Shown here piece by piece: positions 1 through 44,827 of a stretch of DNA of 44,827 bases. The translations under genes were made by a program, and so were the position numbers. Source of the DNA: a virus; IMG/VR virus record IMGVR_UViG_3300037628_000762, positions 1-44,827 of that record; one strand, written 5' to 3'. The notes under the pieces are model-generated. The model made no database searches and was not told the origin of the DNA. It worked only from the letters and a program-made list of their open reading frames with translations. Every line of letters begins with the position of its first letter. Positions within the stretch are counted from its first letter, which is position 1.

Positions 1-127
1 CTCACGCTGACTTCGGCGGACAGGAAACAGCCAACCATCATCCGAAAGCCGATAATACATCAGGGCGGTTGAAAACACCCCGCTACCCTCAATCACCAGC
101 TCTTTCCGACATGGCCATACCAGTCCC
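1..127. repeat. Terminal direct repeat, left copy
   Basis: These 127 bases are identical to 44701-44827. Odd lengths of this size are typical of the k-mer overlap left when an assembler closes a circle, so the molecule is either circular in the assembly graph or circularly permuted. The unit genome is then 44,700 bases. A true physical terminal repeat of this length cannot be excluded from sequence alone. A coding frame crosses the join intact, which supports real continuity. Confidence 0.95.
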
Positions 128-168
128 GCCCGAACTGACGTCGGAATCTCCCTCACGTACATGCACAT
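1..168 (-). CDS. Hypothetical protein, N-terminal part (gene crosses contig join)
   Basis: Read on the circle, the gene starts at the ATG at 168, whose A is shared with the upstream stop (TGATG), runs to base 1 and continues from 44700 to a stop at 44359, giving 169 residues. The N-terminus is MCMYVREIPTSV. I recognise no family. The protein is rich in Trp and has several Cys residues but no transmembrane segment. It lies in the chain of coupled small genes of the early operon, between a 69-residue protein and a nucleoside-deoxyribosyltransferase-like protein. Confidence 0.75.
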   Translation of the reverse strand, partial: MCMYVREIPTSVRAGLVWPCRKELVIEGSGVFSTALMYYRLSDDGWLFPVRRSQRE

Positions 169-377
169 CAGTCATTCTCCCTCTGTTTCTTCCGCAGCGC
201 CTCCAAACACAATGGACAATCAGGCAAACGGCGAGCACCAGCCCAAGGCAAGATGACCACATACCCGCATAACGTGTTCACCGAATTAGGCGTCCCCTCG
301 TAGTCCTCTCCTGACGCAATCACACACCAACCATCCCGAGACCGCACGCAGGGGACAGGCAGAACCATCAATGACAT
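168..377 (-). CDS. Hypothetical small protein, 69 aa
   Basis: The start is the ATG at 377, which overlaps the upstream stop as TGATG and is preceded by GGAGAA. A longer reading from 419 is possible but lacks these features. The product contains LCGYVVILPWAGARR and a CxxC pair (DCPLCLEAL) near its charged C-terminus, so a small metal-binding knuckle is possible. The family is unknown. It is translationally coupled on both sides. Confidence 0.7.
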   Translation of the reverse strand: MSLMVLPVPCVRSRDGWCVIASGEDYEGTPNSVNTLCGYVVILPWAGARRLPDCPLCLEALRKKQREND

Positions 378-568
378 CAAATCATTCTCCGAAGATTCCC
401 ACACGGTATGGCGAACCAACGCCCGTCAATCTCCACACAGTGATTCCGAGGCCTGCCACGTGACGCAAAGACCACTACACCGACTTTGCCGTGCAACGGA
501 AACAGATGGCACACAGACTTACGATACCAGACCTGTACCCGCTGGCCCCTACGAGGATTGAGCATCAT
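377..568 (-). CDS. Hypothetical small protein, 63 aa, KOW/SH3-like
   Basis: The ATG at 568 lies inside the stop region of the preceding gene (GGGATGATG) behind a GGGAG ribosome site. The body reads like a small beta-barrel: RGQRVQVWYRK, then KVGVVVFASRG, then CVEIDGRWFAIP. This alternation resembles KOW or SH3-type domains, but no specific family is recognised. Its initiation region is a near copy of the one 180 bases upstream at 744. Confidence 0.7.
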   Translation of the reverse strand: MMLNPRRGQRVQVWYRKSVCHLFPLHGKVGVVVFASRGRPRNHCVEIDGRWFAIPCGNLRRMI

Positions 569-744
569 CCCGGTAACTCCCGTACACAAATTGACTCCAT
601 CGCCTTGTATTCTCTTGTGTGCTTCCACGCTTCCCCCTTCCACCACATACGTTCCAATTCGTCGAGATCGGTTTTCTTCCAGCCATAGCTCAGGCACCTG
701 GCCAAAAACTGCGCGCAGAGTTGCACTTTGGTTCGTTGGTTCAT
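565..744 (-). CDS. Hypothetical small protein, 59 aa
   Basis: The ATG at 744 overlaps the stop of the DUF5131 gene (ATGA) and follows GGGAG. The product (MNQRTKVQLCAQF...) is mainly helical, with Trp and charged residues, and ends in VRELPG, the same tail as the upstream DUF5131 protein. That shared tail is encoded by the duplicated ribosome-binding segment of the next gene. Function unknown. Confidence 0.72.
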   Translation of the reverse strand: MNQRTKVQLCAQFLARCLSYGWKKTDLDELERMWWKGEAWKHTREYKAMESICVRELPG

Positions 745-1700
745 CCCGGCAACTCCCTTACCCGAATCGACTCCGGCCATTCAGACGGGTCTTTCGATAC
801 ACGGCCGTTGATGTTCACTTGCTTCACGAAGACGGGGACGCCCGCGGGTTTGCCCTGTTCAACGATGCTCTCAATCCACTCGATCTTGCACGGACGACGC
901 TTTGGACCGGACTCGCAGCCGATGATGAGACCACCGATGCCACAGTTGCGTGCGCGGTACTCATCGCAAAACATGTTGACCCAATGACGGCCACTTGGGC
1001 AAGCATCACCCGCAACTGGACTATCTTCTTCAGGATCGCGTTCGGAGGCGACGAGATCATCAGGGTGAGGACACAATCGCAGATCCAACCCCTCCAACAA
1101 CGGCTCCAAGCTCAGCAACCGCACCGCAGCGGGCGTAGCAAGCAGATGAGGCACAGCCGCGTCAAGCTCGACCTGCGTCGAAACGGAGACGCCGAGCCAG
1201 ACGTTGGGAAGGGGGAATCGCAATCCCACCCTTTGAGGATACGTGATAGAATTCGCCCTGTGATCAATCCGATCGCATGCATTGTGCGAACCAAGTGGGC
1301 CATCCCCTGGACTATTCCAATACTCCGCCATCCGCTCCCACCGCTTCGTGAGCACGATAATGGTGTGCTGCGGACACAAGGCCGCCACCGCAAACGCCTG
1401 ATCGAGAATCTCGAACGGCACCTTCTCGTGAAGCGAGTCCCCCGAGAGGTTCATCGCGTAACGAGTCGGCTTCCGAACGTGCAGAGGAATCTCCAAACGA
1501 TCAGGGAACACCTGCACGTCCTCAAACGGCTGCTGGTACAAATTGTGTTTCAACCTGCTGGCGTTACGGCGCCGATAATGCCATTCGCGTGCCCAGCAGT
1601 TCTTGCACCCTGCACCCATGGGCGTACAACCGAACACCCAGTTCCAAGGCTCCCAATAGACACCTTTCGCCAGCCTGGCACTGGCACTATCTTTTGACAT
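741..1700 (-). CDS. DUF5131 (phage Gp37/Gp68-like) protein
   Basis: A protein of 319 residues with the N-terminal signature of the DUF5131 family: WEPWNWVFGCTPMGAGCKNC followed by WAREWHYRR. These closely spaced cysteines (about residues 26-36) are the family hallmark and probably bind a metal or cluster; the family's biochemical activity is not established. Further family-like segments are NLSGDSLHEKVP, the IIVLTKRWERM region, and VWLGVSVS and LSLEPLLEGLDL in the middle. The start at 1700 is chosen because it overlaps the upstream gene's 3' end and removes an unlikely N-terminal extension. It ends in VRELPG, overlapping the next start codon. DUF5131 genes are common in phages and often sit near DNA-modification genes, as here. 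Confidence 0.88.
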   Translation of the reverse strand: MSKDSASARLAKGVYWEPWNWVFGCTPMGAGCKNCWAREWHYRRRNASRLKHNLYQQPFEDVQVFPDRLEIPLHVRKPTRYAMNLSGDSLHEKVPFEILDQAFAVAALCPQHTIIVLTKRWERMAEYWNSPGDGPLGSHNACDRIDHRANSITYPQRVGLRFPLPNVWLGVSVSTQVELDAAVPHLLATPAAVRLLSLEPLLEGLDLRLCPHPDDLVASERDPEEDSPVAGDACPSGRHWVNMFCDEYRARNCGIGGLIIGCESGPKRRPCKIEWIESIVEQGKPAGVPVFVKQVNINGRVSKDPSEWPESIRVRELPG

Positions 1701-1875
1701 CGTTGCCGCCCCTGCTGCTTTTGGCACGCTGCTTTCGCTGCAACCATTTCCAACACAGTTTGCACGTCACGAAACGCCACTGAGGATGTGTCTTATACGA
1801 AGGATGCGCTATCCCAGTGCACGCCGGCCAACTGAGTACGTAACCCTGCCGCTTATGAATCTTCAGCTTTGCCAT
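1687..1875 (-). CDS. Hypothetical basic zinc-knuckle-like protein, 62 aa
   Basis: The ATG at 1875 (MAKLKIHKRQGYVLSW) lies within the 3' end of the preceding gene. Cysteines occur as one upstream Cys and a CKLC pair, and the C-terminus is strongly basic (QRKQRAKSSRGG), so a small nucleic-acid-binding protein is plausible. It overlaps the DUF5131 start by 14 bases. No family recognised. Confidence 0.7.
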   Translation of the reverse strand: MAKLKIHKRQGYVLSWPACTGIAHPSYKTHPQWRFVTCKLCWKWLQRKQRAKSSRGGNDVKR

Positions 1876-2443
1876 CGGCAAACTCCTCGCCACTTTTGGC
1901 AAGCATGGCGTCAGCAATCTCATACGCCATTCTTCCTATACGGACATAATCCGTGGGATCACTACCCGCTCTTGCCACTAACCCCCGCATCGCCATCGCC
2001 GCCAGCTCATTCCACCGAGACTCTTGAATCAGCTCGTTAAGCCAACGATAGCCGGACTTCGGAACCTTGAGGGCCACCGCCGCCCAAGGTCGCGAAATTG
2101 GCGATTCACGCATCGTGACCCCATGCTCCTTCAGCAGATTCAACAAGCTACGCCAGTCATCCTTTCGCCCCTCCGGCGGCTTTGGCTTGTCAGTCTTGCT
2201 CGCCGCCTCACAAGCACGTTCTCCAGCCCTAAACGCCGCCCAGGCATCGTCAGATACTTGTTTCCCCGCCCTTTCGCCTGCCGCATAGCCTTCGTTAAAG
2301 ATGTCGCCGCACAACTTACACCAAAGGTTGGTGCCATCCACCGAAGTAGCCTCGTAGCATTCAACTCCGCAAGGCTTTCTTAGAAGACACCGTGCACACG
2401 TAAACTCCCTTCCAGACTTGATACAACCTCCCAGTTTGAACAT
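1853..2443 (-). CDS. Hypothetical protein with N-terminal cysteine cluster, 196 aa
   Basis: The start at 2443 overlaps the preceding stop as TGATG. Residues 15-50 contain CARCLLRKPCGVEC and then WCKLCGD, a likely zinc ribbon. The remainder is helical and charged, with a central Lys/Pro-rich linker (KTDKPKPPEGRKDDW). Function unknown; it may bind DNA or RNA given the ribbon and its place between a VRR-NUC nuclease and DUF5131. Confidence 0.75.
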   Translation of the reverse strand: MFKLGGCIKSGREFTCARCLLRKPCGVECYEATSVDGTNLWCKLCGDIFNEGYAAGERAGKQVSDDAWAAFRAGERACEAASKTDKPKPPEGRKDDWRSLLNLLKEHGVTMRESPISRPWAAVALKVPKSGYRWLNELIQESRWNELAAMAMRGLVARAGSDPTDYVRIGRMAYEIADAMLAKSGEEFADGKAEDS

Positions 2444-2736
2444 CACATCTCAATCCCAAAAGAACCCAGAATCGCACGAACCTCGTCCACGGAGCGAACT
2501 ACCGCGCACACCACGCCCGCTTGCTTCATCCGCTCAAGCTGAACCTCCTGAATCTTCGACACGCTGCCCTTTGAACCCTTCACCTCAAAAGCAAACGGAA
2601 CGTTCCCCTTCCAAAACAAGATGTCCGGTACGCCCGCAGGCTGAAACCGACTGCCGTGGACCTTGTGCACGTAACTGTCGGGGATCAACCGAAGCCTGGC
2701 GAGAATCGCGGTGGTGATTACGGATTCAAGAGGCAT
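2443..2736 (-). CDS. VRR-NUC domain nuclease, 97 aa
   Basis: A stand-alone VRR-NUC (PD-(D/E)XK superfamily) protein. The catalytic pattern is visible: GVPDILFW supplies the Asp (about residue 37), AFEVKGSKG supplies ExK (about 51-53), and Q..QLERMKQAG is the downstream Gln helix typical of the family, followed by AVVRSVDEV. Phage VRR-NUC proteins act as small structure-specific or Holliday-junction-type nucleases. The first codons (MPLESVIT) copy the start of the Dam-type methylase gene immediately upstream, suggesting recombination at the gene boundary. The ribosome site is GGAAA. Confidence 0.9.
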   Translation of the reverse strand: MPLESVITTAILARLRLIPDSYVHKVHGSRFQPAGVPDILFWKGNVPFAFEVKGSKGSVSKIQEVQLERMKQAGVVCAVVRSVDEVRAILGSFGIEM

Positions 2737-2746
2737 GAATTTCCTT

Positions 2747-3676
2747 TCACATCAGAGAACGCCCATTCATCAACAAAACCTCCGGAGCATCGACCCTCTT
2801 AGCCCCGCGTGTGTTCTGCAAGTGAAGCTGCTTGCTGACCGTGCAGCTCCGCCTAGTCCAAGTCGGGTACAGCGTCGCAAGTTTCGGGTGATCATAGTAG
2901 CTGACTACCACGCGAGCATGCTTGAACCGGTGAAGGTGTTCAGCCAAACGGACGTGATCGTCTTCGTTCAACAGGTCACCATCGTGGAAATCGTGCAGGT
3001 AGCGACTCCCTCCGCCGGAGCCGGAGCGCGAATCGAGTATGTAAGGTGGGTCCACGTAGATCACAACGCCCCTTTCATCGCTGATGCGCGGAATGATATC
3101 GAAAGCGTCACGGTTGAGGATCGTGACTTTCCGGAGGCGCTGATGCCAGGCGGGGATGCTGTCGACCGCTGCCACGAACCGCGTCCCCCCGGATCCCCCG
3201 CCGGGCGTCCAGCGCACCGCCATGGCGAAGTCCTGCCTGACAGAACCGCTGGTGCCGTTGCGGCCAAGCCAGGACAAGATGAAGAACCAGTAGGCACCTA
3301 TCACGGAGTAGCAACCGTAAGAAAGCCAGCCAGGTGAGCAATCGTAGACCCTTGCGACTTCTCGGCGTGCTCGTTCATACAGTTCCTCCGAGCACAACGT
3401 ACCGATCAACCGCTCGTACAACTTTGGCGCCCCGCGGTCTGGATCATCGCTGGCCAGCACCCGAGCCAGATTCACCAGCCCACCGTGCAAATCGTTCACC
3501 GTCTCCATCGCCGCCACCGGCTTGGCCAGCAACACCGCCATCGACCCGCAGAACGGCTCGAAGTACGCCCGATGCGGCCCTAACTCCTGAACGATCGTGG
3601 AAGCCAGCGTCCGCTTTCCCCCGAACCATGGGGCGATGGCTGTTATCGATGCAGTGATTGTGGATTCAAGAGGCAC
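2747..3676 (-). CDS. D12-class (Dam-like) DNA N6-adenine methyltransferase
   Basis: A protein of 309 residues that transfers a methyl group from SAM to adenine N6. Motifs in D12 order: APWFGGKR near residue 16 (SAM site), EPFCGS near 40-45 (motif I FxPFxGS) and DPPY at about 209-212 (catalytic motif IV). The likely start is GTG at 3676, eleven bases inside the preceding gene and preceded by GGAG; an upstream ATG at 3703 lacks a good site. The 5' end duplicates the VRR-NUC 5' end. No restriction partner is adjacent, so protection against host restriction is the likely role. Confidence 0.92.
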   Translation of the reverse strand: MPLESTITASITAIAPWFGGKRTLASTIVQELGPHRAYFEPFCGSMAVLLAKPVAAMETVNDLHGGLVNLARVLASDDPDRGAPKLYERLIGTLCSEELYERARREVARVYDCSPGWLSYGCYSVIGAYWFFILSWLGRNGTSGSVRQDFAMAVRWTPGGGSGGTRFVAAVDSIPAWHQRLRKVTILNRDAFDIIPRISDERGVVIYVDPPYILDSRSGSGGGSRYLHDFHDGDLLNEDDHVRLAEHLHRFKHARVVVSYYDHPKLATLYPTWTRRSCTVSKQLHLQNTRGAKRVDAPEVLLMNGRSLM

Positions 3677-4490
3677 AACGTTTCTCCGTATCCTCCCGGT
3701 CAATCATGTCCCACGGATCAATCATCGACTCATGTCCCAACCGCGCCTTCGCAAACGGCTCCGTTACAGGTAACCCCTCAAGCTCACGCCAAATCGCCCA
3801 CAAGTGCGATAGAAACAACTTGGCCGTACGCCGCAAAGCCATGTTGTTGATCCGACCAAGTGTCCAGTCCGGCTGCTTCGTTGGAGGCGTCGTGTCCGCG
3901 CCCTTCGGCACATGAGCCGCGACAAACTTACTGCTCTTCACGTCGGTCTTCCAGATGACGTTGCCGTTGCGAACCTCGCGCGCAATCAAGTACGCCTTGT
4001 ACGTGTCATAAAGATCACGATACGGACCACCGCACTTGACGAACGACTGAGCGATCTTCCAACAGGTCATCTTCAACTCCGCACTCCAGTTGGCTTTCTG
4101 TCCCTTCTCGCGCTTGACAGCCTTTCCGTCCTTCACGTGAAGACCGGCATACGCCCATAATTTCGCAACGTTCGGGAACCGACCGACGTCACCGATGATC
4201 GCCACCAGAAGGCCGGACAGACGCGGACCAATCCCACGCACTCGAATCAACCACTGTGCGATGATCGGAAGGTCTTTGATCTCTCGCCAGACGATCCGCT
4301 CGTATTCCGTCTCCGTCTTACGCTCCAACTCCAACGCCTCGGCGAAGGTCTTCTCGATGTCCTCCTTGACGACAATGCCATCGCGGACAAGCCGCTGCAT
4401 TCGCAGATCAGATTGAATGCGCAGCTTCTGAGCATCGTACATCCGACGCACGATGATCTTCACATACTCCATCTGGGGTTCAGTTGTCAT
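3666..4490 (-). CDS. Stand-alone Transposase_20 (IS110-type C-terminal domain) protein
   Basis: A protein of 274 residues. Its centre matches the IS116/IS110/IS902 C-terminal domain: LIRVRGIGPRLSGLLVAIIG (about 81-100, a helix-hairpin-helix) and FPNVAKLWAYAGL (about 105-117), then a basic stretch. The N-terminal DEDD RuvC-like nuclease domain of IS110 recombinases is absent; residues 1-80 are instead a helical, charged segment. The serine normally found after the AGL block of active IS110 enzymes is not evident here (HVKDGKAVKREKG); a Ser appears later in NWSAELK. It is therefore probably not an autonomous transposase. No insertion-sequence ends are seen. The start is the ATG at 4490 with AAAGGAG ten bases upstream; the tandem array begins three bases beyond that site. 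Confidence 0.8.
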   Translation of the reverse strand: MTTEPQMEYVKIIVRRMYDAQKLRIQSDLRMQRLVRDGIVVKEDIEKTFAEALELERKTETEYERIVWREIKDLPIIAQWLIRVRGIGPRLSGLLVAIIGDVGRFPNVAKLWAYAGLHVKDGKAVKREKGQKANWSAELKMTCWKIAQSFVKCGGPYRDLYDTYKAYLIAREVRNGNVIWKTDVKSSKFVAAHVPKGADTTPPTKQPDWTLGRINNMALRRTAKLFLSHLWAIWRELEGLPVTEPFAKARLGHESMIDPWDMIDREDTEKRCAS

Positions 4491-4509
4491 AAGAGAATGA
4501 CTCCTTTCG

Positions 4510-4913
4510 GGTTCGCAACCTTTGCTTGGGATACACGAGTTCAGTGGCTCGCAACAGTTCATTGGGATACATTGACACCCTGGCTCGCAATCATTTGTTG
4601 GGATACACACCTACAGTGGCTCGCATGGGCTTTGTGGAATACATGCCGCCTGTGGCTCGCAAACGGAATCTGGGATACATCACCATGATGGCTCGCAGGA
4701 AGTCAATGGGATACACGCCATTGCTGGCTCGCAAATACTCCATGGAATACATTCGGCGTTGGGCTCGCACGACGTCGCTGGGATACAACCGTACCGTGGC
4801 TCGCATGGACTCGCTGGAATACACAATTCTTCTGGCTCGCATTTGGTCTATGGAATACAAGCGCCCATTGGCTCACAATGCTTCTTTGGGATACATTCCG
4901 GTCATGGCTCCTC
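4510..4913. repeat. 36-base bipartite tandem array with 22 variable spacers
   Basis: There are eleven units of exactly 36 bases: motif A (GGCTCGCA), 10 bases, motif B (GGGATACA or GGAATACA), 10 bases. The last spacer base is T in 21 of the 22 spacers, so each motif is effectively 9 bases with a 9-base variable spacer. Motif A is exact in units 2-10, GGTTCGCA in the first (4510-4517) and GGCTCACA in the eleventh (4870-4877); a broken copy GGCTCCTC (4906-4913) overlaps the stop codon of the helicase gene. Motif B is GGG in seven units and GGA in four. All 22 spacers differ. On the transcribed (minus) strand the motifs read TGCGAGCCA and TGTATCCCA. No minus-strand frame stays open through the array. 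Confidence 0.95.
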
Positions 4914-6663
4914 AATTCAACCACTCCCAAACGCTCGAAGTCTGACTGCCGGCAGGACGACAGACATACACGCTCTGCCTTGCACGTGTCAGACCCACGT
5001 ACATCTGACGCACGATCGAGTCCCGACCCTCGACGCTCTCGTTCCAGCCCACCCAGCCCCCATACGACAGATCAGGAAACAGAATCACCACGTCCGACTC
5101 CCCACCTTTGAACGAATGCACCGTTCCCACCCACAACCGCGGATCATCGACCAGAGCCTGCCGGCCGCGGCGACGCAGAACGTTGCACGGAAAACGAGCC
5201 GCCTGCTGCTTCTTCGCAAACACCCGCTCCAACCACCAGGCAAGCAGAGCATCCTGCTCGACCGCGCCACGCAACACCGCACCCAGGAACGCAGCCGGCT
5301 CCGGCTCGAACCAGCCGTCAAGGTCAGCCTGATCCACGATCGTCGTGCTGAGCACCGTCTCACGTGTCTCTTGCAGGACCGCCTCAAGCACCTTCTTTTG
5401 CCCGCGACGAATGACGCCCTTCGCACCGAGGACCGCCGACCAACGGGCGACGTCGAACGGCGACCAGGTGACAACCCTAACATTGGGGTTGTCGATGTTA
5501 GGGTTGTCGGCGTTCACCCCGAAGTCGAAACTGTCGTCCAACCCTGGTACCGGCGCCGCACCCGGAGATGCGCGTGCCTCGGACTGTAATTCTTGTCCTT
5601 CGAACGGCTTGATCAGCGCCAGCAGCCGCTCAGCCATCGTCGTGCCCGTGCCGCCGCGCAGCGGATTCCAGGCGCCCTGCTTCCGGCGCCACGGCTGGGC
5701 GAACGGCAGACCCCGACCGCGCAGCACCTCGAGCACCGGATTGAGCATGTAGCCGCACGTCGCCATGACCATGACGCTACGGCCGGCATCGAGATGCTCC
5801 TCCGCCAACGCGACGATCGGATCTGGATCGCCCCAGCACGCATCCAGCAACTCGGCCGAACCCGCCTCATCCCGCGGAGCGTACTCGATCGGCTCCCAAG
5901 TGCTGAGTTCACGAATCCAACTGCACGCCAAGGCGTGCACCGCCCGAGGGACGCGGTAGCTCTGGCTCAGAACCTCCCGGGCACGCACGCCGTCGAACAT
6001 CTGCGGATATGCCCCCCGCCAACCGTAGAGGCCCTGCCAGGGATCGCCAATCAGCACCAACTGCCCCGCAAGCTCCGCCCAGACGCGCAGCAGCTCCAGC
6101 TCCAGCCGGCTGTGATCCTGAGCCTCGTCCACATAAATCACGTCAGCATCACCCGGCGCGCCGAGGTCGCCAGCCTGCTCGATCACGTCGGAGAAGTCGA
6201 GCAGCCCCGCCCCCTGCTTCCAGCCGTCCCAATCCCGAGCAAACCGCGTGACGCCCTCCGGCCAATCGTCACGCGGGATCATCCGAGCCCGCAGCCGGTG
6301 GTACGCCGAGCTGAGCCTGTCCCCCATCGTGTCGCCGGCCGGCCCGTCGCCGAACGGAGCATCCGAGTCGACCGCCCCGCCGGTCAACTCCCATTCGGGG
6401 TACACCCCGTTCCAGTCCCGGATGGCTGCCCCAACAGCGAGCGCCGGCCTACCGAGCTGCCGGTAGGCGTGACCATGGAGCGTCCCGATCTGTGACTCGG
6501 GGATCGGCATCCCCCGGCCGGCGGCTTCACGGGCTGCCGCCCTGGTGAGCGATGTGACAAGGGGGGCGCGCCCCCCTGACACAGCTTCACGCACTAGGAC
6601 GGAGACTCGACGGGTCTTGCCGGTCCCCGGCGGGCCGACGACGATGCTGGTGGTCACAGACAC
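4912..6663 (-). CDS. UvrD/Rep-like superfamily 1 DNA helicase
   Basis: A protein of 583 residues with the SF1A motif set: Walker A GPPGTGKT (10-17), Walker B VDEAQD (178-183), motif III GDPWQGLYGWRGA (206-218), motif V GTVHSFKGGESDVVIL and motif VI MYVGLTRARQSV near the C-terminus. ATP-driven 3'-5' unwinding is the expected activity. It is shorter than bacterial UvrD (about 720 aa), mainly through a reduced 2B region. The start is GTG at 6663 behind GGAGGG. It shares the replication block with the primase-polymerase. Its stop codon touches the tandem array. Confidence 0.93.
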   Translation of the reverse strand: MSVTTSIVVGPPGTGKTRRVSVLVREAVSGGRAPLVTSLTRAAAREAAGRGMPIPESQIGTLHGHAYRQLGRPALAVGAAIRDWNGVYPEWELTGGAVDSDAPFGDGPAGDTMGDRLSSAYHRLRARMIPRDDWPEGVTRFARDWDGWKQGAGLLDFSDVIEQAGDLGAPGDADVIYVDEAQDHSRLELELLRVWAELAGQLVLIGDPWQGLYGWRGAYPQMFDGVRAREVLSQSYRVPRAVHALACSWIRELSTWEPIEYAPRDEAGSAELLDACWGDPDPIVALAEEHLDAGRSVMVMATCGYMLNPVLEVLRGRGLPFAQPWRRKQGAWNPLRGGTGTTMAERLLALIKPFEGQELQSEARASPGAAPVPGLDDSFDFGVNADNPNIDNPNVRVVTWSPFDVARWSAVLGAKGVIRRGQKKVLEAVLQETRETVLSTTIVDQADLDGWFEPEPAAFLGAVLRGAVEQDALLAWWLERVFAKKQQAARFPCNVLRRRGRQALVDDPRLWVGTVHSFKGGESDVVILFPDLSYGGWVGWNESVEGRDSIVRQMYVGLTRARQSVYVCRPAGSQTSSVWEWLN

Positions 6664-6700
6664 GGGGGACCCTCCAGACCTACAACGAAAACCTCTCTAT

Positions 6701-6780
6701 TCAAGACCAAAATCAAAGGAGACAACAACACCGGCCCCTTTTTGACTGTTGTGTTGTTGTTGTTGTTGTAGGGGTCTTGA
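6701..6780. other. Structured leader with GTT microsatellite
   Basis: The non-coding stretch upstream of the helicase gene (6664-6837) contains an inverted repeat of TCAAGACC (6701-6708) with GGTCTTGA (6773-6780). Inside it are complementary CAACAACA and GTT-rich tracts (about 6723-6730 and 6747-6769) and a GGCCCC/GGGG pair. On the minus strand it would form an 80-base hairpin in the helicase mRNA leader. No clear promoter or ORF is seen here. Confidence 0.5.
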
Positions 6781-6837
6781 TATAGGGTTTTTTGCAGAAA
6801 AGCTCACCACAGAAGCACCACACAAACAACTGCATTT

Positions 6838-8634
6838 TCACTCCACTTCAGTAGGGGCGTACGTTTTACCGTCGCCAGCCTGTGATATTGCAAAATGCCC
6901 TTTGTCGTCTCTCCAATACCGTTGGGCTTTGATATTTCGGTTTGTGGGCGTAACTACGGTCGATACGAATCCTGCGGCCTGGAGTGCTTTTCGTACAGTC
7001 TGCTTCGTCAGGTTACCGTACCCTGCCGTCGCCGCCAGGTATTTCCAGACCCCATCGAGCCTAATGTGAAGCCGGCCGGCTCGCCGAAGAAGGGCTTTCT
7101 TCTCGATTGCGATATCCAGTCCCTCGGTACAAATGTGCCGCCCCTCGCCTGCGGCCAGATAAGCTGTGACCCACTCGACCGCTTCGGCCTCACGGCTCTC
7201 CTCGGGGTTCTCGATCGTCTCTCGGATGATCGCCAGGTATCGACACACTCCATCCCAGGTTGAGTTTTTCACCCGTGGCGGGAGGATACCTACCGTCTGG
7301 TAGACCGCATTTCGGAACCTGGTTGGGCTCGTAACGGCCTCCACGGGGCCGATCACGATCGCCCGTCCGTCGTCGAGAATCAGCGTGTAGTCCGCATCCG
7401 CGGCGCCGTACTGCACCCAGCGGGCGATGGGAACGCGCAGCACTTTCTGGAGCCGCGCGAGGATGTCTGCCCGCGATGGGTCCGTCGGATTGTCGCTTTT
7501 CGCCCCCGCCGGTGGGGGCGACTGCGACTGCGATGGCTCTGTGATTTCCTCGACAGCCTGCTCTTCGTCGCGTCGCTGGCGAGCCTTGTGAATAGTGTCC
7601 TCAATGTACTTACGCCGGGCCGCCTTTTGCGGGTCCCGGCTGTACATAATGCGCCACAAGTAGATCAGGTCGGCGATTCGTTGATCGGACCATTCGAGGA
7701 GCACTCCGAAATGGGCGAGTGCCATGTCGTAACTGGAAGCTGAGCCGTCGGGCAAGTCGCGGCGTTTTCCGTTCCACGTTGCCTTGAACCGCGTGTCGAC
7801 CGCGGTCATCCGCTCGACTTGGGCCAGGTTGACCGTGAGCTGCCGCCCCGGCCGCAGGTCGAGGGTGCCCGACGATGGAGCGGAGTCTGTGGACCGCAAC
7901 AGTGCTCCTTGTACCGTCATCTCCACGCACATCGACTCCAGGTAGTCCGGCTCGTACCTCAGCAGGGGGTCTGAGGCCACCGCTGTGACCTGCACCGGCT
8001 TAGCTTTCCGGTTCATCGTCCCGGGTGGCCGCAGGACCCGTGCGAGGTCGTGAACGCTGTCTACGGTGTATCCGTTGGCGTGAGCCACGGCCTTGATGGT
8101 CGCTCCCCAGCGTTCGGAGAGGCGGACCGGATCGTCGGCGATGTGGAGTTTCAGAGTAACGGCATCCTCCGGGGGCATTGGGACCGGCAGGAACTCTTTG
8201 AACAGCCACCAGGGCTGCAGGCCGTGCCCGCTGTGCACGACGATGGACGGCGGGACCCCGAGCCGTTCGATGATGTGGGTGGCGGTATCGAGGTCCGGCG
8301 GGATGTTCTTGCCTTTGTGGTTCGGCCCGAAGTCAATGTCCGCCCAGAGCCCGACCAGGCCGACCACGTCACTTGCCTTGCCGCGTCCACTGGTGATGTC
8401 CGGCTGGTAGAGGCAGCAGCCGAAGTAGATGTTGGGTCTGAGAGCCAGGTCGTTCGGGATTGCGAGAGGCCCGACGCCTGGAGCCGGATCGTTGCGGTAG
8501 GCGATGTACTTCGCTGCCTCGTTGCAGTCTTCAAACCAGCGCGTACGCTTATCCGGCAGGGTCCAGATGCTGATGAGTGCATCCGGCCCTGCTGCGTCGT
8601 CGAACAGAAGATGAAAGAACGTCGCCGCGTCCAT
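6838..8634 (-). CDS. AEP-type primase-polymerase (RepB-primase-like)
   Basis: A protein of 598 residues. The N-terminal third has archaeo-eukaryotic primase landmarks: WADIDFG with the metal-binding DxD (about 99-101), the nucleotide-site motif HSGHGLQPWWLFKEF (134-148) and LARVLRPPGTMNRK (197-210), as in RepB-type primases of plasmids and phages. A Ser/Pro-rich linker (near residue 370-385) leads to a C-terminal region that I do not recognise; no helicase motifs are present. It likely primes and perhaps extends DNA. No other polymerase is encoded, so it may be the only phage replicative synthesis enzyme. The ATG at 8634 follows AGGAA. Confidence 0.82.
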   Translation of the reverse strand: MDAATFFHLLFDDAAGPDALISIWTLPDKRTRWFEDCNEAAKYIAYRNDPAPGVGPLAIPNDLALRPNIYFGCCLYQPDITSGRGKASDVVGLVGLWADIDFGPNHKGKNIPPDLDTATHIIERLGVPPSIVVHSGHGLQPWWLFKEFLPVPMPPEDAVTLKLHIADDPVRLSERWGATIKAVAHANGYTVDSVHDLARVLRPPGTMNRKAKPVQVTAVASDPLLRYEPDYLESMCVEMTVQGALLRSTDSAPSSGTLDLRPGRQLTVNLAQVERMTAVDTRFKATWNGKRRDLPDGSASSYDMALAHFGVLLEWSDQRIADLIYLWRIMYSRDPQKAARRKYIEDTIHKARQRRDEEQAVEEITEPSQSQSPPPAGAKSDNPTDPSRADILARLQKVLRVPIARWVQYGAADADYTLILDDGRAIVIGPVEAVTSPTRFRNAVYQTVGILPPRVKNSTWDGVCRYLAIIRETIENPEESREAEAVEWVTAYLAAGEGRHICTEGLDIAIEKKALLRRAGRLHIRLDGVWKYLAATAGYGNLTKQTVRKALQAAGFVSTVVTPTNRNIKAQRYWRDDKGHFAISQAGDGKTYAPTEVE

Positions 8635-8657
8635 GCGGTTCCTTTGTCGTCAGCCAG

Positions 8658-9434
8658 CTATCGTGCGCATGCCGTGGCGTCCTCGGCAAAGCCGCTCTTT
8701 GTTTCTTCCGCGACGGTTTCGACAACCTCTCCGTTTGGCAGCTGCCGGTTCGGACCAATCACCCCGAGAATCGGCTCGAATTCATCGGCGATGCGTTCGA
8801 ACGTCTGCGCGAGTTCCGGCGACAGTTCCGACTCCAGCGTGAATGTCGCTTTGGCGTAATCGTGGCCATTGCTGCTTGCAGGTTCCAGTCCGATGCGGGT
8901 CACCGCATGACAATAGAGCAGTCCAGCGCCACCCAGACGGTTGAGGAAGTACGCACGGCAGTTTGGCACACTCATCACGGGGAGATTAAACAAGAACGGC
9001 AAAATGCTATCAGGTAGTGCGACGAACAGCAGTCGTCGTTCGTCGCAGCCGCCCTGATATTGGTTGAACGGACACACTTGGCATGCCCCCCCGGGATTGC
9101 CTACACCTACATTCTCTTCAATGTCGTCGCAAGCGCATTGGGGTGGCTTGTTCTCTCCTTCGCCCATTGCGGACCCCCAGTATATCCGTACGTCACGATA
9201 ACCGAGGATCACCCCGGCAATCGTTTTCTCGAATTCGTCGGTGGTGCCTGGAACCTGGAAAATGCACTGCCCGCCACTCGGCATTACGAGCCGGTCCAGG
9301 TCTTGTTGGATGTTTACCCCCGCGGGACCGACGTTTCGCTGGATCACCTTCAGTTTTCGGGCCACGTCGGGCTTGGCCAGCGCGTAGTCCTCTGCTTTTA
9401 CTTTCACGATCGCTGTCGTCGGTTTCTCGCTCAT
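8658..9434 (-). CDS. Phage cysteine-cluster protein, probable DNA-metabolism role
   Basis: A protein of 258 residues starting at the ATG at 9434, which overlaps the preceding stop (ATGA). The centre carries a phage-type cluster: QCACDDIE, then NPGGACQVCPFNQ, then GGCDERRLLFVALP, followed by a hydrophobic LPVMS segment. I have seen this arrangement in proteins annotated only as hypothetical or as single-strand-DNA-binding; the latter is unproven. The Cys residues probably bind zinc. It sits directly upstream of the primase-polymerase, which supports a replication or recombination role. Confidence 0.65.
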   Translation of the reverse strand: MSEKPTTAIVKVKAEDYALAKPDVARKLKVIQRNVGPAGVNIQQDLDRLVMPSGGQCIFQVPGTTDEFEKTIAGVILGYRDVRIYWGSAMGEGENKPPQCACDDIEENVGVGNPGGACQVCPFNQYQGGCDERRLLFVALPDSILPFLFNLPVMSVPNCRAYFLNRLGGAGLLYCHAVTRIGLEPASSNGHDYAKATFTLESELSPELAQTFERIADEFEPILGVIGPNRQLPNGEVVETVAEETKSGFAEDATACAR

Positions 9435-9748
9435 CGTATTTTTCCTTTCAATTGAAAATTCTCTCGGAATACCGCTTCTTTGAGTCCACGGCAACCAGCC
9501 ATGCACTGCTTTGTAATCTGGTGCAGAGTCCGTCTCTTGCACTCAAAGCACTCACCGGCGTCCGGTCCGGCCTGCTCTTCGGGTGTGCACGGATGGTCCG
9601 CTCTCTCACGAATCAACCGATGATATTCGTCGGAAACACAACCGGCTGCGTTCGACTGGGCATCCCGCCAGCATTTTTCGCAGCTACTCATACCTGTCTC
9701 CTGCCACCATACAGCGCAGTACGGGCATTTGACCTTCTGCCTTGTCAT
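9431..9748 (-). CDS. Hypothetical cysteine-rich protein, 105 aa
   Basis: The start at 9748 overlaps the preceding stop as ATGA. It carries three CxxC-type pairs: KCPYCAVW, SCEKCW and ECFECKRR, plus further Cys near the C-terminus, so a double zinc ribbon is likely. The family is not recognised. It is coupled to the downstream cysteine-cluster gene. Confidence 0.72.
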   Translation of the reverse strand: MTRQKVKCPYCAVWWQETGMSSCEKCWRDAQSNAAGCVSDEYHRLIRERADHPCTPEEQAGPDAGECFECKRRTLHQITKQCMAGCRGLKEAVFRENFQLKGKIR

Positions 9749-9996
9749 GTCGCCGGCGTCTGCTGTCCCGGTACGTCGTCCGTCTTCTTCCGTTCCGTCG
9801 GCGGGGTGGTTCCCGAGTCGATCTTCTTTACGAGTCGTTCGAAAGCTGCGGGGCATAGGTCCACCCGCCGCTGTACTTCTGCTAGGCCGCTTGAGCCGAG
9901 CACCTTGTCGTCGCGGCCGATCTCATCGACCCTGATCTGCCACCTCCGTACCCCCTTTGCCGTCCTGAACACATCACACGTCGGTCTCAGTGCCAT
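9745..9996 (-). CDS. Hypothetical protein, 83 aa
   Basis: The ATG at 9996 follows GGAGACAGCCG, a good ribosome site, and lies inside the 3' end of the preceding gene. The sequence begins MALRPTCDVFRTAKGVRRW and has a helical middle with a Thr/Pro-rich C-terminal tail. No domain recognised. Confidence 0.7.
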   Translation of the reverse strand: MALRPTCDVFRTAKGVRRWQIRVDEIGRDDKVLGSSGLAEVQRRVDLCPAAFERLVKKIDSGTTPPTERKKTDDVPGQQTPAT

Positions 9997-10249
9997 CGGC
10001 TGTCTCCTTTCGTAGTTCGGACAATCTGATCCATCGTTTCGCCATCCAGTCTTCGTCTTTTTTTCGCGCTACGAGCTTGACTATCACCGCGGCCGTAACG
10101 TGCTCCATTTCCTCTGCGTTGTGATTGTTTAGCGCTGCCCACAAGTGTTGGTATTCCTCTCTATACAGCATGGTCCAACTTAACCTCGCACACAGGTCCA
10201 ACATTCCCTCCGGCCCTTCCCAGTATTTTTTGGACTGTTCAGGCGTCAT
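9974..10249 (-). CDS. Hypothetical helical protein, 91 aa
   Basis: The start at 10249 overlaps the preceding stop as ATGA. It is a charged, predicted all-helical protein (MTPEQSKKYWEGPEGMLDL...), with no signal peptide or cysteine cluster. Unknown family; part of the replication-block gene chain. Confidence 0.72.
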   Translation of the reverse strand: MTPEQSKKYWEGPEGMLDLCARLSWTMLYREEYQHLWAALNNHNAEEMEHVTAAVIVKLVARKKDEDWMAKRWIRLSELRKETADGTETDV

Positions 10250-10839
10250 GCTTTCTTCGCCGAAATGCTATACCTGTCGCTCACCTTGATTGCATCCTTG
10301 ATTTCGTCCGGTAGTTTCGGCATGCCCTGTTCGTCCTTGTCGAGTTCGTTGACCCAACTGGTCAGGGTCTGACCGTTCACTGTTTCCTTGACAAACTCTT
10401 TTGTTGTCGAGTGCTGTTTGAGCGCCGCGATGTCGGTCGCAGACGCCCAGATTTTCCTCGTCCATGTGACGAGTTTGCCTTCGCCCTGTGCATTCTTCGC
10501 TCCCATGCGTTCGAGGTACTGCTGTACTCTGACTTGCAACCGCCCGACTTTGTGCTCGCGGCCGCTTGCCATACTCTCCGTGTCGATCTCCGCACCGATA
10601 GCCGCGTCGAGCTTCTTGACGACGTCGCGTAGATGAGAGAAAAGCGCGAAGAATCGCACACAGGCGCTGTCGCGGAGCATGCCGGGTTCGCTGAGGTTTG
10701 TAGACACGGTGAGAATCCCATGCCGCACGTCTTCGAGACGCTCGTAGAGGTTCTTGAGAACATACACTCTTCGTTCTTGTTCCTCGGTAATGGGGTCTCG
10801 ATCTTCCGTCGTCGGCTTTGCGGTTTGCACGTCGTTCAT
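10246..10839 (-). CDS. Hypothetical protein with coiled-coil character, 197 aa
   Basis: The start at 10839 overlaps the stop of the preceding gene. The protein is acidic at the N-terminus (TTEDRDPITEEQERR), then has long amphipathic helices; a C-terminal part with KLPDEIKDAIKVSDRYSIS follows. Phage proteins of this size and place, between recombination and helicase genes, are sometimes Gam-like or single-strand-annealing accessory proteins, but I see no motif that decides this. Confidence 0.72.
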   Translation of the reverse strand: MNDVQTAKPTTEDRDPITEEQERRVYVLKNLYERLEDVRHGILTVSTNLSEPGMLRDSACVRFFALFSHLRDVVKKLDAAIGAEIDTESMASGREHKVGRLQVRVQQYLERMGAKNAQGEGKLVTWTRKIWASATDIAALKQHSTTKEFVKETVNGQTLTSWVNELDKDEQGMPKLPDEIKDAIKVSDRYSISAKKA

Positions 10840-11117
10840 CGTTCGGTCTCCTGTTTGCTCCGCTCAGCAAGCATGTCGTCGGCAAAACGGTAGCGAGCTT
10901 CAATCCTTTCATCTACAATTGACATACAGGCCCTTGAGTAAAGGAAGGCTTCGACATCGGCGTCGCTTGCCGTTGCCGCGAACCAGTCGCGGAGGGACAT
11001 GCCCGGCCCGCCCTCATGCTCTTCGTGATACGGACTACCATCATCGGCAGTGCTTTCGTAGTAATCTCTCCACGGAGTTTGCGGAAACGCCGGACCGCCG
11101 TCATCTTTTGTCTTCAT
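10836..11117 (-). CDS. Conserved phage hypothetical (GGPAFP / GMSLRDWFA family)
   Basis: A protein of 93 residues with two motifs seen across many unrelated phages: DGGPAFPQT at the N-terminus and PGMSLRDWFAATA in the middle, followed by a helix ending RFADDMLAERS. The function of this family is unknown. The ATG at 11117 follows a GGAG supplied by the end of the preceding gene. Confidence 0.82.
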   Translation of the reverse strand: MKTKDDGGPAFPQTPWRDYYESTADDGSPYHEEHEGGPGMSLRDWFAATASDADVEAFLYSRACMSIVDERIEARYRFADDMLAERSKQETER

Positions 11118-11120
11118 CGC

Positions 11121-11387
11121 TCATTCTCCTATGAGCATGTCGTTTATCACCGGGAGCAAGGTGGGGGCATCGGCTCCAAGGGCATCCGCCTTGCGGAGCA
11201 GTTCTGTGACATCTGGCTGTTCCTCCACGAGCGCCTTGTTGATCCACTGCAGATGCTTTCTCGCCAGTCGGTTCGCAGTTGCTCGCTTTCGACATCGTGC
11301 GTCCTGCGTCAGGCGAACGAATTCCGTCATACGGTTGCGCAATCCACGCAAACCTCTTAGGCTTCTTTCGTCAAGCGTGGCTCTCAT
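11121..11387 (-). CDS. Hypothetical basic helical protein, 88 aa
   Basis: Read from the ATG at 11387, inside the last 17 bases of the SNF2 gene. The N-terminal half is rich in Arg (MRATLDERSLRGLRGLRNR) and the whole is predicted helical. A longer start at 11459 would overlap the SNF2 gene by 89 bases and is less likely. Unknown function. Confidence 0.68.
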   Translation of the reverse strand: MRATLDERSLRGLRGLRNRMTEFVRLTQDARCRKRATANRLARKHLQWINKALVEEQPDVTELLRKADALGADAPTLLPVINDMLIGE

Positions 11388-13083
11388 TTCTAATCCCTTC
11401 GATGATCGCCTGGAGCATGTCGCGGCCCTTTTGGAGTGCTTTGAACGCCGTCTCGTCAACTGTCTCCTTGGCCAGAAGGTGAATGTACGTTACCGGTCGT
11501 ATTTGGTTGATTCCCCTAAACCGAGCGAGGATCTGATCATACTGACCAGGACTTATGAAGCCGGTGGAATACAGTACGCAGTACGCTGCGCGAGTGAAGT
11601 CCACACCTTCATCTCCCGTTTGAATCTGAACTATGAGAACATCGCCGCCTCCGCCGACAGCAGTCCTTTCTTGCCAGGCTGCGAGTTCCTTTTGCTTGCC
11701 ACAGAGCCTAAAATAGATTCGGTCGCACTTCTTGGCCACATCCGCGATCACATCCAGGTCATGCTGAAATCGGCAGAATACGACTACCGGCTCCGTAGGG
11801 GGAAGATCGTCAAGCAACTCGGCGAGAGCTGTGGCCTTCTCATCGCCGATTGGGGTGTCGACGATCTCCCCCCTGGTTTCTTCGCGGTCGATCCTCAAGA
11901 ACCCTGCGGCCACCTGTTGCAGCTTCATCACTTTGACCATCGCGTTTTTTGCGGTAACCAAGCCACCTTCAACCCGAGTAACCAGGTCGTTAAACAGCTC
12001 GCGATAGATTTTCCGCGTGGCGGGCTTGAGTTCCACGAGTTGCGTCATATGGTCTACAGGCGGCAAATCCGGCAGAACCTCCTCCAATGTGACGAAGTGG
12101 GTAATTGACGCGATCTTGGCCTGAAATTCCGCAGCATGCTCCGGCTTCAGACCGAGCACCTTTGTGGGGCGCTCTTGGACTGTGTACCCCCCCATTATAA
12201 AATAGCGATGTCGGAAGTAGGTAATATGCTTCCCGAAGATGGTGGAGTCGAGAAACCGGAACTCCCCGAAGATGTCCTCGGGGCTATGCGGCATCGGCCG
12301 GCCCGAAAGCCCTACCCGCCGTTTCGCTAACATGGCCAGCTTGCCCATGTACCGCGACCATCGGCCGCGAGCGTTTTTGATCCGTTGGATTTCGTCCAGT
12401 ACCACCATGTCCCATACCGTACTGAGTATGAGCGTTCCAAGGGGTGCTCTCGACACCGCTTCGTAATTGACAACGAAAACGAGCGGTTCAGGGTCCATTC
12501 GGGCTTCGTGCAGTTGAATTGCTTGTTGGACTTTCCTGGCTCGGACAACAACTGTTCCTTCATCCAGGATGATGACGTTAACGGGGTGGGCTGCATGTTT
12601 GGGGAACTCAGCCCGCCAGACATGCATGATTGTCTTTCGGCAGACGATCAGAACTCGGTTCACGTCAGGGAGGTTCACGATGGCGTCAATGACGCCTTTC
12701 GTCTTGCCGGTCCTCATATCCCACGCCAGGAGGTTCGCCGGTCGAGTCAGGATGTTGGCATACCCGATGATTTGGTGTGCCCAGGAGTCTGTCTTGCTGT
12801 CCGGTGGCGGTATGGCCGGCGGGAGTATGGACTCGCCGTCGGGCAGCCGGGTTCCATTCCGTCCGCGCTTGACCAGCTCATCGAACTCGTGGTCGGTACA
12901 GAGTCTCTTGCCGGTGAACCGGTCGGCGATCTCCATGGCGACTATCGGCGTCGCCGGGTAGACCCACGCCCGTCGGTCGTAGTCCCAGTCCCATCCGGGG
13001 ATGGACTTGCATGTGCCGTTGAAAGCATGCGAGAACGGCGCCTTGACCGTGATCTCATGGTTGACTGTCTTGATAGTGATCAT
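11371..13083 (-). CDS. SNF2/SMARCAL1-like DEAD-type ATPase
   Basis: A protein of 570 residues. The N-terminus (about 20-50) resembles the HARP-type fold of SMARCAL1 proteins, with CKSIPGWDWDYDRRAWVYP. Motif I is WDMRTGKTKG (122-128), motif II VVLDEIQRIK (DEIQ, 230-233), motif III GLSGRPM, motif V TGDEGVDFTRA and motif VI ILARFRGIN. The family translocates on double-stranded DNA; the SMARCAL1 group anneals strands and remodels forks. The start at 13083 overlaps the preceding stop as ATGA. The role is probably replication-fork or recombination support. Confidence 0.9.
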   Translation of the reverse strand: MITIKTVNHEITVKAPFSHAFNGTCKSIPGWDWDYDRRAWVYPATPIVAMEIADRFTGKRLCTDHEFDELVKRGRNGTRLPDGESILPPAIPPPDSKTDSWAHQIIGYANILTRPANLLAWDMRTGKTKGVIDAIVNLPDVNRVLIVCRKTIMHVWRAEFPKHAAHPVNVIILDEGTVVVRARKVQQAIQLHEARMDPEPLVFVVNYEAVSRAPLGTLILSTVWDMVVLDEIQRIKNARGRWSRYMGKLAMLAKRRVGLSGRPMPHSPEDIFGEFRFLDSTIFGKHITYFRHRYFIMGGYTVQERPTKVLGLKPEHAAEFQAKIASITHFVTLEEVLPDLPPVDHMTQLVELKPATRKIYRELFNDLVTRVEGGLVTAKNAMVKVMKLQQVAAGFLRIDREETRGEIVDTPIGDEKATALAELLDDLPPTEPVVVFCRFQHDLDVIADVAKKCDRIYFRLCGKQKELAAWQERTAVGGGGDVLIVQIQTGDEGVDFTRAAYCVLYSTGFISPGQYDQILARFRGINQIRPVTYIHLLAKETVDETAFKALQKGRDMLQAIIEGIRNESHA

Positions 13084-13301
13084 GCTTTGCCGCTTGGGTG
13101 TTTTGGGTTGACGAGGAGGTATCGTTCTGCGCGGTAGCAATCCGGCGCTCGCTCAGCCTTGCGTATCCACGGCGGTTGGTCACCAACATGAACTGCTACT
13201 CGGAGAACAAGCTTGGCGGTTTTCAGGCGCCAACATTGTTTGATGTTCATAGCATCGTTGTAGACGTTGTTATAACATCCGTTACAGTGCTTAACGTCCA
13301 T
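13080..13301 (-). CDS. Hypothetical small protein with Cys pairs, 73 aa
   Basis: Start ATG at 13301 (MDVKHCNGCYNNVYND) with GAGG upstream. It has CNGC near the N-terminus and single Cys residues later (QCWRL, PDCYRAER), so a small metal site is possible. Residues 30-70 look like a beta-rich segment with a Pro-Trp turn. Family unknown. Coupled to the SNF2 gene. Confidence 0.7.
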   Translation of the reverse strand: MDVKHCNGCYNNVYNDAMNIKQCWRLKTAKLVLRVAVHVGDQPPWIRKAERAPDCYRAERYLLVNPKHPSGKA

Positions 13302-13308
13302 CGTTACC

Positions 13309-13506
13309 TCACTGCCCTTCTGTAAACTCGTAACGCAAACACGCCTTAGCGAGCGTCTCGTATAGTCGCTGCCAGTCCGGTGGGGCGGGCATGTCGACGT
13401 CATACCAGCCCATATGATCGCGGAGGAGTCGTTCCATGCCCTTCCCGAACGAGCACACACGATGATGCACACAGGAATAGCAGTTGCGTTTCGATAACTT
13501 ACTCAT
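13309..13506 (-). CDS. Hypothetical Cys-containing protein, 65 aa
   Basis: The start at 13506 overlaps the preceding stop as ATGA. CYSCVHHRVC at residues 9-18 resembles a short zinc knuckle; the rest is helical (LYETLAKACLRYEF). Similar CxxCxxxxxC N-termini occur in many phage hypotheticals of unknown function. Confidence 0.75.
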   Translation of the reverse strand: MSKLSKRNCYSCVHHRVCSFGKGMERLLRDHMGWYDVDMPAPPDWQRLYETLAKACLRYEFTEGQ

Positions 13507-13712
13507 CGTTCACCACTGATCGCTTTTGAAGTCGCCACGTGTTTGCGTTGCCTACCGGGCTGATTGCGCAATTCTTTCTCTCGTTTCTCCCAATACTCTC
13601 CAGTTTCACCGTAAAACCATGGGTCGCCAGGCTGCGCAAATCGCCATTGATTTAACAAGTCCTCATAGCTCATCGAATCAATCCGCGCTTTTTCGTTTGG
13701 CGTAAGCTTCAT
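13503..13712 (-). CDS. Hypothetical protein with DPWFYGETGEYW motif, 69 aa
   Basis: Start ATG at 13712 behind GGAGACGAACG. Central residues PGDPWFYGETGEYWEKREKE match a pattern seen in small phage hypotheticals, and the C-terminus is basic. An open frame continues upstream to 13826 through the tRNA-like elements, but the ribosome site marks 13712. Function unknown. Confidence 0.78.
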   Translation of the reverse strand: MKLTPNEKARIDSMSYEDLLNQWRFAQPGDPWFYGETGEYWEKREKELRNQPGRQRKHVATSKAISGER

Positions 13713-13742
13713 CGTTCGTCTCCTGGATGTTTTTCGTATACT

Positions 13743-13918
13743 GCGACTGCCCGGAGTGATCCAGGCCCCAACACATCCGCTTTTGGGGTCGGGTGGTCGA
13801 TCAAACCAAGTCGCACCGCCGGGCATTTACAGTCCGCACCGGTCAAGGACACTGCGACTGCCCGGAGTCGAACCGGGGCTCGGGAACTCCCCGCACATGT
13901 GCGCCATGCTCCAGTCGC
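13743..13918 (-). ncRNA. Tandem pair of tRNA-like elements
   Basis: Two related elements lie in tandem, at 13854-13918 (65 bases) and 13743-13814 (72 bases). Each opens with GCGACT and closes with AGTCGC, so an acceptor-like stem forms. The first has a T-arm-like CCCGG-TTCGACT-CCGGG; the second has a degraded loop. A 32-base segment is directly repeated at 13809-13840 and 13913-13944 with two differences. I could not fit a standard D-arm plus 7-base anticodon loop to either. They may be decayed tRNAs, or tRNA mimics or structured spacers of unknown role. Confidence 0.45.
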
Positions 13919-13959
13919 ACCGCCGGGCATTTAGCGTCCGCACCGACCAAGACGTCCAA

Positions 13960-14031
13960 GACTCACATCCGGGTTCTGTTGCGTTCCCCGGCAAGCTATC
14001 CGCTTCGGCCGATACGTTAGCTCTGTGAGCC
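13960..14031 (-). ncRNA. 72-base tRNA-sized cloverleaf-like element
   Basis: The ends GGCTCAC (14031-14025) and GTGAGTC (13966-13960) pair over seven bases with one G-T wobble, and the element is exactly tRNA length. Inside are AGCTA/TAGCT and CCGGG/CCCGG stems, but the second closes a 13-base loop rather than the usual seven, and no TTCRA T-loop is present. Non-canonical; possibly a decayed tRNA. Confidence 0.3.
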
Positions 14032-14033
14032 AC

Positions 14034-14128
14034 TGCGACCTCCGGGAGTCGAACCCGGAAACGGATAGAGGTTACTCACACAACGTTGTGGTGTTATTCA
14101 CCTGCATTGTCCGCTGACCGTCTGTCGC
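14034..14128 (-). ncRNA. tRNA-like element with canonical T-arm
   Basis: It has a clear T-arm, CCGGG-TTCGACT-CCCGG (14058-14042), followed by AGGTCGC, which pairs over five of seven positions with GCGAC at 14128-14124. The length of 95 bases would fit a long-variable-arm tRNA, but I cannot place a convincing anticodon arm. Its 5' portion is a direct copy of bases 14349-14382. A 12-base palindrome CACAACGTTGTG lies in the middle. Confidence 0.35.
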
Positions 14129-14129
14129 A
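14096..14129. repeat. 34-base direct repeat, copy 1
   Basis: Matches 14349-14382 at 33 of 34 bases, 253 bases apart. On the minus strand it begins TGCGACAGACGG and ends GGTGAAT. Copy 1 forms the 5' portion of the tRNA-like element ending at 14034. Confidence 0.9.
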
Positions 14130-14253
14130 ACCAATTACGAAACGCAGGCCGAACCACACTACTGCCTCGCGGGTTCGGCGGGCTTCTCGCAGAGCTCTAG
14201 TCCCTGAACAGTTCCTCCCCGGTCGTGCACACCGCTGCGTTCGTAACTTTTGC

Positions 14254-14348
14254 GATGGTCCTGTCCTACCCTCACAAGGTGCCCCATGACGGGCTTCGGT
14301 GCCAGGTGTTGCAACACCCTCACTTCGTAAGGGTAGGACAGGACCATC
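14254..14348. other. Long perfect hairpin (19-base arms)
   Basis: Arms 14254-14272 and 14330-14348 are perfectly complementary over 19 bases and begin GATGGTCCTGTCC. Pairing continues imperfectly inward, and a 14-base palindrome GGTGTTGCAACACC lies at 14305-14318. The right arm directly abuts the second 34-base repeat. No ORF is evident in 14130-14348. It could be a mobile remnant, an intron-like structure or a processed RNA. Confidence 0.85.
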
Positions 14349-14382
14349 ATTCACCTGCATTATCCGCTGACCGTCTGTCGCA
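14349..14382. repeat. 34-base direct repeat, copy 2
   Basis: Second copy of the repeat at 14096-14129. It lies between the long hairpin and the 3' end of the tRNA-like element at 14386-14502. Confidence 0.9.
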
Positions 14383-14385
14383 CAA

Positions 14386-14502
14386 CGCGGCGGGCCGGAA
14401 TCGAACCGGCTATTCTGCTTTTCACAGACTCTTGCAGCGGAATCGAACCGCATCGAAAACTCGCCAGAGCCAAGGGCGTGTCAGCCACCACGCCGCCGCC
14501 GC
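14386..14502 (-). tRNA. Interrupted or overlong tRNA-like gene, identity unresolved
   Basis: The ends pair perfectly: GCGGCGG (14502-14496) with CCGCCGC (14393-14387). A D-arm fits (GCGT 14493-14490 with ACGC 14479-14476 around a 10-base loop), and a T-arm GCCGG-TTCGATT-CCGGC lies at 14410-14394. A variable-arm-like hairpin TCTG-TGAAAAG-CAGA precedes the T-arm. The total of 117 bases is about 30 too long, because a second T-arm-like hairpin (GCGG-TTCGATT-CCGC, around 14440-14450) lies in the centre. No standard anticodon arm can be assigned, and CCA is not encoded. Confidence 0.4.
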
Positions 14503-14590
14503 AAATGCTCCGTTCACCTTTCGGCATCATTACCCTACAACGGCACGGAGCAGACCGTTCGGACCATCAGTCCCCCATGGAGGACTGCGG

Positions 14591-14884
14591 CTATTTCGTT
14601 GCCGGTCCCTGACGTGCCCGGCTTGAGGTGCGCTCCGATGGTCGGCACCTACGCTGCCCCTCAACGCTTTTGCTCAACGGGGGCAAGTGTTGATAACCAG
14701 GTCCCTCAGCATCGCACCCCCATTGTGGGGCACAGTCTTCACACAACTCGCCTTCCCAAAGGCATACTTTTTCCCAACCGTCGCTAACATTTCGCACCAC
14801 CACATTAAGAGTGACCGAGTGCACAAGATGGTAGTTTTCGTTTTCACCTTTGTCGTTGTTATTGCAGTTGTCACATTGTTTCAT
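14591..14884 (-). CDS. Hypothetical cysteine-containing protein, 97 aa
   Basis: Start ATG at 14884, eight bases after GGAG. The N-terminal two thirds look coding: CDNCNNNDKG near the start and CEDCAPQWGC in the middle frame a possible zinc site around a beta-rich segment (HLVHSVTLNVVVRNV). The C-terminal tail is Arg/Ser-rich and lies just before the structured-RNA region. A terminator-like hairpin upstream suggests reduced or separate expression. Unknown family. Confidence 0.6.
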   Translation of the reverse strand: MKQCDNCNNNDKGENENYHLVHSVTLNVVVRNVSDGWEKVCLWEGELCEDCAPQWGCDAEGPGYQHLPPLSKSVEGQRRCRPSERTSSRARQGPATK

Positions 14885-14936
14885 TGTCTGCACTCCAACA
14901 TACGAGAGCCGTCATCGCCACCATAGTAGAGAAAAG

Positions 14937-14971
14937 AAAGCACCGCTCACCCGAGAGCGAAACGGTGCTTT
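14937..14971 (-). terminator. Intrinsic terminator-like hairpin
   Basis: AAAGCACCG (14937-14945) pairs with CGGTGCTTT (14963-14971). On the minus strand the hairpin is followed by TTCTTTTCTC. It lies just after the stop codon at 14992 and would end or attenuate transcription before the cysteine protein and the structured-RNA cluster. Confidence 0.7.
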
Positions 14972-14991
14972 CCGGAGGGGAGAAGAAGCCA

Positions 14992-15387
14992 TTATGGATC
15001 ATTCGCCGCGTTAGTGATGGCCCGGCGAGCAGAGACAACTGTCTCAGAGTCTTCCAGTGACACACGGAAATCCGAATCAAGGAAGATTCCAGACTGGAAG
15101 ATTCCAGAATCAAACATAGCTACTAGTGCCTCGCACGCCTCCAGCAGCCTGTCGTGCGAGGCAAGCTTCCGCCGATTGACATCACCGGGGCACTTCGGAT
15201 CGCTGCATTCGTGGGGGGCCGTGGGTGCGAGGGCGACAAGATGGGCGTTGGCTTTGCCTTCTTCATTAACCATCGTACCTGCGTGGAGGATGTGGCAAAT
15301 TACTGATCCAGCTAAAGTGCCGACCGCGAAACCATTATCCCCGTAGTTTTTTACTTCCCATTTCTTCGGTGTGTGGCTCAACATCAT
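14992..15387 (-). CDS. Hypothetical protein, 131 aa
   Basis: The start at 15387 overlaps the preceding stop (ATGA). It begins MMLSHTPKKWEVKNYGDNGF, continuing the HTPxxW motif style of the gene before it. The middle has CSDPKCPGDVNRRKLASHDR; the helix LASHDRLLEACEALVAMFDS resembles a segment of the 107-residue protein downstream of 16311 (LRTSHDRLLAACKWLLTAMD). Short internal duplication: SGIFQSGIF. Function unknown. Confidence 0.75.
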   Translation of the reverse strand: MMLSHTPKKWEVKNYGDNGFAVGTLAGSVICHILHAGTMVNEEGKANAHLVALAPTAPHECSDPKCPGDVNRRKLASHDRLLEACEALVAMFDSGIFQSGIFLDSDFRVSLEDSETVVSARRAITNAANDP

Positions 15388-15515
15388 CTTGCTAACCCCG
15401 CTTCCCAAGTAACAGCTTGCGCCAACGCTATTAATGGTTCGCCAGCATCACGCACTATCCTATATGTATCAGCCACCTTCCACGGTCCCGGTGTGTGTTC
15501 CAGCTTCGTTGTCAT
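15384..15515 (-). CDS. Small HTPGPW-motif protein, 43 aa
   Basis: A short frame of 43 codons, MTTKLEHTPGPWKVADTYRI..., coupled by ATGA overlaps to genes on both sides. The HTPGPW motif is widespread in phage hypotheticals of unknown function, which makes this short gene credible. The neighbouring 131-residue protein begins with the related SHTPKKW. Confidence 0.75.
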   Translation of the reverse strand: MTTKLEHTPGPWKVADTYRIVRDAGEPLIALAQAVTWEAGLAR

Positions 15516-15988
15516 CGTGTCGCCTCCTCTCTTTTCTCCGGCTGGTAGTCTTCAAGCTTTTTCAGCACATCAGCACATTCCGGGTGAATCTTTGGGTATA
15601 CCGCGGCGATGTGCAGTGCAGGGACGTACGCTGAGTCCGGATGCGTTCGACAGTTTGGGGAGTACGATCGCACCTCAACAATCACCTTGTCATTTCCTAA
15701 ACATACCCCTAATTCCCATTTCGCTGCCATGTCCGGCGCCTTATCGGTATTGGCCTCTACTGTCTTGACAAAGATGGGCGTTCCGAAAATCTTAGCGACG
15801 GCGCGAACGTGCGCCGAAAACTCATGGATGTCCTCGCCGTGTGTAAACCAGTGCAATTCGCCCATAATGGGGCAGACTCTGAAAGGGATTTCAGGATGCT
15901 GTATGGCTATCGCCTCCGCCGCCTCCCCCCTGTGTAGCCATTCTCCTATATCCTCGCGCCATCGTTGGCAGGTCAGCGTGCTAGGCAT
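15512..15988 (-). CDS. Hypothetical protein, 158 aa
   Basis: The start at 15988 overlaps the preceding stop as TGATG, with GGAGA upstream. The product is mixed alpha/beta with scattered His and Cys (LHWFTHGEDIHEFSAHVRAV, SYSPNCRTHPDSAYVPALH) and ends in a charged helix (ADVLKKLEDYQPEKREEATR). No family assigned. Confidence 0.75.
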   Translation of the reverse strand: MPSTLTCQRWREDIGEWLHRGEAAEAIAIQHPEIPFRVCPIMGELHWFTHGEDIHEFSAHVRAVAKIFGTPIFVKTVEANTDKAPDMAAKWELGVCLGNDKVIVEVRSYSPNCRTHPDSAYVPALHIAAVYPKIHPECADVLKKLEDYQPEKREEATR

Positions 15989-16311
15989 CAGATGGTCTCC
16001 TTTGTCGTTTCAACTGACGCCTCTTCGGCGACAGCCGTTCTAAGTGCTGTTATGCAGGCTTTCGCTCCCGGTTCGTCTCGCATAGCAACCCAGATACCCA
16101 AGTTGCCGTCCATCGCTGTTAGTAGCCACTTGCACGCAGCCAGCAGCCTGTCGTGCGAGGTCCGCAGGCCGGGGACCGCGGCGATGAAGTCCGCAAGGGC
16201 ATCGCTACTGGCAATACAAATATACTCAGACACGTCAGGGGATTGGCTTGCAAATACCTCGCACCCGCGAGCTTCCCACAACTTCGCCATGAGTTCTTGA
16301 TCCGTCGTCAT
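15988..16311 (-). CDS. Hypothetical protein, 107 aa
   Basis: The ATG at 16311 overlaps the preceding stop (ATGA); the longer open frame up to 16812 is not needed. The helix LRTSHDRLLAACKWLLTAMD is similar to one in the gene at 14992-15387, so the two may be distant paralogues. No enzymatic motif seen. Confidence 0.75.
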   Translation of the reverse strand: MTTDQELMAKLWEARGCEVFASQSPDVSEYICIASSDALADFIAAVPGLRTSHDRLLAACKWLLTAMDGNLGIWVAMRDEPGAKACITALRTAVAEEASVETTKETI

Positions 16312-16598
16312 CCCGTCACCTCTTTTGCATACTTCATGATCAGTACGACGGCCGATGTGCTTGCGATTGCGATGATCGTTAGGGCAACGAGGCAACCCCA
16401 TAGGAGGGCCATGGATTCGCCGATCCCCCCCCCCGTGATTGTTCCGTTGAAACGTGTTCGATTCTCGTGTTCCGTCGTCACCGAGGGGGCTCCAAACTCT
16501 TCGTTGATCGTCTTTGCCCTGTTGGCTTCGCGGTGACTGAAGCCCCAGTCTGCCGAGCAATCGACGGTCTTTGTCGTGTGCCTCTGTTCCGTCGTCAT
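16308..16598 (-). CDS. Small membrane protein, 96 aa, one C-terminal TM helix
   Basis: Start ATG at 16598 behind GGGGACGCG. A hydrophilic N-terminal region of about 65 residues is followed by one strong membrane segment (ALLWGCLVALTIIAIASTSA) and a short basic tail. It could be a membrane anchor, an exclusion factor or an antiholin-type protein; its place right after the regulator gene at the head of the early operon argues against a late lysis role. An in-frame extension to 16766 exists without a better start. The 190 bases up to the regulator's stop hold no other clear gene. Confidence 0.7.
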   Translation of the reverse strand: MTTEQRHTTKTVDCSADWGFSHREANRAKTINEEFGAPSVTTEHENRTRFNGTITGGGIGESMALLWGCLVALTIIAIASTSAVVLIMKYAKEVTG

Positions 16599-16789
16599 CG
16601 CGTCCCCTTTCCGGATACTGTTGAACGTACAAGGGTCGATCGGGGCTACCGGGCGCTGTCGCGGAGGGTCGAAACAGCATGCCCGGGCCCCGAATCGGTT
16701 CAGAGGCGCCGGGCGTGGCGCGGCCATACTCGCCGGAGTTGCGACGGCATGTACAACCATCTCCACGAAGGAAGTCCCGGCGCCAAGTT

Positions 16790-16966
16790 CTAAGCCGCGG
16801 CCTCGCGTTCACGACGCTTGAGCTTCACCAGTTCCACGAGCGCGTATCGCATCACCGCTGCGTCGCTCTGGTCCGAGCGTCTGTCTCGCGCGGCGATCGG
16901 ACGGAGGAATTCCAGATCCTCCGTCGGGACTTTCGTGACCATCACAGTTTTGGATTCGATCGTCAT
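16790..16966 (-). CDS. Ribbon-helix-helix-like regulator, 58 aa
   Basis: Frame starting at the ATG at 16966: MTIESKTVMVTKVPTEDLEF... The pattern of a short beta strand, then two helices ending in a basic tail, fits the MetJ/Arc class in size and layout, though the match is by pattern only. It is the first gene of the early operon. The -10 element ends only six bases before its ATG, so its mRNA is probably leaderless, and the promoter carries a palindromic operator, both consistent with an autoregulating repressor. Confidence 0.6.
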   Translation of the reverse strand: MTIESKTVMVTKVPTEDLEFLRPIAARDRRSDQSDAAVMRYALVELVKLKRREREAAA

Positions 16967-16972
16967 GCTATA

Positions 16973-17001
16973 AACTTACCACAGATTTGCCATGCTGTCA
17001 A
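16973..17001 (-). promoter_or_regulatory. Sigma70-like promoter of the early operon
   Basis: On the minus strand TTGACA (17001-16996), 17-base spacer, TAAGTT (16978-16973), with TGTGG just before the -10. The predicted start is at or beside the ATG at 16966. It resembles the late promoter at 42721-42749. Confidence 0.7.
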
Positions 17002-17011
17002 GATAAATCTG
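16982..17011. promoter_or_regulatory. Palindromic operator over the early promoter
   Basis: CAGATTT (16982-16988) and AAATCTG (17005-17011) form a 7-base inverted repeat 16 bases apart, flanking the -35 box. Centre spacing is 23 bases, about two helical turns, suited to paired dimers of the regulator encoded just downstream. Confidence 0.6.
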
Positions 17012-17086
17012 AAAGTTTTTTCGCGGGAGGCAGGGAAACTCCGCTCATATCGCGATCACGCTCACCATTCGAGGCAAGCGGAGGGG

Positions 17087-17116
17087 TTGACAAATGCCAC
17101 CAGATCGGTGAAGATT
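17087..17116 (+). promoter_or_regulatory. Possible plus-strand promoter for the lipoprotein gene
   Basis: A perfect TTGACA lies at 17087-17092 with a weak -10 candidate (AAGATT, 17111-17116) 18 bases on. The AGGAG ribosome site follows at once, leaving a very short leader. The -10 is poor, so confidence is limited. Confidence 0.35.
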
Positions 17117-17128
17117 AGGAGACGTACC

Positions 17129-17398
17129 ATGAAGCGATCAGCGATTCTACTACTACTTGGCCTGACAGGGTGTGGGGCACTCGACAGCCCCCGTACAGTG
17201 GCACGGAAGGCGTGCCCGACGCTGACCAGTGCGGAGTTCGGGTTGCTGTACGATGCCAGCGCGGTACTTCGTGACAATGGCGCGACGAAAGAAGAGAGGC
17301 GTGCTCTAATCTGGAATCACTGCATAGACAACCCATTCTATGATGCCAACAGCGAGTGCCGCGATTGCAATCACGCCGTCATCAAAGCGGTCTGGTAG
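17129..17398 (+). CDS. Small secreted lipoprotein, 89 aa
   Basis: The only convincing plus-strand gene. MKRSAILLLLGLTGC is a short type II signal peptide with lipobox LTGC (Cys at 15). The mature part has four further Cys residues (KACP, NHCID, SECRDC), perhaps two disulfides. ATG follows GGAGACGTACC. It lies between the early operon's promoter and the convergent end of the late operon. A lone, oppositely oriented lipoprotein fits a moron such as a superinfection-exclusion or receptor-masking protein; an outer spanin is possible but no partner is adjacent. Confidence 0.8.
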   Translation: MKRSAILLLLGLTGCGALDSPRTVARKACPTLTSAEFGLLYDASAVLRDNGATKEERRALIWNHCIDNPFYDANSECRDCNHAVIKAVW

Positions 17399-17405
17399 CT
17401 GGTTC

Positions 17406-17615
17406 TCATGCCCCTCCACCGTCGCCAGCCGCCGGAAGTTTCGTCGCGTTAACCGTCCCTTGCGGGGCCTTCCGCATCACCTCCAGCACCCAAGCCACTC
17501 CGTACTTTACCGGTACTTCGCCGAGCACCTGCAATATCTTCTGAGCATCCGCAAGCGGTAACATGATGTGCGTCGGCGGTTGCGGGGGACCAATAACTTT
17601 CTCAACGTCAGCCAT
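17406..17615 (-). CDS. Hypothetical protein, 69 aa
   Basis: Last gene of the late operon; start ATG at 17615 behind GGAGG. Pro-rich N-terminus (IGPPQPPTHIMLPL), then a helix (DAQKILQVLGEVP) and a Gly-rich end. The N-terminal part may form a small strand; no family recognised. It converges with the lipoprotein gene, seven bases away. Confidence 0.72.
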   Translation of the reverse strand: MADVEKVIGPPQPPTHIMLPLADAQKILQVLGEVPVKYGVAWVLEVMRKAPQGTVNATKLPAAGDGGGA

Positions 17616-17618
17616 ATC

Positions 17619-17855
17619 TCAAACCTCCGGTACTTCCGCCAAGGCTACCACCATAGCGGCCCTCGCCGCCTGGTACAGCGGTGTGTACCTCGCCACAATC
17701 TGCTCCCAGTTCGCATCCGCGTTCAACGGTTCGTCCGGGTCGGTCCGGCGACGCACTTTCGACATCAGACGCTCCAACGCCCGGCACTTCTCTTGCAAGG
17801 TCGTCACTGTATCAAGGATACCCACTACGATCGCATGTTGTTCTGCTGTAACCAT
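17619..17855 (-). CDS. Hypothetical helical protein, 78 aa
   Basis: Start at 17855 (MVTAEQHAIVVGILDTV). Predicted helical with a coiled-coil-like middle (TLQEKCRALERLMSKVRRR). It sits directly after the tail fibre gene, a common place for fibre chaperones, but there is no sequence evidence for that role. Confidence 0.72.
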   Translation of the reverse strand: MVTAEQHAIVVGILDTVTTLQEKCRALERLMSKVRRRTDPDEPLNADANWEQIVARYTPLYQAARAAMVVALAEVPEV

Positions 17856-17869
17856 GTCATCACCACGCC

Positions 17870-20464
17870 TTATCTGACAATTGCAAAGTTACGCTCCACT
17901 CCCGCAACCTTCAGGGTCACGTAACCAGTCACCTCAGTATCTCCGGTCCCCGTAAAACTCTGATCTGCGAAATCAACATTCCCATCCCCGACGACGGCAC
18001 TCTCGATCACAAGGTCCGCTCCGCTGTAACTGATCTTGGCGTCTTCTCCGGTCCCGAACGTCACGCCGATCTCGTCCAGAGCCATCCACCAGTCGCCCTT
18101 GATTCGCCCCGCGTGATAGTTCACGGTCCCGTCCGTGAACTTCGCAGGATCGGGGGCTTCGTAAATGTCGATCATGAAGTAGTCGACCGTCGACGCGTTC
18201 AGGTCGACCTGAGTGACAGGATCGATAGCCACGAGCTGCAAGCCTACTTCCTTGTAGGTCTTTTCGGTGTCCGCCGATAGCCCCGACGTCCACTTCATCT
18301 CCGCGCTGAACGCCGTAATACCATGGGCGCCGGCTCCGCTCGTGCGATTCTCCCAGGCTATCACCTTGTTCACTACCGGTATCCCGGCGAAGCCGCTGTT
18401 GCTGTCGGTGAGCGTGAAAATCATGAGATCAAGAGCACCGCTACTCGACTCTGCGGTGAGGTTCACGTCGATTACGGGCCCGCCGGCAGTCATCGTGCCC
18501 AGGTATCGAATCGGCTTACTGGAAGCTGCGGTCGTCCCTGCAAGGCCAATGGCCGTCACCTCAAGCATACCGTCGATCAAGACGACGCCCGAACCGACAG
18601 CGGCGGGGGCGATGATCAGATCGGTCCCGTCGTAGTACACCTCGGCATCGCCGCCCGTTCCGAGGACGAGCTTCTTGTTGTCCGCCAGCTCGATCTGGTC
18701 GGCGGTAATCTGATTGGTGAATGTCACCCCCGCCGCCGGAGTGCTCTCCGCGATGTTGTCGCAGTAGAGCGTTCCTCCGAGTTCAATGTCATGCTGCACA
18801 CCGAGATCCGCCCCAACGCCGGATGTGTCGCATGCGATGTTGGGGAAGTGGCCAAGGCCTTGCCAGTACCCCACCGTGACAAAATTGGTATTGGGGGGTG
18901 CCGGACCTATGAGCAGCATGGAACGGGAATTGTACGTCGCGTTGCCTACGCCTGATTTCGGGAGCGCGAATCGCGCGGTACCACCCGTGGATTCCGTCCA
19001 GATGAATTCGATTTCACCGGTGACGGGGCCACTGATGTTTCGGCAGATGACGGCCCCGTCAAGATCAATAGCGCCTGCTTTGAAGGAAGTCCTACCGATT
19101 GCCGAGTTTCCCATCTGGATCATGCCGTAACTCGGAGTCGTAACATCTCCTACGCACAAATCGTATGTCGCGTATCCTCCGTCCCCAATCCCCGGAACCG
19201 ACATCACCCCCGCATCGGAGATGCCCGGCGTGCCCGTCTGTACGCCTTTAGCCCCGCCATCGCCGTACACAACCGCGTTGTCCGTCAGCGCCGCCGAAGC
19301 GGTTACATCACCGCCGCCCGGAGCGCCCCCGCCACCGGTCTCAGTGAATGGTGTGTGCCCGCGCAGGTCGACCGTTTCCTGTAAGATCATCCCGCCGGCT
19401 GTGTGCTGACAGACGAAAGCTGCGATCAGGAATCCAGTACTGGATTCGATGTTGAATTCCCGTGGAATCGAAAAGTTGGAATATCCCTCAACGTCCCTCT
19501 TGGCATTTGCAGCCGTGTTGTATTCGCCGGCGGGAAGGTTAAGCAGCATCAGCTCAACTGCTCCGGTTTTATTGGCTACGCCTACGAGTACGAACTTGAG
19601 GTACTTGTTGTTGCCAATCAAGGTCCCGTCCGAAAGCTTCGTAATCTCATTCAGACTGTGAACCACGGCGTACGCGGCATCCGGATCGTTCACCACAAGG
19701 ATCGGATCCCCGGCACCTGCGGTGTCCGAGTCCAAAGCCAGGAACGTGTGAGGGTGAATCTGTGATACTTCGCCCTCCGAAATTGAGACCCACAGATCGT
19801 TACCGTCCTGTGTGGCTGTCCCCTCCGTGCCATTGTGCCAAGTGGCCCCATCGGCGCGCAGCTTGACCATTATGTGCGTAAGGTGGCCTTGCCCGCTCGC
19901 ATCTGCCGCCTCATCGTTCCAATTCTGGTTGATGTACAGAAAGTCATTGCCCGCCGCCCCGGTATTGACCAGCGAAGCCGAGGGAACCAGAAAATACGCG
20001 ACTCGAATGTGCTCCGTGTCCGTATTCGGCCAGTCCGTCGTCGATTTCGTTAGCACCTTCGTACTCTGCAGGATGTAGATGAAGTTTTCCTGCGGACTGC
20101 TATCAGTTCCCGGGGTCAGCGCAATCGTCGCGGCCGGCGTGCAGTCTAACGTCGTCGGCCCGTCAGAGAAACTCATCGTGAGATCGCCGCCGCCGACTTG
20201 TTCGAGGGTCATCGTTATTGTCGCCCCGTCACTGGTCACCAACGCATCGAAACTCTCAACGAAACTCCCGTTAAAAAACGGGATGATGTCATCCAGCAGG
20301 ATTCCGTCCGCAGATACATTCCGCCCGTCGACCAGGCCATCCCTGAGCAGCACGTCCTCGACGAGCACCCCGTCATCCAGTACCGCCTCATCGAGCGTGG
20401 GAGCGAGTAGCCCGCCGTCGGCCTGAATGGTTCCGGTGTATCTTGTGCTGCCAACGTGGATCAT
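17870..20464 (-). CDS. Tail fibre / receptor-binding protein
   Basis: A protein of 864 residues, rich in Gly, Thr, Asp and beta-type sequence. Two copies of a fibre-type repeat are visible: KLVLGTGGDAEVYYDGTDLI and, near the C-terminus, VTFGTGEDAKISYSGADLVI, a motif common in environmental phage fibres. A Gly/Pro-rich linker (GGGGAPGGGD) divides the N-terminal and C-terminal parts. No enzymatic domain seen. The start overlaps the preceding stop (ATGA). It is the last large structural gene, next to the internal protein, as in many podoviruses, and likely decides host range. Confidence 0.8.
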   Translation of the reverse strand: MIHVGSTRYTGTIQADGGLLAPTLDEAVLDDGVLVEDVLLRDGLVDGRNVSADGILLDDIIPFFNGSFVESFDALVTSDGATITMTLEQVGGGDLTMSFSDGPTTLDCTPAATIALTPGTDSSPQENFIYILQSTKVLTKSTTDWPNTDTEHIRVAYFLVPSASLVNTGAAGNDFLYINQNWNDEAADASGQGHLTHIMVKLRADGATWHNGTEGTATQDGNDLWVSISEGEVSQIHPHTFLALDSDTAGAGDPILVVNDPDAAYAVVHSLNEITKLSDGTLIGNNKYLKFVLVGVANKTGAVELMLLNLPAGEYNTAANAKRDVEGYSNFSIPREFNIESSTGFLIAAFVCQHTAGGMILQETVDLRGHTPFTETGGGGAPGGGDVTASAALTDNAVVYGDGGAKGVQTGTPGISDAGVMSVPGIGDGGYATYDLCVGDVTTPSYGMIQMGNSAIGRTSFKAGAIDLDGAVICRNISGPVTGEIEFIWTESTGGTARFALPKSGVGNATYNSRSMLLIGPAPPNTNFVTVGYWQGLGHFPNIACDTSGVGADLGVQHDIELGGTLYCDNIAESTPAAGVTFTNQITADQIELADNKKLVLGTGGDAEVYYDGTDLIIAPAAVGSGVVLIDGMLEVTAIGLAGTTAASSKPIRYLGTMTAGGPVIDVNLTAESSSGALDLMIFTLTDSNSGFAGIPVVNKVIAWENRTSGAGAHGITAFSAEMKWTSGLSADTEKTYKEVGLQLVAIDPVTQVDLNASTVDYFMIDIYEAPDPAKFTDGTVNYHAGRIKGDWWMALDEIGVTFGTGEDAKISYSGADLVIESAVVGDGNVDFADQSFTGTGDTEVTGYVTLKVAGVERNFAIVR

Positions 20465-23400
20465 GCGGTCCTCGCAAGGTTCTCAAATGACAGGTTCGCC
20501 GGCAGCGTTTTGTGTTTTCGCGGTGTGACCATCGAGATCGGGCCGGCCTTTCGCTTCTTCGCTTCTTCACCCGTCCTGCGACGAATGCTCTGCAAAACGC
20601 CCTTAGGCTTGATCTCCTTGCCACCAGAACGCCGGTACGCCTGATTGTAGATGTCCAGCAGGTCCTGGAACCGATCGTTGCGATTCAAGCTCCTTGTGAG
20701 CGAACCGTATGAAATGCTTTTCGTTCTGCCATTCAGCAACCGATCCATCACACGCGCGACGGCCGGCTCTTTCTCAGCAAGGGCCCGAATCCGGTTGTAC
20801 GCATCCTGACGGGAAACGTAAGGGTTGCGGATGTTCACACCGAAGAGCGCCCCCGCGATGGCAGTCAGTACATGCTCATCGCTCTTGTCGCTGAACGCAC
20901 GCTGAAGACGCTGCCTCCCCCACGTGAAGCTCGTAGGGATCGGTGCGGACTCCCAGAGCATGTGGTTCGTCCACTTGACGATCTTCGTCTTGAGGCCGTC
21001 CTTGGGGTCGACGATTTGCCGACCGGTAAACAGGTTCTTGTTGTAGGTGAGATCGTTCCAGCCGGCTAACGGCGGATTCTGGAGTAGGAACGGCACCTCG
21101 ATCCGACCACTCTTGCCTGTCCCAAGATCGATGATCTTCTGAAGTTCATTCGCCATCGGAATGATGTAACGAAGATCGAGTTTCTGGACGGCACCATCCT
21201 TGTCACGCACAGGGAGAAGCGGCTCGAAGGAACTCCGTCGACTGTCGACGAGGTCCTTCTCGTCTTCATCCATGCCCAGATAGTAAGTCGAGAACGCCGT
21301 CATCGCACCGGGGATCGCCGCCCACTTCGCGAGTTTGAGCGGATGACGAATCATGGCTCGACCGACGATGCGAATTGCCTGCTCGTTGAAGGCAAGGAAG
21401 GGCCCGCCGACCGGCGAGCGGCTTACCTTCTTCGTCCAGGGATGAAGTTCCGCGTAGTTCGGGAACCACCGGTTGACTTCTCGGGCTGCGGTCTTCGCGT
21501 TCATGCCCTGGCTGCGATACTTCAGGAATGCTGCCAGTTTGAAGACCTGATCCTCGGCGTTATAAAGCCGCCCCAGTTTCTCGTGGAGGAGTTGTCCCAA
21601 CTTGATGAGGGCGAGATCCGGAGCGTCCCCTTTCTCCATGCGGACGAGAATCTGCTTGACCTCGTTGCCGTAGTATTCGCCACCGATCACTCCTTCACGC
21701 ACGAGCAAGCGGTAGTCAGACCCCTTCGCAATCAGGTCGGCCATCGCGGCCTTGTAGTATTTCAGGTTGCGTGGATCGTGAACCGCGACGCCGGCAAGAT
21801 CGGTAAACATGAAGTTCCCGAAGATGTTCCGCATGTGAGTCGGCGGGTTCCAGATCGTCTTGGACGCCTTCCACGCTTGGAGGTATGCCCCGTACCACCG
21901 CTCGATGAGCTTCGGAACCTTCGTCAGTTCGTTCACATCCTTCGCGATGTGCTTCGGCAGGTACCGGCCGGCGAGCACGCCGACGACGTTCTTGTCGCCC
22001 TTGACCTGCTCGAGGTTGTTCTCTTTCGCCCATTCGGCAATGACCTTGTCGCCGCCGATAGCTACGTCCGTGGGTGCATCTTCGGCGAACCGCTTGTCGA
22101 GAAGCCTGAAGACTCGCAGCGTCTCGGCGTTGTGCCGGGTCGTCGTGTAGCTCGTTGCCCAAACGAACATCGGGTTACGGCTGAATATCTTGATCCGTTC
22201 TGGCTCGGTAAGCTCTGGAATGAGCTTGACTCGTTTGGCGGCGGCGGCCTTCTTAAGATCACCTGCGGTAACACCACGCTCCAGGGCTTTCTTCTTGATG
22301 ACCGCAGTAAGCTCGTTACGAAGAAGCGCATCGTACGCTTCCCTTGCTTGGGTCTCGGTATCGAACTTGAAATGAGAACGTCCAACCTGCACCGCCCACT
22401 TATCACGTTTGAACTTAGTCTGTTTGTCGCGCAATTTGAGTCGTCGAGAGACGAGATTTTTGACGTGCTCGATTGGTCCTTTCGGAATGAATACCTCTTC
22501 CAAATACTTCCCGATGTTCGCGCGAGTCGATTCAGTGAGCGTCGTTTCACCGTGAACCTTGAGCAGTTCCTGGAGCCAATCGAGACTGGCTTTGTCTTGA
22601 AGAGCCCGGGCCTTGCGGACCCAGTTGGCCTGTCCTTCAGGAAGATCGTCAATCGGATGTCTGCCGACCATCGCTTGATGGATGTTGTAAAGTTCCTCGG
22701 AAGACACCACCTCCTTTTCGAGCCGGGTAATTTCTTTCCCCATCTCGTGCACGTCGACGCCAGCGAGGCCGACGCGGCCGCGACGCTGACGAAAGATGCG
22801 CTTAGCGAGTTCACGCTCCTTAACTCGCTCGGGGCTCCCCCGAACGTAGTTGGTGATCTTCCCCCAGACGTTATAGAGAGCGTCCGTCTCGGCCGGCCCG
22901 GCGACGGCACCCATCGACTCGGCGGACCGCGGCGGGGTGAAGCCGGTGGCCTCGATCAGCTTGTGCTTGCGGTCAAAAGCTTCGGCTTCAGTCTCTTGCT
23001 TGGCACCCTTAACCTCTTGTTCCACGGGCACTTGCGGCGGTTCGGCGGGCAGGGGTTCTACCGGGACCGCTTCTTTGGGCGGTCTTTCTGCGGAGGGAGG
23101 CCGCTCTTCACCTCTTCCCACGCCCGGCGGCTCGCCTCCAGGGGCGGGAGGCCCTGTTTCTTCAACTCCTCGAACCGCTTCTTCACCTGGGGGTATACGC
23201 AGGACATCGGAAGGCTCCTTTGGTGTGACGAGGGGCTCCTTTGGTGTGACGAGGGGCTCCACTACCGCTTTTTTGACCGTCTCCCTTTCTGTTTCACGTG
23301 GAATGACGGGCGTGACCCCCAGAGCCTCGCGCATCGCCTCCTCGCTAACCTCGACCGCCGGCTCGAAGGCAGACGGTTCACGCTGTGGCTGAGTCCGCTC

Positions 23401-24990
23401 GCCAGCCTCAATAGCGAGACGCTGCTCGCGTGAACCGCCTGCCTTCAAGCCAGCCGGCCGACGCAACTCACGCCAGACCGCCCGACCCTCCTTCGACAGG
23501 CTCAGGGTCCCGTCCGTAAGACCTCGGACCAGCCGGCGGACCTCAGCGGCCCCGTCGCGGCCGGCCTGGACCGCCTCAACCGCCTTCCCGAGAATCCGGT
23601 CCGCCGCCGCAGGGGCCTTCACCAACCCGCGAGCCACCTGGGGCGCCATCTCTCGCCCATGGAACGCGATCGGGGCCAGAATGCCCGCAATGACCACGTC
23701 CCAGGGGTCCCCGCCCTCACGGGCGGTCTTCTCCGCAAAGTACGCCCCGGTGCCCGCCATTGCCCCCAGGCCGCCCCTTACAGCCCGTCCTGCGGCCCCG
23801 ACCACTCCGAGGGTCGCACCCTCGACAAGCGCCTTCTCGGGGTCCTCTCCGTGAAACGCCGCACTGGCGGCAAAGCCGACACCCATCTCGCCCGCGGCCG
23901 CGACCGCCGGAGCGCCTGGCGCCGCCGCCCGAGCTAGCTTGCCAAGTCCCGCTTTACGAAGGACGGCGAGTTCGGCCACCAGGACGCCGATGTTACCACT
24001 GAACGACGCGAGCTTGTTCCAGAACCCCTGGGCGCGGGGGAAGTGCTTCGGACTGAATTCTGCCATGAGTTCATAAACGGTCCTCTGGAGCCTGGCGGCC
24101 TCCTCGTGGTACATGGGCAGCCCGAGTTCGAGTTCACGGCTGATCGACTGACGCAACTGGGCGTCGCCCTTCTCCTCGGGGTCGAACAGCCCGTGAAGTC
24201 GCCGGAAGCCGGCCTCCAGCTCGATGGTCTCCTGAACCATGGGGTCAATCAGGACGAGCTTCGCCGCCAGGTTCTGCGGAATCTTCACCGCGTCTTTCCA
24301 CGGCTGTGAAAAACGGGCCCAAGCGCCCGGATCCTTGTAGCGTTCCTGCCCTTCAGGGATACGCGAGAAGGTCGCTTCAGTGGTACCTACCGGTTGGGGA
24401 TAGCCCGCGACGCCAGGCTCCGTCGGCTTTCGCGTCGCCCGCTGAAAAGCCGCAACCTGCTCCTTGGATGCCCCGAGCGGCAGACCCTCTTCCATTCGGC
24501 CGACACGGCGGGCTTCTAGCCAGCGAGCAGTATCGGCCTCCTTCTCGGCTTTCTCGATGGCCGGCTTGCGAATCTCGTTGATGGCCTGCATGGCCTCGGC
24601 GTTGATCGGAGGAGGTTTGTAGGGTGCCTTGGTCCGCGCATCCTCCGCGCGGCGTTCGGCGATCCATCGATCCATATTGGCCGAAGGCTGGTACTCAGGC
24701 CGGTCGGTCGCCACCCCCGCGCCGGTGATCTCAGTCGAACGAGACGGTGCAGCCCCGGCTATTGCTGGCGTCTTTGGGGGCGCCGGGACTGCACCAGGAG
24801 CATTCTGTCGTTCGGCAAGCCATGCGTCTACTGCAGCGTCGGCAGGATTGAGGGTCGACAACTCAAGATTGTGACTCTTGAGCCACTCGTCAACCGCGGC
24901 GTCAGCGACCTCCGATGAACGCCCGTTACCGGGCGAGCCGTTGGCCGCCAAGGCTTGGCCTCGTATGTCAGAACCGCCGTAGTTAACCAC
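20461..24990 (-). CDS. Giant internal virion / ejection protein candidate, 1509 aa
   Basis: The largest gene. The proposed start is GTG at 24990 inside the end of the preceding gene, after GGAAAGG. Layout: N-terminal Ala/Pro-rich region with two similar DAAVDEWLKS / DAAVDAWLAER motifs; an Ala/Gly-rich, partly hydrophobic zone (around 350-480); a Pro/Glu-rich linker (around 560-690) with a tandem VTPKEPL repeat; and a long helical C-terminal half containing TRHNAETLRVFRLLDKRF and WNPPTHMRNIFGNFMF. This resembles large polyvalent phage proteins ejected with the DNA, filling the place of T7 gp16. No lytic transglycosylase motif was found. Confidence 0.75.
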   Translation of the reverse strand: MVNYGGSDIRGQALAANGSPGNGRSSEVADAAVDEWLKSHNLELSTLNPADAAVDAWLAERQNAPGAVPAPPKTPAIAGAAPSRSTEITGAGVATDRPEYQPSANMDRWIAERRAEDARTKAPYKPPPINAEAMQAINEIRKPAIEKAEKEADTARWLEARRVGRMEEGLPLGASKEQVAAFQRATRKPTEPGVAGYPQPVGTTEATFSRIPEGQERYKDPGAWARFSQPWKDAVKIPQNLAAKLVLIDPMVQETIELEAGFRRLHGLFDPEEKGDAQLRQSISRELELGLPMYHEEAARLQRTVYELMAEFSPKHFPRAQGFWNKLASFSGNIGVLVAELAVLRKAGLGKLARAAAPGAPAVAAAGEMGVGFAASAAFHGEDPEKALVEGATLGVVGAAGRAVRGGLGAMAGTGAYFAEKTAREGGDPWDVVIAGILAPIAFHGREMAPQVARGLVKAPAAADRILGKAVEAVQAGRDGAAEVRRLVRGLTDGTLSLSKEGRAVWRELRRPAGLKAGGSREQRLAIEAGERTQPQREPSAFEPAVEVSEEAMREALGVTPVIPRETERETVKKAVVEPLVTPKEPLVTPKEPSDVLRIPPGEEAVRGVEETGPPAPGGEPPGVGRGEERPPSAERPPKEAVPVEPLPAEPPQVPVEQEVKGAKQETEAEAFDRKHKLIEATGFTPPRSAESMGAVAGPAETDALYNVWGKITNYVRGSPERVKERELAKRIFRQRRGRVGLAGVDVHEMGKEITRLEKEVVSSEELYNIHQAMVGRHPIDDLPEGQANWVRKARALQDKASLDWLQELLKVHGETTLTESTRANIGKYLEEVFIPKGPIEHVKNLVSRRLKLRDKQTKFKRDKWAVQVGRSHFKFDTETQAREAYDALLRNELTAVIKKKALERGVTAGDLKKAAAAKRVKLIPELTEPERIKIFSRNPMFVWATSYTTTRHNAETLRVFRLLDKRFAEDAPTDVAIGGDKVIAEWAKENNLEQVKGDKNVVGVLAGRYLPKHIAKDVNELTKVPKLIERWYGAYLQAWKASKTIWNPPTHMRNIFGNFMFTDLAGVAVHDPRNLKYYKAAMADLIAKGSDYRLLVREGVIGGEYYGNEVKQILVRMEKGDAPDLALIKLGQLLHEKLGRLYNAEDQVFKLAAFLKYRSQGMNAKTAAREVNRWFPNYAELHPWTKKVSRSPVGGPFLAFNEQAIRIVGRAMIRHPLKLAKWAAIPGAMTAFSTYYLGMDEDEKDLVDSRRSSFEPLLPVRDKDGAVQKLDLRYIIPMANELQKIIDLGTGKSGRIEVPFLLQNPPLAGWNDLTYNKNLFTGRQIVDPKDGLKTKIVKWTNHMLWESAPIPTSFTWGRQRLQRAFSDKSDEHVLTAIAGALFGVNIRNPYVSRQDAYNRIRALAEKEPAVARVMDRLLNGRTKSISYGSLTRSLNRNDRFQDLLDIYNQAYRRSGGKEIKPKGVLQSIRRRTGEEAKKRKAGPISMVTPRKHKTLPANLSFENLARTA

Positions 24991-26149
24991 CAGGAACCTT
25001 TCCCGCAGTCTCAAGCTGCCCTGAGTACATCGCTCGAAGCTGGTCGATCTTGGCGTCACTCACGCCGCGCAACCGTAGTGCTTCGAGAATCAAATCAAGT
25101 CTATCAAAACCGCCTTCGACAGCTTGCTTGGTCGCTGGCTGTTCGGCTACATCACGAACCCAAAAGCCCTTCTTTTCAGGTGTTCTGGAAGGAATTTCGA
25201 TCATGTCGAGAAGTTCCGCCTCAGGCGGAATACGGTCTCCCATCCCCTTGCGGATCGTCGCCCGCTGCTCGGGCGTGATCGATCGGACGATCGGAAGGTA
25301 GCTTTCGAGCATCCAGGTCTCGAAATCGACCTTCTCGCCGCCTTTGCCCACCTTGCCGATGTTTCTGCCCGCGACGATGACAGACCGAATCGGCGCATCT
25401 GCGATCAGTGGCTTCTCGACGCCCTCCTTCAGCATGGCGATGTTCATCCGCCCCTGACGGTCCGATTGAGACCGCGCCATCGCCGCTTCACGGTCTTTCC
25501 CTCGCCAGCTGACTTCCGCGGCAAGCCCCCTCGACGCAATTCCCTCTTTCGACTCAAGCCCCGAAAGCTGACTGTGCTTCGCGTTCCACATCGTGATCGC
25601 CTGAGGGTCGATCGAGCCACCAGCCTGCAATTGCCGGGCAATGTAAGACGCGATCGTGTTCGGCTGATTCGCCTGACCGTACGAGAGCGCTCGAGCTCGT
25701 TCCGTGCCGATCTTCGCTTGGCTGAGAGCCCCCGCCTGCCGTGACTCCACGCGGGCTACGAACCGCTGATAATAAAGCGCGTGACCCTCACGAATCTGCT
25801 TGGCGAGCGCCCGTGGCACGCCGCGACGCATGCCATCCTTCACGGGGTACTTGGCCAACTGCTTCCCATAGTGTTTCTGAGCCCACTCCCGCTTCGATAA
25901 TGGCGTATCGTCAACCACCTGTCCATCGATCTTCGCTTCCTGTCTGTGATGAAGTACGGCGAACCCAGGCTCGTTCCGAGTACGCTGCCGTTCGACGTCG
26001 CCAAGCGCTCGCATCATCGAACTCGCGGCGATCGGAGAAGCGCTCTCCAACTGGGCGAGCATGTCGCCGGTCCTCATGCTGAGCGGAGACGGCTCTTTCT
26101 TTTTGGACTTCTCTTTGACTTGAGGATCTTCAATTACATCCACAGCCAT
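24983..26149 (-). CDS. Putative internal virion protein, 388 aa
   Basis: Lys/Ser-rich N-terminus (KEKSKKKEPSPLS), then long amphipathic helices with many Arg, Gln and Ala. No enzyme motif. The position between a small Gly-rich protein and the giant protein fits the internal-protein trio of podoviruses. Its end overlaps the GTG start of the giant gene. Confidence 0.65.
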   Translation of the reverse strand: MAVDVIEDPQVKEKSKKKEPSPLSMRTGDMLAQLESASPIAASSMMRALGDVERQRTRNEPGFAVLHHRQEAKIDGQVVDDTPLSKREWAQKHYGKQLAKYPVKDGMRRGVPRALAKQIREGHALYYQRFVARVESRQAGALSQAKIGTERARALSYGQANQPNTIASYIARQLQAGGSIDPQAITMWNAKHSQLSGLESKEGIASRGLAAEVSWRGKDREAAMARSQSDRQGRMNIAMLKEGVEKPLIADAPIRSVIVAGRNIGKVGKGGEKVDFETWMLESYLPIVRSITPEQRATIRKGMGDRIPPEAELLDMIEIPSRTPEKKGFWVRDVAEQPATKQAVEGGFDRLDLILEALRLRGVSDAKIDQLRAMYSGQLETAGKVPGG

Positions 26150-26160
26150 CGGCCTACTCC

Positions 26161-26652
26161 TTAGAAATCAGAAACGTCCTCAACTCCTTGTCCCATAGCC
26201 AAATCATGCTGCTCTTGCTGCTGGTTCATCTGCCCGAATTGAGATAGCAAGCTCATTATCCCCGGACCCTGTTGTGGATTCTTATCAAACATACCACCGG
26301 CTTTAGAACCCAAACCACCACCCAGGGCCGACATCGCCATCAGGCCACCACTCCCAGGTATGAGTATCGACGCAAGAGCCCCGAGACCCATGCCGGCGCC
26401 GCCGCCGACCAAGGAGCCCATCCCGGAACCCTGCCCTCGCTCCGCTCGCTTCGCCTGACGTTGCTGTGCTCGCTGCTGAAGCAGGGCCATGAGAAGCATT
26501 TTCTTCTTTTCACGCTCTTGAGCCGCTGCAAGTTGCTGCTGAAACGCCTGCTGACGCAGGTTCAAAGACGCAGCTCGCTGACTCTGAGCCTCGAAACCTA
26601 TCATCTGCGCAAGCCGGTTCCCGGTCTGTACGCCTACGGAAGGAAGAATCAT
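26161..26652 (-). CDS. Internal virion protein B-like, 163 aa
   Basis: The N-terminal half is a Gln/Ala/Lys-rich coiled coil (QQQLAAAQEREKKKMLLMAL), followed by a Gly-rich hydrophobic segment (LVGGGAGMGLGALASILIPG) that could insert in a membrane. T7 gp14-type proteins have this coil-plus-membrane composition and location. Probably ejected to form a DNA conduit. Confidence 0.6.
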   Translation of the reverse strand: MILPSVGVQTGNRLAQMIGFEAQSQRAASLNLRQQAFQQQLAAAQEREKKKMLLMALLQQRAQQRQAKRAERGQGSGMGSLVGGGAGMGLGALASILIPGSGGLMAMSALGGGLGSKAGGMFDKNPQQGPGIMSLLSQFGQMNQQQEQHDLAMGQGVEDVSDF

Positions 26653-26667
26653 AACTGTCTCCTCTGT

Positions 26668-27579
26668 TTACGGGAGAATGCCCGACGGCAACTGACGGTA
26701 AGCACCTGTACGTTCCAAGCCGAGCAACATGCTGATCGGCTCCATCAGTCCCTCAAGGGGCTGTCGCAAGAACTCCAACGGACCCCATTGTTGCGACTGC
26801 AGGTACGCATCCATCGCCTCGTCGGCCCGAGCCCGGTCCTCCTCGGCCTGGCGGTCCGCACGTTCCTGCTGATCCATCGTCCAGTCGATCGAAAGACCCA
26901 GATACGGGTCGTACCCGGATGTCGGCGGGTCCGCCTGAAGACCGGCGATCGCCATATCGAAAGGAGCCAGCATACCCTGCTGCTCCATACTGAACGCGCC
27001 GAGTTGCGACGTGGCCGCGTCCCGAGCCTGCTGGTTCGCAATCTCGACCTGAGCGTTCACGTCAGCCAGACCCGCAGACCCGATCGCCGTATAAAGCGGG
27101 GCGTTCCCAAGGTCCATGCCCGAGCCCGAAAGGCCCGCACGACGCAACGCAGCCGCCCGGTCGGACTGAGCCCGATTGACCCCGGACGCCAACTGACCCT
27201 GCAAGCCCGCCAACTCAGCCTCGCCGATCGCGTTGTAGTCGCCGCTGGCCATCTCGCCGAGTGAGGCGAACATAGCCTGCATGTTCGGATCGTCCAGAAT
27301 CCCTTGACGGGACGCCCCCAGCGTGTCGATGGCCTGCTCCCAGCCGCCGGTCGCAGTGGCCAACTGCTCGGCACTGCCAGTCTCGTACGCCCACTGAGCG
27401 GCCCTCGCGTCAGGGTTCAAGTTGGTGTAGAAGTCGAGGACTTGCTGCACGTCGCCGCCATGCAGGGCCACAACCCCCGCGGGGATGACCCCGCCGCCCG
27501 CTACCGAGTAATCACCGGCCGCCACGGGGCCAGGCTGGCCCGGTGGAGTCCACGGCGTCTGGTTAGTTCCATTCGGCAT
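26668..27579 (-). CDS. Putative internal/structural protein, 303 aa
   Basis: Pro/Gly-rich N-terminus, then a long Ala/Gln-rich helical region (GLQGQLASGVNRAQSDRAAA) and a charged coil (DQQERADRQAEEDRARADEA). No domain recognised. Located in the internal-protein block. An internal or ejected protein is inferred from composition and context only. Confidence 0.62.
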   Translation of the reverse strand: MPNGTNQTPWTPPGQPGPVAAGDYSVAGGGVIPAGVVALHGGDVQQVLDFYTNLNPDARAAQWAYETGSAEQLATATGGWEQAIDTLGASRQGILDDPNMQAMFASLGEMASGDYNAIGEAELAGLQGQLASGVNRAQSDRAAALRRAGLSGSGMDLGNAPLYTAIGSAGLADVNAQVEIANQQARDAATSQLGAFSMEQQGMLAPFDMAIAGLQADPPTSGYDPYLGLSIDWTMDQQERADRQAEEDRARADEAMDAYLQSQQWGPLEFLRQPLEGLMEPISMLLGLERTGAYRQLPSGILP

Positions 27580-27594
27580 CAGATCAACTCCGTT

Positions 27595-28350
27595 CTAGAG
27601 TTCCCAATAACAAGTATGCTGCTGAGGCTCATTGTCCGTACGCAATACGTACCGCCCTACGAACCACACCTTGTAACAGAACCCGCCCGCATGCCCATCC
27701 CCGACACGCAATGTTGCAACGGCCTTCAGTTTTTCCCATTCGTAGGAACTGTTCACAAGCCGCACAGGATAGATCGGCACAAAAGCCAAATCGCCATTCG
27801 CCGGTATCGACGCATCGAAATATGGAACGGGCGTATATTGACCCATTGCGAACGGAATACGATTGTACCCGAAGTCGTACGATCCGTCGAGCCTGTAATG
27901 AACGGCAGAAGGGGACTCCAGAGCCCAACGTCCACCAGCACCAGTACCTCCAGGCACCGCCCGATCCCAAAGATAATACGGCGTATTCCCACGAATTACC
28001 CAGTCCATGCTAACGTCCAGACCTATAGCCTGCAAAACCGTAGCATTGAGTTCCAAGTGAGTATACGGCCACTTGATGGCAGGAATTTTGAGGTTGAAGG
28101 TATACTCCGTGCCATCAGCCGGCATATCATCCCAATCATGGTGCCACTCCGCACGCAAGTGCCAGTGGAAGACAGTCCCAAGCTGTCCGCCGTGATCGTC
28201 CGGGTCTCCACCATCACCATCTCCGCCGCCATCCGGCAGAATGATTGCAGTACCGGAACCCGCAGTCAGCTTGTCGACCTGACGGTAGAGATTCCGAAGC
28301 TCCTCCTCAAGCTGAGCCGGCTGCACATGCGTGATGAATTTGAGCGGCAT
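27595..28350 (-). CDS. Putative tail/appendage protein, 251 aa
   Basis: The N-terminus holds a short coil (LEEELRNLYRQVDKL) that could trimerise, then a Gly/Asp-rich linker (PDGGGDGDGGDPDDHGG) and a beta-rich, aromatic C-terminal domain (HWHLRAEWHHDWDD...). Coil plus globular beta domain fits a small fibre, spike or decoration, not established. Confidence 0.62.
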   Translation of the reverse strand: MPLKFITHVQPAQLEEELRNLYRQVDKLTAGSGTAIILPDGGGDGDGGDPDDHGGQLGTVFHWHLRAEWHHDWDDMPADGTEYTFNLKIPAIKWPYTHLELNATVLQAIGLDVSMDWVIRGNTPYYLWDRAVPGGTGAGGRWALESPSAVHYRLDGSYDFGYNRIPFAMGQYTPVPYFDASIPANGDLAFVPIYPVRLVNSSYEWEKLKAVATLRVGDGHAGGFCYKVWFVGRYVLRTDNEPQQHTCYWEL

Positions 28351-28359
28351 TCTCTGGCT

Positions 28360-28521
28360 CTACTTGCCCTTCGACTCTGCCTCCGCCTTCTCCTGCGCCG
28401 TCATCTGCGGATCGCCGTGCAGACCGCCTACGATGACCGGCAAGAGCAACAACGGGTTATCCAGTGGTGGCGGACCGTGCGATCCGGCTACGCCACCACC
28501 ACCACTTCCGCCTGCAGCCAT
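28360..28521 (-). CDS. Small Gly-rich protein, 53 aa
   Basis: Frame MAAGGSGGGGVAGSHGPPPL... of 53 codons between two structural genes; the next gene's stop is five bases upstream. The Gly-rich head is followed by a short hydrophobic stretch (LLLLPVIVGGL) and a charged tail (TAQEKAEAESKGK). Codon use and spacing suggest a real gene; function unknown. Confidence 0.6.
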   Translation of the reverse strand: MAAGGSGGGGVAGSHGPPPLDNPLLLLPVIVGGLHGDPQMTAQEKAEAESKGK

Positions 28522-28525
28522 GAGT

Positions 28526-28975
28526 CTACTCCTCCAGGTGGAACACGAAGTCGCAAGCCGGATTAAGCGACGCATTGAGAAAACGGAACCCGAGCCGCGT
28601 ATTGCCCTCAATGACGATTGGCTTAAGAGGACGATACGTCCGAGCACCTTGCATGTGCAAACTGAACACATGCTTCGGCGTGCTCGTCGAAGGCTCAGTC
28701 GAAAATCCCGTACGCACTTTTGTCTGAAGCGACTCAGAAGCCACCGGAGCATGCTTCTCCATGTCACTACTAACGTCGGTACTCCCTACGCCCGCATCAT
28801 CCTGCAACGACAAATCGAAATGCAACGGGGCGGATGCCCCGGTTGCCCCCTTCGGAATCAACTCGACCTCGTGAAGCAAAGTCCGCTGATTCACGGGGGC
28901 TTGAAATTGACACACCGTCTCCAGCCCGGGGGTAGCGGTAAACGCCACCCTGTACATGAAATCCAATGCAGCCAT
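28526..28975 (-). CDS. Putative virion protein, 149 aa
   Basis: Beta-rich sequence (MAALDFMYRVAFTATPGLET) with a conserved-looking C-terminal part (IVIEGNTRLGFRFLNASLNP). It resembles small jelly-roll decoration proteins in composition only. The gene lies immediately after the nozzle gene with a short gap. Confidence 0.62.
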   Translation of the reverse strand: MAALDFMYRVAFTATPGLETVCQFQAPVNQRTLLHEVELIPKGATGASAPLHFDLSLQDDAGVGSTDVSSDMEKHAPVASESLQTKVRTGFSTEPSTSTPKHVFSLHMQGARTYRPLKPIVIEGNTRLGFRFLNASLNPACDFVFHLEE

Positions 28976-28987
28976 CGAAAAATCTCC

Positions 28988-31141
28988 TTATCTCTGTTCG
29001 GCCAACTCCACATCCAAAGCAAAACCCGTGAGGCCGTTCCAAGCCTCCCAATCCGTTACACTCCCCCTCGAAAATTCCAAAGCCAACGACCGTCCCGTCC
29101 GCCCCATATGATGACGACGAAGAAAAACGCCTTTCGTATCCAACCCATTTTCCGAAGGACTGAGAAGCTCAAGATCACGGTCGTCAATCGCATACCGAAC
29201 CTTTACGGTCGGACCGCCACCCACCTCGCTCTTGGCCCGCTCATGGCGATACTCTAGGTAGTACAAATGAGCTTTCTTCCCGCCAGCCAACATCAGATCA
29301 CCGGTCCGCCACAACCACTCCGGAGTAGGCTGACGTTCATCCACCTGCGTCGAAGCGTAACTGATGACACTATAAAACGTCGGAGGAGTAATAGGCGAAG
29401 GGGGCGTATAGAAGTACAACCCAGCCACCAGAAACGGACTCACGTCGCCGACAGTCTCGTGATTCGGAGTTCCCTGGGTGGACGGAGTACCCAGACACGT
29501 GGCGATACACGCAATCCCGAGCCGCTCCAGAAAGTCAGAACCGGGCTGCGGAATCGGATCGCCGATGTTCGTAACCGTAGTCCATACGCCAACGCCGTCA
29601 CCACGATTCACCCCCCAGTGATAACACAAGAACCGCTGAGGGAATGGATTACTGGTGACGGGCGCCGTAGGACAAACGTAGAGCACCTCGTTAGCGAGGT
29701 CGACGGCGTACGAGATCGAATGATCGAGGCTTCCGACCACAGCCTTCCACTCGTCCATTATCAGATCGGAAACCAGACGATCATCCACACCATCAAACCG
29801 ATACAAGCCGTTTGCGTTCGAGTAAAAGAGCAGCGGCGGATGCCCGCAAACGATTGCCCCATTCCCACCCTGAGTATTGTGACACCCGGTTTTCGATTTG
29901 GTCTTATAGACCTCAGGGAACGACTCGGCGAAGTCGACACCCGGCTGGTGTCCAAGCGCGACACGAGCATTATTGTAAGTCTCCAGATCGCCGCTCAGAA
30001 CCCAGATGGAGTCCTTCTTGAGAATGATGATCTGCCCGGCCATCTCGACCATGCCGGTAATGATGTCGTCGGGATCACCGCCGATAGGAATGAAACTAGT
30101 CGAGCCGACGTGTTCCGGAAAAGCATGCTCGGAATACCACAGCCGGGTTCCGTCATCGGGGTCAGCGTACCACATCCGATTCTTGTACCAAACGGCAATT
30201 CGAGCAGCGGGCGGAATGCCATTTCGCGTCGGAGCGAACGGCCCGGTGACGACGTCACTGAGCGTCACCTCATCATCAGGAACCTCGTTGTCCCAATCAA
30301 AAGACTCAGCCCCAGGCGGCCAGCCGTATATTTCAGCAATCAAACGAAACGGAAGACCAAGTTCCGTCCCGTCAACATCAGCCCTATGCCGACGATAAAT
30401 GCGAACCCGATCTATGCCTCGTTGTGCAAGACCGGCCCACAAAAACGGATGAATCTTCACTGCCACACGGTTGCTGCCATCAAGAACAACCGTCATGGGA
30501 GTTTCAAGACCAACCTTCGCATTTGACTCGATTCCGTAAACTGAATCGTAGAAGGTCGCCGTATAAGCGTAGGTCCCTGCGTCCGGTCCAGCCCCTCCTT
30601 CCCTTCGCTTGAACTCAACCTGAGCCTGGGGAGGGTCCTGCCACTCCGACACCCCCGCCATCGTAGGAACTTCAATCCCAATCGTACGAACAGTATCCCC
30701 GTCGTACTGAATCATGCGAGCGCTGCCGTCAATCACGTAGAGACGCCGGTTAGCCAGTACCCACGTAGGCTGATAATTGCTCCTCACCCCAGGGCCCGTA
30801 AGATCAACGTGCTGAGCCGGCCCCGCAAACGCAGAGGTTTGAAGCAACTTGCCGTCGTACATCTTCGAGAGGACCCGCATCCTGTCGCCGTCGTCCGTCG
30901 AACCCGCCAGCCGGGCCACGTCAAGATGGAGCATCCCCACGCAGACGGAACTCAAACCGAGCAGCGTTTCCTGCCAATACATCCGCCACGGGTCCCGCGG
31001 CCTCACGCCGCCACCACGAGTAATCAGTACGTTTTGCGCAACGGTAGCAAAACCAGGCGCAAGCATGTGCGGCGCCGTTACCGTATTCAGCCCCAGGAAC
31101 GGGCCTGCGAAATTGATGGCGTACTGACTCGGCTGCGTCAT
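28988..31141 (-). CDS. Tail nozzle / stabilisation protein (P22 gp10 or T7 gp12-like)
   Basis: A protein of 717 residues. The N-terminus GPFLGLNTVTAPHMLAPGFA followed by QNVLITRGGGVRPR is the kind of opening seen in podovirus nozzle and packaged-DNA-stabilisation proteins, which start with a strand followed by a propeller. The body has repeated beta segments with WYKNRMWYAD, LWYSEHAF and RLYVIDGS, as in beta-propellers. It forms the tail tube end that seals the DNA. Two small paralogous genes precede it and the adaptor lies beyond them. Confidence 0.75.
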   Translation of the reverse strand: MTQPSQYAINFAGPFLGLNTVTAPHMLAPGFATVAQNVLITRGGGVRPRDPWRMYWQETLLGLSSVCVGMLHLDVARLAGSTDDGDRMRVLSKMYDGKLLQTSAFAGPAQHVDLTGPGVRSNYQPTWVLANRRLYVIDGSARMIQYDGDTVRTIGIEVPTMAGVSEWQDPPQAQVEFKRREGGAGPDAGTYAYTATFYDSVYGIESNAKVGLETPMTVVLDGSNRVAVKIHPFLWAGLAQRGIDRVRIYRRHRADVDGTELGLPFRLIAEIYGWPPGAESFDWDNEVPDDEVTLSDVVTGPFAPTRNGIPPAARIAVWYKNRMWYADPDDGTRLWYSEHAFPEHVGSTSFIPIGGDPDDIITGMVEMAGQIIILKKDSIWVLSGDLETYNNARVALGHQPGVDFAESFPEVYKTKSKTGCHNTQGGNGAIVCGHPPLLFYSNANGLYRFDGVDDRLVSDLIMDEWKAVVGSLDHSISYAVDLANEVLYVCPTAPVTSNPFPQRFLCYHWGVNRGDGVGVWTTVTNIGDPIPQPGSDFLERLGIACIATCLGTPSTQGTPNHETVGDVSPFLVAGLYFYTPPSPITPPTFYSVISYASTQVDERQPTPEWLWRTGDLMLAGGKKAHLYYLEYRHERAKSEVGGGPTVKVRYAIDDRDLELLSPSENGLDTKGVFLRRHHMGRTGRSLALEFSRGSVTDWEAWNGLTGFALDVELAEQR

Positions 31142-31145
31142 CGAA

Positions 31146-31505
31146 CTACCTGTAAGTGGCGTTCACCTTGGCCGTTGCACTCGCGACACCCGTCAACCGA
31201 ACCGTAAAAGCATCACCCATAGGAATCGGAATCCCGCCGACCGGACCAACATCCGAGAAATCCCACGTCCAATGACCCGGCCCGGTAACGGTAACCTGTT
31301 TATGAACCACCTCACTCAAAGGACCACTACGAATAGAAAGCTCACCGGCACCCGCGGCGCCCGTATAGCTGACTTCGACAGTCACCAATACGTGCGAGAC
31401 CCCCGCCACCGCAGACACGACAGCCGAAGCCGTCGCACCTTCCGCCGCATCCAGCTTTGAAACCAAAACGATCGGCACACCCTGAACCGCAGCATTTCCA
31501 CGCAT
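31146..31505 (-). CDS. Small virion-type protein, paralogue 2, 119 aa
   Basis: Begins MRGNAAVQGVPIVLVSKLDA and is beta-rich with a GPGHWTWDF strand and VGPVGGIPIPMG turn. It is a clear duplicate of the next upstream gene (31513-31866). Both have Ig-like or jelly-roll character, so decoration or tail-hub proteins are plausible. Confidence 0.7.
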   Translation of the reverse strand: MRGNAAVQGVPIVLVSKLDAAEGATASAVVSAVAGVSHVLVTVEVSYTGAAGAGELSIRSGPLSEVVHKQVTVTGPGHWTWDFSDVGPVGGIPIPMGDAFTVRLTGVASATAKVNATYR

Positions 31506-31512
31506 AGCCGCT

Positions 31513-31866
31513 CTACCTGTAGGTGATGTTCAACTTACCAACTGACGTACCAGTAGCAGCCCCAAGCTCGACCACGAGATCGGCACCCATGGCGACCGGA
31601 ATTCCACCAACCGGCCCGATCTTCGAGAAGTCCATTCGCCAGTGACCAACGCCGTTCACGTCAACTTCCTTCACGACGGTGGACCCATCCTTGATCTGCA
31701 GCTTGCCCACAGGAGTGCCGATCGAATAGCTGTACTCGACACTCACGAGAACATGAGATTGGCCCGCAACACCGTCAACCGTCACGTTAGCCGCCGTATC
31801 CGCAGCCGCATCGAGCTTCGATTTCAAAACGATCGGCACACCCTGAACCGCAGCATTTCCACGCAT
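31513..31866 (-). CDS. Small virion-type protein, paralogue 1, 117 aa
   Basis: Begins MRGNAAVQGVPIVLKSKLDA; shares GVGHWRMDF and IGPVGGIPVAMG with the gene downstream. The first 42 bases of the two genes are identical (31464-31505 and 31825-31866), while the rest has diverged, so the 5' end has been homogenised or is under special constraint. Function unknown. Confidence 0.72.
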   Translation of the reverse strand: MRGNAAVQGVPIVLKSKLDAAADTAANVTVDGVAGQSHVLVSVEYSYSIGTPVGKLQIKDGSTVVKEVDVNGVGHWRMDFSKIGPVGGIPVAMGADLVVELGAATGTSVGKLNITYR

Positions 31867-31878
31867 GATTGTTTCTCC

Positions 31879-32574
31879 TTACACTACCTGCACCTGTGGC
31901 AGATTGACCGCACTGGACAGAGCCCGCTGCATGTCAGCCAGAGCCTCGGTGTACATCACAAGATTGCTCTCAGCGTTACGATTCTCCTTGCCCTTCCCGA
32001 TGAACGCCGCCTTCAAGGCGATCACGTAATGCCAAGCCAGCGGCACAAAAAGCGGCACGTCAGTGTCAGTATCAAGCACCACGATGTCCGGCAAATACCG
32101 CACTTCCAACACCGCACCAACCGGTGGAGACAGGTCAATAAAGCCCAGGAACCACGTGCCTGCGAACGTACGGTAGAAATAGACCGCGCTTTGCGGAACG
32201 GGGTTGGAAAGGCTGGTCCTCCCCAACCACGCATTCCGCTTGGCAAAGTCGACAATACGAAGCGAGTACGGGGGATCGCTTGCCCCCGTAGCTCGCTTCG
32301 TACAATCCAGAATCTTGCGAATGTCCGTCGCCGGATTGGCTAACCCGTTTTCGGCAGTACCTAGATCGTACTCCCGAGGAGGAGACGACGGCACCGTCAA
32401 CGTCGGTACAGTTTCCGAAACGTTATAGTACGGCGCAGCCATCTCTACCTTACCCACCACGTTGAGATACGCAGTATTGATTAGCCGATCCAACAACCCG
32501 ACACTGAACGCATCCTCTTCCGAGGAAATATCCAGGTAATCGAGCACCGTTGCACGAAGTTCCGCAAGAGTCAT
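31879..32574 (-). CDS. Head-tail adaptor protein (T7 gp11 / P22 gp4-type)
   Basis: A protein of 231 residues. The N-terminus TLAELRATVLDYLDISSE followed by LDRLINTAYLNV is typical of podovirus adaptor/tubular-A proteins, which have a helical ring domain; the C-terminal helix AFIGKGKENRNAES is also family-like. The start at 32574 follows GGAGGTTAGTAAC. It joins the portal to the nozzle. Confidence 0.75.
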   Translation of the reverse strand: MTLAELRATVLDYLDISSEEDAFSVGLLDRLINTAYLNVVGKVEMAAPYYNVSETVPTLTVPSSPPREYDLGTAENGLANPATDIRKILDCTKRATGASDPPYSLRIVDFAKRNAWLGRTSLSNPVPQSAVYFYRTFAGTWFLGFIDLSPPVGAVLEVRYLPDIVVLDTDTDVPLFVPLAWHYVIALKAAFIGKGKENRNAESNLVMYTEALADMQRALSSAVNLPQVQVV

Positions 32575-32595
32575 GTTACTAACCTCCACTCACTG

Positions 32596-33867
32596 CTAGC
32601 CACCGGACGCCGGAGCAACAAAGTCCGCAGTCGGGTACGTATCAATCAGGTCCGTAACGATGCAGTTGGCATTCGGCTTATCACAGACCAACTCCAAATA
32701 CCGCGACCAGGTCGCCTCGTACGCCTCGAAATCCTGCACCCGGTGAAGAACCGCTCCATCCTCGTGCATCCACTCACCCTCACTATCCTGGTAGATCGTG
32801 AAGGTGCTCGTATCGAGGGCAAACAACGTCGCTGCCGGGCAGTGCTTGTCTCGCACAATCGGAATTCCGTTGAAGTCCAGAGCCCGAGCCCAACCATTCA
32901 ACTTCGTCTCACCGGTGAACCGCTTCTGAGCAACCAAGTGGTTCATGAGGTGTGTCCACACCTCATGTGTGGTGATCATCAAGTCGACAGCACCATCAGA
33001 ATGAATGTCAACCAGGTCAACCGCCTCTTGAAGGAGCGCAAGCCACGGATCCTCGGCCGTACCCGCGTCAATCGTCTGACCCTGCCAATATTCGTTCCCG
33101 GCAGTGGCCCGATTGATCCCGCCGTACGTACCGGTCGTACCGCACGCACTGGTCAGACCGTTGAAGACGGCACCATAAGACGACGCCGAAGCCGTAAGCG
33201 ACTGATAAAGGGCAAATGTGTTCTCAGCCCCATTGAACGTCTCTTCGGTCCACTCGGCAACCGTAATCTGGATAGTCTTCGTCGCGACAACAATCGATGT
33301 GATCTTGCCGTACCGAAAACCCGTACCAGTCATCGTACCGTCAGCTATCAGCAACAGGTCAACTCGCTGATTCAAGTGCAGACCCTTGACCGAATCCACG
33401 ATGACTTCAGTTACCCCTGAAGAGGAGTCAACCGTTTGCCCTGTCGGGAAACTCGTCAGTAGCCCGGTTCCATCACCGAAAAGATGAAAGTTGAGCGTAT
33501 TCCGCAACTGCCTCACGAGCGACTTCGTTTCCAAGCTGAACGGCCGAGCCTCCGCTGCGTAGCTCTTCGCCGCCCCCTTCATGTGGGCGGCATCAAGCTG
33601 AATCCGACCGTACAACCGCGAATAGTTGAAGTTCGCCCGCGCAACCTGCTGAGCATCCGCCGTAGGCAAAGCCCCGGTGTCGGAGAAACCGTAACCACCG
33701 GTCCGCCCGGCGTGGAGCGGAATGGAAATCTCCTTACCTTCCGCCCAACTCTCCATGTTACGGCGGAACTTCTGCAAAAGCATGGACTTCAGATTGAACT
33801 GAATCCGCATGTTCGGCTGATACACCGTCCGCAGCATATCACCCTGAGTCGATCTCGTACTGGCCAT
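32596..33867 (-). CDS. Major capsid protein (HK97 fold)
   Basis: A protein of 423 residues. Its position after the scaffold and its sequence pattern (TRSTQGDMLRTVYQPNMRIQ; long helix LETKSLVRQLRNTLNFHLFG; DLMITTHEVWTHLMNHL in the P/A region; C-terminal LELVCDKPNANCIVTDL) fit HK97-fold capsids of podoviruses. No protease gene is near, so N-terminal cleavage is not implied. A strong terminator just upstream probably tunes its transcription, with the gene's own initiation region behind GGAGG. Confidence 0.85.
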   Translation of the reverse strand: MASTRSTQGDMLRTVYQPNMRIQFNLKSMLLQKFRRNMESWAEGKEISIPLHAGRTGGYGFSDTGALPTADAQQVARANFNYSRLYGRIQLDAAHMKGAAKSYAAEARPFSLETKSLVRQLRNTLNFHLFGDGTGLLTSFPTGQTVDSSSGVTEVIVDSVKGLHLNQRVDLLLIADGTMTGTGFRYGKITSIVVATKTIQITVAEWTEETFNGAENTFALYQSLTASASSYGAVFNGLTSACGTTGTYGGINRATAGNEYWQGQTIDAGTAEDPWLALLQEAVDLVDIHSDGAVDLMITTHEVWTHLMNHLVAQKRFTGETKLNGWARALDFNGIPIVRDKHCPAATLFALDTSTFTIYQDSEGEWMHEDGAVLHRVQDFEAYEATWSRYLELVCDKPNANCIVTDLIDTYPTADFVAPASGG

Positions 33868-33895
33868 CGATGGCCTCCTTTCAAAACCAGGGCAA

Positions 33896-33936
33896 CGAAA
33901 AAGGGGCGTGACAGTCCGAAGACCGTCACGCCCCTT
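33896..33936 (-). terminator. UUCG-loop intrinsic terminator before the capsid gene
   Basis: AAGGGGCGTGAC (33901-33912) pairs with GTCACGCCCCTT (33925-33936); the apex is GTC-TTCG-GAC on the minus strand, a classic stable tetraloop, followed by TTT and a pyrimidine/G run. It lies between the small basic protein and the capsid gene. Either it attenuates readthrough or a new promoter follows; no strong promoter is visible. Confidence 0.85.
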
Positions 33937-34005
33937 GTCTGGCGCTCCGGGATTGACAAGGTGTCACGAGCGTTGCAACCCGCCCGTCACACCAGTTCGT
34001 TGCCG

Positions 34006-34134
34006 CTATTTCTTCTTCTTGATCTTACGATGAGTCGCCTGACTCACCTTTTTACCTACCTTCTTGGCATACCGCCCGGCGGCTTTCACGCCCGCCTTGC
34101 TGTATCCGAAGTGCTTACTGCCAACCTTTGGCAC
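34006..34134 (-). CDS. Small highly basic protein, 42 aa
   Basis: A GTG-started frame of 42 residues, MPKVGSKHFGYSKAGVKAAG followed by a Lys-rich tail, directly after a perfect AGGAGG. Small MPKVGxKxF basic proteins occur widely in phages of this type near the head genes; their function is unknown, but DNA or RNA binding is expected from the charge. Confidence 0.8.
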   Translation of the reverse strand: MPKVGSKHFGYSKAGVKAAGRYAKKVGKKVSQATHRKIKKKK

Positions 34135-34151
34135 AACACACCTCCTTTTCA

Positions 34152-34898
34152 CTATCCACCGCGTGCTTTACGAAGATGCTTCTCCGCTTTACGATCGGTG
34201 TCCTGTTCGATCTCTCCATCCGAGAGATTCCAATTGCGCTCCGCGGCGCCGAAAGCTTCGTCGACGTTTCCCGCATTCACACGATTGCCCCTCGGAAGCT
34301 CTTCCGTCTGAGCCGCACTCTTCGGAGGCGGCTCGTTGCCGTTCGTTTGTCCCATTGTTTCCGCCGCCGTCTTGCGGCCCTCGTTTGTTGAAGGTGTGGT
34401 AGGTGCGGACGACGAACTCACATCGTCTTCACGCTCTTCCGCGATCGCCTTGTTGGCCTCGTCAAGAAGGACCTTCTGGAAGTCCTCGTCAGTCAACTTC
34501 GCAATATCCTCACGAACACTGAGCGTGCCGAAAACATCATCCACAACGCGATCGCGCCGCCGGGAGCGTTTTGTCAGCCCCGACTCATCAACGATCTTCC
34601 CGATTGCTCCCTTGATCTCTTTCTGGACCTCGCGCGCTCGAGCAGTCTGCTTGGCTTTCTGATCGTACTCAGTGAACATTGTACGAACCTCATCCGCCGA
34701 CACCATCTGCTTCGGTGGAGCCGACGAAGCCGGAGTCGGAGCCGAAGGCGGACGATTCATGGCGTTCTCAATCCGATCCGCCACCTGTTCTGCAGACAGC
34801 TTGTTATCGCGCAACGTCCTCAAAAGGCGCGCCTCGTCATCAGTTGGTTCAAGACCACCATCCTCACCTACCACATCTTCCATCGTATCTGCTGCCAT
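34152..34898 (-). CDS. Scaffold protein candidate
   Basis: A protein of 248 residues, acidic at both ends, helical in the middle (DEVRTMFTEYDQKAKQTARAR) with Pro/Ser-rich linkers (RPPSAPTPASSAPPKQ and SSSSAPTTPSTNEG). Composition and place between portal and capsid identify a scaffold. A GTG at 34907 would overlap the portal stop (GTGA); the ATG at 34898 has GAGGTGAT upstream and is preferred. Confidence 0.8.
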   Translation of the reverse strand: MAADTMEDVVGEDGGLEPTDDEARLLRTLRDNKLSAEQVADRIENAMNRPPSAPTPASSAPPKQMVSADEVRTMFTEYDQKAKQTARAREVQKEIKGAIGKIVDESGLTKRSRRRDRVVDDVFGTLSVREDIAKLTDEDFQKVLLDEANKAIAEEREDDVSSSSAPTTPSTNEGRKTAAETMGQTNGNEPPPKSAAQTEELPRGNRVNAGNVDEAFGAAERNWNLSDGEIEQDTDRKAEKHLRKARGG

Positions 34899-34903
34899 CG
34901 CGA

Positions 34904-37060
34904 TCACCTCATCCTTGCCGGCCGCCGTGTTGCGGCCACGTTTTTACCGTTACCTCCGGAAGACGACCTCCCGGGTTGCTGTCGCTGTCCCCCTCCTTGC
35001 TGCTGTTGCATCTGCTGAGCTTGAAGCATCCGGGCGACCTCAGGATAATTCGCAAGCAGCGCAATCCGCTCACTGGCTGCGATGATCTGCGGCTCGATCG
35101 CCTTGCGAGCAGCGCCCCGCCAGTGCATCTGAATGTGCTCCTCAAAACGCAGCTCGACCGTTGGGTCGACAGCAAGACGCGACTTGTACTCCGCCATCGT
35201 ACGGAATAACTGGTGCTCGTAGATGTGCAAGTCATCCTCATCACCGCCGGACGGAACAATCGGACTCGTCATTTCGAGCATCGCCTCGTTTTCGTTCTGG
35301 GCGTTCGCTCGATGCTCCTCGCGCGGGTCAGTCCCCAACGCCACCTCTTCGCCCATCCACTTCCGTACAAGCTGCTGATCTTCAGGCTTCTGCGGGTTCA
35401 GCCACCCCCGCTCGGTGAGCATGTCGATCCGAGCCATGACCGCCACCATGTCAGTCTCGACCCCGATCTTCACCTGCACGTTGAACTCGTACGGGCCCGA
35501 GGGACGCTTGTCCTTCGATAGCTCAGAACCCTTGAACTTGCGAACCTGCGACACGTTGTTCGGACCGACAATCGGAAGCGTCCGCTCCGCATCGACGAAC
35601 TGATAGAGAAGCCAGAGAGCTTGCTGCCCGCCCTTACCCAGCGCTTTCTCATTGATCATCCGAGTCACGGAGTTCGTCCGCACGTCGCCCTGAGTCATAG
35701 CCACGGCATGCTTACCGGACTGCGAGGAAGACTCCGTCCGACCCATCGTGTTCGCGTGGATACCCGCGATGTCCTCCATGTCGCGCCGGTTGATCTCATC
35801 AAGCCGATAGGCATCCGGTGGCAATTGCGGTGGAACCCACGGTTTGATCTTACCCGCCGAAAGAATGTTGCTCGTTCCACTAACAGTCACGATCGTCGGG
35901 GCGTCAATCTCAAAGCCACCATCCACAATCGTGACCAGCTCTTCTTTGACGATCGTTGGGTTGATCGTTTTATGCAGGTGAGCCTCCCGATTGCTACGGT
36001 CCTTGTTGCGAGCGTGCTGAAGGCCCATCAAGTCTTTAGTGCTGCCCCCAGGACGGAAATGCTCGTAGTCCGGCTGTTCTTGAAGTGCAATGTACGGTAG
36101 TCGCCCGTGATCGTACGGATGCGGACCACCATGGATGAACTGATTGTCTGCGACAACCGCGTAGTAACCTTTCGGAACCGTCGCACTCTTCGGACGCCAT
36201 ATCTTGTGCACCAGCACACGATCGTCGGGAGCTGTACCATCAAGCAAATTGTCACCCCTCTGCAAGCCCGCCATCTGATAAGTGTACAGATGATTGTCCT
36301 GCGCACGAGAATCGGGGTTGACGTCCTTGAATTTCTCGCCGAACCGCTCCATTCCCCACTCAATCGTCTCTAACCGAGAGTCGATGATCCAAGCCGCTTC
36401 GTCTACATTCCGACACCCTTCCGGCTCAGTCAGCTCAAACCCAGTAGCAAAATCGAAAACCATATCACCCTTGGCGATGGTCTCCTGATCGGTCGCCTCA
36501 GAAAAGTGCTCTGCGTAGTGCTTCTGCGGATCCCAGGTCGGATTGAGCCAGATAATCCCCGTTGCGTACATGTGCCACATGGCGTCGAGAAGACGGGTCA
36601 TACCGTGAGCTATGCCGCTCGACCAGTAATACTCGAGTAGTTGCGTCGCCAACTTGGCAGCCTGCTTATCATCCGGATCCGGGGTGCGCGGGAAGCAATG
36701 CCAGCCGATCGGTTTGGCGATCACCAAGCCGATCCAGGACATCACGAAACGCTTGAGCATGTTGACCTGCATCGGGAACCGCTCATGCAGGGCCTTCTCC
36801 TGTTTGGATTTCCCCGCCCAAGCGTGCATATCCTGATCAATATGCCGATGCTGATCGTGATCCTCCCAGAAGAGGTGCTGATTCCCTCGCACCCAAGCCA
36901 GGCGCTGCGCAGCTTCACGCTCCCAGATCAAACGGCGCATCTTCCCCGCCTCATACTGGTGCATGACGAAATCGACCATGGCCCGATCGCCGGGATTCTT
37001 CCAGTCGACCTCGTAAGTGGCGTGTGCCGCACCCCGTTCGTGTTGATACTCGCGAACCAT
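34904..37060 (-). CDS. Portal protein, P22 gp1-type
   Basis: A protein of 718 residues. The long portal with a C-terminal Gln-rich barrel-like region (MLQAQQMQQQQGGGQ) and typical wing/stem segments (LKRFVMSWIGLVIAKPIGW, ARNKDRSNREAHLHKTINP) matches P22-type portals. The dodecamer is the DNA entry channel. The gene is preceded by two hairpins in a 183-base non-coding stretch, so it may have separate regulation. Confidence 0.85.
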   Translation of the reverse strand: MVREYQHERGAAHATYEVDWKNPGDRAMVDFVMHQYEAGKMRRLIWEREAAQRLAWVRGNQHLFWEDHDQHRHIDQDMHAWAGKSKQEKALHERFPMQVNMLKRFVMSWIGLVIAKPIGWHCFPRTPDPDDKQAAKLATQLLEYYWSSGIAHGMTRLLDAMWHMYATGIIWLNPTWDPQKHYAEHFSEATDQETIAKGDMVFDFATGFELTEPEGCRNVDEAAWIIDSRLETIEWGMERFGEKFKDVNPDSRAQDNHLYTYQMAGLQRGDNLLDGTAPDDRVLVHKIWRPKSATVPKGYYAVVADNQFIHGGPHPYDHGRLPYIALQEQPDYEHFRPGGSTKDLMGLQHARNKDRSNREAHLHKTINPTIVKEELVTIVDGGFEIDAPTIVTVSGTSNILSAGKIKPWVPPQLPPDAYRLDEINRRDMEDIAGIHANTMGRTESSSQSGKHAVAMTQGDVRTNSVTRMINEKALGKGGQQALWLLYQFVDAERTLPIVGPNNVSQVRKFKGSELSKDKRPSGPYEFNVQVKIGVETDMVAVMARIDMLTERGWLNPQKPEDQQLVRKWMGEEVALGTDPREEHRANAQNENEAMLEMTSPIVPSGGDEDDLHIYEHQLFRTMAEYKSRLAVDPTVELRFEEHIQMHWRGAARKAIEPQIIAASERIALLANYPEVARMLQAQQMQQQQGGGQRQQPGRSSSGGNGKNVAATRRPARMR

Positions 37061-37131
37061 CGGCTATTCCTTCGTCGCGTTTGCCCGGTCCTTGTTCCGC
37101 GCGTCAAGTACCTCGAAAAGCCCAAACAAAA

Positions 37132-37175
37132 GGGGACGTAGCGCCCGGACATTCGTGTCCGGTCACTACGCCCCC
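37132..37175 (-). terminator. Double hairpin with TTCG loop upstream of the portal gene
   Basis: The outer stem GGGG-CGTAG (37132-37141) pairs with CTACG-CCCC; the inner hairpin CCGGACA-TTCG-TGTCCGG is at 37145-37162. On the minus strand CCCCTTTTGTTTGGG follows, so it can act as an intrinsic terminator between the 133-residue gene and the portal. Confidence 0.7.
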
Positions 37176-37195
37176 GTCACAGGCGCGGTGGTAAC

Positions 37196-37230
37196 GGCAC
37201 CTACTGGCCGGTAGCTATCCGGCAGGTGCC
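37196..37230. other. Second hairpin in the portal leader
   Basis: GGCACCT (37196-37202) pairs with AGGTGCC (37224-37230), with inner GCCGG/CCGGC around TAGCTAT. It lies between the stop at 37244 and the terminator-like hairpin. The rest of 37061-37243 holds no gene. Confidence 0.7.
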
Positions 37231-37243
37231 TGCGTTGTTTGGG

Positions 37244-37645
37244 TTAAGTTACTTTTGCATTCGCTCGCCTCCACCGTCGAACCCTACGAGCAAATCGCTT
37301 CCCTTCTAAGTTGACCCAATACCAAAACCCGAACCCAGATGTCAGATTCAAGATGTACGACCCAGCACCAACACACCTGCATCGAATCCAGTATCGCAAT
37401 TCGTAAAAGCCAGGACGATACTTCTCGGGCTCCAACCGACGACAGAGCGACAACCATGCGTCAAAGTCAAAATCCAGTCCGCCGTAAGGAGGACACTCAG
37501 AACGAGGACGCTGCCAGTAGCAGACCTCCTCCGACGAAAGCACCCAATTCGCCGCAGAGGACAACCTCCTGTTAACACGAAAACACACCTCGTCCAAGAA
37601 CGACATAGAACCGTAAGAGCACGTATGACGTTGCAAGAACATCAT
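37244..37645 (-). CDS. Hypothetical Trp/Arg-rich protein, 133 aa
   Basis: The ATG at 37645 overlaps the terminase stop (ATGA). It has scattered Cys (KCxx absent; single Cys at SECPPYGG, RCRCVG) and a basic C-terminus (RFARRVRRWRRANAK). Hydrophobic aromatic stretches (GFGFWYWVNLEG) suggest a beta-rich small domain. Unknown; a packaging-associated factor is possible from its position between terminase and portal. Confidence 0.68.
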   Translation of the reverse strand: MMFLQRHTCSYGSMSFLDEVCFRVNRRLSSAANWVLSSEEVCYWQRPRSECPPYGGLDFDFDAWLSLCRRLEPEKYRPGFYELRYWIRCRCVGAGSYILNLTSGFGFWYWVNLEGKRFARRVRRWRRANAKVT

Positions 37646-39357
37646 TCCACCCGCCCCATCAAAGCCTCCCGAGCCTCGCGGTACTGCATCGCTCTCGTCA
37701 TCGAAACGCTGAACTTCGTACCGCGGCGACGGGCCCGCTGGTCGCTCTGGTACGCCGCGATTGCCGCGCCCGACCGGTCCAACGTAATATCCTTCGCCAA
37801 ATCACACGAGCCGTCAATCAGGTTACTCAGATGATTGATCCCCGACAAGACCTCCTGATCGTCTCCCGCCGTCTCCTCGTCAGTCTTCGGACAACCGCGG
37901 AACTTCCGATGAGGCTCAGTCAGAATGCCGAACTCGGTGAACATCCCGATGAGGTTCGGATCACTATGGTCGGCGACCGTCGTCTCGAACTTCTCACCCC
38001 GAATCCCTTGGACCCATCGGTCGCGGATGTTCGGCGGAGCCTCAACCCAACCCGACATCGCGTGGACCTTCCCGATGAGCTTGAGCGGAGTCACGCCGTT
38101 ACTCAATGCATCGCGGATGTACAACTCGCGATAGACGTAGACCAGGCCGGTCAACCCGCCCCGGGCCGTCGTCACGAGATATCGCAGCGCGTCGCAGGTA
38201 TGATCGTTCTTCTTGACCGGCTTATCAACCTTATCCGGGTCCCACCGATAGCCAAGCATCTCGCGAATCGTCTCCGGACAGTCCGGCGAAACGATCAACC
38301 CCGGCTTCCCGGAAAAGTACGCACACCAGAGAATTGCGTGAGCACTCGGGCCACCACCCCAGTCGACCGCCCGAAAACGAACCGTCTCCCACGGAACCTC
38401 GACACGAGCAACGCAACGTTCACGCGTAAACAGCGGGTAAATCCGCCCCGTAGCGTACTCGAACGCCTCCGCCGGCGTCTCAGGATACTCCTGCTTCACG
38501 GCGACCGACGAGATATGCCGCAACTTCTCAGCCTGGACCTCGTACCAGTCCTGATCTCGACCAGGCCGCTCCGACCAGTGCAGAAAGACCGGCATGAACC
38601 CGGTCGGACCAACTCCGTCTTCGTCGAGCAGCTTCCCCTCGTCACCGTACGTTACCTGCCAGAGATCGTAGAAGTCGCCCTGCGGGCCCGCCGAAGTCGT
38701 CAAGAGGATCAACTGCCCGCCGGCCACCTCGAGCGCCGGCTCAACCGCGGCAAGCGTCTCGCCGAGCATGGGGATTCGAGAAGCCTCGTCGAAGATCGCC
38801 AGATCGGCAGTAAACGACCGGGCCGCGTTCGACGAACCCGCCAGACTGAAAAGCTCAACCTCCTTCCCACCCTCCGCCTCGAAGCGAAGCTCCTCCAGGT
38901 TGTCCGTCGTGATCCGTGGCCGCATCCACGCCGGAAGTCGCTTCAGAATCCACTTCACCCGCCGAATGAACTCCTTGGCATACTTCGTCTGCTGACTGAC
39001 CGTGACGATCGTGAACCGGTGCTCGTAGATGATCCGCCAGACGCAGTAGGCTACCATGAGCCACGTCAGACCAAGTTGGCGACCCTTGAGTGCCATGATC
39101 CACTTGCCGTCAACGAGATGCGGAGCGATACGAGCCTGCCCCTCAAACAGATCGAAGGGAATCTCGCGGCTGGTGGCACGGTCCTGAATCTTGACGTACT
39201 TACTGCACCATCGCAGAAAGCCCTCAACCCCGTAAAGCGGCGAACACAGAAGGTGCTCCATGAACTGATCTCGGTCCATCACCACGCGCGGAGTAACCGT
39301 CGTACTCCGCTTCGGCGGAGCCGCGAGAGTGGCCAGACTGGGGAGGTGAGAGATCAT
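37642..39357 (-). CDS. Terminase large subunit with permuted nuclease domain
   Basis: A packaging motor of 571 residues. ATPase: KGRQLGLTWL (about 91-100, a deviant Walker A), Walker B LAIFDEAS (186-193). Nuclease: motif I AVDWGGGP (330-337), then GLIVSPDCPETIREMLGYRW ... KKNDHTCDALRYLV (353-396), which is normally the C-terminal motif III, and only then VYVYRELY (406-413) and motif II ADHSDPNLIGMF (462-473). The moved block spans 48 codons (about 38158-38301), is in frame, and begins and is followed by GGGTTGAYC at each boundary. The start at 39357 overlaps the preceding stop (TGATG). Confidence 0.93.
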   Translation of the reverse strand: MISHLPSLATLAAPPKRSTTVTPRVVMDRDQFMEHLLCSPLYGVEGFLRWCSKYVKIQDRATSREIPFDLFEGQARIAPHLVDGKWIMALKGRQLGLTWLMVAYCVWRIIYEHRFTIVTVSQQTKYAKEFIRRVKWILKRLPAWMRPRITTDNLEELRFEAEGGKEVELFSLAGSSNAARSFTADLAIFDEASRIPMLGETLAAVEPALEVAGGQLILLTTSAGPQGDFYDLWQVTYGDEGKLLDEDGVGPTGFMPVFLHWSERPGRDQDWYEVQAEKLRHISSVAVKQEYPETPAEAFEYATGRIYPLFTRERCVARVEVPWETVRFRAVDWGGGPSAHAILWCAYFSGKPGLIVSPDCPETIREMLGYRWDPDKVDKPVKKNDHTCDALRYLVTTARGGLTGLVYVYRELYIRDALSNGVTPLKLIGKVHAMSGWVEAPPNIRDRWVQGIRGEKFETTVADHSDPNLIGMFTEFGILTEPHRKFRGCPKTDEETAGDDQEVLSGINHLSNLIDGSCDLAKDITLDRSGAAIAAYQSDQRARRRGTKFSVSMTRAMQYREAREALMGRVE

Positions 39358-39584
39358 CAGTTCAACCTCGGCGAACCCCACTCGCGGCCGATACGCAACG
39401 CGATCACGTGCTGACGCCGCTCGTACTCCACGTTAATGTCCATCAAAGCCTCAGCCTCCGCGTGTTCAAGAGGCTGTCCATCCGCATAGTGGTCGACAAC
39501 CCTCGACACGTAAAACTGATGCCACGATTCCAGCAGCTCGCATGGAATCTCAATCCTCAAATGTGGAGGGCTACTTGGTGGCAT
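39357..39584 (-). CDS. Hypothetical protein, 75 aa
   Basis: Helical, acidic in the middle (HAEAEALMDINVEYERRQ), ATG at 39584 overlapping the preceding gene by 14 bases. It directly precedes the large terminase and could be a packaging accessory; no motif supports this. Confidence 0.68.
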   Translation of the reverse strand: MPPSSPPHLRIEIPCELLESWHQFYVSRVVDHYADGQPLEHAEAEALMDINVEYERRQHVIALRIGREWGSPRLN

Positions 39585-39807
39585 TTGCCGTTCGCTCTAT
39601 AGGAACAGCCCAGATGGCCTCGTACGCCTCACGGTCCGTAACGCGACGTAAAACAGAACCGTTCTCACTCACCCATGCGCCGTTCTCCGGCCAGTTCTTC
39701 CTTCTACGGTATTGCTCCAATGCTTCCCACCTGGGAAGCATAGTACCAGTGAACTCCGCACGGTAATACCGATACGTCGGCTTCTTCTTAGGTTTCGGAA
39801 CGTGCAT
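39571..39807 (-). CDS. Hypothetical basic protein, 78 aa
   Basis: N-terminus rich in Lys/Pro (MHVPKPKKKPTYRYYRAEF), then WPENGAWVSENGSVLRRVTD. The phrase ENGSVLRRVTDREAYEAIW recalls the capsid protein's C-terminal EDGAVLHRVQDFEAYEATW, a striking local similarity. Unknown function; possibly a capsid-related fold or shared peptide. Confidence 0.7.
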   Translation of the reverse strand: MHVPKPKKKPTYRYYRAEFTGTMLPRWEALEQYRRRKNWPENGAWVSENGSVLRRVTDREAYEAIWAVPIERTANATK

Positions 39808-40210
39808 TGCCCTTCCGCTGCTCCATCAACTCAGTCATCATCGCGGCCATCCCGGCGCTCACGTTCTCTGAGGACAAGCCCTGGGCATTGGACTCGGAAG
39901 CAAAACGAAGACGACTGAGCCGATCATACGTCCGCGCCTCGATACCCACCTTCGCATACTCCAACTCCAACTTGACCAGATCACGCTGCCCTTTACGGAC
40001 TGCCCGGGCCGCCTCGATGCCAACTTTCTTGAGTGCCAGATCATCCGAAGTCAACAACGAACGAATCGCCGTCAATTCGTCCAGGCACATAGCGGCGTAC
40101 TCGGTCGGATGCTCTCGCCAACCCAACGCCCGCGATTCGAGAATGAGCGCATGAGCAATCCCGCCAAACGGAGCGTCGGGCTGTACCGGACTGTTCACGC
40201 ACTCAACCAT
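39788..40210 (-). CDS. Terminase small subunit candidate, 140 aa
   Basis: All-helical with a repeated KKVGIEAARAV / AKVGIEARTYDR element and a C-terminal Met/Glu-rich helix (MAAMMTELMEQRKGNARSET). Position upstream of the large terminase, size and helical content fit a small terminase, but no clear helix-turn-helix is visible. The start at 40210 is a best guess; a TTG at 40216 is in frame. Confidence 0.6.
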   Translation of the reverse strand: MVECVNSPVQPDAPFGGIAHALILESRALGWREHPTEYAAMCLDELTAIRSLLTSDDLALKKVGIEAARAVRKGQRDLVKLELEYAKVGIEARTYDRLSRLRFASESNAQGLSSENVSAGMAAMMTELMEQRKGNARSET

Positions 40211-40225
40211 CCTCAATCAGTCCCA

Positions 40226-40468
40226 CTACTCGTCATCACCAAACAACCCTCCAAGCCCACGATCCCACAGCTCGTCAATCAGAGCCTGTGTGCTGTAGCT
40301 GTCCAGGCCGGGCGGGTCCAGAAGGTCGCAACCGCCGAGAAGAACGATCCCCGCCAACGCGCCGATGAAAGCCGTCACGTTACGAACCCACCTATTCCAC
40401 CGCCATGTACCCCTGAACATCAAGAATCGCCTGATCCAACCCACCCATCTTCCGGACAGTAGCGTCAT
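40226..40468 (-). CDS. Small lipoprotein, 80 aa
   Basis: The ATG at 40468 follows AAAGGATTGGTG. A basic, Trp-rich N-terminus leads into FIGALAGIVLLGGC, a lipobox ending at Cys about 47, then an acidic mature tail (DLLDPPGLDSYSTQ...). The long n-region is unusual. An outer-spanin-like role is possible, because holin-type genes lie in the same operon. Confidence 0.65.
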   Translation of the reverse strand: MTLLSGRWVGWIRRFLMFRGTWRWNRWVRNVTAFIGALAGIVLLGGCDLLDPPGLDSYSTQALIDELWDRGLGGLFGDDE

Positions 40469-40490
40469 CACCAATCCTTTCAAAAACTCC

Positions 40491-40577
40491 TCACCACATC
40501 CACCCGAACAGCAAATCAGACAGCCCCGCCAGCAACGTCTCAAACAACACGAACATGCGTTCCAGGAAGTACGCCAT
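40491..40577 (-). CDS. Tiny hydrophobic peptide, 28 aa
   Basis: MAYFLERMFVLFETLLAGLS followed by DLLFGWMW. The ATG at 40577 follows AAAGGGATTCTG. An amphipathic, membrane-active peptide is plausible. Its initiation region (TTTTTGAAAGG) is nearly duplicated in front of the lipoprotein gene, supporting translation of both. Confidence 0.5.
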   Translation of the reverse strand: MAYFLERMFVLFETLLAGLSDLLFGWMW

Positions 40578-40597
40578 CAGAATCCCTTTCAAAAACA

Positions 40598-40783
40598 CTA
40601 TGCGTTTTGACTATCATCCCGATCGTACCGATATTCGCCGCAATACCGACAACGGTATGTAGACGTCTCGTGATCCTCGTCGCTGTACGACAACTCCAAC
40701 AACTCCCAATCGTGCTCGCAAACACTAGCGGGGGCAGGACTCGAACCTGCGACCTCCGGATTATGAGACCGGTACGCTGCCAT
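40598..40783 (-). CDS. Zinc-ribbon-like small protein, start uncertain
   Basis: The C-terminal 40 residues look real: CEHDWELLELSYSDEDHE followed by YRCRYCGEYRYDRDD, a Cx2-type pair of the kind found in small phage zinc proteins. No ATG lies after the tRNA; the first in-frame ATG (40783) is inside the tRNA-Met gene. Either the ORF starts inside the tRNA, uses a rare start, or has lost its 5' end to the tRNA. Confidence 0.5.
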   Translation of the reverse strand: MAAYRSHNPEVAGSSPAPASVCEHDWELLELSYSDEDHETSTYRCRYCGEYRYDRDDSQNA

Positions 40784-40798
40784 CTGCGCTACCCCGCA
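40726..40798 (-). tRNA. tRNA-Met (CAT)
   Basis: A 73-base cloverleaf: acceptor GCGGGG with CCCCGC (first pair T-T), D-arm with AGCGCAGATGGCAGC, anticodon loop CTCATAA (CAT), and T-arm GCAGG-TTCGAGT-CCTGC; A73, no encoded CCA. The anticodon stem lacks the three G-C pairs of initiators (T31-T39 mismatch). An elongator Met tRNA or a CAU isoleucine tRNA are both possible. It overlaps two ORFs. Confidence 0.88.
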
Positions 40799-40937
40799 AC
40801 CGATCCATCTCGCCAAGCATCCACCGGAGCACCCTCGAAAGCTCCGGCTTCACGATGGCGTACAGCTCGGGATGTTCCCGCCGCCAACGCTGCCGGCACG
40901 CCGCTATCTGCTCATCTATGAGGTCCGTTTCGCTCAT
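40761..40937 (-). CDS. Hypothetical protein, 58 aa, ending inside the tRNA
   Basis: MSETDLIDEQIAACRQRWRR..., started by the ATG at 40937 that overlaps the upstream stop (ATGA). The frame runs 38 bases into the tRNA and terminates at the TAA of the anticodon loop (40763-40761). The first 48 residues are helical and credible; the tail is dictated by the tRNA. Confidence 0.62.
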   Translation of the reverse strand: MSETDLIDEQIAACRQRWRREHPELYAIVKPELSRVLRWMLGEMDRLRGSADGSVPVS

Positions 40938-41539
40938 CGCTCACCAGAATCGAGACAAAGCGTAGCAGCACTGACTTCCGCAACGCTAACGCCGCCGAGC
41001 ACGTCGGCCGAAACGCCGCTGGCTATGCGCGTTTCGCATGTCTCGAACGTTTCAAGCATAGCCACCTCTGTCGGCAACCAGGGTGCGGTCACCGCGTGAA
41101 ACTGGAAGGTCCCCAGCAAGACTCCATCCAAATCGACCAAGACGACGACTGACGGATTCGCAATCCAGTTGTATCGCCCGTCGCCGTCCTGCGGCGGTAG
41201 CGTCTCGTTGGGATCACACGGACCGCCTGGGATGAACCCAGAGAACCAGAACGGAACCGCTCCAACGTCATCCACCCCGACAAACTGCAATAGCGTTGCG
41301 TCCCACGTGAAGAACAGCTCGACAGCAACCAACTCAGGACTCGGCTCGTGGCACGAGACAGCATAAAGCTCGAAATTCACGAGATCACCCGCACACACCT
41401 CCTGCGCGGCAGGGCGCCACTCAAGGTCGATCGTCTCGCACGTCGATGCGTCCTGCTTATCGACCACAGTTCGACCGAAAGCGCAACACATCATCGCTGT
41501 CAAACCTAACAACAACGAACACCCCATCGAGTACCTCAT
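40934..41539 (-). CDS. Secreted cohesin-like protein, 201 aa
   Basis: Signal peptide: MRYSMGCSLLLGLTAMMCCA. The mature part has a cohesin-like layout: VCAGDLVNFELYAV near the start, VELFFTWDATLLQFVGVDD in the middle, GVLLGTFQFHAV and a C-terminal VSVAEVSAATLCLD strand, with several Cys. Cohesin domains mediate protein-protein or cell-surface binding in bacteria such as Clostridia and Planctomycetota. In a phage lysis-type operon it may act outside the membrane or be virion-borne. It precedes a 58-residue gene and the tRNA. Confidence 0.6.
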   Translation of the reverse strand: MRYSMGCSLLLGLTAMMCCAFGRTVVDKQDASTCETIDLEWRPAAQEVCAGDLVNFELYAVSCHEPSPELVAVELFFTWDATLLQFVGVDDVGAVPFWFSGFIPGGPCDPNETLPPQDGDGRYNWIANPSVVVLVDLDGVLLGTFQFHAVTAPWLPTEVAMLETFETCETRIASGVSADVLGGVSVAEVSAATLCLDSGER

Positions 41540-41569
41540 TTTTTTCTCCTTGTGGTCAACTCTTCTTCC

Positions 41570-41833
41570 TCAAAATGCAAACGCCTTGATCGCGTAAAGG
41601 AACAAGGCGATCAGAATCGGGATACAACCCGCGGCGAAGCCCCACACGCTCGATTGCATCTTGAGCCTGACAATGTCCTCGCGCATTCGCATCTGCGTCT
41701 CACTCAGGTTCTCCACCTGGTTTTTGATTTCCTCCAACTGTCCAAGTATGAGCTTCTGAAACCAGCTATTACCTGCGGCACAGGGGATAGGAGCAGATTT
41801 AGACTTAGACGGAATAATATCTCCGACGGCCAT
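41570..41833 (-). CDS. XhlA-like holin candidate, 87 aa
   Basis: N-terminal polar part, then a coiled coil (LILGQLEEIKNQVENLSETQ) and a C-terminal membrane helix (FAAGCIPILIALFLYAIKAF). Coil plus one C-terminal TM is the XhlA/haemolysin-associated architecture of single-TM lysis proteins. ATG at 41833, two bases after the preceding stop, with AAAAGGGG upstream. Confidence 0.7.
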   Translation of the reverse strand: MAVGDIIPSKSKSAPIPCAAGNSWFQKLILGQLEEIKNQVENLSETQMRMREDIVRLKMQSSVWGFAAGCIPILIALFLYAIKAFAF

Positions 41834-41834
41834 G

Positions 41835-42710
41835 TCACTTCCCCTTTTCCTCTGCACCCTCTACGGCAGAGTCTTTTCCTTCGGCGAGTTGATGCATCAC
41901 CAGCACTCGGTCGCTTGACCCCGTATAAATCCACGCGCCTTGAAGTTCCGGGAATTCCGCCCGGATGGCGGACCAATCCAACGACCGAAACTCCCCAACG
42001 GTCAGCGGACCCGAGCCGGGCTCGCCGGTCGCCTTGAGCCAACTGCCCCACCAGTTAACCTGGAGCGGATAGAACATCGGTGGGGTCGCGTTGAGCTGGC
42101 CAAAAAACCGCGCCTCGAACGTCTTGCTGTGCAGGAACTGGTTACCCAAATATCGTAGCGCGTAAGAGTAGTGCTCGGGCTCTCGCCCACCGGCGGGATA
42201 AGCCAACGTCGTAGGCGGTGCGACCGCCCGGGCCTCCCCAATGGCCTTGAGAACCTGAACGAACTCGTCTGGAGTGAACCCGTCCGACTTAAACCAGGGT
42301 TTGAAGATCGTGCCGCCGTACGGTTCGCACTCAGCAAAAGTCCCCTTGGCTCCGATCGCTGTGGCTTCGGCATCCAGGCGAGACAAATAGGCTACATAGT
42401 AAGCCACACTGAACACGTCCCCCCTCTGCTGCGTGTAAGTACTGCGAGGCTGCCACCTGATCCACAGATCACGCCCATGATACACATCCAGCCCGTGCCT
42501 GCGACACAGCACACGGGCATCATGCGCCAGCTCGTGATTGAGGGCATCCGGCACCTCTTGCCAGGACGGCAACGCCAGCAGGACACCGTCGATCCCCCCC
42601 GCGGCGCTGGGAAGGGCTTCCACCCAGCTGCGTTCCTGCTCCTCGAGATCATCGAGCAGGCTCAGTCCCAGGTAGAGCAAAACAGGCAATGGTTGCTGTG
42701 CAACAGGCAT
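41835..42710 (-). CDS. TIM-barrel-like protein, putative lysis hydrolase, 291 aa
   Basis: First gene of the late operon. The pattern VLLYLGLSLLDD ... GIDGVLLALPSW ... GLDVYHGRDLWIRW suggests a glycoside-hydrolase-like barrel, with acidic residues at strand ends (AECEPYGGTIFKPW, DWSAIRAEFPEL). No known endolysin family is recognised. Position beside a holin-like gene suggests a peptidoglycan or surface glycan target. ATG at 42710, only eleven bases after the -10 box, so the leader is very short. Confidence 0.5.
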   Translation of the reverse strand: MPVAQQPLPVLLYLGLSLLDDLEEQERSWVEALPSAAGGIDGVLLALPSWQEVPDALNHELAHDARVLCRRHGLDVYHGRDLWIRWQPRSTYTQQRGDVFSVAYYVAYLSRLDAEATAIGAKGTFAECEPYGGTIFKPWFKSDGFTPDEFVQVLKAIGEARAVAPPTTLAYPAGGREPEHYSYALRYLGNQFLHSKTFEARFFGQLNATPPMFYPLQVNWWGSWLKATGEPGSGPLTVGEFRSLDWSAIRAEFPELQGAWIYTGSSDRVLVMHQLAEGKDSAVEGAEEKGK

Positions 42711-42720
42711 GGCGCTCTGA

Positions 42721-42749
42721 ATCCTACCACATGAAAGTCCGGCCGTCAA
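42721..42749 (-). promoter_or_regulatory. Sigma70-like promoter of the late operon
   Basis: On the minus strand TTGACG (42749-42744), 17-base spacer, TAGGAT (42726-42721), with TGTGG before the -10. It has the same spacing and -18 to -12 context as the early promoter, giving a leader of a few bases before the ATG at 42710. Confidence 0.75.
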
Positions 42750-42765
42750 GTGTCCCTGAAACGCC

Positions 42766-42805
42766 AAATACTAAATCTGAACATTTTAGTACACCGTTAG
42801 TATTT
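42766..42805. promoter_or_regulatory. Inverted-repeat operator upstream of the late promoter
   Basis: AAATACTAA (42766-42774) and TTAGTATTT (42797-42805) are perfect inverted copies, and TACTAAA/TTTAGTA form a second nested pair. The 10-base box TTCAGATTTA (minus, 42781-42772) also occurs beside the early promoter. It may be a binding site for a regulator. The remaining bases to 42919 hold no clear gene, only a small GGTGT/ACACC hairpin. Confidence 0.6.
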
Positions 42806-42919
42806 CTCGCCTAAGCCATTCTGAGCCCCACTGTCGCCCCGAGGGGTGTTCCTGGACACCTAGAGGCCTAAAAGCCAGCAGGCGTGGATTCCGGGGGATA
42901 GAATGGCGGGCTGAGGAAG

Positions 42920-43699
42920 TCACCTGGACGCCATAACCCGCTGCCCGATCCATTCGGCAACCTGGGGCACTACGGCGTTGCCATACATTCGGGCGCATGC
43001 AGCTTCAGAAAATCCATCAAGCCATCCCGCAGGAAATCCGGCAAGGATTCTGCGCTCGTTATGGTCCAAGATTCGGAGTCGTTGGACTTCGTGCGCCCAA
43101 ATGTAACAATCGCGGGAATCATATCGTGTCCGGTGTGTAGTAAGACACGGAGTGACCGACCTCGTCCCAAGGCGCGTCGCATAAGCCCCCGAACCATCCG
43201 TGGCGTCCTCAAACATCTCACGGACGAACATCCGGGTTCGTTGAAGACATCCACAAATGAAATCCCGTTGCCGACTTTGCCCCGTAGCCTCTGAGGCATC
43301 CAAGCGGACAATCGCCGTTCCGTATCCGAGGGCGTCAAGTGCAGCATCGAAATCCGTGACAGTTGGTGCAAGAACATTCTCGCGGACCACCCCCCAAGGA
43401 CGTAGTCCTGCGACCACGGTAAGGAAGTATCCGGCCAAGTCGGGTGTCTTTGCGAGCCCATTTGATCGCGCCCGGCTGTGCTGCGGGCAAGGGTCGCCTC
43501 CGCAGATAAGATCGGCTTCGGGCAAGTTGTGTCGTCCGACATTTCGCACGTCCCCAAAGCAGGGCACATCCGGCCAATGTTTCGCCAGCACCCGCCGGCA
43601 GTACGGGTCGATCTCCACATGAGCCACACATCGCATGCCCGCCCGCTCAAGACCGAGAGAGAATCCGCCGATCCCCGCAAACAGGTCGATGAAGGTCAC
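42920..43699 (-). CDS. C5 cytosine DNA methyltransferase
   Basis: A protein of 259 residues with C5-methylase motifs: I FIDLFAGIGGFSLGL (3-17), IV GGDPCPQHS (67-75, catalytic Cys 71; PC retained but flanked by D and P instead of the usual GGPPCQ form), VI ENV (107-109), VIII GQSRQRDF (140-147) and X GNAVVP near the C-terminus. It is short, with a small target-recognition region. The proposed GTG at 43699 overlaps the small upstream ORF (GTGA). It is the last gene of the early operon. Confidence 0.9.
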   Translation of the reverse strand: MTFIDLFAGIGGFSLGLERAGMRCVAHVEIDPYCRRVLAKHWPDVPCFGDVRNVGRHNLPEADLICGGDPCPQHSRARSNGLAKTPDLAGYFLTVVAGLRPWGVVRENVLAPTVTDFDAALDALGYGTAIVRLDASEATGQSRQRDFICGCLQRTRMFVREMFEDATDGSGAYATRLGTRSVTPCLTTHRTRYDSRDCYIWAHEVQRLRILDHNERRILAGFPAGWLDGFSEAACARMYGNAVVPQVAEWIGQRVMASR

Positions 43700-43809
43700 C
43701 TCAACACCGCCCTCGCCTCCCCGGATGGAGTGTGACGATGGCCAACATAAATCGCTGAACGATGCTCGCAGGCCGACTTCGCGGGATTCTTGAGCTTGAC
43801 GGCGGTCAT
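43696..43809 (-). CDS. Hypothetical short peptide, 37 aa
   Basis: MTAVKLKNPAKSACEHRSAI..., coupled by ATGA and GTGA overlaps to both neighbours, which favours real translation. The Cys and several His residues (CEHR, GHRH) could bind a metal. No family. Confidence 0.55.
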   Translation of the reverse strand: MTAVKLKNPAKSACEHRSAIYVGHRHTPSGEARAVLR

Positions 43810-44018
43810 CCGGACAGCTCCGCCGACAGACAAGCCCGACGCCTACAATCAGAACAGTTTGCAGCTTCAATATCCCCGGAATCATATGTGGTAGCACGAC
43901 GTAGGACGGTCAACCCACAATACGCAAGCACGCAAACGCCCCCGTCGCCAAAGTCTGTTTGACCTATGTGGATCACTTTCGGCTCCAATTCCCGATTGAG
44001 TTTTTGTAAGTCGGTCAT
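43806..44018 (-). CDS. Hypothetical Cys-containing protein, 70 aa
   Basis: MTDLQKLNRELEPKVIHIGQ..., with CSDCRRRAC near the C-terminus and an earlier CVLAYCG, a likely zinc site. The family is not recognised, although similar small proteins occur in phages. The start at 44018 overlaps the preceding stop (ATGA). Confidence 0.72.
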   Translation of the reverse strand: MTDLQKLNRELEPKVIHIGQTDFGDGGVCVLAYCGLTVLRRATTYDSGDIEAANCSDCRRRACLSAELSG

Positions 44019-44362
44019 GGCTCACTCTGGCCTCTCAACCACTCCGACAGGTCGGCGAGCGACCAGAACACCGGAATCCCGCGGGCGTTCGCCTCTTTGG
44101 TTTCCGCTGCGGTCCCCACAGAGGCCGCGCTGCCGGGCATCACCAACAACGCATCGCAGCGACGCAACAGCTCGAGGTATCCTTCGAGCCACACAGCATC
44201 GGGGAGAGCCCCGCCGAAGTAGGCCGTGTTCTTGTGTGGGCACAGACACGCCGCCCCCAGCCTCCACACCTCAAGAGCCAACGCCTCCGCCCGCTGGATG
44301 TTGCGATGAACCCCATACTCCGTCGTCGCTCGATACGGTCCCGCCAGATAGACAATCTTCAT
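44015..44362 (-). CDS. Nucleoside 2-deoxyribosyltransferase-like protein, 115 aa
   Basis: MKIVYLAGPYRA starts with the YLAGP loop of the nucleoside deoxyribosyltransferase/DUF4406 fold, followed by NIQRAEALALEVWRLGAACL and CPHKNTAYFGG. The downstream segment LLRRCDALLVMPGSAASVGTA is the nucleotide-binding strand-loop of this fold. A role in nucleotide metabolism or base modification is inferred. ATG overlaps the preceding stop (ATGA). Confidence 0.82.
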   Translation of the reverse strand: MKIVYLAGPYRATTEYGVHRNIQRAEALALEVWRLGAACLCPHKNTAYFGGALPDAVWLEGYLELLRRCDALLVMPGSAASVGTAAETKEANARGIPVFWSLADLSEWLRGQSEP

Positions 44363-44827
44363 GATAGCCTCCCGTCTAACGCATACGACAACTTCGGATG
44401 CAAACGAAGCAACTCCCGACGGCCACCGTCGCCTTTGGCAAGCCGCCGCAGAACCGCTTCGGTCTTACGAACAGAAGCGGACGAACCATGCTCGCGAGCA
44501 ACACGTGGGATGAAAAGAGCACGAGCAACCATATTTTCCGAAGGGGGGAAAGACCAATTATTGGCGCAATCGTCACCAAATGCCAACACGCCGACGGCCC
44601 AAGCAGGACATAGGACGTTGTTACAGCCGGGAGAATGCCAAGGGGTACATGAATACGCATGAATAACGTCCCCGTTCACGTGCAACCCATCATACCAATC
44701 CTCACGCTGACTTCGGCGGACAGGAAACAGCCAACCATCATCCGAAAGCCGATAATACATCAGGGCGGTTGAAAACACCCCGCTACCCTCAATCACCAGC
44801 TCTTTCCGACATGGCCATACCAGTCCC
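44359..44827 (-). CDS. Hypothetical protein, C-terminal part (gene crosses contig join)
   Basis: Continuation of the 169-residue gene that begins at 168; bases 44701-44827 repeat 1-127. The C-terminus contains HAYSCTPWHSPGCNNVLCPA and ends in an Arg-rich helix. On the linear contig the frame is open to the right edge. Function unknown. Confidence 0.75.
   Translation of the reverse strand, partial: GLVWPCRKELVIEGSGVFSTALMYYRLSDDGWLFPVRRSQREDWYDGLHVNGDVIHAYSCTPWHSPGCNNVLCPAWAVGVLAFGDDCANNWSFPPSENMVARALFIPRVAREHGSSASVRKTEAVLRRLAKGDGGRRELLRLHPKLSYALDGRLS
44701..44827. repeat. Terminal direct repeat, right copy
   Basis: Exact copy of bases 1-127; see the left copy. Removing one copy closes the circle and restores a 169-codon gene. 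Confidence 0.95.

What the first reader, a model, noticed from the sequence alone, without database searches (positions are those of the whole stretch)
3666..4490. IS110 C-terminal domain protein without its nuclease half
The family domain (GIGPRLSG helix-hairpin-helix, LWAYAGL block) is intact, but the DEDD RuvC-like domain is missing and the usual catalytic serine position looks substituted. It sits inside a coupled phage operon without insertion-sequence ends, so it appears domesticated. Its N-terminal 80 residues are a helical extension instead.
Basis: partly seen in the sequence, partly recalled or inferred. Interest (0 to 1): 0.72.

Follow-up and report, generated by a model that had tools for sequence, protein, structure and literature searches.

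The report
Phage TIGR-TasA guide-RNA array locus
This phage gene is not a broken transposase but the protein half of TIGR-Tas, a recently described RNA-guided DNA-targeting system, and the guide-RNA array that goes with it lies directly beside the gene; it is a good new example of a known kind.

Summary
The protein is real: minus strand, 4490 to 3666, 274 aa, an IS110-type C-terminal domain with no nuclease half. The "domesticated IS110" reading is not supported. The protein passes NCBI's TIGR-Tas model (179 bits, cut-off 100) and fails its IS110 model (27 bits, cut-off 140). Its nearest solved structures are TasR and TasH, and its "helical extension" is the Nop-family coiled coil. Immediately upstream (4910-4513, minus strand) is a textbook TIGR dual-repeat array. 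It has 11 units of exactly 36 nt: edge TGCGAGCCA, 9-nt spacer A, loop TGTATYCCA, 9-nt spacer B. All 22 spacers are distinct, and both repeats carry the TG/CCA box D/box C motifs. The locus is therefore TIGR-TasA, the nuclease-less type: a guide-RNA-programmed DNA binder that probably blocks rather than cuts. Target searches (own phage, 1.45 Mb of fetched loci, three guides across IMG/VR) gave only chance-level matches, so its targets remain unknown. An architectural point I did not see in the sections read of the founding paper: here and in relatives, array ends sit directly on stop codons and on the tasA Shine-Dalgarno. This suggests co-transcription and possible autoregulation. New member of a known kind.

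The parts
3666..4490 (-). tasA: 274-aa solo Nop-domain (TIGR-associated) protein
   Evidence: NCBIfam NF052498 TIGR_Tas_endo 179.3 bits vs cut-off 100; IS110 model 26.7 vs 140; PDB phmmer TasR 9mty E 6.6e-37
4278..4481 (-). coiled-coil region of TasA (residues 4-71, two helices)
   Evidence: AlphaFold2 model, pLDDT about 90; model 3-265 aligns to TasR residues 108-322, TasH about 62-307, IS621 124-321
4008..4250 (-). Transposase_20 / RNA-binding C-terminal domain (residues 81-161); Asp121 (codon 4130-4128) at the IS110 Ser position
4513..4910 (-). TIGR dual-repeat array: 11 units of 36 nt (edge TGCGAGCCA, 9-nt spacer A, loop TGTATYCCA, 9-nt spacer B), truncated edge repeats at both ends
4501..4505 (-). 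Shine-Dalgarno AGGAG of tasA, 7 nt after the last truncated edge repeat (TGCGA)
   Evidence: direct sequence
4912..6663 (-). upstream gene, UvrD-like helicase; its stop codon (4914-4912) lies 4 nt before the first box C of the array
2747..3703 (-). downstream D12-class DNA adenine methyltransferase, start overlapping the end of tasA
2443..2736 (-). VRR-NUC / resolvase-like nuclease further down the operon (no shown link to tasA)

Best explanation
The locus is a phage-borne TIGR-TasA system. The array at 4910-4513 is transcribed with the replication operon (no promoter or terminator was detected beside it) and processed into about eleven 36-nt tigRNAs. A TasA dimer held by its coiled coil binds the box D (UG) and box C (CCA) motifs of edge and loop repeats. 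Each tigRNA then pairs spacer A with one DNA strand and spacer B with the other at an 18-bp target. As TasA has no nuclease, the complex most likely acts by occupying and bending DNA (blocking transcription, replication or packaging of a competing element, or regulating host or phage genes) rather than by cutting. Shown here: protein family, predicted fold, array anatomy, absence of a nuclease domain. Inferred from PMC12045711 for relatives: processing, pairing geometry, DNA bend. Inferred with no direct support: the identity of the targets and the biological purpose.
For: NCBIfam TIGR_Tas_endo 9.5e-53, well over cut-off. phmmer hits TasR at 6.6e-37 and TasH at 5.6e-12 but IS621 only at 0.61. 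AF2 model pLDDT 91, pTM 0.85; Foldseek best hits are TasR 2.4e-12 and TasH 3.5e-11, IS621 8.4e-5; VIA Z 22.0 TasR, 21.5 TasH, 15.8 ISCro4, 15.5 IS621, 7.7 Nop5. Array: 11 units, loop-to-loop step exactly 36 ten times out of ten, 22 of 22 spacers distinct, loop TG...CCA in 11 of 11, as described in PMC12045711 sections 4 and 8. Period-36 arrays lie near the tas gene in L002, L003 and at least six further relatives. Nearest relative L002 (59-61% identical) uses the same edge repeat, with arrays on both sides of tas. In a 37-row tree the seven IS110 rows form their own 100/100 group and the window pairs with L002 at 100/99.
Against: No expression or processing data. No target found above chance: own genome, 147 tigRNAs against 1.45 Mb of loci, 1 hit at one mismatch and 35 at two against null 2.4 and 31.6, three guides in IMG/VR against one mispaired control. 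No terminator after the array, unlike typical arrays in the paper. In the tree the split of the other Tas rows from IS110 plus the one TasH row has only 76/72 support, and TasH sits on a long branch.
Confidence: 0.88

Rival explanations
1. A domesticated IS110 transposase: an IS110 inserted in an ancestor, lost its DEDD RuvC domain and ends, and its C-terminal domain was kept for another use.
For: Pfam, PHROGs (phrog_4285 'transposase') and several GenBank records of phage relatives name the family as transposase; the fold is shared with IS621 (Z 15.5).
Against: Much closer to TasR and TasH than to IS110 in sequence and fold; all seven IS110 sampled form a separate group; relatives carry the same kind of array beside the gene. 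PMC12045711 argues that the solo Nop protein is the ancestral form.
Confidence: 0.04
2. A truncated, decaying IS element remnant with no function.
For: The nuclease half is absent.
Against: Intact ORF with its own Shine-Dalgarno; 59-61% identical full-length relative in another phage; conserved residues kept; intact 11-unit array whose repeats are conserved while spacers vary.
Confidence: 0.01
3. TasA works with a nuclease supplied in trans from the same operon (here the VRR-NUC protein at 2443-2736; in L002 a RuvC-like protein at 7228-7884), so the pair cleaves guided targets.
For: A resolvase-like nuclease gene lies within about 2 kb of tasA in both the window and L002.
Against: The two nucleases are from different families, phage resolvases are common (general knowledge), and of ten neighbouring proteins scanned from nine relatives only L002's RuvC was a nuclease of this type.
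Confidence: 0.05
4. The upstream repeats are replication iterons or a repetitive coding sequence unrelated to the protein.
For: The array lies in a replication module, and one plus-strand frame is open through it.
Against: Two alternating 9-mers with TG and CCA ends and fully variable 9-nt spacers match the TIGR rules; all three minus-strand frames contain stops; steps of 34, 35 and 37-38 nt in relatives' arrays would break any reading frame.
Confidence: 0.02

Closest known systems
TIGR-Tas, TasA type with dual-repeat array (PMC12045711; e.g. the Flavonifractor plautii locus named there)
   Same: Solo Nop-domain protein without nuclease; array of alternating ~9-nt edge and loop repeats with 9-nt spacers, 36-nt period, TG/CCA boxes, truncated edges at both ends; carried by a tailed phage.
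   Different: No detected terminator after the array: it runs from the preceding gene's stop codon to the tasA Shine-Dalgarno, inside a replication operon; no parB-like partner among the neighbours scanned.
TasR (PDB 9mty) and TasH (PDB 9w04, 21kl and others)
   Same: Same Nop fold over residues 3-265, Z 22.0 and 21.5.
   Different: No N-terminal RuvC or HNH nuclease: the model aligns only from residue 108 (TasR) or about 62 (TasH) onwards.
IS110-family bridge-RNA transposases (IS621, ISCro4)
   Same: Shared C-terminal RNA-binding fold, Z 15-16.
   Different: No DEDD domain in the record, Ser replaced by Asp121, below NCBI's IS110 cut-off, a repeat array beside the gene.
VIPR (PMC13142463; abstract and outline seen only)
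   Same: Phage-encoded repeat-guided DNA recognition reported to act against competing phages.
   Different: Different protein (RAMP) and a different RNA code (GGY/NN); analogy only.

Membership tests
TIGR-Tas | Nop-domain protein of the Tas family | tested here: met
   NF052498 179.3 bits over cut-off 100; TasR Z 22.0
TIGR-Tas | Adjacent array of two alternating 8-12-nt repeats with about 9-nt spacers | tested here: met
   11 units, 9-nt repeats, 9-nt spacers
TIGR-Tas | Box D (TG) and box C (CCA) in both repeats | tested here: met
   Loop TG...CCA in 11 of 11; edges vary only at the array ends and in single repeats such as TGTGAGCCA and TGCGAGCCC
TIGR-Tas | Array starts and ends with truncated edge repeats | tested here: met
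   GAGCCA at the start, TGCGA at the end
TIGR-Tas | Predicted rho-independent terminator after the array (typical, not essential) | tested here: not met
   None at the array; the tasA Shine-Dalgarno follows directly
TIGR-Tas | Processing into 36-nt tigRNAs bound by the protein | not testable with these tools
   Needs small-RNA sequencing
TIGR-Tas | Guided binding of an 18-bp DNA target | not testable with these tools
   Needs a binding assay; sequence search for natural targets gave chance-level matches only
TasA subtype | No nuclease domain | tested here: met
   Model covers residues 1-274 without RuvC or HNH; only Transposase_20 passes its Pfam cut-off
IS110 transposase | N-terminal DEDD RuvC-like domain | tested here: not met
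   0 of 1 record
IS110 transposase | Catalytic serine in the C-terminal domain | tested here: not met
   Asp121 in the window; S in 7 of 7 IS110 aligned
IS110 transposase | Score above NCBI transpos_IS110 cut-off | tested here: not met
   26.7 of 140 bits
Box C/D Nop5 | Archaeal or eukaryotic Nop5 with fibrillarin and L7Ae partners | tested here: inconclusive
   Only a remote fold match, Z 7.7; partners not searched for

The most novel reading that the evidence does not exclude
In TasA loci the array doubles as a regulatory leader or tail. It is fused to stop codons and to the tasA Shine-Dalgarno, so that binding or maturation of the last tigRNA unit controls tasA translation. Guide supply and protein would thus be balanced by autoregulation within one operon transcript, with no array promoter. 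Support: 3 of 3 dual-repeat arrays found upstream of tas end in TGCG(A) 1-7 nt before the Shine-Dalgarno (window, L002, L015), and 7 of 10 downstream arrays start within about 10 nt of the tas stop codon.
Probability: 0.15. Interest if true: 0.55.

Novelty: new member of a known kind. Interest (0 to 1): 0.36.

Why it matters
TasA is described as the commonest TIGR effector, yet what it does and what it targets are open (PMC12045711 Discussion). A compact phage locus with a clean 11-guide array in a replication operon is a usable test case. The wider observation that this 'phage transposase' family (phrog_4285, 'transposase' in several mycobacteriophage records) consists of Tas proteins means that cultured phages with laboratory hosts are available for testing.

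Tried and rejected
Self-targeting: all 11 tigRNAs against the own record, with the target taken as spacer A followed by the reverse complement of spacer B and a gap of 0-2 bp. Best matches had 3-5 mismatches, the same as mispaired controls. That geometry is my derivation from the paper's 8-nt 3' overhang and 'C - 5' rule. The paper states the cut position in two ways, and only one fits the overhang; the other three geometries gave no excess either (best 2-5 mismatches).

Related-phage targeting: 147 of 157 extracted units (10 dropped because a spacer was not 8-10 nt; some units called in L010, L012 and L017 are doubtful) against 1.45 Mb of loci: no excess. IMG/VR exact scans for 3 of 11 guides gave 2, 4 and 4 stretches (2, 3 and 2 after merging near-identical contigs) and one mispaired control gave 3 (2 after merging); hits lay in unrelated contigs. 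The terminase of the window gave only 8 distant loci, so close relatives of this phage are too few for a competitor search. The window's edge-plus-loop pair occurs in no other IMG/VR contig (0).

Structured RNA: the array does not fold better than shuffles (z +0.83) and has no Rfam match, as expected for unprocessed dual-repeat arrays. A promoter scan of 2600-7000 found nothing above shuffles.

Spacer bias: position 4 of spacer B is A in 10 of 11 units; 60 of 20,000 within-spacer shuffles reach this in any column. Not repeated in the other arrays, so not built upon.

Full report
Observation. The gene is on the minus strand, 4490 to 3666, 274 aa. It carries Pfam Transposase_20 at residues 81-161 (E 2e-7). 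No DEDD_Tnp_IS110 domain is found in the whole 44,827-base virus record. Aligned with seven IS110 transposases, the column of the conserved 'SG' serine is Asp121 in the window protein (the catalytic role of this serine is recalled).

The array. Directly upstream on the same strand lies a 36-nt-period array: 11 units, alternating edge TGCGAGCCA and loop TGTATYCCA, with 9-nt spacers and 22 distinct spacers. Period-36 identity is 0.61 against a maximum of 0.34 in 1000 shuffles over periods 20-60. Both repeats begin TG and end CCA (exceptions: the end edges and one internal edge that ends CCC). This is the TIGR dual-repeat anatomy described in PMC12045711 (sections 4-10, the figure legends and one search for passages read), including truncated edges at both ends. 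It starts 4 nt after the stop codon of a UvrD-like helicase gene and ends 7 nt before the tasA Shine-Dalgarno. No promoter or terminator is detectable at it, so it is probably transcribed with the operon. As single-stranded RNA it is not specially structured (z +0.83).

The protein. NCBIfam TIGR_Tas_endo scores 179.3 bits (cut-off 100), IS110 26.7 (cut-off 140). That model's name says 'endonuclease', but this protein has no nuclease domain. PDB sequence search: TasR 6.6e-37, TasH 5.6e-12, IS621 0.61; with a 28-row profile 2.7e-62, 1.8e-40 and 0.0024. The AlphaFold2 model has pLDDT 91 and pTM 0.85. VIA-align gives Z 22.0 to TasR over 202 residues (2.3 A), 21.5 to TasH, 15.8 to ISCro4, 15.5 to IS621 and 7.7 to Nop5. 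The model's residues 3-265 align from TasR residue 108 and IS621 residue 124 onward, and from about residue 62 in TasH, so what is missing is exactly the N-terminal nuclease part. Helices 4-36 and 42-71 are the coiled coil, not a novel extension.

Relatives. tblastn finds 87 phage records with a relative, 76 of them Mycobacterium phages, 48 with a place covering at least 80% of the query. An alignment-based scan of IMG/VR confirmed 72 loci out of 135 pattern matches; genome contigs gave 7 of 37. Period-36 arrays near tas are clear in L002, L003 (Microcystis phage Mvi-JY20), L011, L012, L013, L015, L016 and L038, and weaker in L010, L014 and L017. L009 showed none in the scan. The edge sequence TGCGAGC(C) recurs across many of them. 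In a 37-row tree, IS110 rows form one 100/100 group; the window pairs with L002 (100/99); the 12 rows labelled as dual-repeat are on one side of a branch relative to the labelled IS110 and TasH rows (support 76/72), with 17 unlabelled rows also there, including a 14-row group at 100/100 that holds the actinophage rows. The TasH row is a long branch, so its place is unsure.

Array ends. Of 27 tas loci whose flanks were printed, the three with a dual-repeat array upstream of tas (window, L002, L015) end in TGCG(A) followed within 1-7 nt by the Shine-Dalgarno. Among ten loci with a dual-repeat array downstream (L002, L003, L010-L014, L016, L017, L038), seven have the first box C within about 10 nt of the tas stop codon (L002, L003, L011, L012, L013, L014, L016); L010, L017 and L038 do not. 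L011 and L012 are close relatives and count nearly as one. I did not see this stated in the sections of PMC12045711 that I read; my paper searches were made, and no supplement was read.

Function. By the published rules for TasR and TasH, each tigRNA would bind an 18-bp site, spacer A on one strand and spacer B on the other. Without a nuclease, binding and bending are the expected outputs, which the paper itself proposes for TasA. The purpose is open: I found no target in the own genome, in 1.45 Mb of fetched loci or for three guides in IMG/VR (control 76). The absence of self-targets fits a foreign target (another phage, plasmid or host), but it is weak evidence.

Verdict. The finding is real and its identity is firm, but it is a new member of a family published in 2025. 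The domestication story is replaced by membership of TIGR-Tas. Interest lies in the clean array, the operon architecture and the fact that phage databases still label this family as transposase (phrog_4285, E 1e-47).

Noticed in passing
L006 (Rhodococcus phage Peregrin) 2560-3000, tas gene at 3001: Upstream of the actinophage tas gene is a series of long stem-loops (fold z -10.5, 0 of 100 shuffles as good) with box-like CTAATACCCA motifs in the loops: probably a TIGR stem-loop array in a cultured phage; the last stem again abuts the Shine-Dalgarno.
   Followed up: partly
L005 (Mycobacterium phage BPBiebs31) 2618-2956, gene 74 at 2956: The product annotated 'transposase' passes the TIGR-Tas model at 232 bits and has a 338-bp gap upstream with self-complementary and box C-like sequences by eye; a laboratory-host phage in which to test TasA.
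   Followed up: partly
L016 10687-11800: A 31-unit array with reused spacers: same A with different B, same B with different A, and a two-unit block repeated 720 bp away. This suggests arrays grow and re-pair spacers by unequal recombination between repeats.
   Followed up: no
window 741-1727, minus strand: DUF5131 protein (2.3e-50) that also hits PADLOC candidate-defence models PDC-M41B and PDC-M30B.
   Followed up: no
window 4518-4886, spacer B position 4: A in 10 of 11 spacers B (60 of 20,000 shuffles reach this in any column); not seen in the other arrays.
   Followed up: partly
L002 7228-7884: RuvC-family resolvase gene about 1 kb upstream of tasA (PF02075, 3e-6).
   Followed up: no
L013 10867-11727: A DNA methylase gene (N6_N4_Mtase, 3e-28) follows the tas gene and its array; the window's tasA is also followed by a DNA methyltransferase, of another class.
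   Followed up: no
window 31146-31866: Two adjacent ORFs (119 and 117 aa) begin with nearly the same sequence (MRGNAAVQGVPIVL...), a tandem gene duplication next to the head genes.
   Followed up: no

What the first reader, a model, noticed from the sequence alone, without database searches (positions are those of the whole stretch)
4510..4913. Bipartite 36-base tandem array with 22 different 9-base spacers abutting a Transposase_20 gene
Seen directly: eleven units alternate GGCTCGCA and GG(G/A)ATACA with exactly 10 bases between motifs throughout, while no two spacers are alike. Ordinary tandem duplication would copy spacers too, so either motif and spacing are under strong selection or the spacers are actively replaced or acquired. 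On the transcribed strand the array ends three bases before the ribosome site of a protein carrying only the IS110 C-terminal domain. IS110 recombinases are guided by structured bridge RNAs with short programmable loops; a link between that domain and rows of 9-base variable segments is an attractive but unproven idea. Simpler options are a multi-site protein-binding array or a regulatory mRNA leader. The 18-base step (about 1.7 helical turns) does not favour stacking on one DNA face. The plus frame reading xTG-GCT-CGC stays open, but about 12% of random arrays would.
Basis: partly seen in the sequence, partly recalled or inferred. Interest (0 to 1): 0.93.

Follow-up and report, generated by a model that had tools for sequence, protein, structure and literature searches.

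The report
TIGR guide-RNA array beside phage TasA
This is a phage-borne TIGR-Tas system: a row of eleven two-part guide sequences beside the small RNA-binding protein (TasA) that should carry each guide to a matching DNA site; it is a clear new member of a system first described in 2025 whose natural targets are still unknown.

Summary
Read on the minus strand, the region is a dual-repeat TIGR (Tandem Interspaced Guide RNA) array. It has 12 edge repeats (TGCGAGCCA) alternating with 11 loop repeats (TGTAT[C/T]CCA). They enclose 22 different 9-nt spacers, which makes eleven 36-nt guide units. The array fills the whole gap between a UvrD-like helicase gene and a 274-aa gene. That protein is a solo Nop-domain Tas protein (TasA). 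Its nearest solved relatives are TIGR-TasR (E 6.6e-37) and TasH (E 5.6e-12); IS110-type transposases are much weaker. An AlphaFold model (pLDDT 87) gives the same ranking. The same edge repeat occurs in 69 stretches of IMG/VR DNA. Of 83 array-bearing loci, 61 have a Tas gene, always on the same strand, at a median distance of 17 bp. Spacers differ between distant relatives. Near-identical relatives mostly keep them, except one pair in which a single spacer was replaced. Most likely mechanism: the transcript is cut into 36-nt tigRNAs that guide a TasA dimer to 18-bp DNA sites, where it binds without cutting. No convincing natural target was found. Verdict: new member of a known kind (Faure et al. 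2025).

The parts
4509..4913 (-). TIGR dual-repeat array: 23 repeats (12 edge incl. two degenerate ends, 11 loop), 22 spacers, 11 guide units of 36 nt
   Evidence: layout rules in PMC12045711
4905..4913 (-). first (5') edge repeat, truncated/degenerate GAGGAGCCA: keeps the box C end (GAGCCA), lacks box D (TG); overlaps the helicase stop codon
   Evidence: truncated 5' edge is typical of TIGR arrays
4869..4904 (-). guide unit 1: spacer A TGACCGGAA, loop TGTATCCCA, spacer B AAGAAGCAT, next edge TGTGAGCCA; units 2-11 follow every 36 bases down to 4509
4653..4697 (-). guide unit 7 with both edges: spacer A TCATGGTGA (4680-4688), loop 4671-4679, spacer B GATTCCGTT (4662-4670); predicted 18-bp target TCATGGTGAAACGGAATC
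4509..4517 (-). last (3') edge repeat, degenerate TGCGAACCC: keeps box D, box C altered
4501..4508 (-). ribosome-binding site GAAAGGAG of tasA, directly after the array; no terminator between
3666..4490 (-). tasA: 274-aa solo Nop-domain Tas protein (Pfam Transposase_20, PHROG 4285 'transposase'); N-terminal coiled-coil helices, no nuclease domain
4912..6663 (-). UvrD/Rep-like helicase gene immediately upstream; the array begins at its stop codon, so the array is probably co-transcribed
2747..3703 (-). D12-class adenine DNA methyltransferase gene downstream of tasA, same strand (context only)

Best explanation
A TIGR-TasA system carried by a tailed phage. Shown by sequence: the dual-repeat array, its box D (UG) / box C (CCA) ends, the extra C-G pair only in the edge repeat, and an adjacent solo Nop protein of the Tas family. 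Inferred from TIGR systems tested elsewhere: the array is transcribed on the minus strand, probably together with the helicase and tasA genes. TasA binds the transcript, and an unidentified host RNase cuts in the middle of each edge repeat, giving eleven 36-nt tigRNAs. A TasA dimer holds one tigRNA. Spacer A pairs with one DNA strand and spacer B with the other at an 18-bp site (A followed by the reverse complement of B). As TasA has no nuclease, it would bind, unwind and sharply bend the site, and so block transcription or replication of a competing element or regulate a host or phage gene.
For: Array anatomy matches every array rule in PMC12045711 except the terminator. phmmer: TasR 9mty E 6.6e-37, TasH 5.6e-12, IS621 only 0.61; profile search: TasR 7e-71, TasH 2.6e-37, IS110-type 1e-4. 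AlphaFold model pLDDT 87, pTM 0.84; the best 11 Foldseek hits are TasR/TasH-tigRNA complexes, then IS621/ISCro4. The same edge repeat is found in 69 IMG/VR stretches and about 10 real genome loci. Of 83 array loci, 61 have a Tas ORF, all on the same strand, median gap 17 bp. The nearest relative (59% identity) has arrays with the identical edge repeat on both sides of its tasA, in an otherwise mostly unrelated phage. The array RNA does not fold beyond chance, as expected for dual-repeat tigRNAs.
Against: No rho-independent terminator follows the array, unlike the typical layout. Expression, processing and DNA binding cannot be tested here. No target exceeds chance in the phage's own genome, in 0.7-1.2 Mb of related phage DNA, or in collection scans. 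The loop repeat TGTAT[CT]CCA is less A-rich than in nearly all relatives.
Confidence: 0.95

Rival explanations
1. The array is a multi-site DNA-binding array (iteron- or centromere-like), bound as DNA by TasA or another protein to control replication, partition or tasA transcription.
For: Short identical repeats at fixed 18-base spacing directly upstream of a gene for a nucleic-acid-binding protein. DNA binding cannot be excluded by sequence.
Against: Two alternating repeats with the UG/CCA ends that Tas proteins read as RNA; edge and loop differ by the extra pair seen in the TasR-tigRNA structure; always on the coding strand of tas (61 of 61), which a DNA-binding array would not need; the protein family is known to bind tigRNA.
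Confidence: 0.03
2. A structured regulatory mRNA leader of the Transposase_20-type gene (riboswitch-like or a bridge RNA of a broken IS110 element).
For: Position between the upstream gene and the ribosome site; homology of the Nop domain to IS110 transposases.
Against: No fold beyond shuffles, z +1.08; no Rfam match at the array; arrays also lie downstream of tas in most relatives (38 down only, 13 up only, 10 both); no DEDD domain.
Confidence: 0.01
3. A repetitive peptide-coding stretch (the plus frame GCT-CGC or the minus frame C-x-P-x3-C-x-P).
For: One plus frame is open through the array.
Against: Minus frame C-x-P carries stops in spacers; relatives keep repeats but not spacers; some relatives have 8- or 10-nt spacers that break the frame.
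Confidence: 0.01

Closest known systems
TIGR-TasA, dual-repeat type (Flavonifractor plautii FpTIGR and relatives; Faure et al. 2025, PMC12045711)
   Same: Solo Nop protein; alternating edge and loop repeats, 9-nt spacers, 36-nt units, UG...CCA ends, truncated edges at array ends, phage-borne.
   Different: Array sits upstream of tasA inside an operon-like row with no terminator; loop repeat is UAUC/UAUU rather than A-rich.
TIGR-TasR (Thermoproteota TaTasR, PDB 9MTY)
   Same: Nop domain is the nearest solved relative; same box motifs and edge-specific pair.
   Different: TasR has an N-terminal RuvC nuclease; the window protein starts at the coiled-coil and has none.
TIGR-TasH (Salicola phage CGphi29, PDB 9W04 and others)
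   Same: Nop fold and tigRNA array in a phage.
   Different: HNH nuclease fused; different repeats and 8-nt spacers (16 nt in all per guide).
IS110 family (IS621, bridge RNA)
   Same: Shares the Transposase_20/Nop-like RNA-binding domain and the split-guide principle.
   Different: No DEDD domain, no single bridge RNA, much weaker sequence and fold match.

Membership tests
TIGR-Tas, dual-repeat array with TasA | two distinct alternating 8-12-nt repeats separated by about 9-nt variable spacers | tested here: met
   9-nt edge and loop repeats, 22 distinct 9-nt spacers
TIGR-Tas, dual-repeat array with TasA | both repeats begin UG (box D) and end CCA (box C) | tested here: met
   all 21 internal repeats begin TG and 20 end CCA (one CCC); rule
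TIGR-Tas, dual-repeat array with TasA | edge repeat has an extra base pair between the boxes, loop repeat does not | tested here: met
   edge C-G (one U-G) at positions 3 and 6; loop U/C or U/U; 521 of 526 edge repeats in the set can pair
TIGR-Tas, dual-repeat array with TasA | 5' and 3' truncated edge repeats at array ends | tested here: met
   GAGGAGCCA and TGCGAACCC
TIGR-Tas, dual-repeat array with TasA | adjacent Nop-domain protein of the Tas family, TasA having no nuclease domain | tested here: met
   274 aa, no RuvC or HNH domain
TIGR-Tas, dual-repeat array with TasA | rho-independent terminator after the array (typical, not defining) | tested here: not met
   no terminator between array and tasA; the nearest relative's upstream array likewise runs into tasA
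TIGR-Tas, dual-repeat array with TasA | processing into 36-nt tigRNAs bound by Tas | not testable with these tools
   needs RNA sequencing
TIGR-Tas, dual-repeat array with TasA | tandem-spacer DNA targeting (A on one strand, B on the other) | tested here: inconclusive
   matches in own genome, related phages and collections are at chance level
IS110 transposon | DEDD RuvC-like catalytic domain N-terminal to Transposase_20 | tested here: not met
   Pfam finds only Transposase_20; the model begins with the coiled-coil helices
IS110 transposon | structured bridge RNA from the element's non-coding end | tested here: not met
   adjacent non-coding DNA is an unstructured dual-repeat array
CRISPR array | one repeat type of about 25-36 nt with spacers of similar length, cas genes | tested here: not met
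   9-nt alternating repeats; no cas hit among the genes scanned

The most novel reading that the evidence does not exclude
TIGR arrays of this edge-repeat family exchange single 9-nt spacers on a population time scale by an unknown adaptation route. In two phage contigs of the TasR branch (L060/L071), which differ at 8 positions over 6.5 kb, seven differences lie in two spacer B positions, one of them a wholesale spacer replacement. If the window's TasA array evolves the same way, its guides are recently selected against a co-infecting element.
Probability: 0.2. Interest if true: 0.75.

Novelty: new member of a known kind. Interest (0 to 1): 0.38.

Why it matters
TIGR-Tas is a recently found class of compact, motif-free RNA-guided DNA-binding systems, related to IS110 and to box C/D snoRNPs. 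Its natural targets, spacer source and TasA function are unknown. This phage adds a compact, operon-embedded TasA example with eleven guides. The edge-repeat search gives about 385 distinct guides in one comparable family, including cases of guides shared, drifting or replaced between relatives, which is material for finding targets.

Tried and rejected
Self-targeting: the 11 cognate A/B pairs match the phage genome no better than mismatched pairs, in either geometry, with gaps 0-2. Targets in TIGR-bearing phages: 385 guides against 0.7 Mb, no excess over permuted pairs; a peptide-level search was also negative, p 0.2-0.3 for the paper's geometry. IMG/VR exact 18-mer scans for six guides gave 4, 2, 0, 0, 3 and 4 hits, about the chance rate I estimate (1-2 independent lineages each); hits in motifs that look conserved (QIPFHHE phosphoesterase-like, RPKAPI exonuclease-like, GDHL tail-protein-like; names from my own knowledge) are leads only. 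Isolate phages: one exact match, unit 10 in a Bacillus phage endolysin gene, with E 0.6. Arrays conserved more than flanks in L022/L048: the adjoining flanks of that segment are also identical, so it looks like a recently exchanged block, not selection on spacers. Host identification from relatives failed: the TasA neighbours lie in mostly unrelated phages. Some genome hits of the array pattern are ordinary 18-base repeats without Tas.

Full report
Observation. The minus strand of window 4509-4913 contains 23 nine-base repeats at an exact 18-base step separated by 22 different nine-base spacers. Repeats alternate: edge TGCGAGCCA (variants TGTGAGCCA, TGCGAGCCC) and loop TGTATCCCA or TGTATTCCA. 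Chains of TG-N4-CCA at 18 bases reach 13 in the window and at most 2 in 50 dinucleotide shuffles. The array starts on the stop codon of a UvrD-like helicase ORF (4912-6663, minus) and ends 18 nt before the ATG of a 274-aa gene (3666-4490), whose ribosome site GAAAGGAG follows the last repeat at once.

What the gene is. Pfam calls it Transposase_20 and PHROGs 'transposase', but it has only the RNA-binding part. Single-sequence search of PDB chains gives TIGR-TasR 9mty at 6.6e-37 and TasH at 5.6e-12, IS621 only 0.61. A profile of 26 relatives gives 7e-71, 2.6e-37 and about 1e-4. The AlphaFold2 model (pLDDT 87.1, pTM 0.84) matches TasR and TasH tigRNA complexes as its first 11 Foldseek hits, ahead of IS621 and ISCro4. 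There is no RuvC or HNH domain, so it is a TasA.

What the array is. Faure et al. 2025 (PMC12045711) define TIGR arrays: alternating 8-12-nt edge and loop repeats, about 9-nt spacers, usually 5-15 units, UG (box D) at the start and CCA (box C) at the end of each repeat, an extra pair in the edge repeat only, truncated edge repeats at the ends, and a Nop-domain gene beside the array. All of these are met here. Their typical terminator after the array is absent: the array runs straight into tasA, as does the upstream array of its nearest relative. The array RNA does not fold better than shuffles (z +1.08) and no Rfam family matches it, which argues against a structured leader.

Relatives. The nearest TasA (59%, L009) has arrays on both sides with the identical edge repeat and loop TGAAACCCA. 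Searching the edge-loop-edge pattern found 69 IMG/VR stretches and 31 genome stretches; some of the latter are ordinary repeats without Tas. In 83 loci with a dual array, 61 have a Tas ORF, all on the same strand, median gap 17 bp; half of the other 22 have the array within 600 bases of the end of the locus. Whole-contig comparison shows the window phage shares with its TasA neighbours only tasA, a DUF5131 gene in two of them and a weak terminase match in one: the module appears to move between unrelated phages. The TGTAT loop of the window was not seen among the main repeats of any other locus.

Spacer dynamics. Among related contigs (L012, L016, L022, L032, L045, L048, L049) some guides are shared, some drift by a few bases and others are unique; identical arrays sit in identical flanks. 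Near-identical pairs mostly keep their arrays. The exception is L060/L071 (a TasR system): of 8 differences in 6.5 kb, six form the replacement of one spacer B (ATGACAAAA to AGGCCGATGC) and one is a point change in the next spacer B. Assembly error in a repeat cannot be fully ruled out.

Targets. The paper's 8-nt 3' overhangs and its 'C-5' cleavage rule imply a target of A followed by the reverse complement of B (my derivation, and the paper's wording of the cut site differs between sections). No excess of such sites was found in the phage itself, in related phages, or at peptide level. Exact scans of IMG/VR for six guides gave chance-like numbers. Unit 7 matched one phosphoesterase-like gene motif in two diverged phage lineages, and units 2 and 9 fell in motifs that look conserved; these are leads without statistical support. 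Isolate phages gave nothing beyond chance.

Mechanism. Transcription from upstream, TasA-dependent processing into eleven 36-nt tigRNAs, and DNA binding by a TasA dimer with one guide, each spacer on one strand, without cleavage. The structural and sequence parts are shown; processing, binding and purpose are inferred from tested TIGR systems. The paper's suggestions for TasA (blocking replication or transcription of competitors, aiding integration) remain open; I favour blocking of competing elements, with low confidence in that last step.

Noticed in passing
L060 2011-2053 (oriented minus strand) vs L071: Two phage contigs (TasR type) with 8 differences in 6.5 kb; seven lie in two spacer B positions, one spacer replaced as a block. 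Possible evidence of single-spacer turnover in TIGR arrays.
   Followed up: partly
L090 2565-2928 (Rhodococcus phage Peregrin), L087 2685-2931 (Mycobacterium phage Rufus): Upstream of TasA-like genes annotated hypothetical or transposase lie four stem-loop units (arms 9-25 nt, 30-44 nt between), like the TIGR stem-loop arrays; such isolates with known hosts would be good test systems.
   Followed up: partly
L089 3510-3880 (Microcystis phage Mvi-JY20): Dual-repeat TIGR-like array (ATGCGAGCC / ACGAAACCC) followed by a terminator-like hairpin, next to an unannotated Tas gene in an isolate phage.
   Followed up: no
L013, L040, L057, L059 (IMGVR_UViG_3300036863_000086): One 72-kb viral contig carries many separate TIGR sub-arrays with varied loops.
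   Followed up: no
L115, L119: A Thermoplasmatota MAG contig with arrays totalling dozens of repeats on both sides of a Tas gene.
   Followed up: no
L118 4188-5006: TasA 53% identical to the window's, with a long downstream array, on a 115-kb contig binned as Planctomycetota.
   Followed up: partly
window 42920-43897, 40725-40799, 741-1727: C5 cytosine DNA methyltransferase gene, a tRNA-Met gene, and a DUF5131 gene, the last also within about 5 kb of tasA in two TasA-bearing relatives.
   Followed up: partly
window 23213-23260: A perfect 21-base tandem repeat of 2.3 copies inside a 1532-aa ORF.
   Followed up: no

Follow-up and report, generated by a model that had tools for sequence, protein, structure and literature searches.

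Terminase gene and its neighbourhood

The window, that is, the whole 44827-base stretch of DNA that was analysed, is a metagenomic virus record and carries on its minus strand a large terminase (TerL) gene at 37642..39357, recognized by Terminase_6N (score 24.3 against a gathering score of 22), phrog_2 and other terminase families. The phrog_2 match spans residues 71-462 of the protein and, in the nuclease domain, residues 56-151. Because the ATG at 39357 overlaps the stop codon of the upstream gene (TGATG), the true gene probably does span 37642-39357; read from an in-frame GTG at 39381, the protein has 579 aa, and all residue numbers used here count from that GTG (minus 8 for the ATG start). 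A portal protein gene lies downstream of TerL (34904..37060, minus strand; phrog_156), and a major capsid protein (phrog_14242) is encoded at 32596..33867 on the same strand, which together make up the portal and capsid neighbourhood of a TerL. Upstream of the packaging genes, a tRNA-Met (CAT) gene is found at 40725-40799, also on the minus strand.

The N-terminal part of the protein (residues 50-300; 38482..39234, minus strand) is a T4-type packaging ATPase domain, as assigned by hhalign and by comparison with the T4 gp17 structure, and it contains both Walker motifs. Walker A, KGRQLGLT (K99-T106; 39064..39087, minus strand), is conserved and has its lysine at the front of the loop, with K99, R101, Q102, G104 and T106 invariant among 10 sequences; Walker B, LAIFDE, lies at 38785..38802 on the minus strand, with D198 and E199 invariant. 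At the position that is lysine in most P-loops, this one has a hydrophobic residue. P-loops of like form occur in the T4-type relatives L021 (KARQIGFS) and L022 (KARQMGIS).

Order of the nuclease motifs

In TerL, a hallmark enzyme of both tailed phages and herpesviruses, the nuclease motifs generally come in the order I-II-III, motif III being C-terminal, although this is not part of a formal definition. The window TerL does not follow this order: its motif III block lies between beta2 and beta3 of the RNase H nuclease, which gives I-III-II. Nuclease segment I (residues 312-356; 38314..38448, minus strand throughout this paragraph) comprises beta1 with the motif I aspartate D340 (38362-38364) and beta2. 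The transposed block follows (residues 357-409; 38155..38313), consisting of the strand LIVS, a helix and the NDHTCDALRY helix, with D393 (38203-38205) and D397 (38191-38193). Segment II (residues 410-526; 37804..38154) contains beta3 (VYVYREL), beta4 with the motif II aspartate D471 (37969-37971), beta5 and the next helix, and the protein ends in a family-specific tail (residues 527-579; 37645..37803) that is predicted to be helical and is devoid of motif III.

A preliminary description of this DNA had reported a 48-codon block at 38158-38301 on the minus strand (GLIVSPDCPETIREMLGYRWDPDKVDKPVKKNDHTCDALRYLVTTARG), in frame between motif I (AVDWG) and VYVYREL, and both the translation and the mapping of the separate segments agree with that placement. 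The limits given for the block hold for its in-frame content, but the homologous block corresponds to about residues 357-409 (38155-38313) and starts about four codons earlier. Canonical TerLs open the block with xGKPxLxI (SGKPALVI in L005, NGKPSLFI in L003), so the SGKPGLIV of the window belongs to the block. When the segments were aligned separately by hhalign with 25 canonical TerLs, residues 312-355 fell on 230-273 of the canonical TerL L085 (Prob 97), the block (358-407) on 366-416 (Prob 99.5, E about 1e-22) and residues 413-523 on 278-361 (Prob 96.7), probabilities that are indicative because the runs were pairwise. The same description held that the C-terminus lacks a motif III block, and named a genuine second copy there as one of the findings that would overturn it. 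This copy was looked for and is absent: across the six frames of the whole window the only DHxxDALRY-like motif is the one at 38205 (minus strand), and the C-terminal tail had no match among the canonical TerLs.

The permuted order was found in 12 distinct uncultured viruses, window included, each time in one open frame. It is far beyond chance, because the block alone matches canonical C-termini with high probability and because the arrangement recurs in 11 other contigs. All remaining TerLs whose motifs were read have the order I-II-III, and we therefore regard the permuted one as derived. The motif permutation at this locus is genuine, derived and shared by a whole clade, and the hallmark viral enzyme that carries it is also a domain chimera. 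The preliminary description had noticed neither the spread through the clade nor the chimera.

Conservation of the permuted nuclease

The three catalytic carboxylates of motifs I, II and III (D340, D471 and D393/D397) are all present, as had been stated, and D340, D393, H394, D397 and D471 are invariant both in a 10-row alignment (A2) and in a 12-row nuclease alignment (A3). The block is the most conserved segment of the protein, with a mean pairwise identity of 64%, compared with 51% for the ATPase core and 31% for the tail. Its dN/dS was 0.04, 0.10 and 0.18 in three pairs, in each of which synonymous divergence was high, showing purifying selection. Cutting by the G20c terminase depends on three essential aspartates, D294, D347 and D429 (PMC5389553). 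Given this dependence, the invariance of the acids and the low dN/dS of the block, the TerL with the permuted nuclease is likely still a working enzyme. The earlier suggestion of a functional enzyme of altered topology is supported by the same sequence evidence and by the recurrence of the arrangement in 12 viruses.

One alternative is a degenerate nuclease, whose active site no longer assembles after the move of the block, so that the protein would act as a packaging ATPase only and another nuclease would cut. Such a loss has a parallel in the phi29 packaging ATPase, which is reported to have a vestigial nuclease domain (PMC7672431). However, the four acids and H394 have stayed invariant across proteins that are only about 40-50% identical, and the block is both the most conserved segment and one with dN/dS of 0.04-0.18, which makes a degenerate nuclease unlikely compared with a working, permuted one.

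Predicted structure and kinship of the nuclease

The predicted model of the nuclease domain (pLDDT 82.3, pTM 0.80, from a shallow alignment of 12 sequences) superposes on residues 236-364 of the D6E terminase with Z 9.8 and 2.1 A over 125 residues, and on the SPP1, P22 and G20c nucleases with Z 8.0-7.6. The model thereby shows an RNase H core in the nuclease, and the protein has, by the same comparison (Z 9.8 to 7.6), the C-terminal RNase H-like domain of a TerL. The D6E alignment ends right before D6E's own C-terminal motif III block, which is what a sequential aligner should do with a permuted protein. A model of the full-length protein is modest in quality (pLDDT 70.8, pTM 0.47, from a shallow alignment of 10 sequences), and its alignments with D6E end near residue 365. 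A helix is predicted at 394-408, followed by a strand at 413-421. We infer that, once the domain has folded, the block takes up its usual position and the acids converge in three dimensions.

Sequence profiles point to the same kinship. When the A2 profile was compared with the D6E TerL chain 5oe8, the alignments crossed, residues 303-348, 446-486 and 358-402 falling on 233-278, 310-350 and 369-417, respectively, the first two pieces being weak when taken alone (only 3-4 bits). The protein has both the NDHxxDALRY-type block and the matching core of a D6E/PBSX-type (Terminase_3C) nuclease. A Terminase_3C match was obtained for 10 of the 12 permuted proteins at E up to 1 (best 2.9e-8), that of the window TerL lying below the gathering score, and a collinear match over the whole Terminase_3C domain was not obtained, as the segments cross.

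These data bear on a reading without any permutation, in which a canonical TerL lost its motif II, so that I-III remained, and the C-terminal part is an unrelated extension resembling the motif II segment. A collinear alignment can indeed join motifs I and III (window 306-407 with canonical 224-416). Yet residues 413-523 by themselves match the canonical interval from motif I to motif III (Prob 95.7-96.8), and the superposition on D6E 236-364 needs the C-terminal part to supply strands 3 to 5, so that we regard a deletion as very improbable and retain the permutation.

Relatives with the permuted order

The preliminary description had proposed a search for the same order in metagenomic homologues, and the order was found in 11 other IMG/VR contigs (L025, L031, L033, L034, L035, L037, L038/L057, L042, L048, L055 and L056), whose TerLs are 42-46% identical to that of the window and lie in open frames of 558-596 aa. 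Pairwise identity among the 12 permuted proteins ranges from 40 to 92%. The first relative came to light via the portal protein (L012, identical with L014 and L025); its TerL aligns end to end with the window's, block included, at 45% identity. A pattern scan of IMG/VR that required a Y/F-x-Y/F-x-E strand within 24-54 bases after motif III yielded nine permuted-order contigs, and L055 and L056 were added by a scan with the resulting alignment. A profile of the family gave one match, with no internal stops, in each of the 11 other contigs. It gave none in the outgroup L013. That the window, a metagenomic record with near-identical 9-mers on both sides of the block, is mis-assembled or holds a one-off rearrangement of a canonical gene has a negligible probability, because the same order in independent contigs of this divergence, all in open frames, excludes it without recourse to reads.

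Several candidates were rejected on reading. L024, L026-L030, L032, L036, L039, L040 and L043 are canonical TerLs in which the second half of the pattern follows the C-terminal motif III by chance, L041 and L044-L047 from the same scan are not terminases of the permuted kind, and L065, L081, L084 and L085, which seemed permuted from their match ranges, read as canonical.

Other searches were negative within their scope. In tblastn against 50,697 phage records, with three nuclease domains and two full proteins as queries, no record covered 80% of a query, and none of the collinear matches across the junction was convincing; a few weak alignments extended beyond the end of the terminase gene. 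A plasmid search returned partial matches to the ATPase region only, and a BFVD fold search gave no high-scoring whole-domain match, its named matches being ordinary terminase annotations. Nothing was found by scans that used the capsid protein or only the ATPase half, and a scan of genome contigs gave two loci with a match to the block only.

Of the 11 permuted contigs tested, 10 had both a portal homologue near TerL and a major capsid homologue; neither was detected in the L054 stretch. The outgroup L013 (IMGVR_UViG_3300038701_001348) has portal and capsid homologues in common with the permuted group and a different, canonical TerL, a mix that suggests exchange of terminases within the lineage. 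In a midpoint-rooted tree of the ATPases that included seven T4-type TerLs, the 12 permuted proteins form one clade with moderate support (0.76), in line with a single origin.

Chimeric make-up of the protein

The two halves of the protein differ in their affinities. Residues 56-300 match T4-type TerLs with hhalign Prob 100 (E about 1e-45), and the T4 gp17 ATPase structure 2o0j is matched with Z 24.2, whereas the nuclease segments give Prob below 1 with the same T4-type TerLs, so that the nuclease is not of T4 type. Against NDH-type canonical TerLs the reverse is seen, with Prob above 99 for the nuclease and about 5-11 for the ATPase. The switch in affinity lies near residues 306-322. Judged by these profile comparisons, the permuted proteins are chimeras of a T4-type ATPase and a D6E/PBSX-type nuclease.

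Proposed mechanism and origin

The whole is best explained, and with high confidence on our part, by a genuine TerL of uncultured tailed phages with a T4-type ATPase and presumed two-metal cutting, in which an ancestral move brought the block into the beta2-beta3 turn. An ancestral RNase H nuclease of the D6E/PBSX kind would have had its C-terminal motif III block shifted into that turn, I-III-II replacing I-II-III, and both the domain exchange and the permutation took place within the lineage of the permuted TerLs. The C-terminal helices of terminases run antiparallel to beta1 (PMC3985635). The helix of the block would accordingly start at the active-site end of beta1 and finish on that side of the sheet on which the chain passes from beta2 to beta3, which makes insertion of the block there sterically plausible, the chain entering and leaving it through short links at the beta2-beta3 turn. 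In the resulting enzyme, the ATPase would pump DNA and D340, D471 and D393/D397 would cut the concatemer by the usual two-metal mechanism.

As to how the order arose, the likeliest origin may be a tandem duplication of the part with motifs II and III, after which the first II and the last III were lost, a route that would give I-III-II without any special footprint. Neither an unpermuted intermediate (T4-type ATPase with NDH-type nuclease) nor a leftover duplicate was found, and this route is therefore a guess.

A recombination footprint had been suggested by the sequence GGGTTGAYC, one copy of which (GGGTTGATC; 38293..38301, minus strand) starts the 48-codon block while the other (GGGTTGACC; 38149..38157, minus strand) directly follows it. 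The suggestion does not hold. Neither copy is conserved in the relatives, most of which show just 7-9 matching bases between the two boundary regions, as is usual for random pairs from the same gene. Of 300 random pairs drawn from the window TerL gene, 19 were as good as the observed boundary match. The 13-base match in L025 follows a common peptide, TGL. As the block moved in an ancestor of proteins that are now 40-50% identical, any nucleotide footprint would be long gone.

Comparison with known terminases

The TerL of Geobacillus phage D6E (5OE8; Terminase_3C-like in Pfam, PBSX type) is the best structural match of the nuclease model and has the same RNase H core with similar motifs I, II and III, but its order is I-II-III with the block at 369-417 instead of between beta2 and beta3, and its ATPase is of another type. 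Phage T4 gp17 (3CPE, 2O0J) and the T4-type TerLs have an alike ATPase and differ in nuclease sequence and motif order. The G20c nuclease (5M1F), a RuvC-like two-metal enzyme matched by the model with Z 7.6, has the canonical order I-II-III, unlike the window TerL. Circularly permuted adenine methylases have been described in jumbo phages (PMC7824862); the likeness of these phage DNA methyltransferases lies only in the permuted motifs of a catalytic fold, their fold and function being unrelated. The word permutation does not occur in a survey of the RNase H-like superfamily (PMC3985635). Searches limited to open-access literature turned up no report of a permuted terminase nuclease, and an earlier description elsewhere is possible.

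The last helix of D6E is followed by a C-terminal arm (418-427), which extends to the ATPase active site (PMC5727402). The permuted helix runs within a few residues into beta3, so an arm of the D6E kind cannot sit in the same place, and the tail at 527-579 might replace its role. A tentative and rather doubtful extension is that a phage clade has swapped its usual terminase for a working chimeric, motif-permuted enzyme, with the coupling of nuclease, ATPase and portal perhaps rewired through the new tail; if this is true, re-threading has relocated the terminus whose D6E counterpart is in contact with the active site of the ATPase. The permuted clade indicates that a conserved viral nuclease fold tolerates re-threading, and offers a natural experiment on which chain connections matter for coupling pumping to cutting. 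It is also a warning that collinear profiles may align just part of permuted proteins and score them low.

Intein-like insertions in other terminase regions

Three intein-like features were noted in other records. A canonical TerL at 865-3195 of L001 (IMGVR_UViG_3300035698_004194) has an apparent intein-like insertion in the Walker A region (NRCLGG... to ...VINHNS). The TerL of MW202554.1 (L018/L023; 32005-34542) is annotated as two pieces with a small ORF between them, the first piece containing an intein-like stretch that ends in NYVVSGYLSRNC. In the 484-kb phage LR756508.1 (L022, from 4927 onward), an open frame downstream of TerL carries an intein-like insertion.
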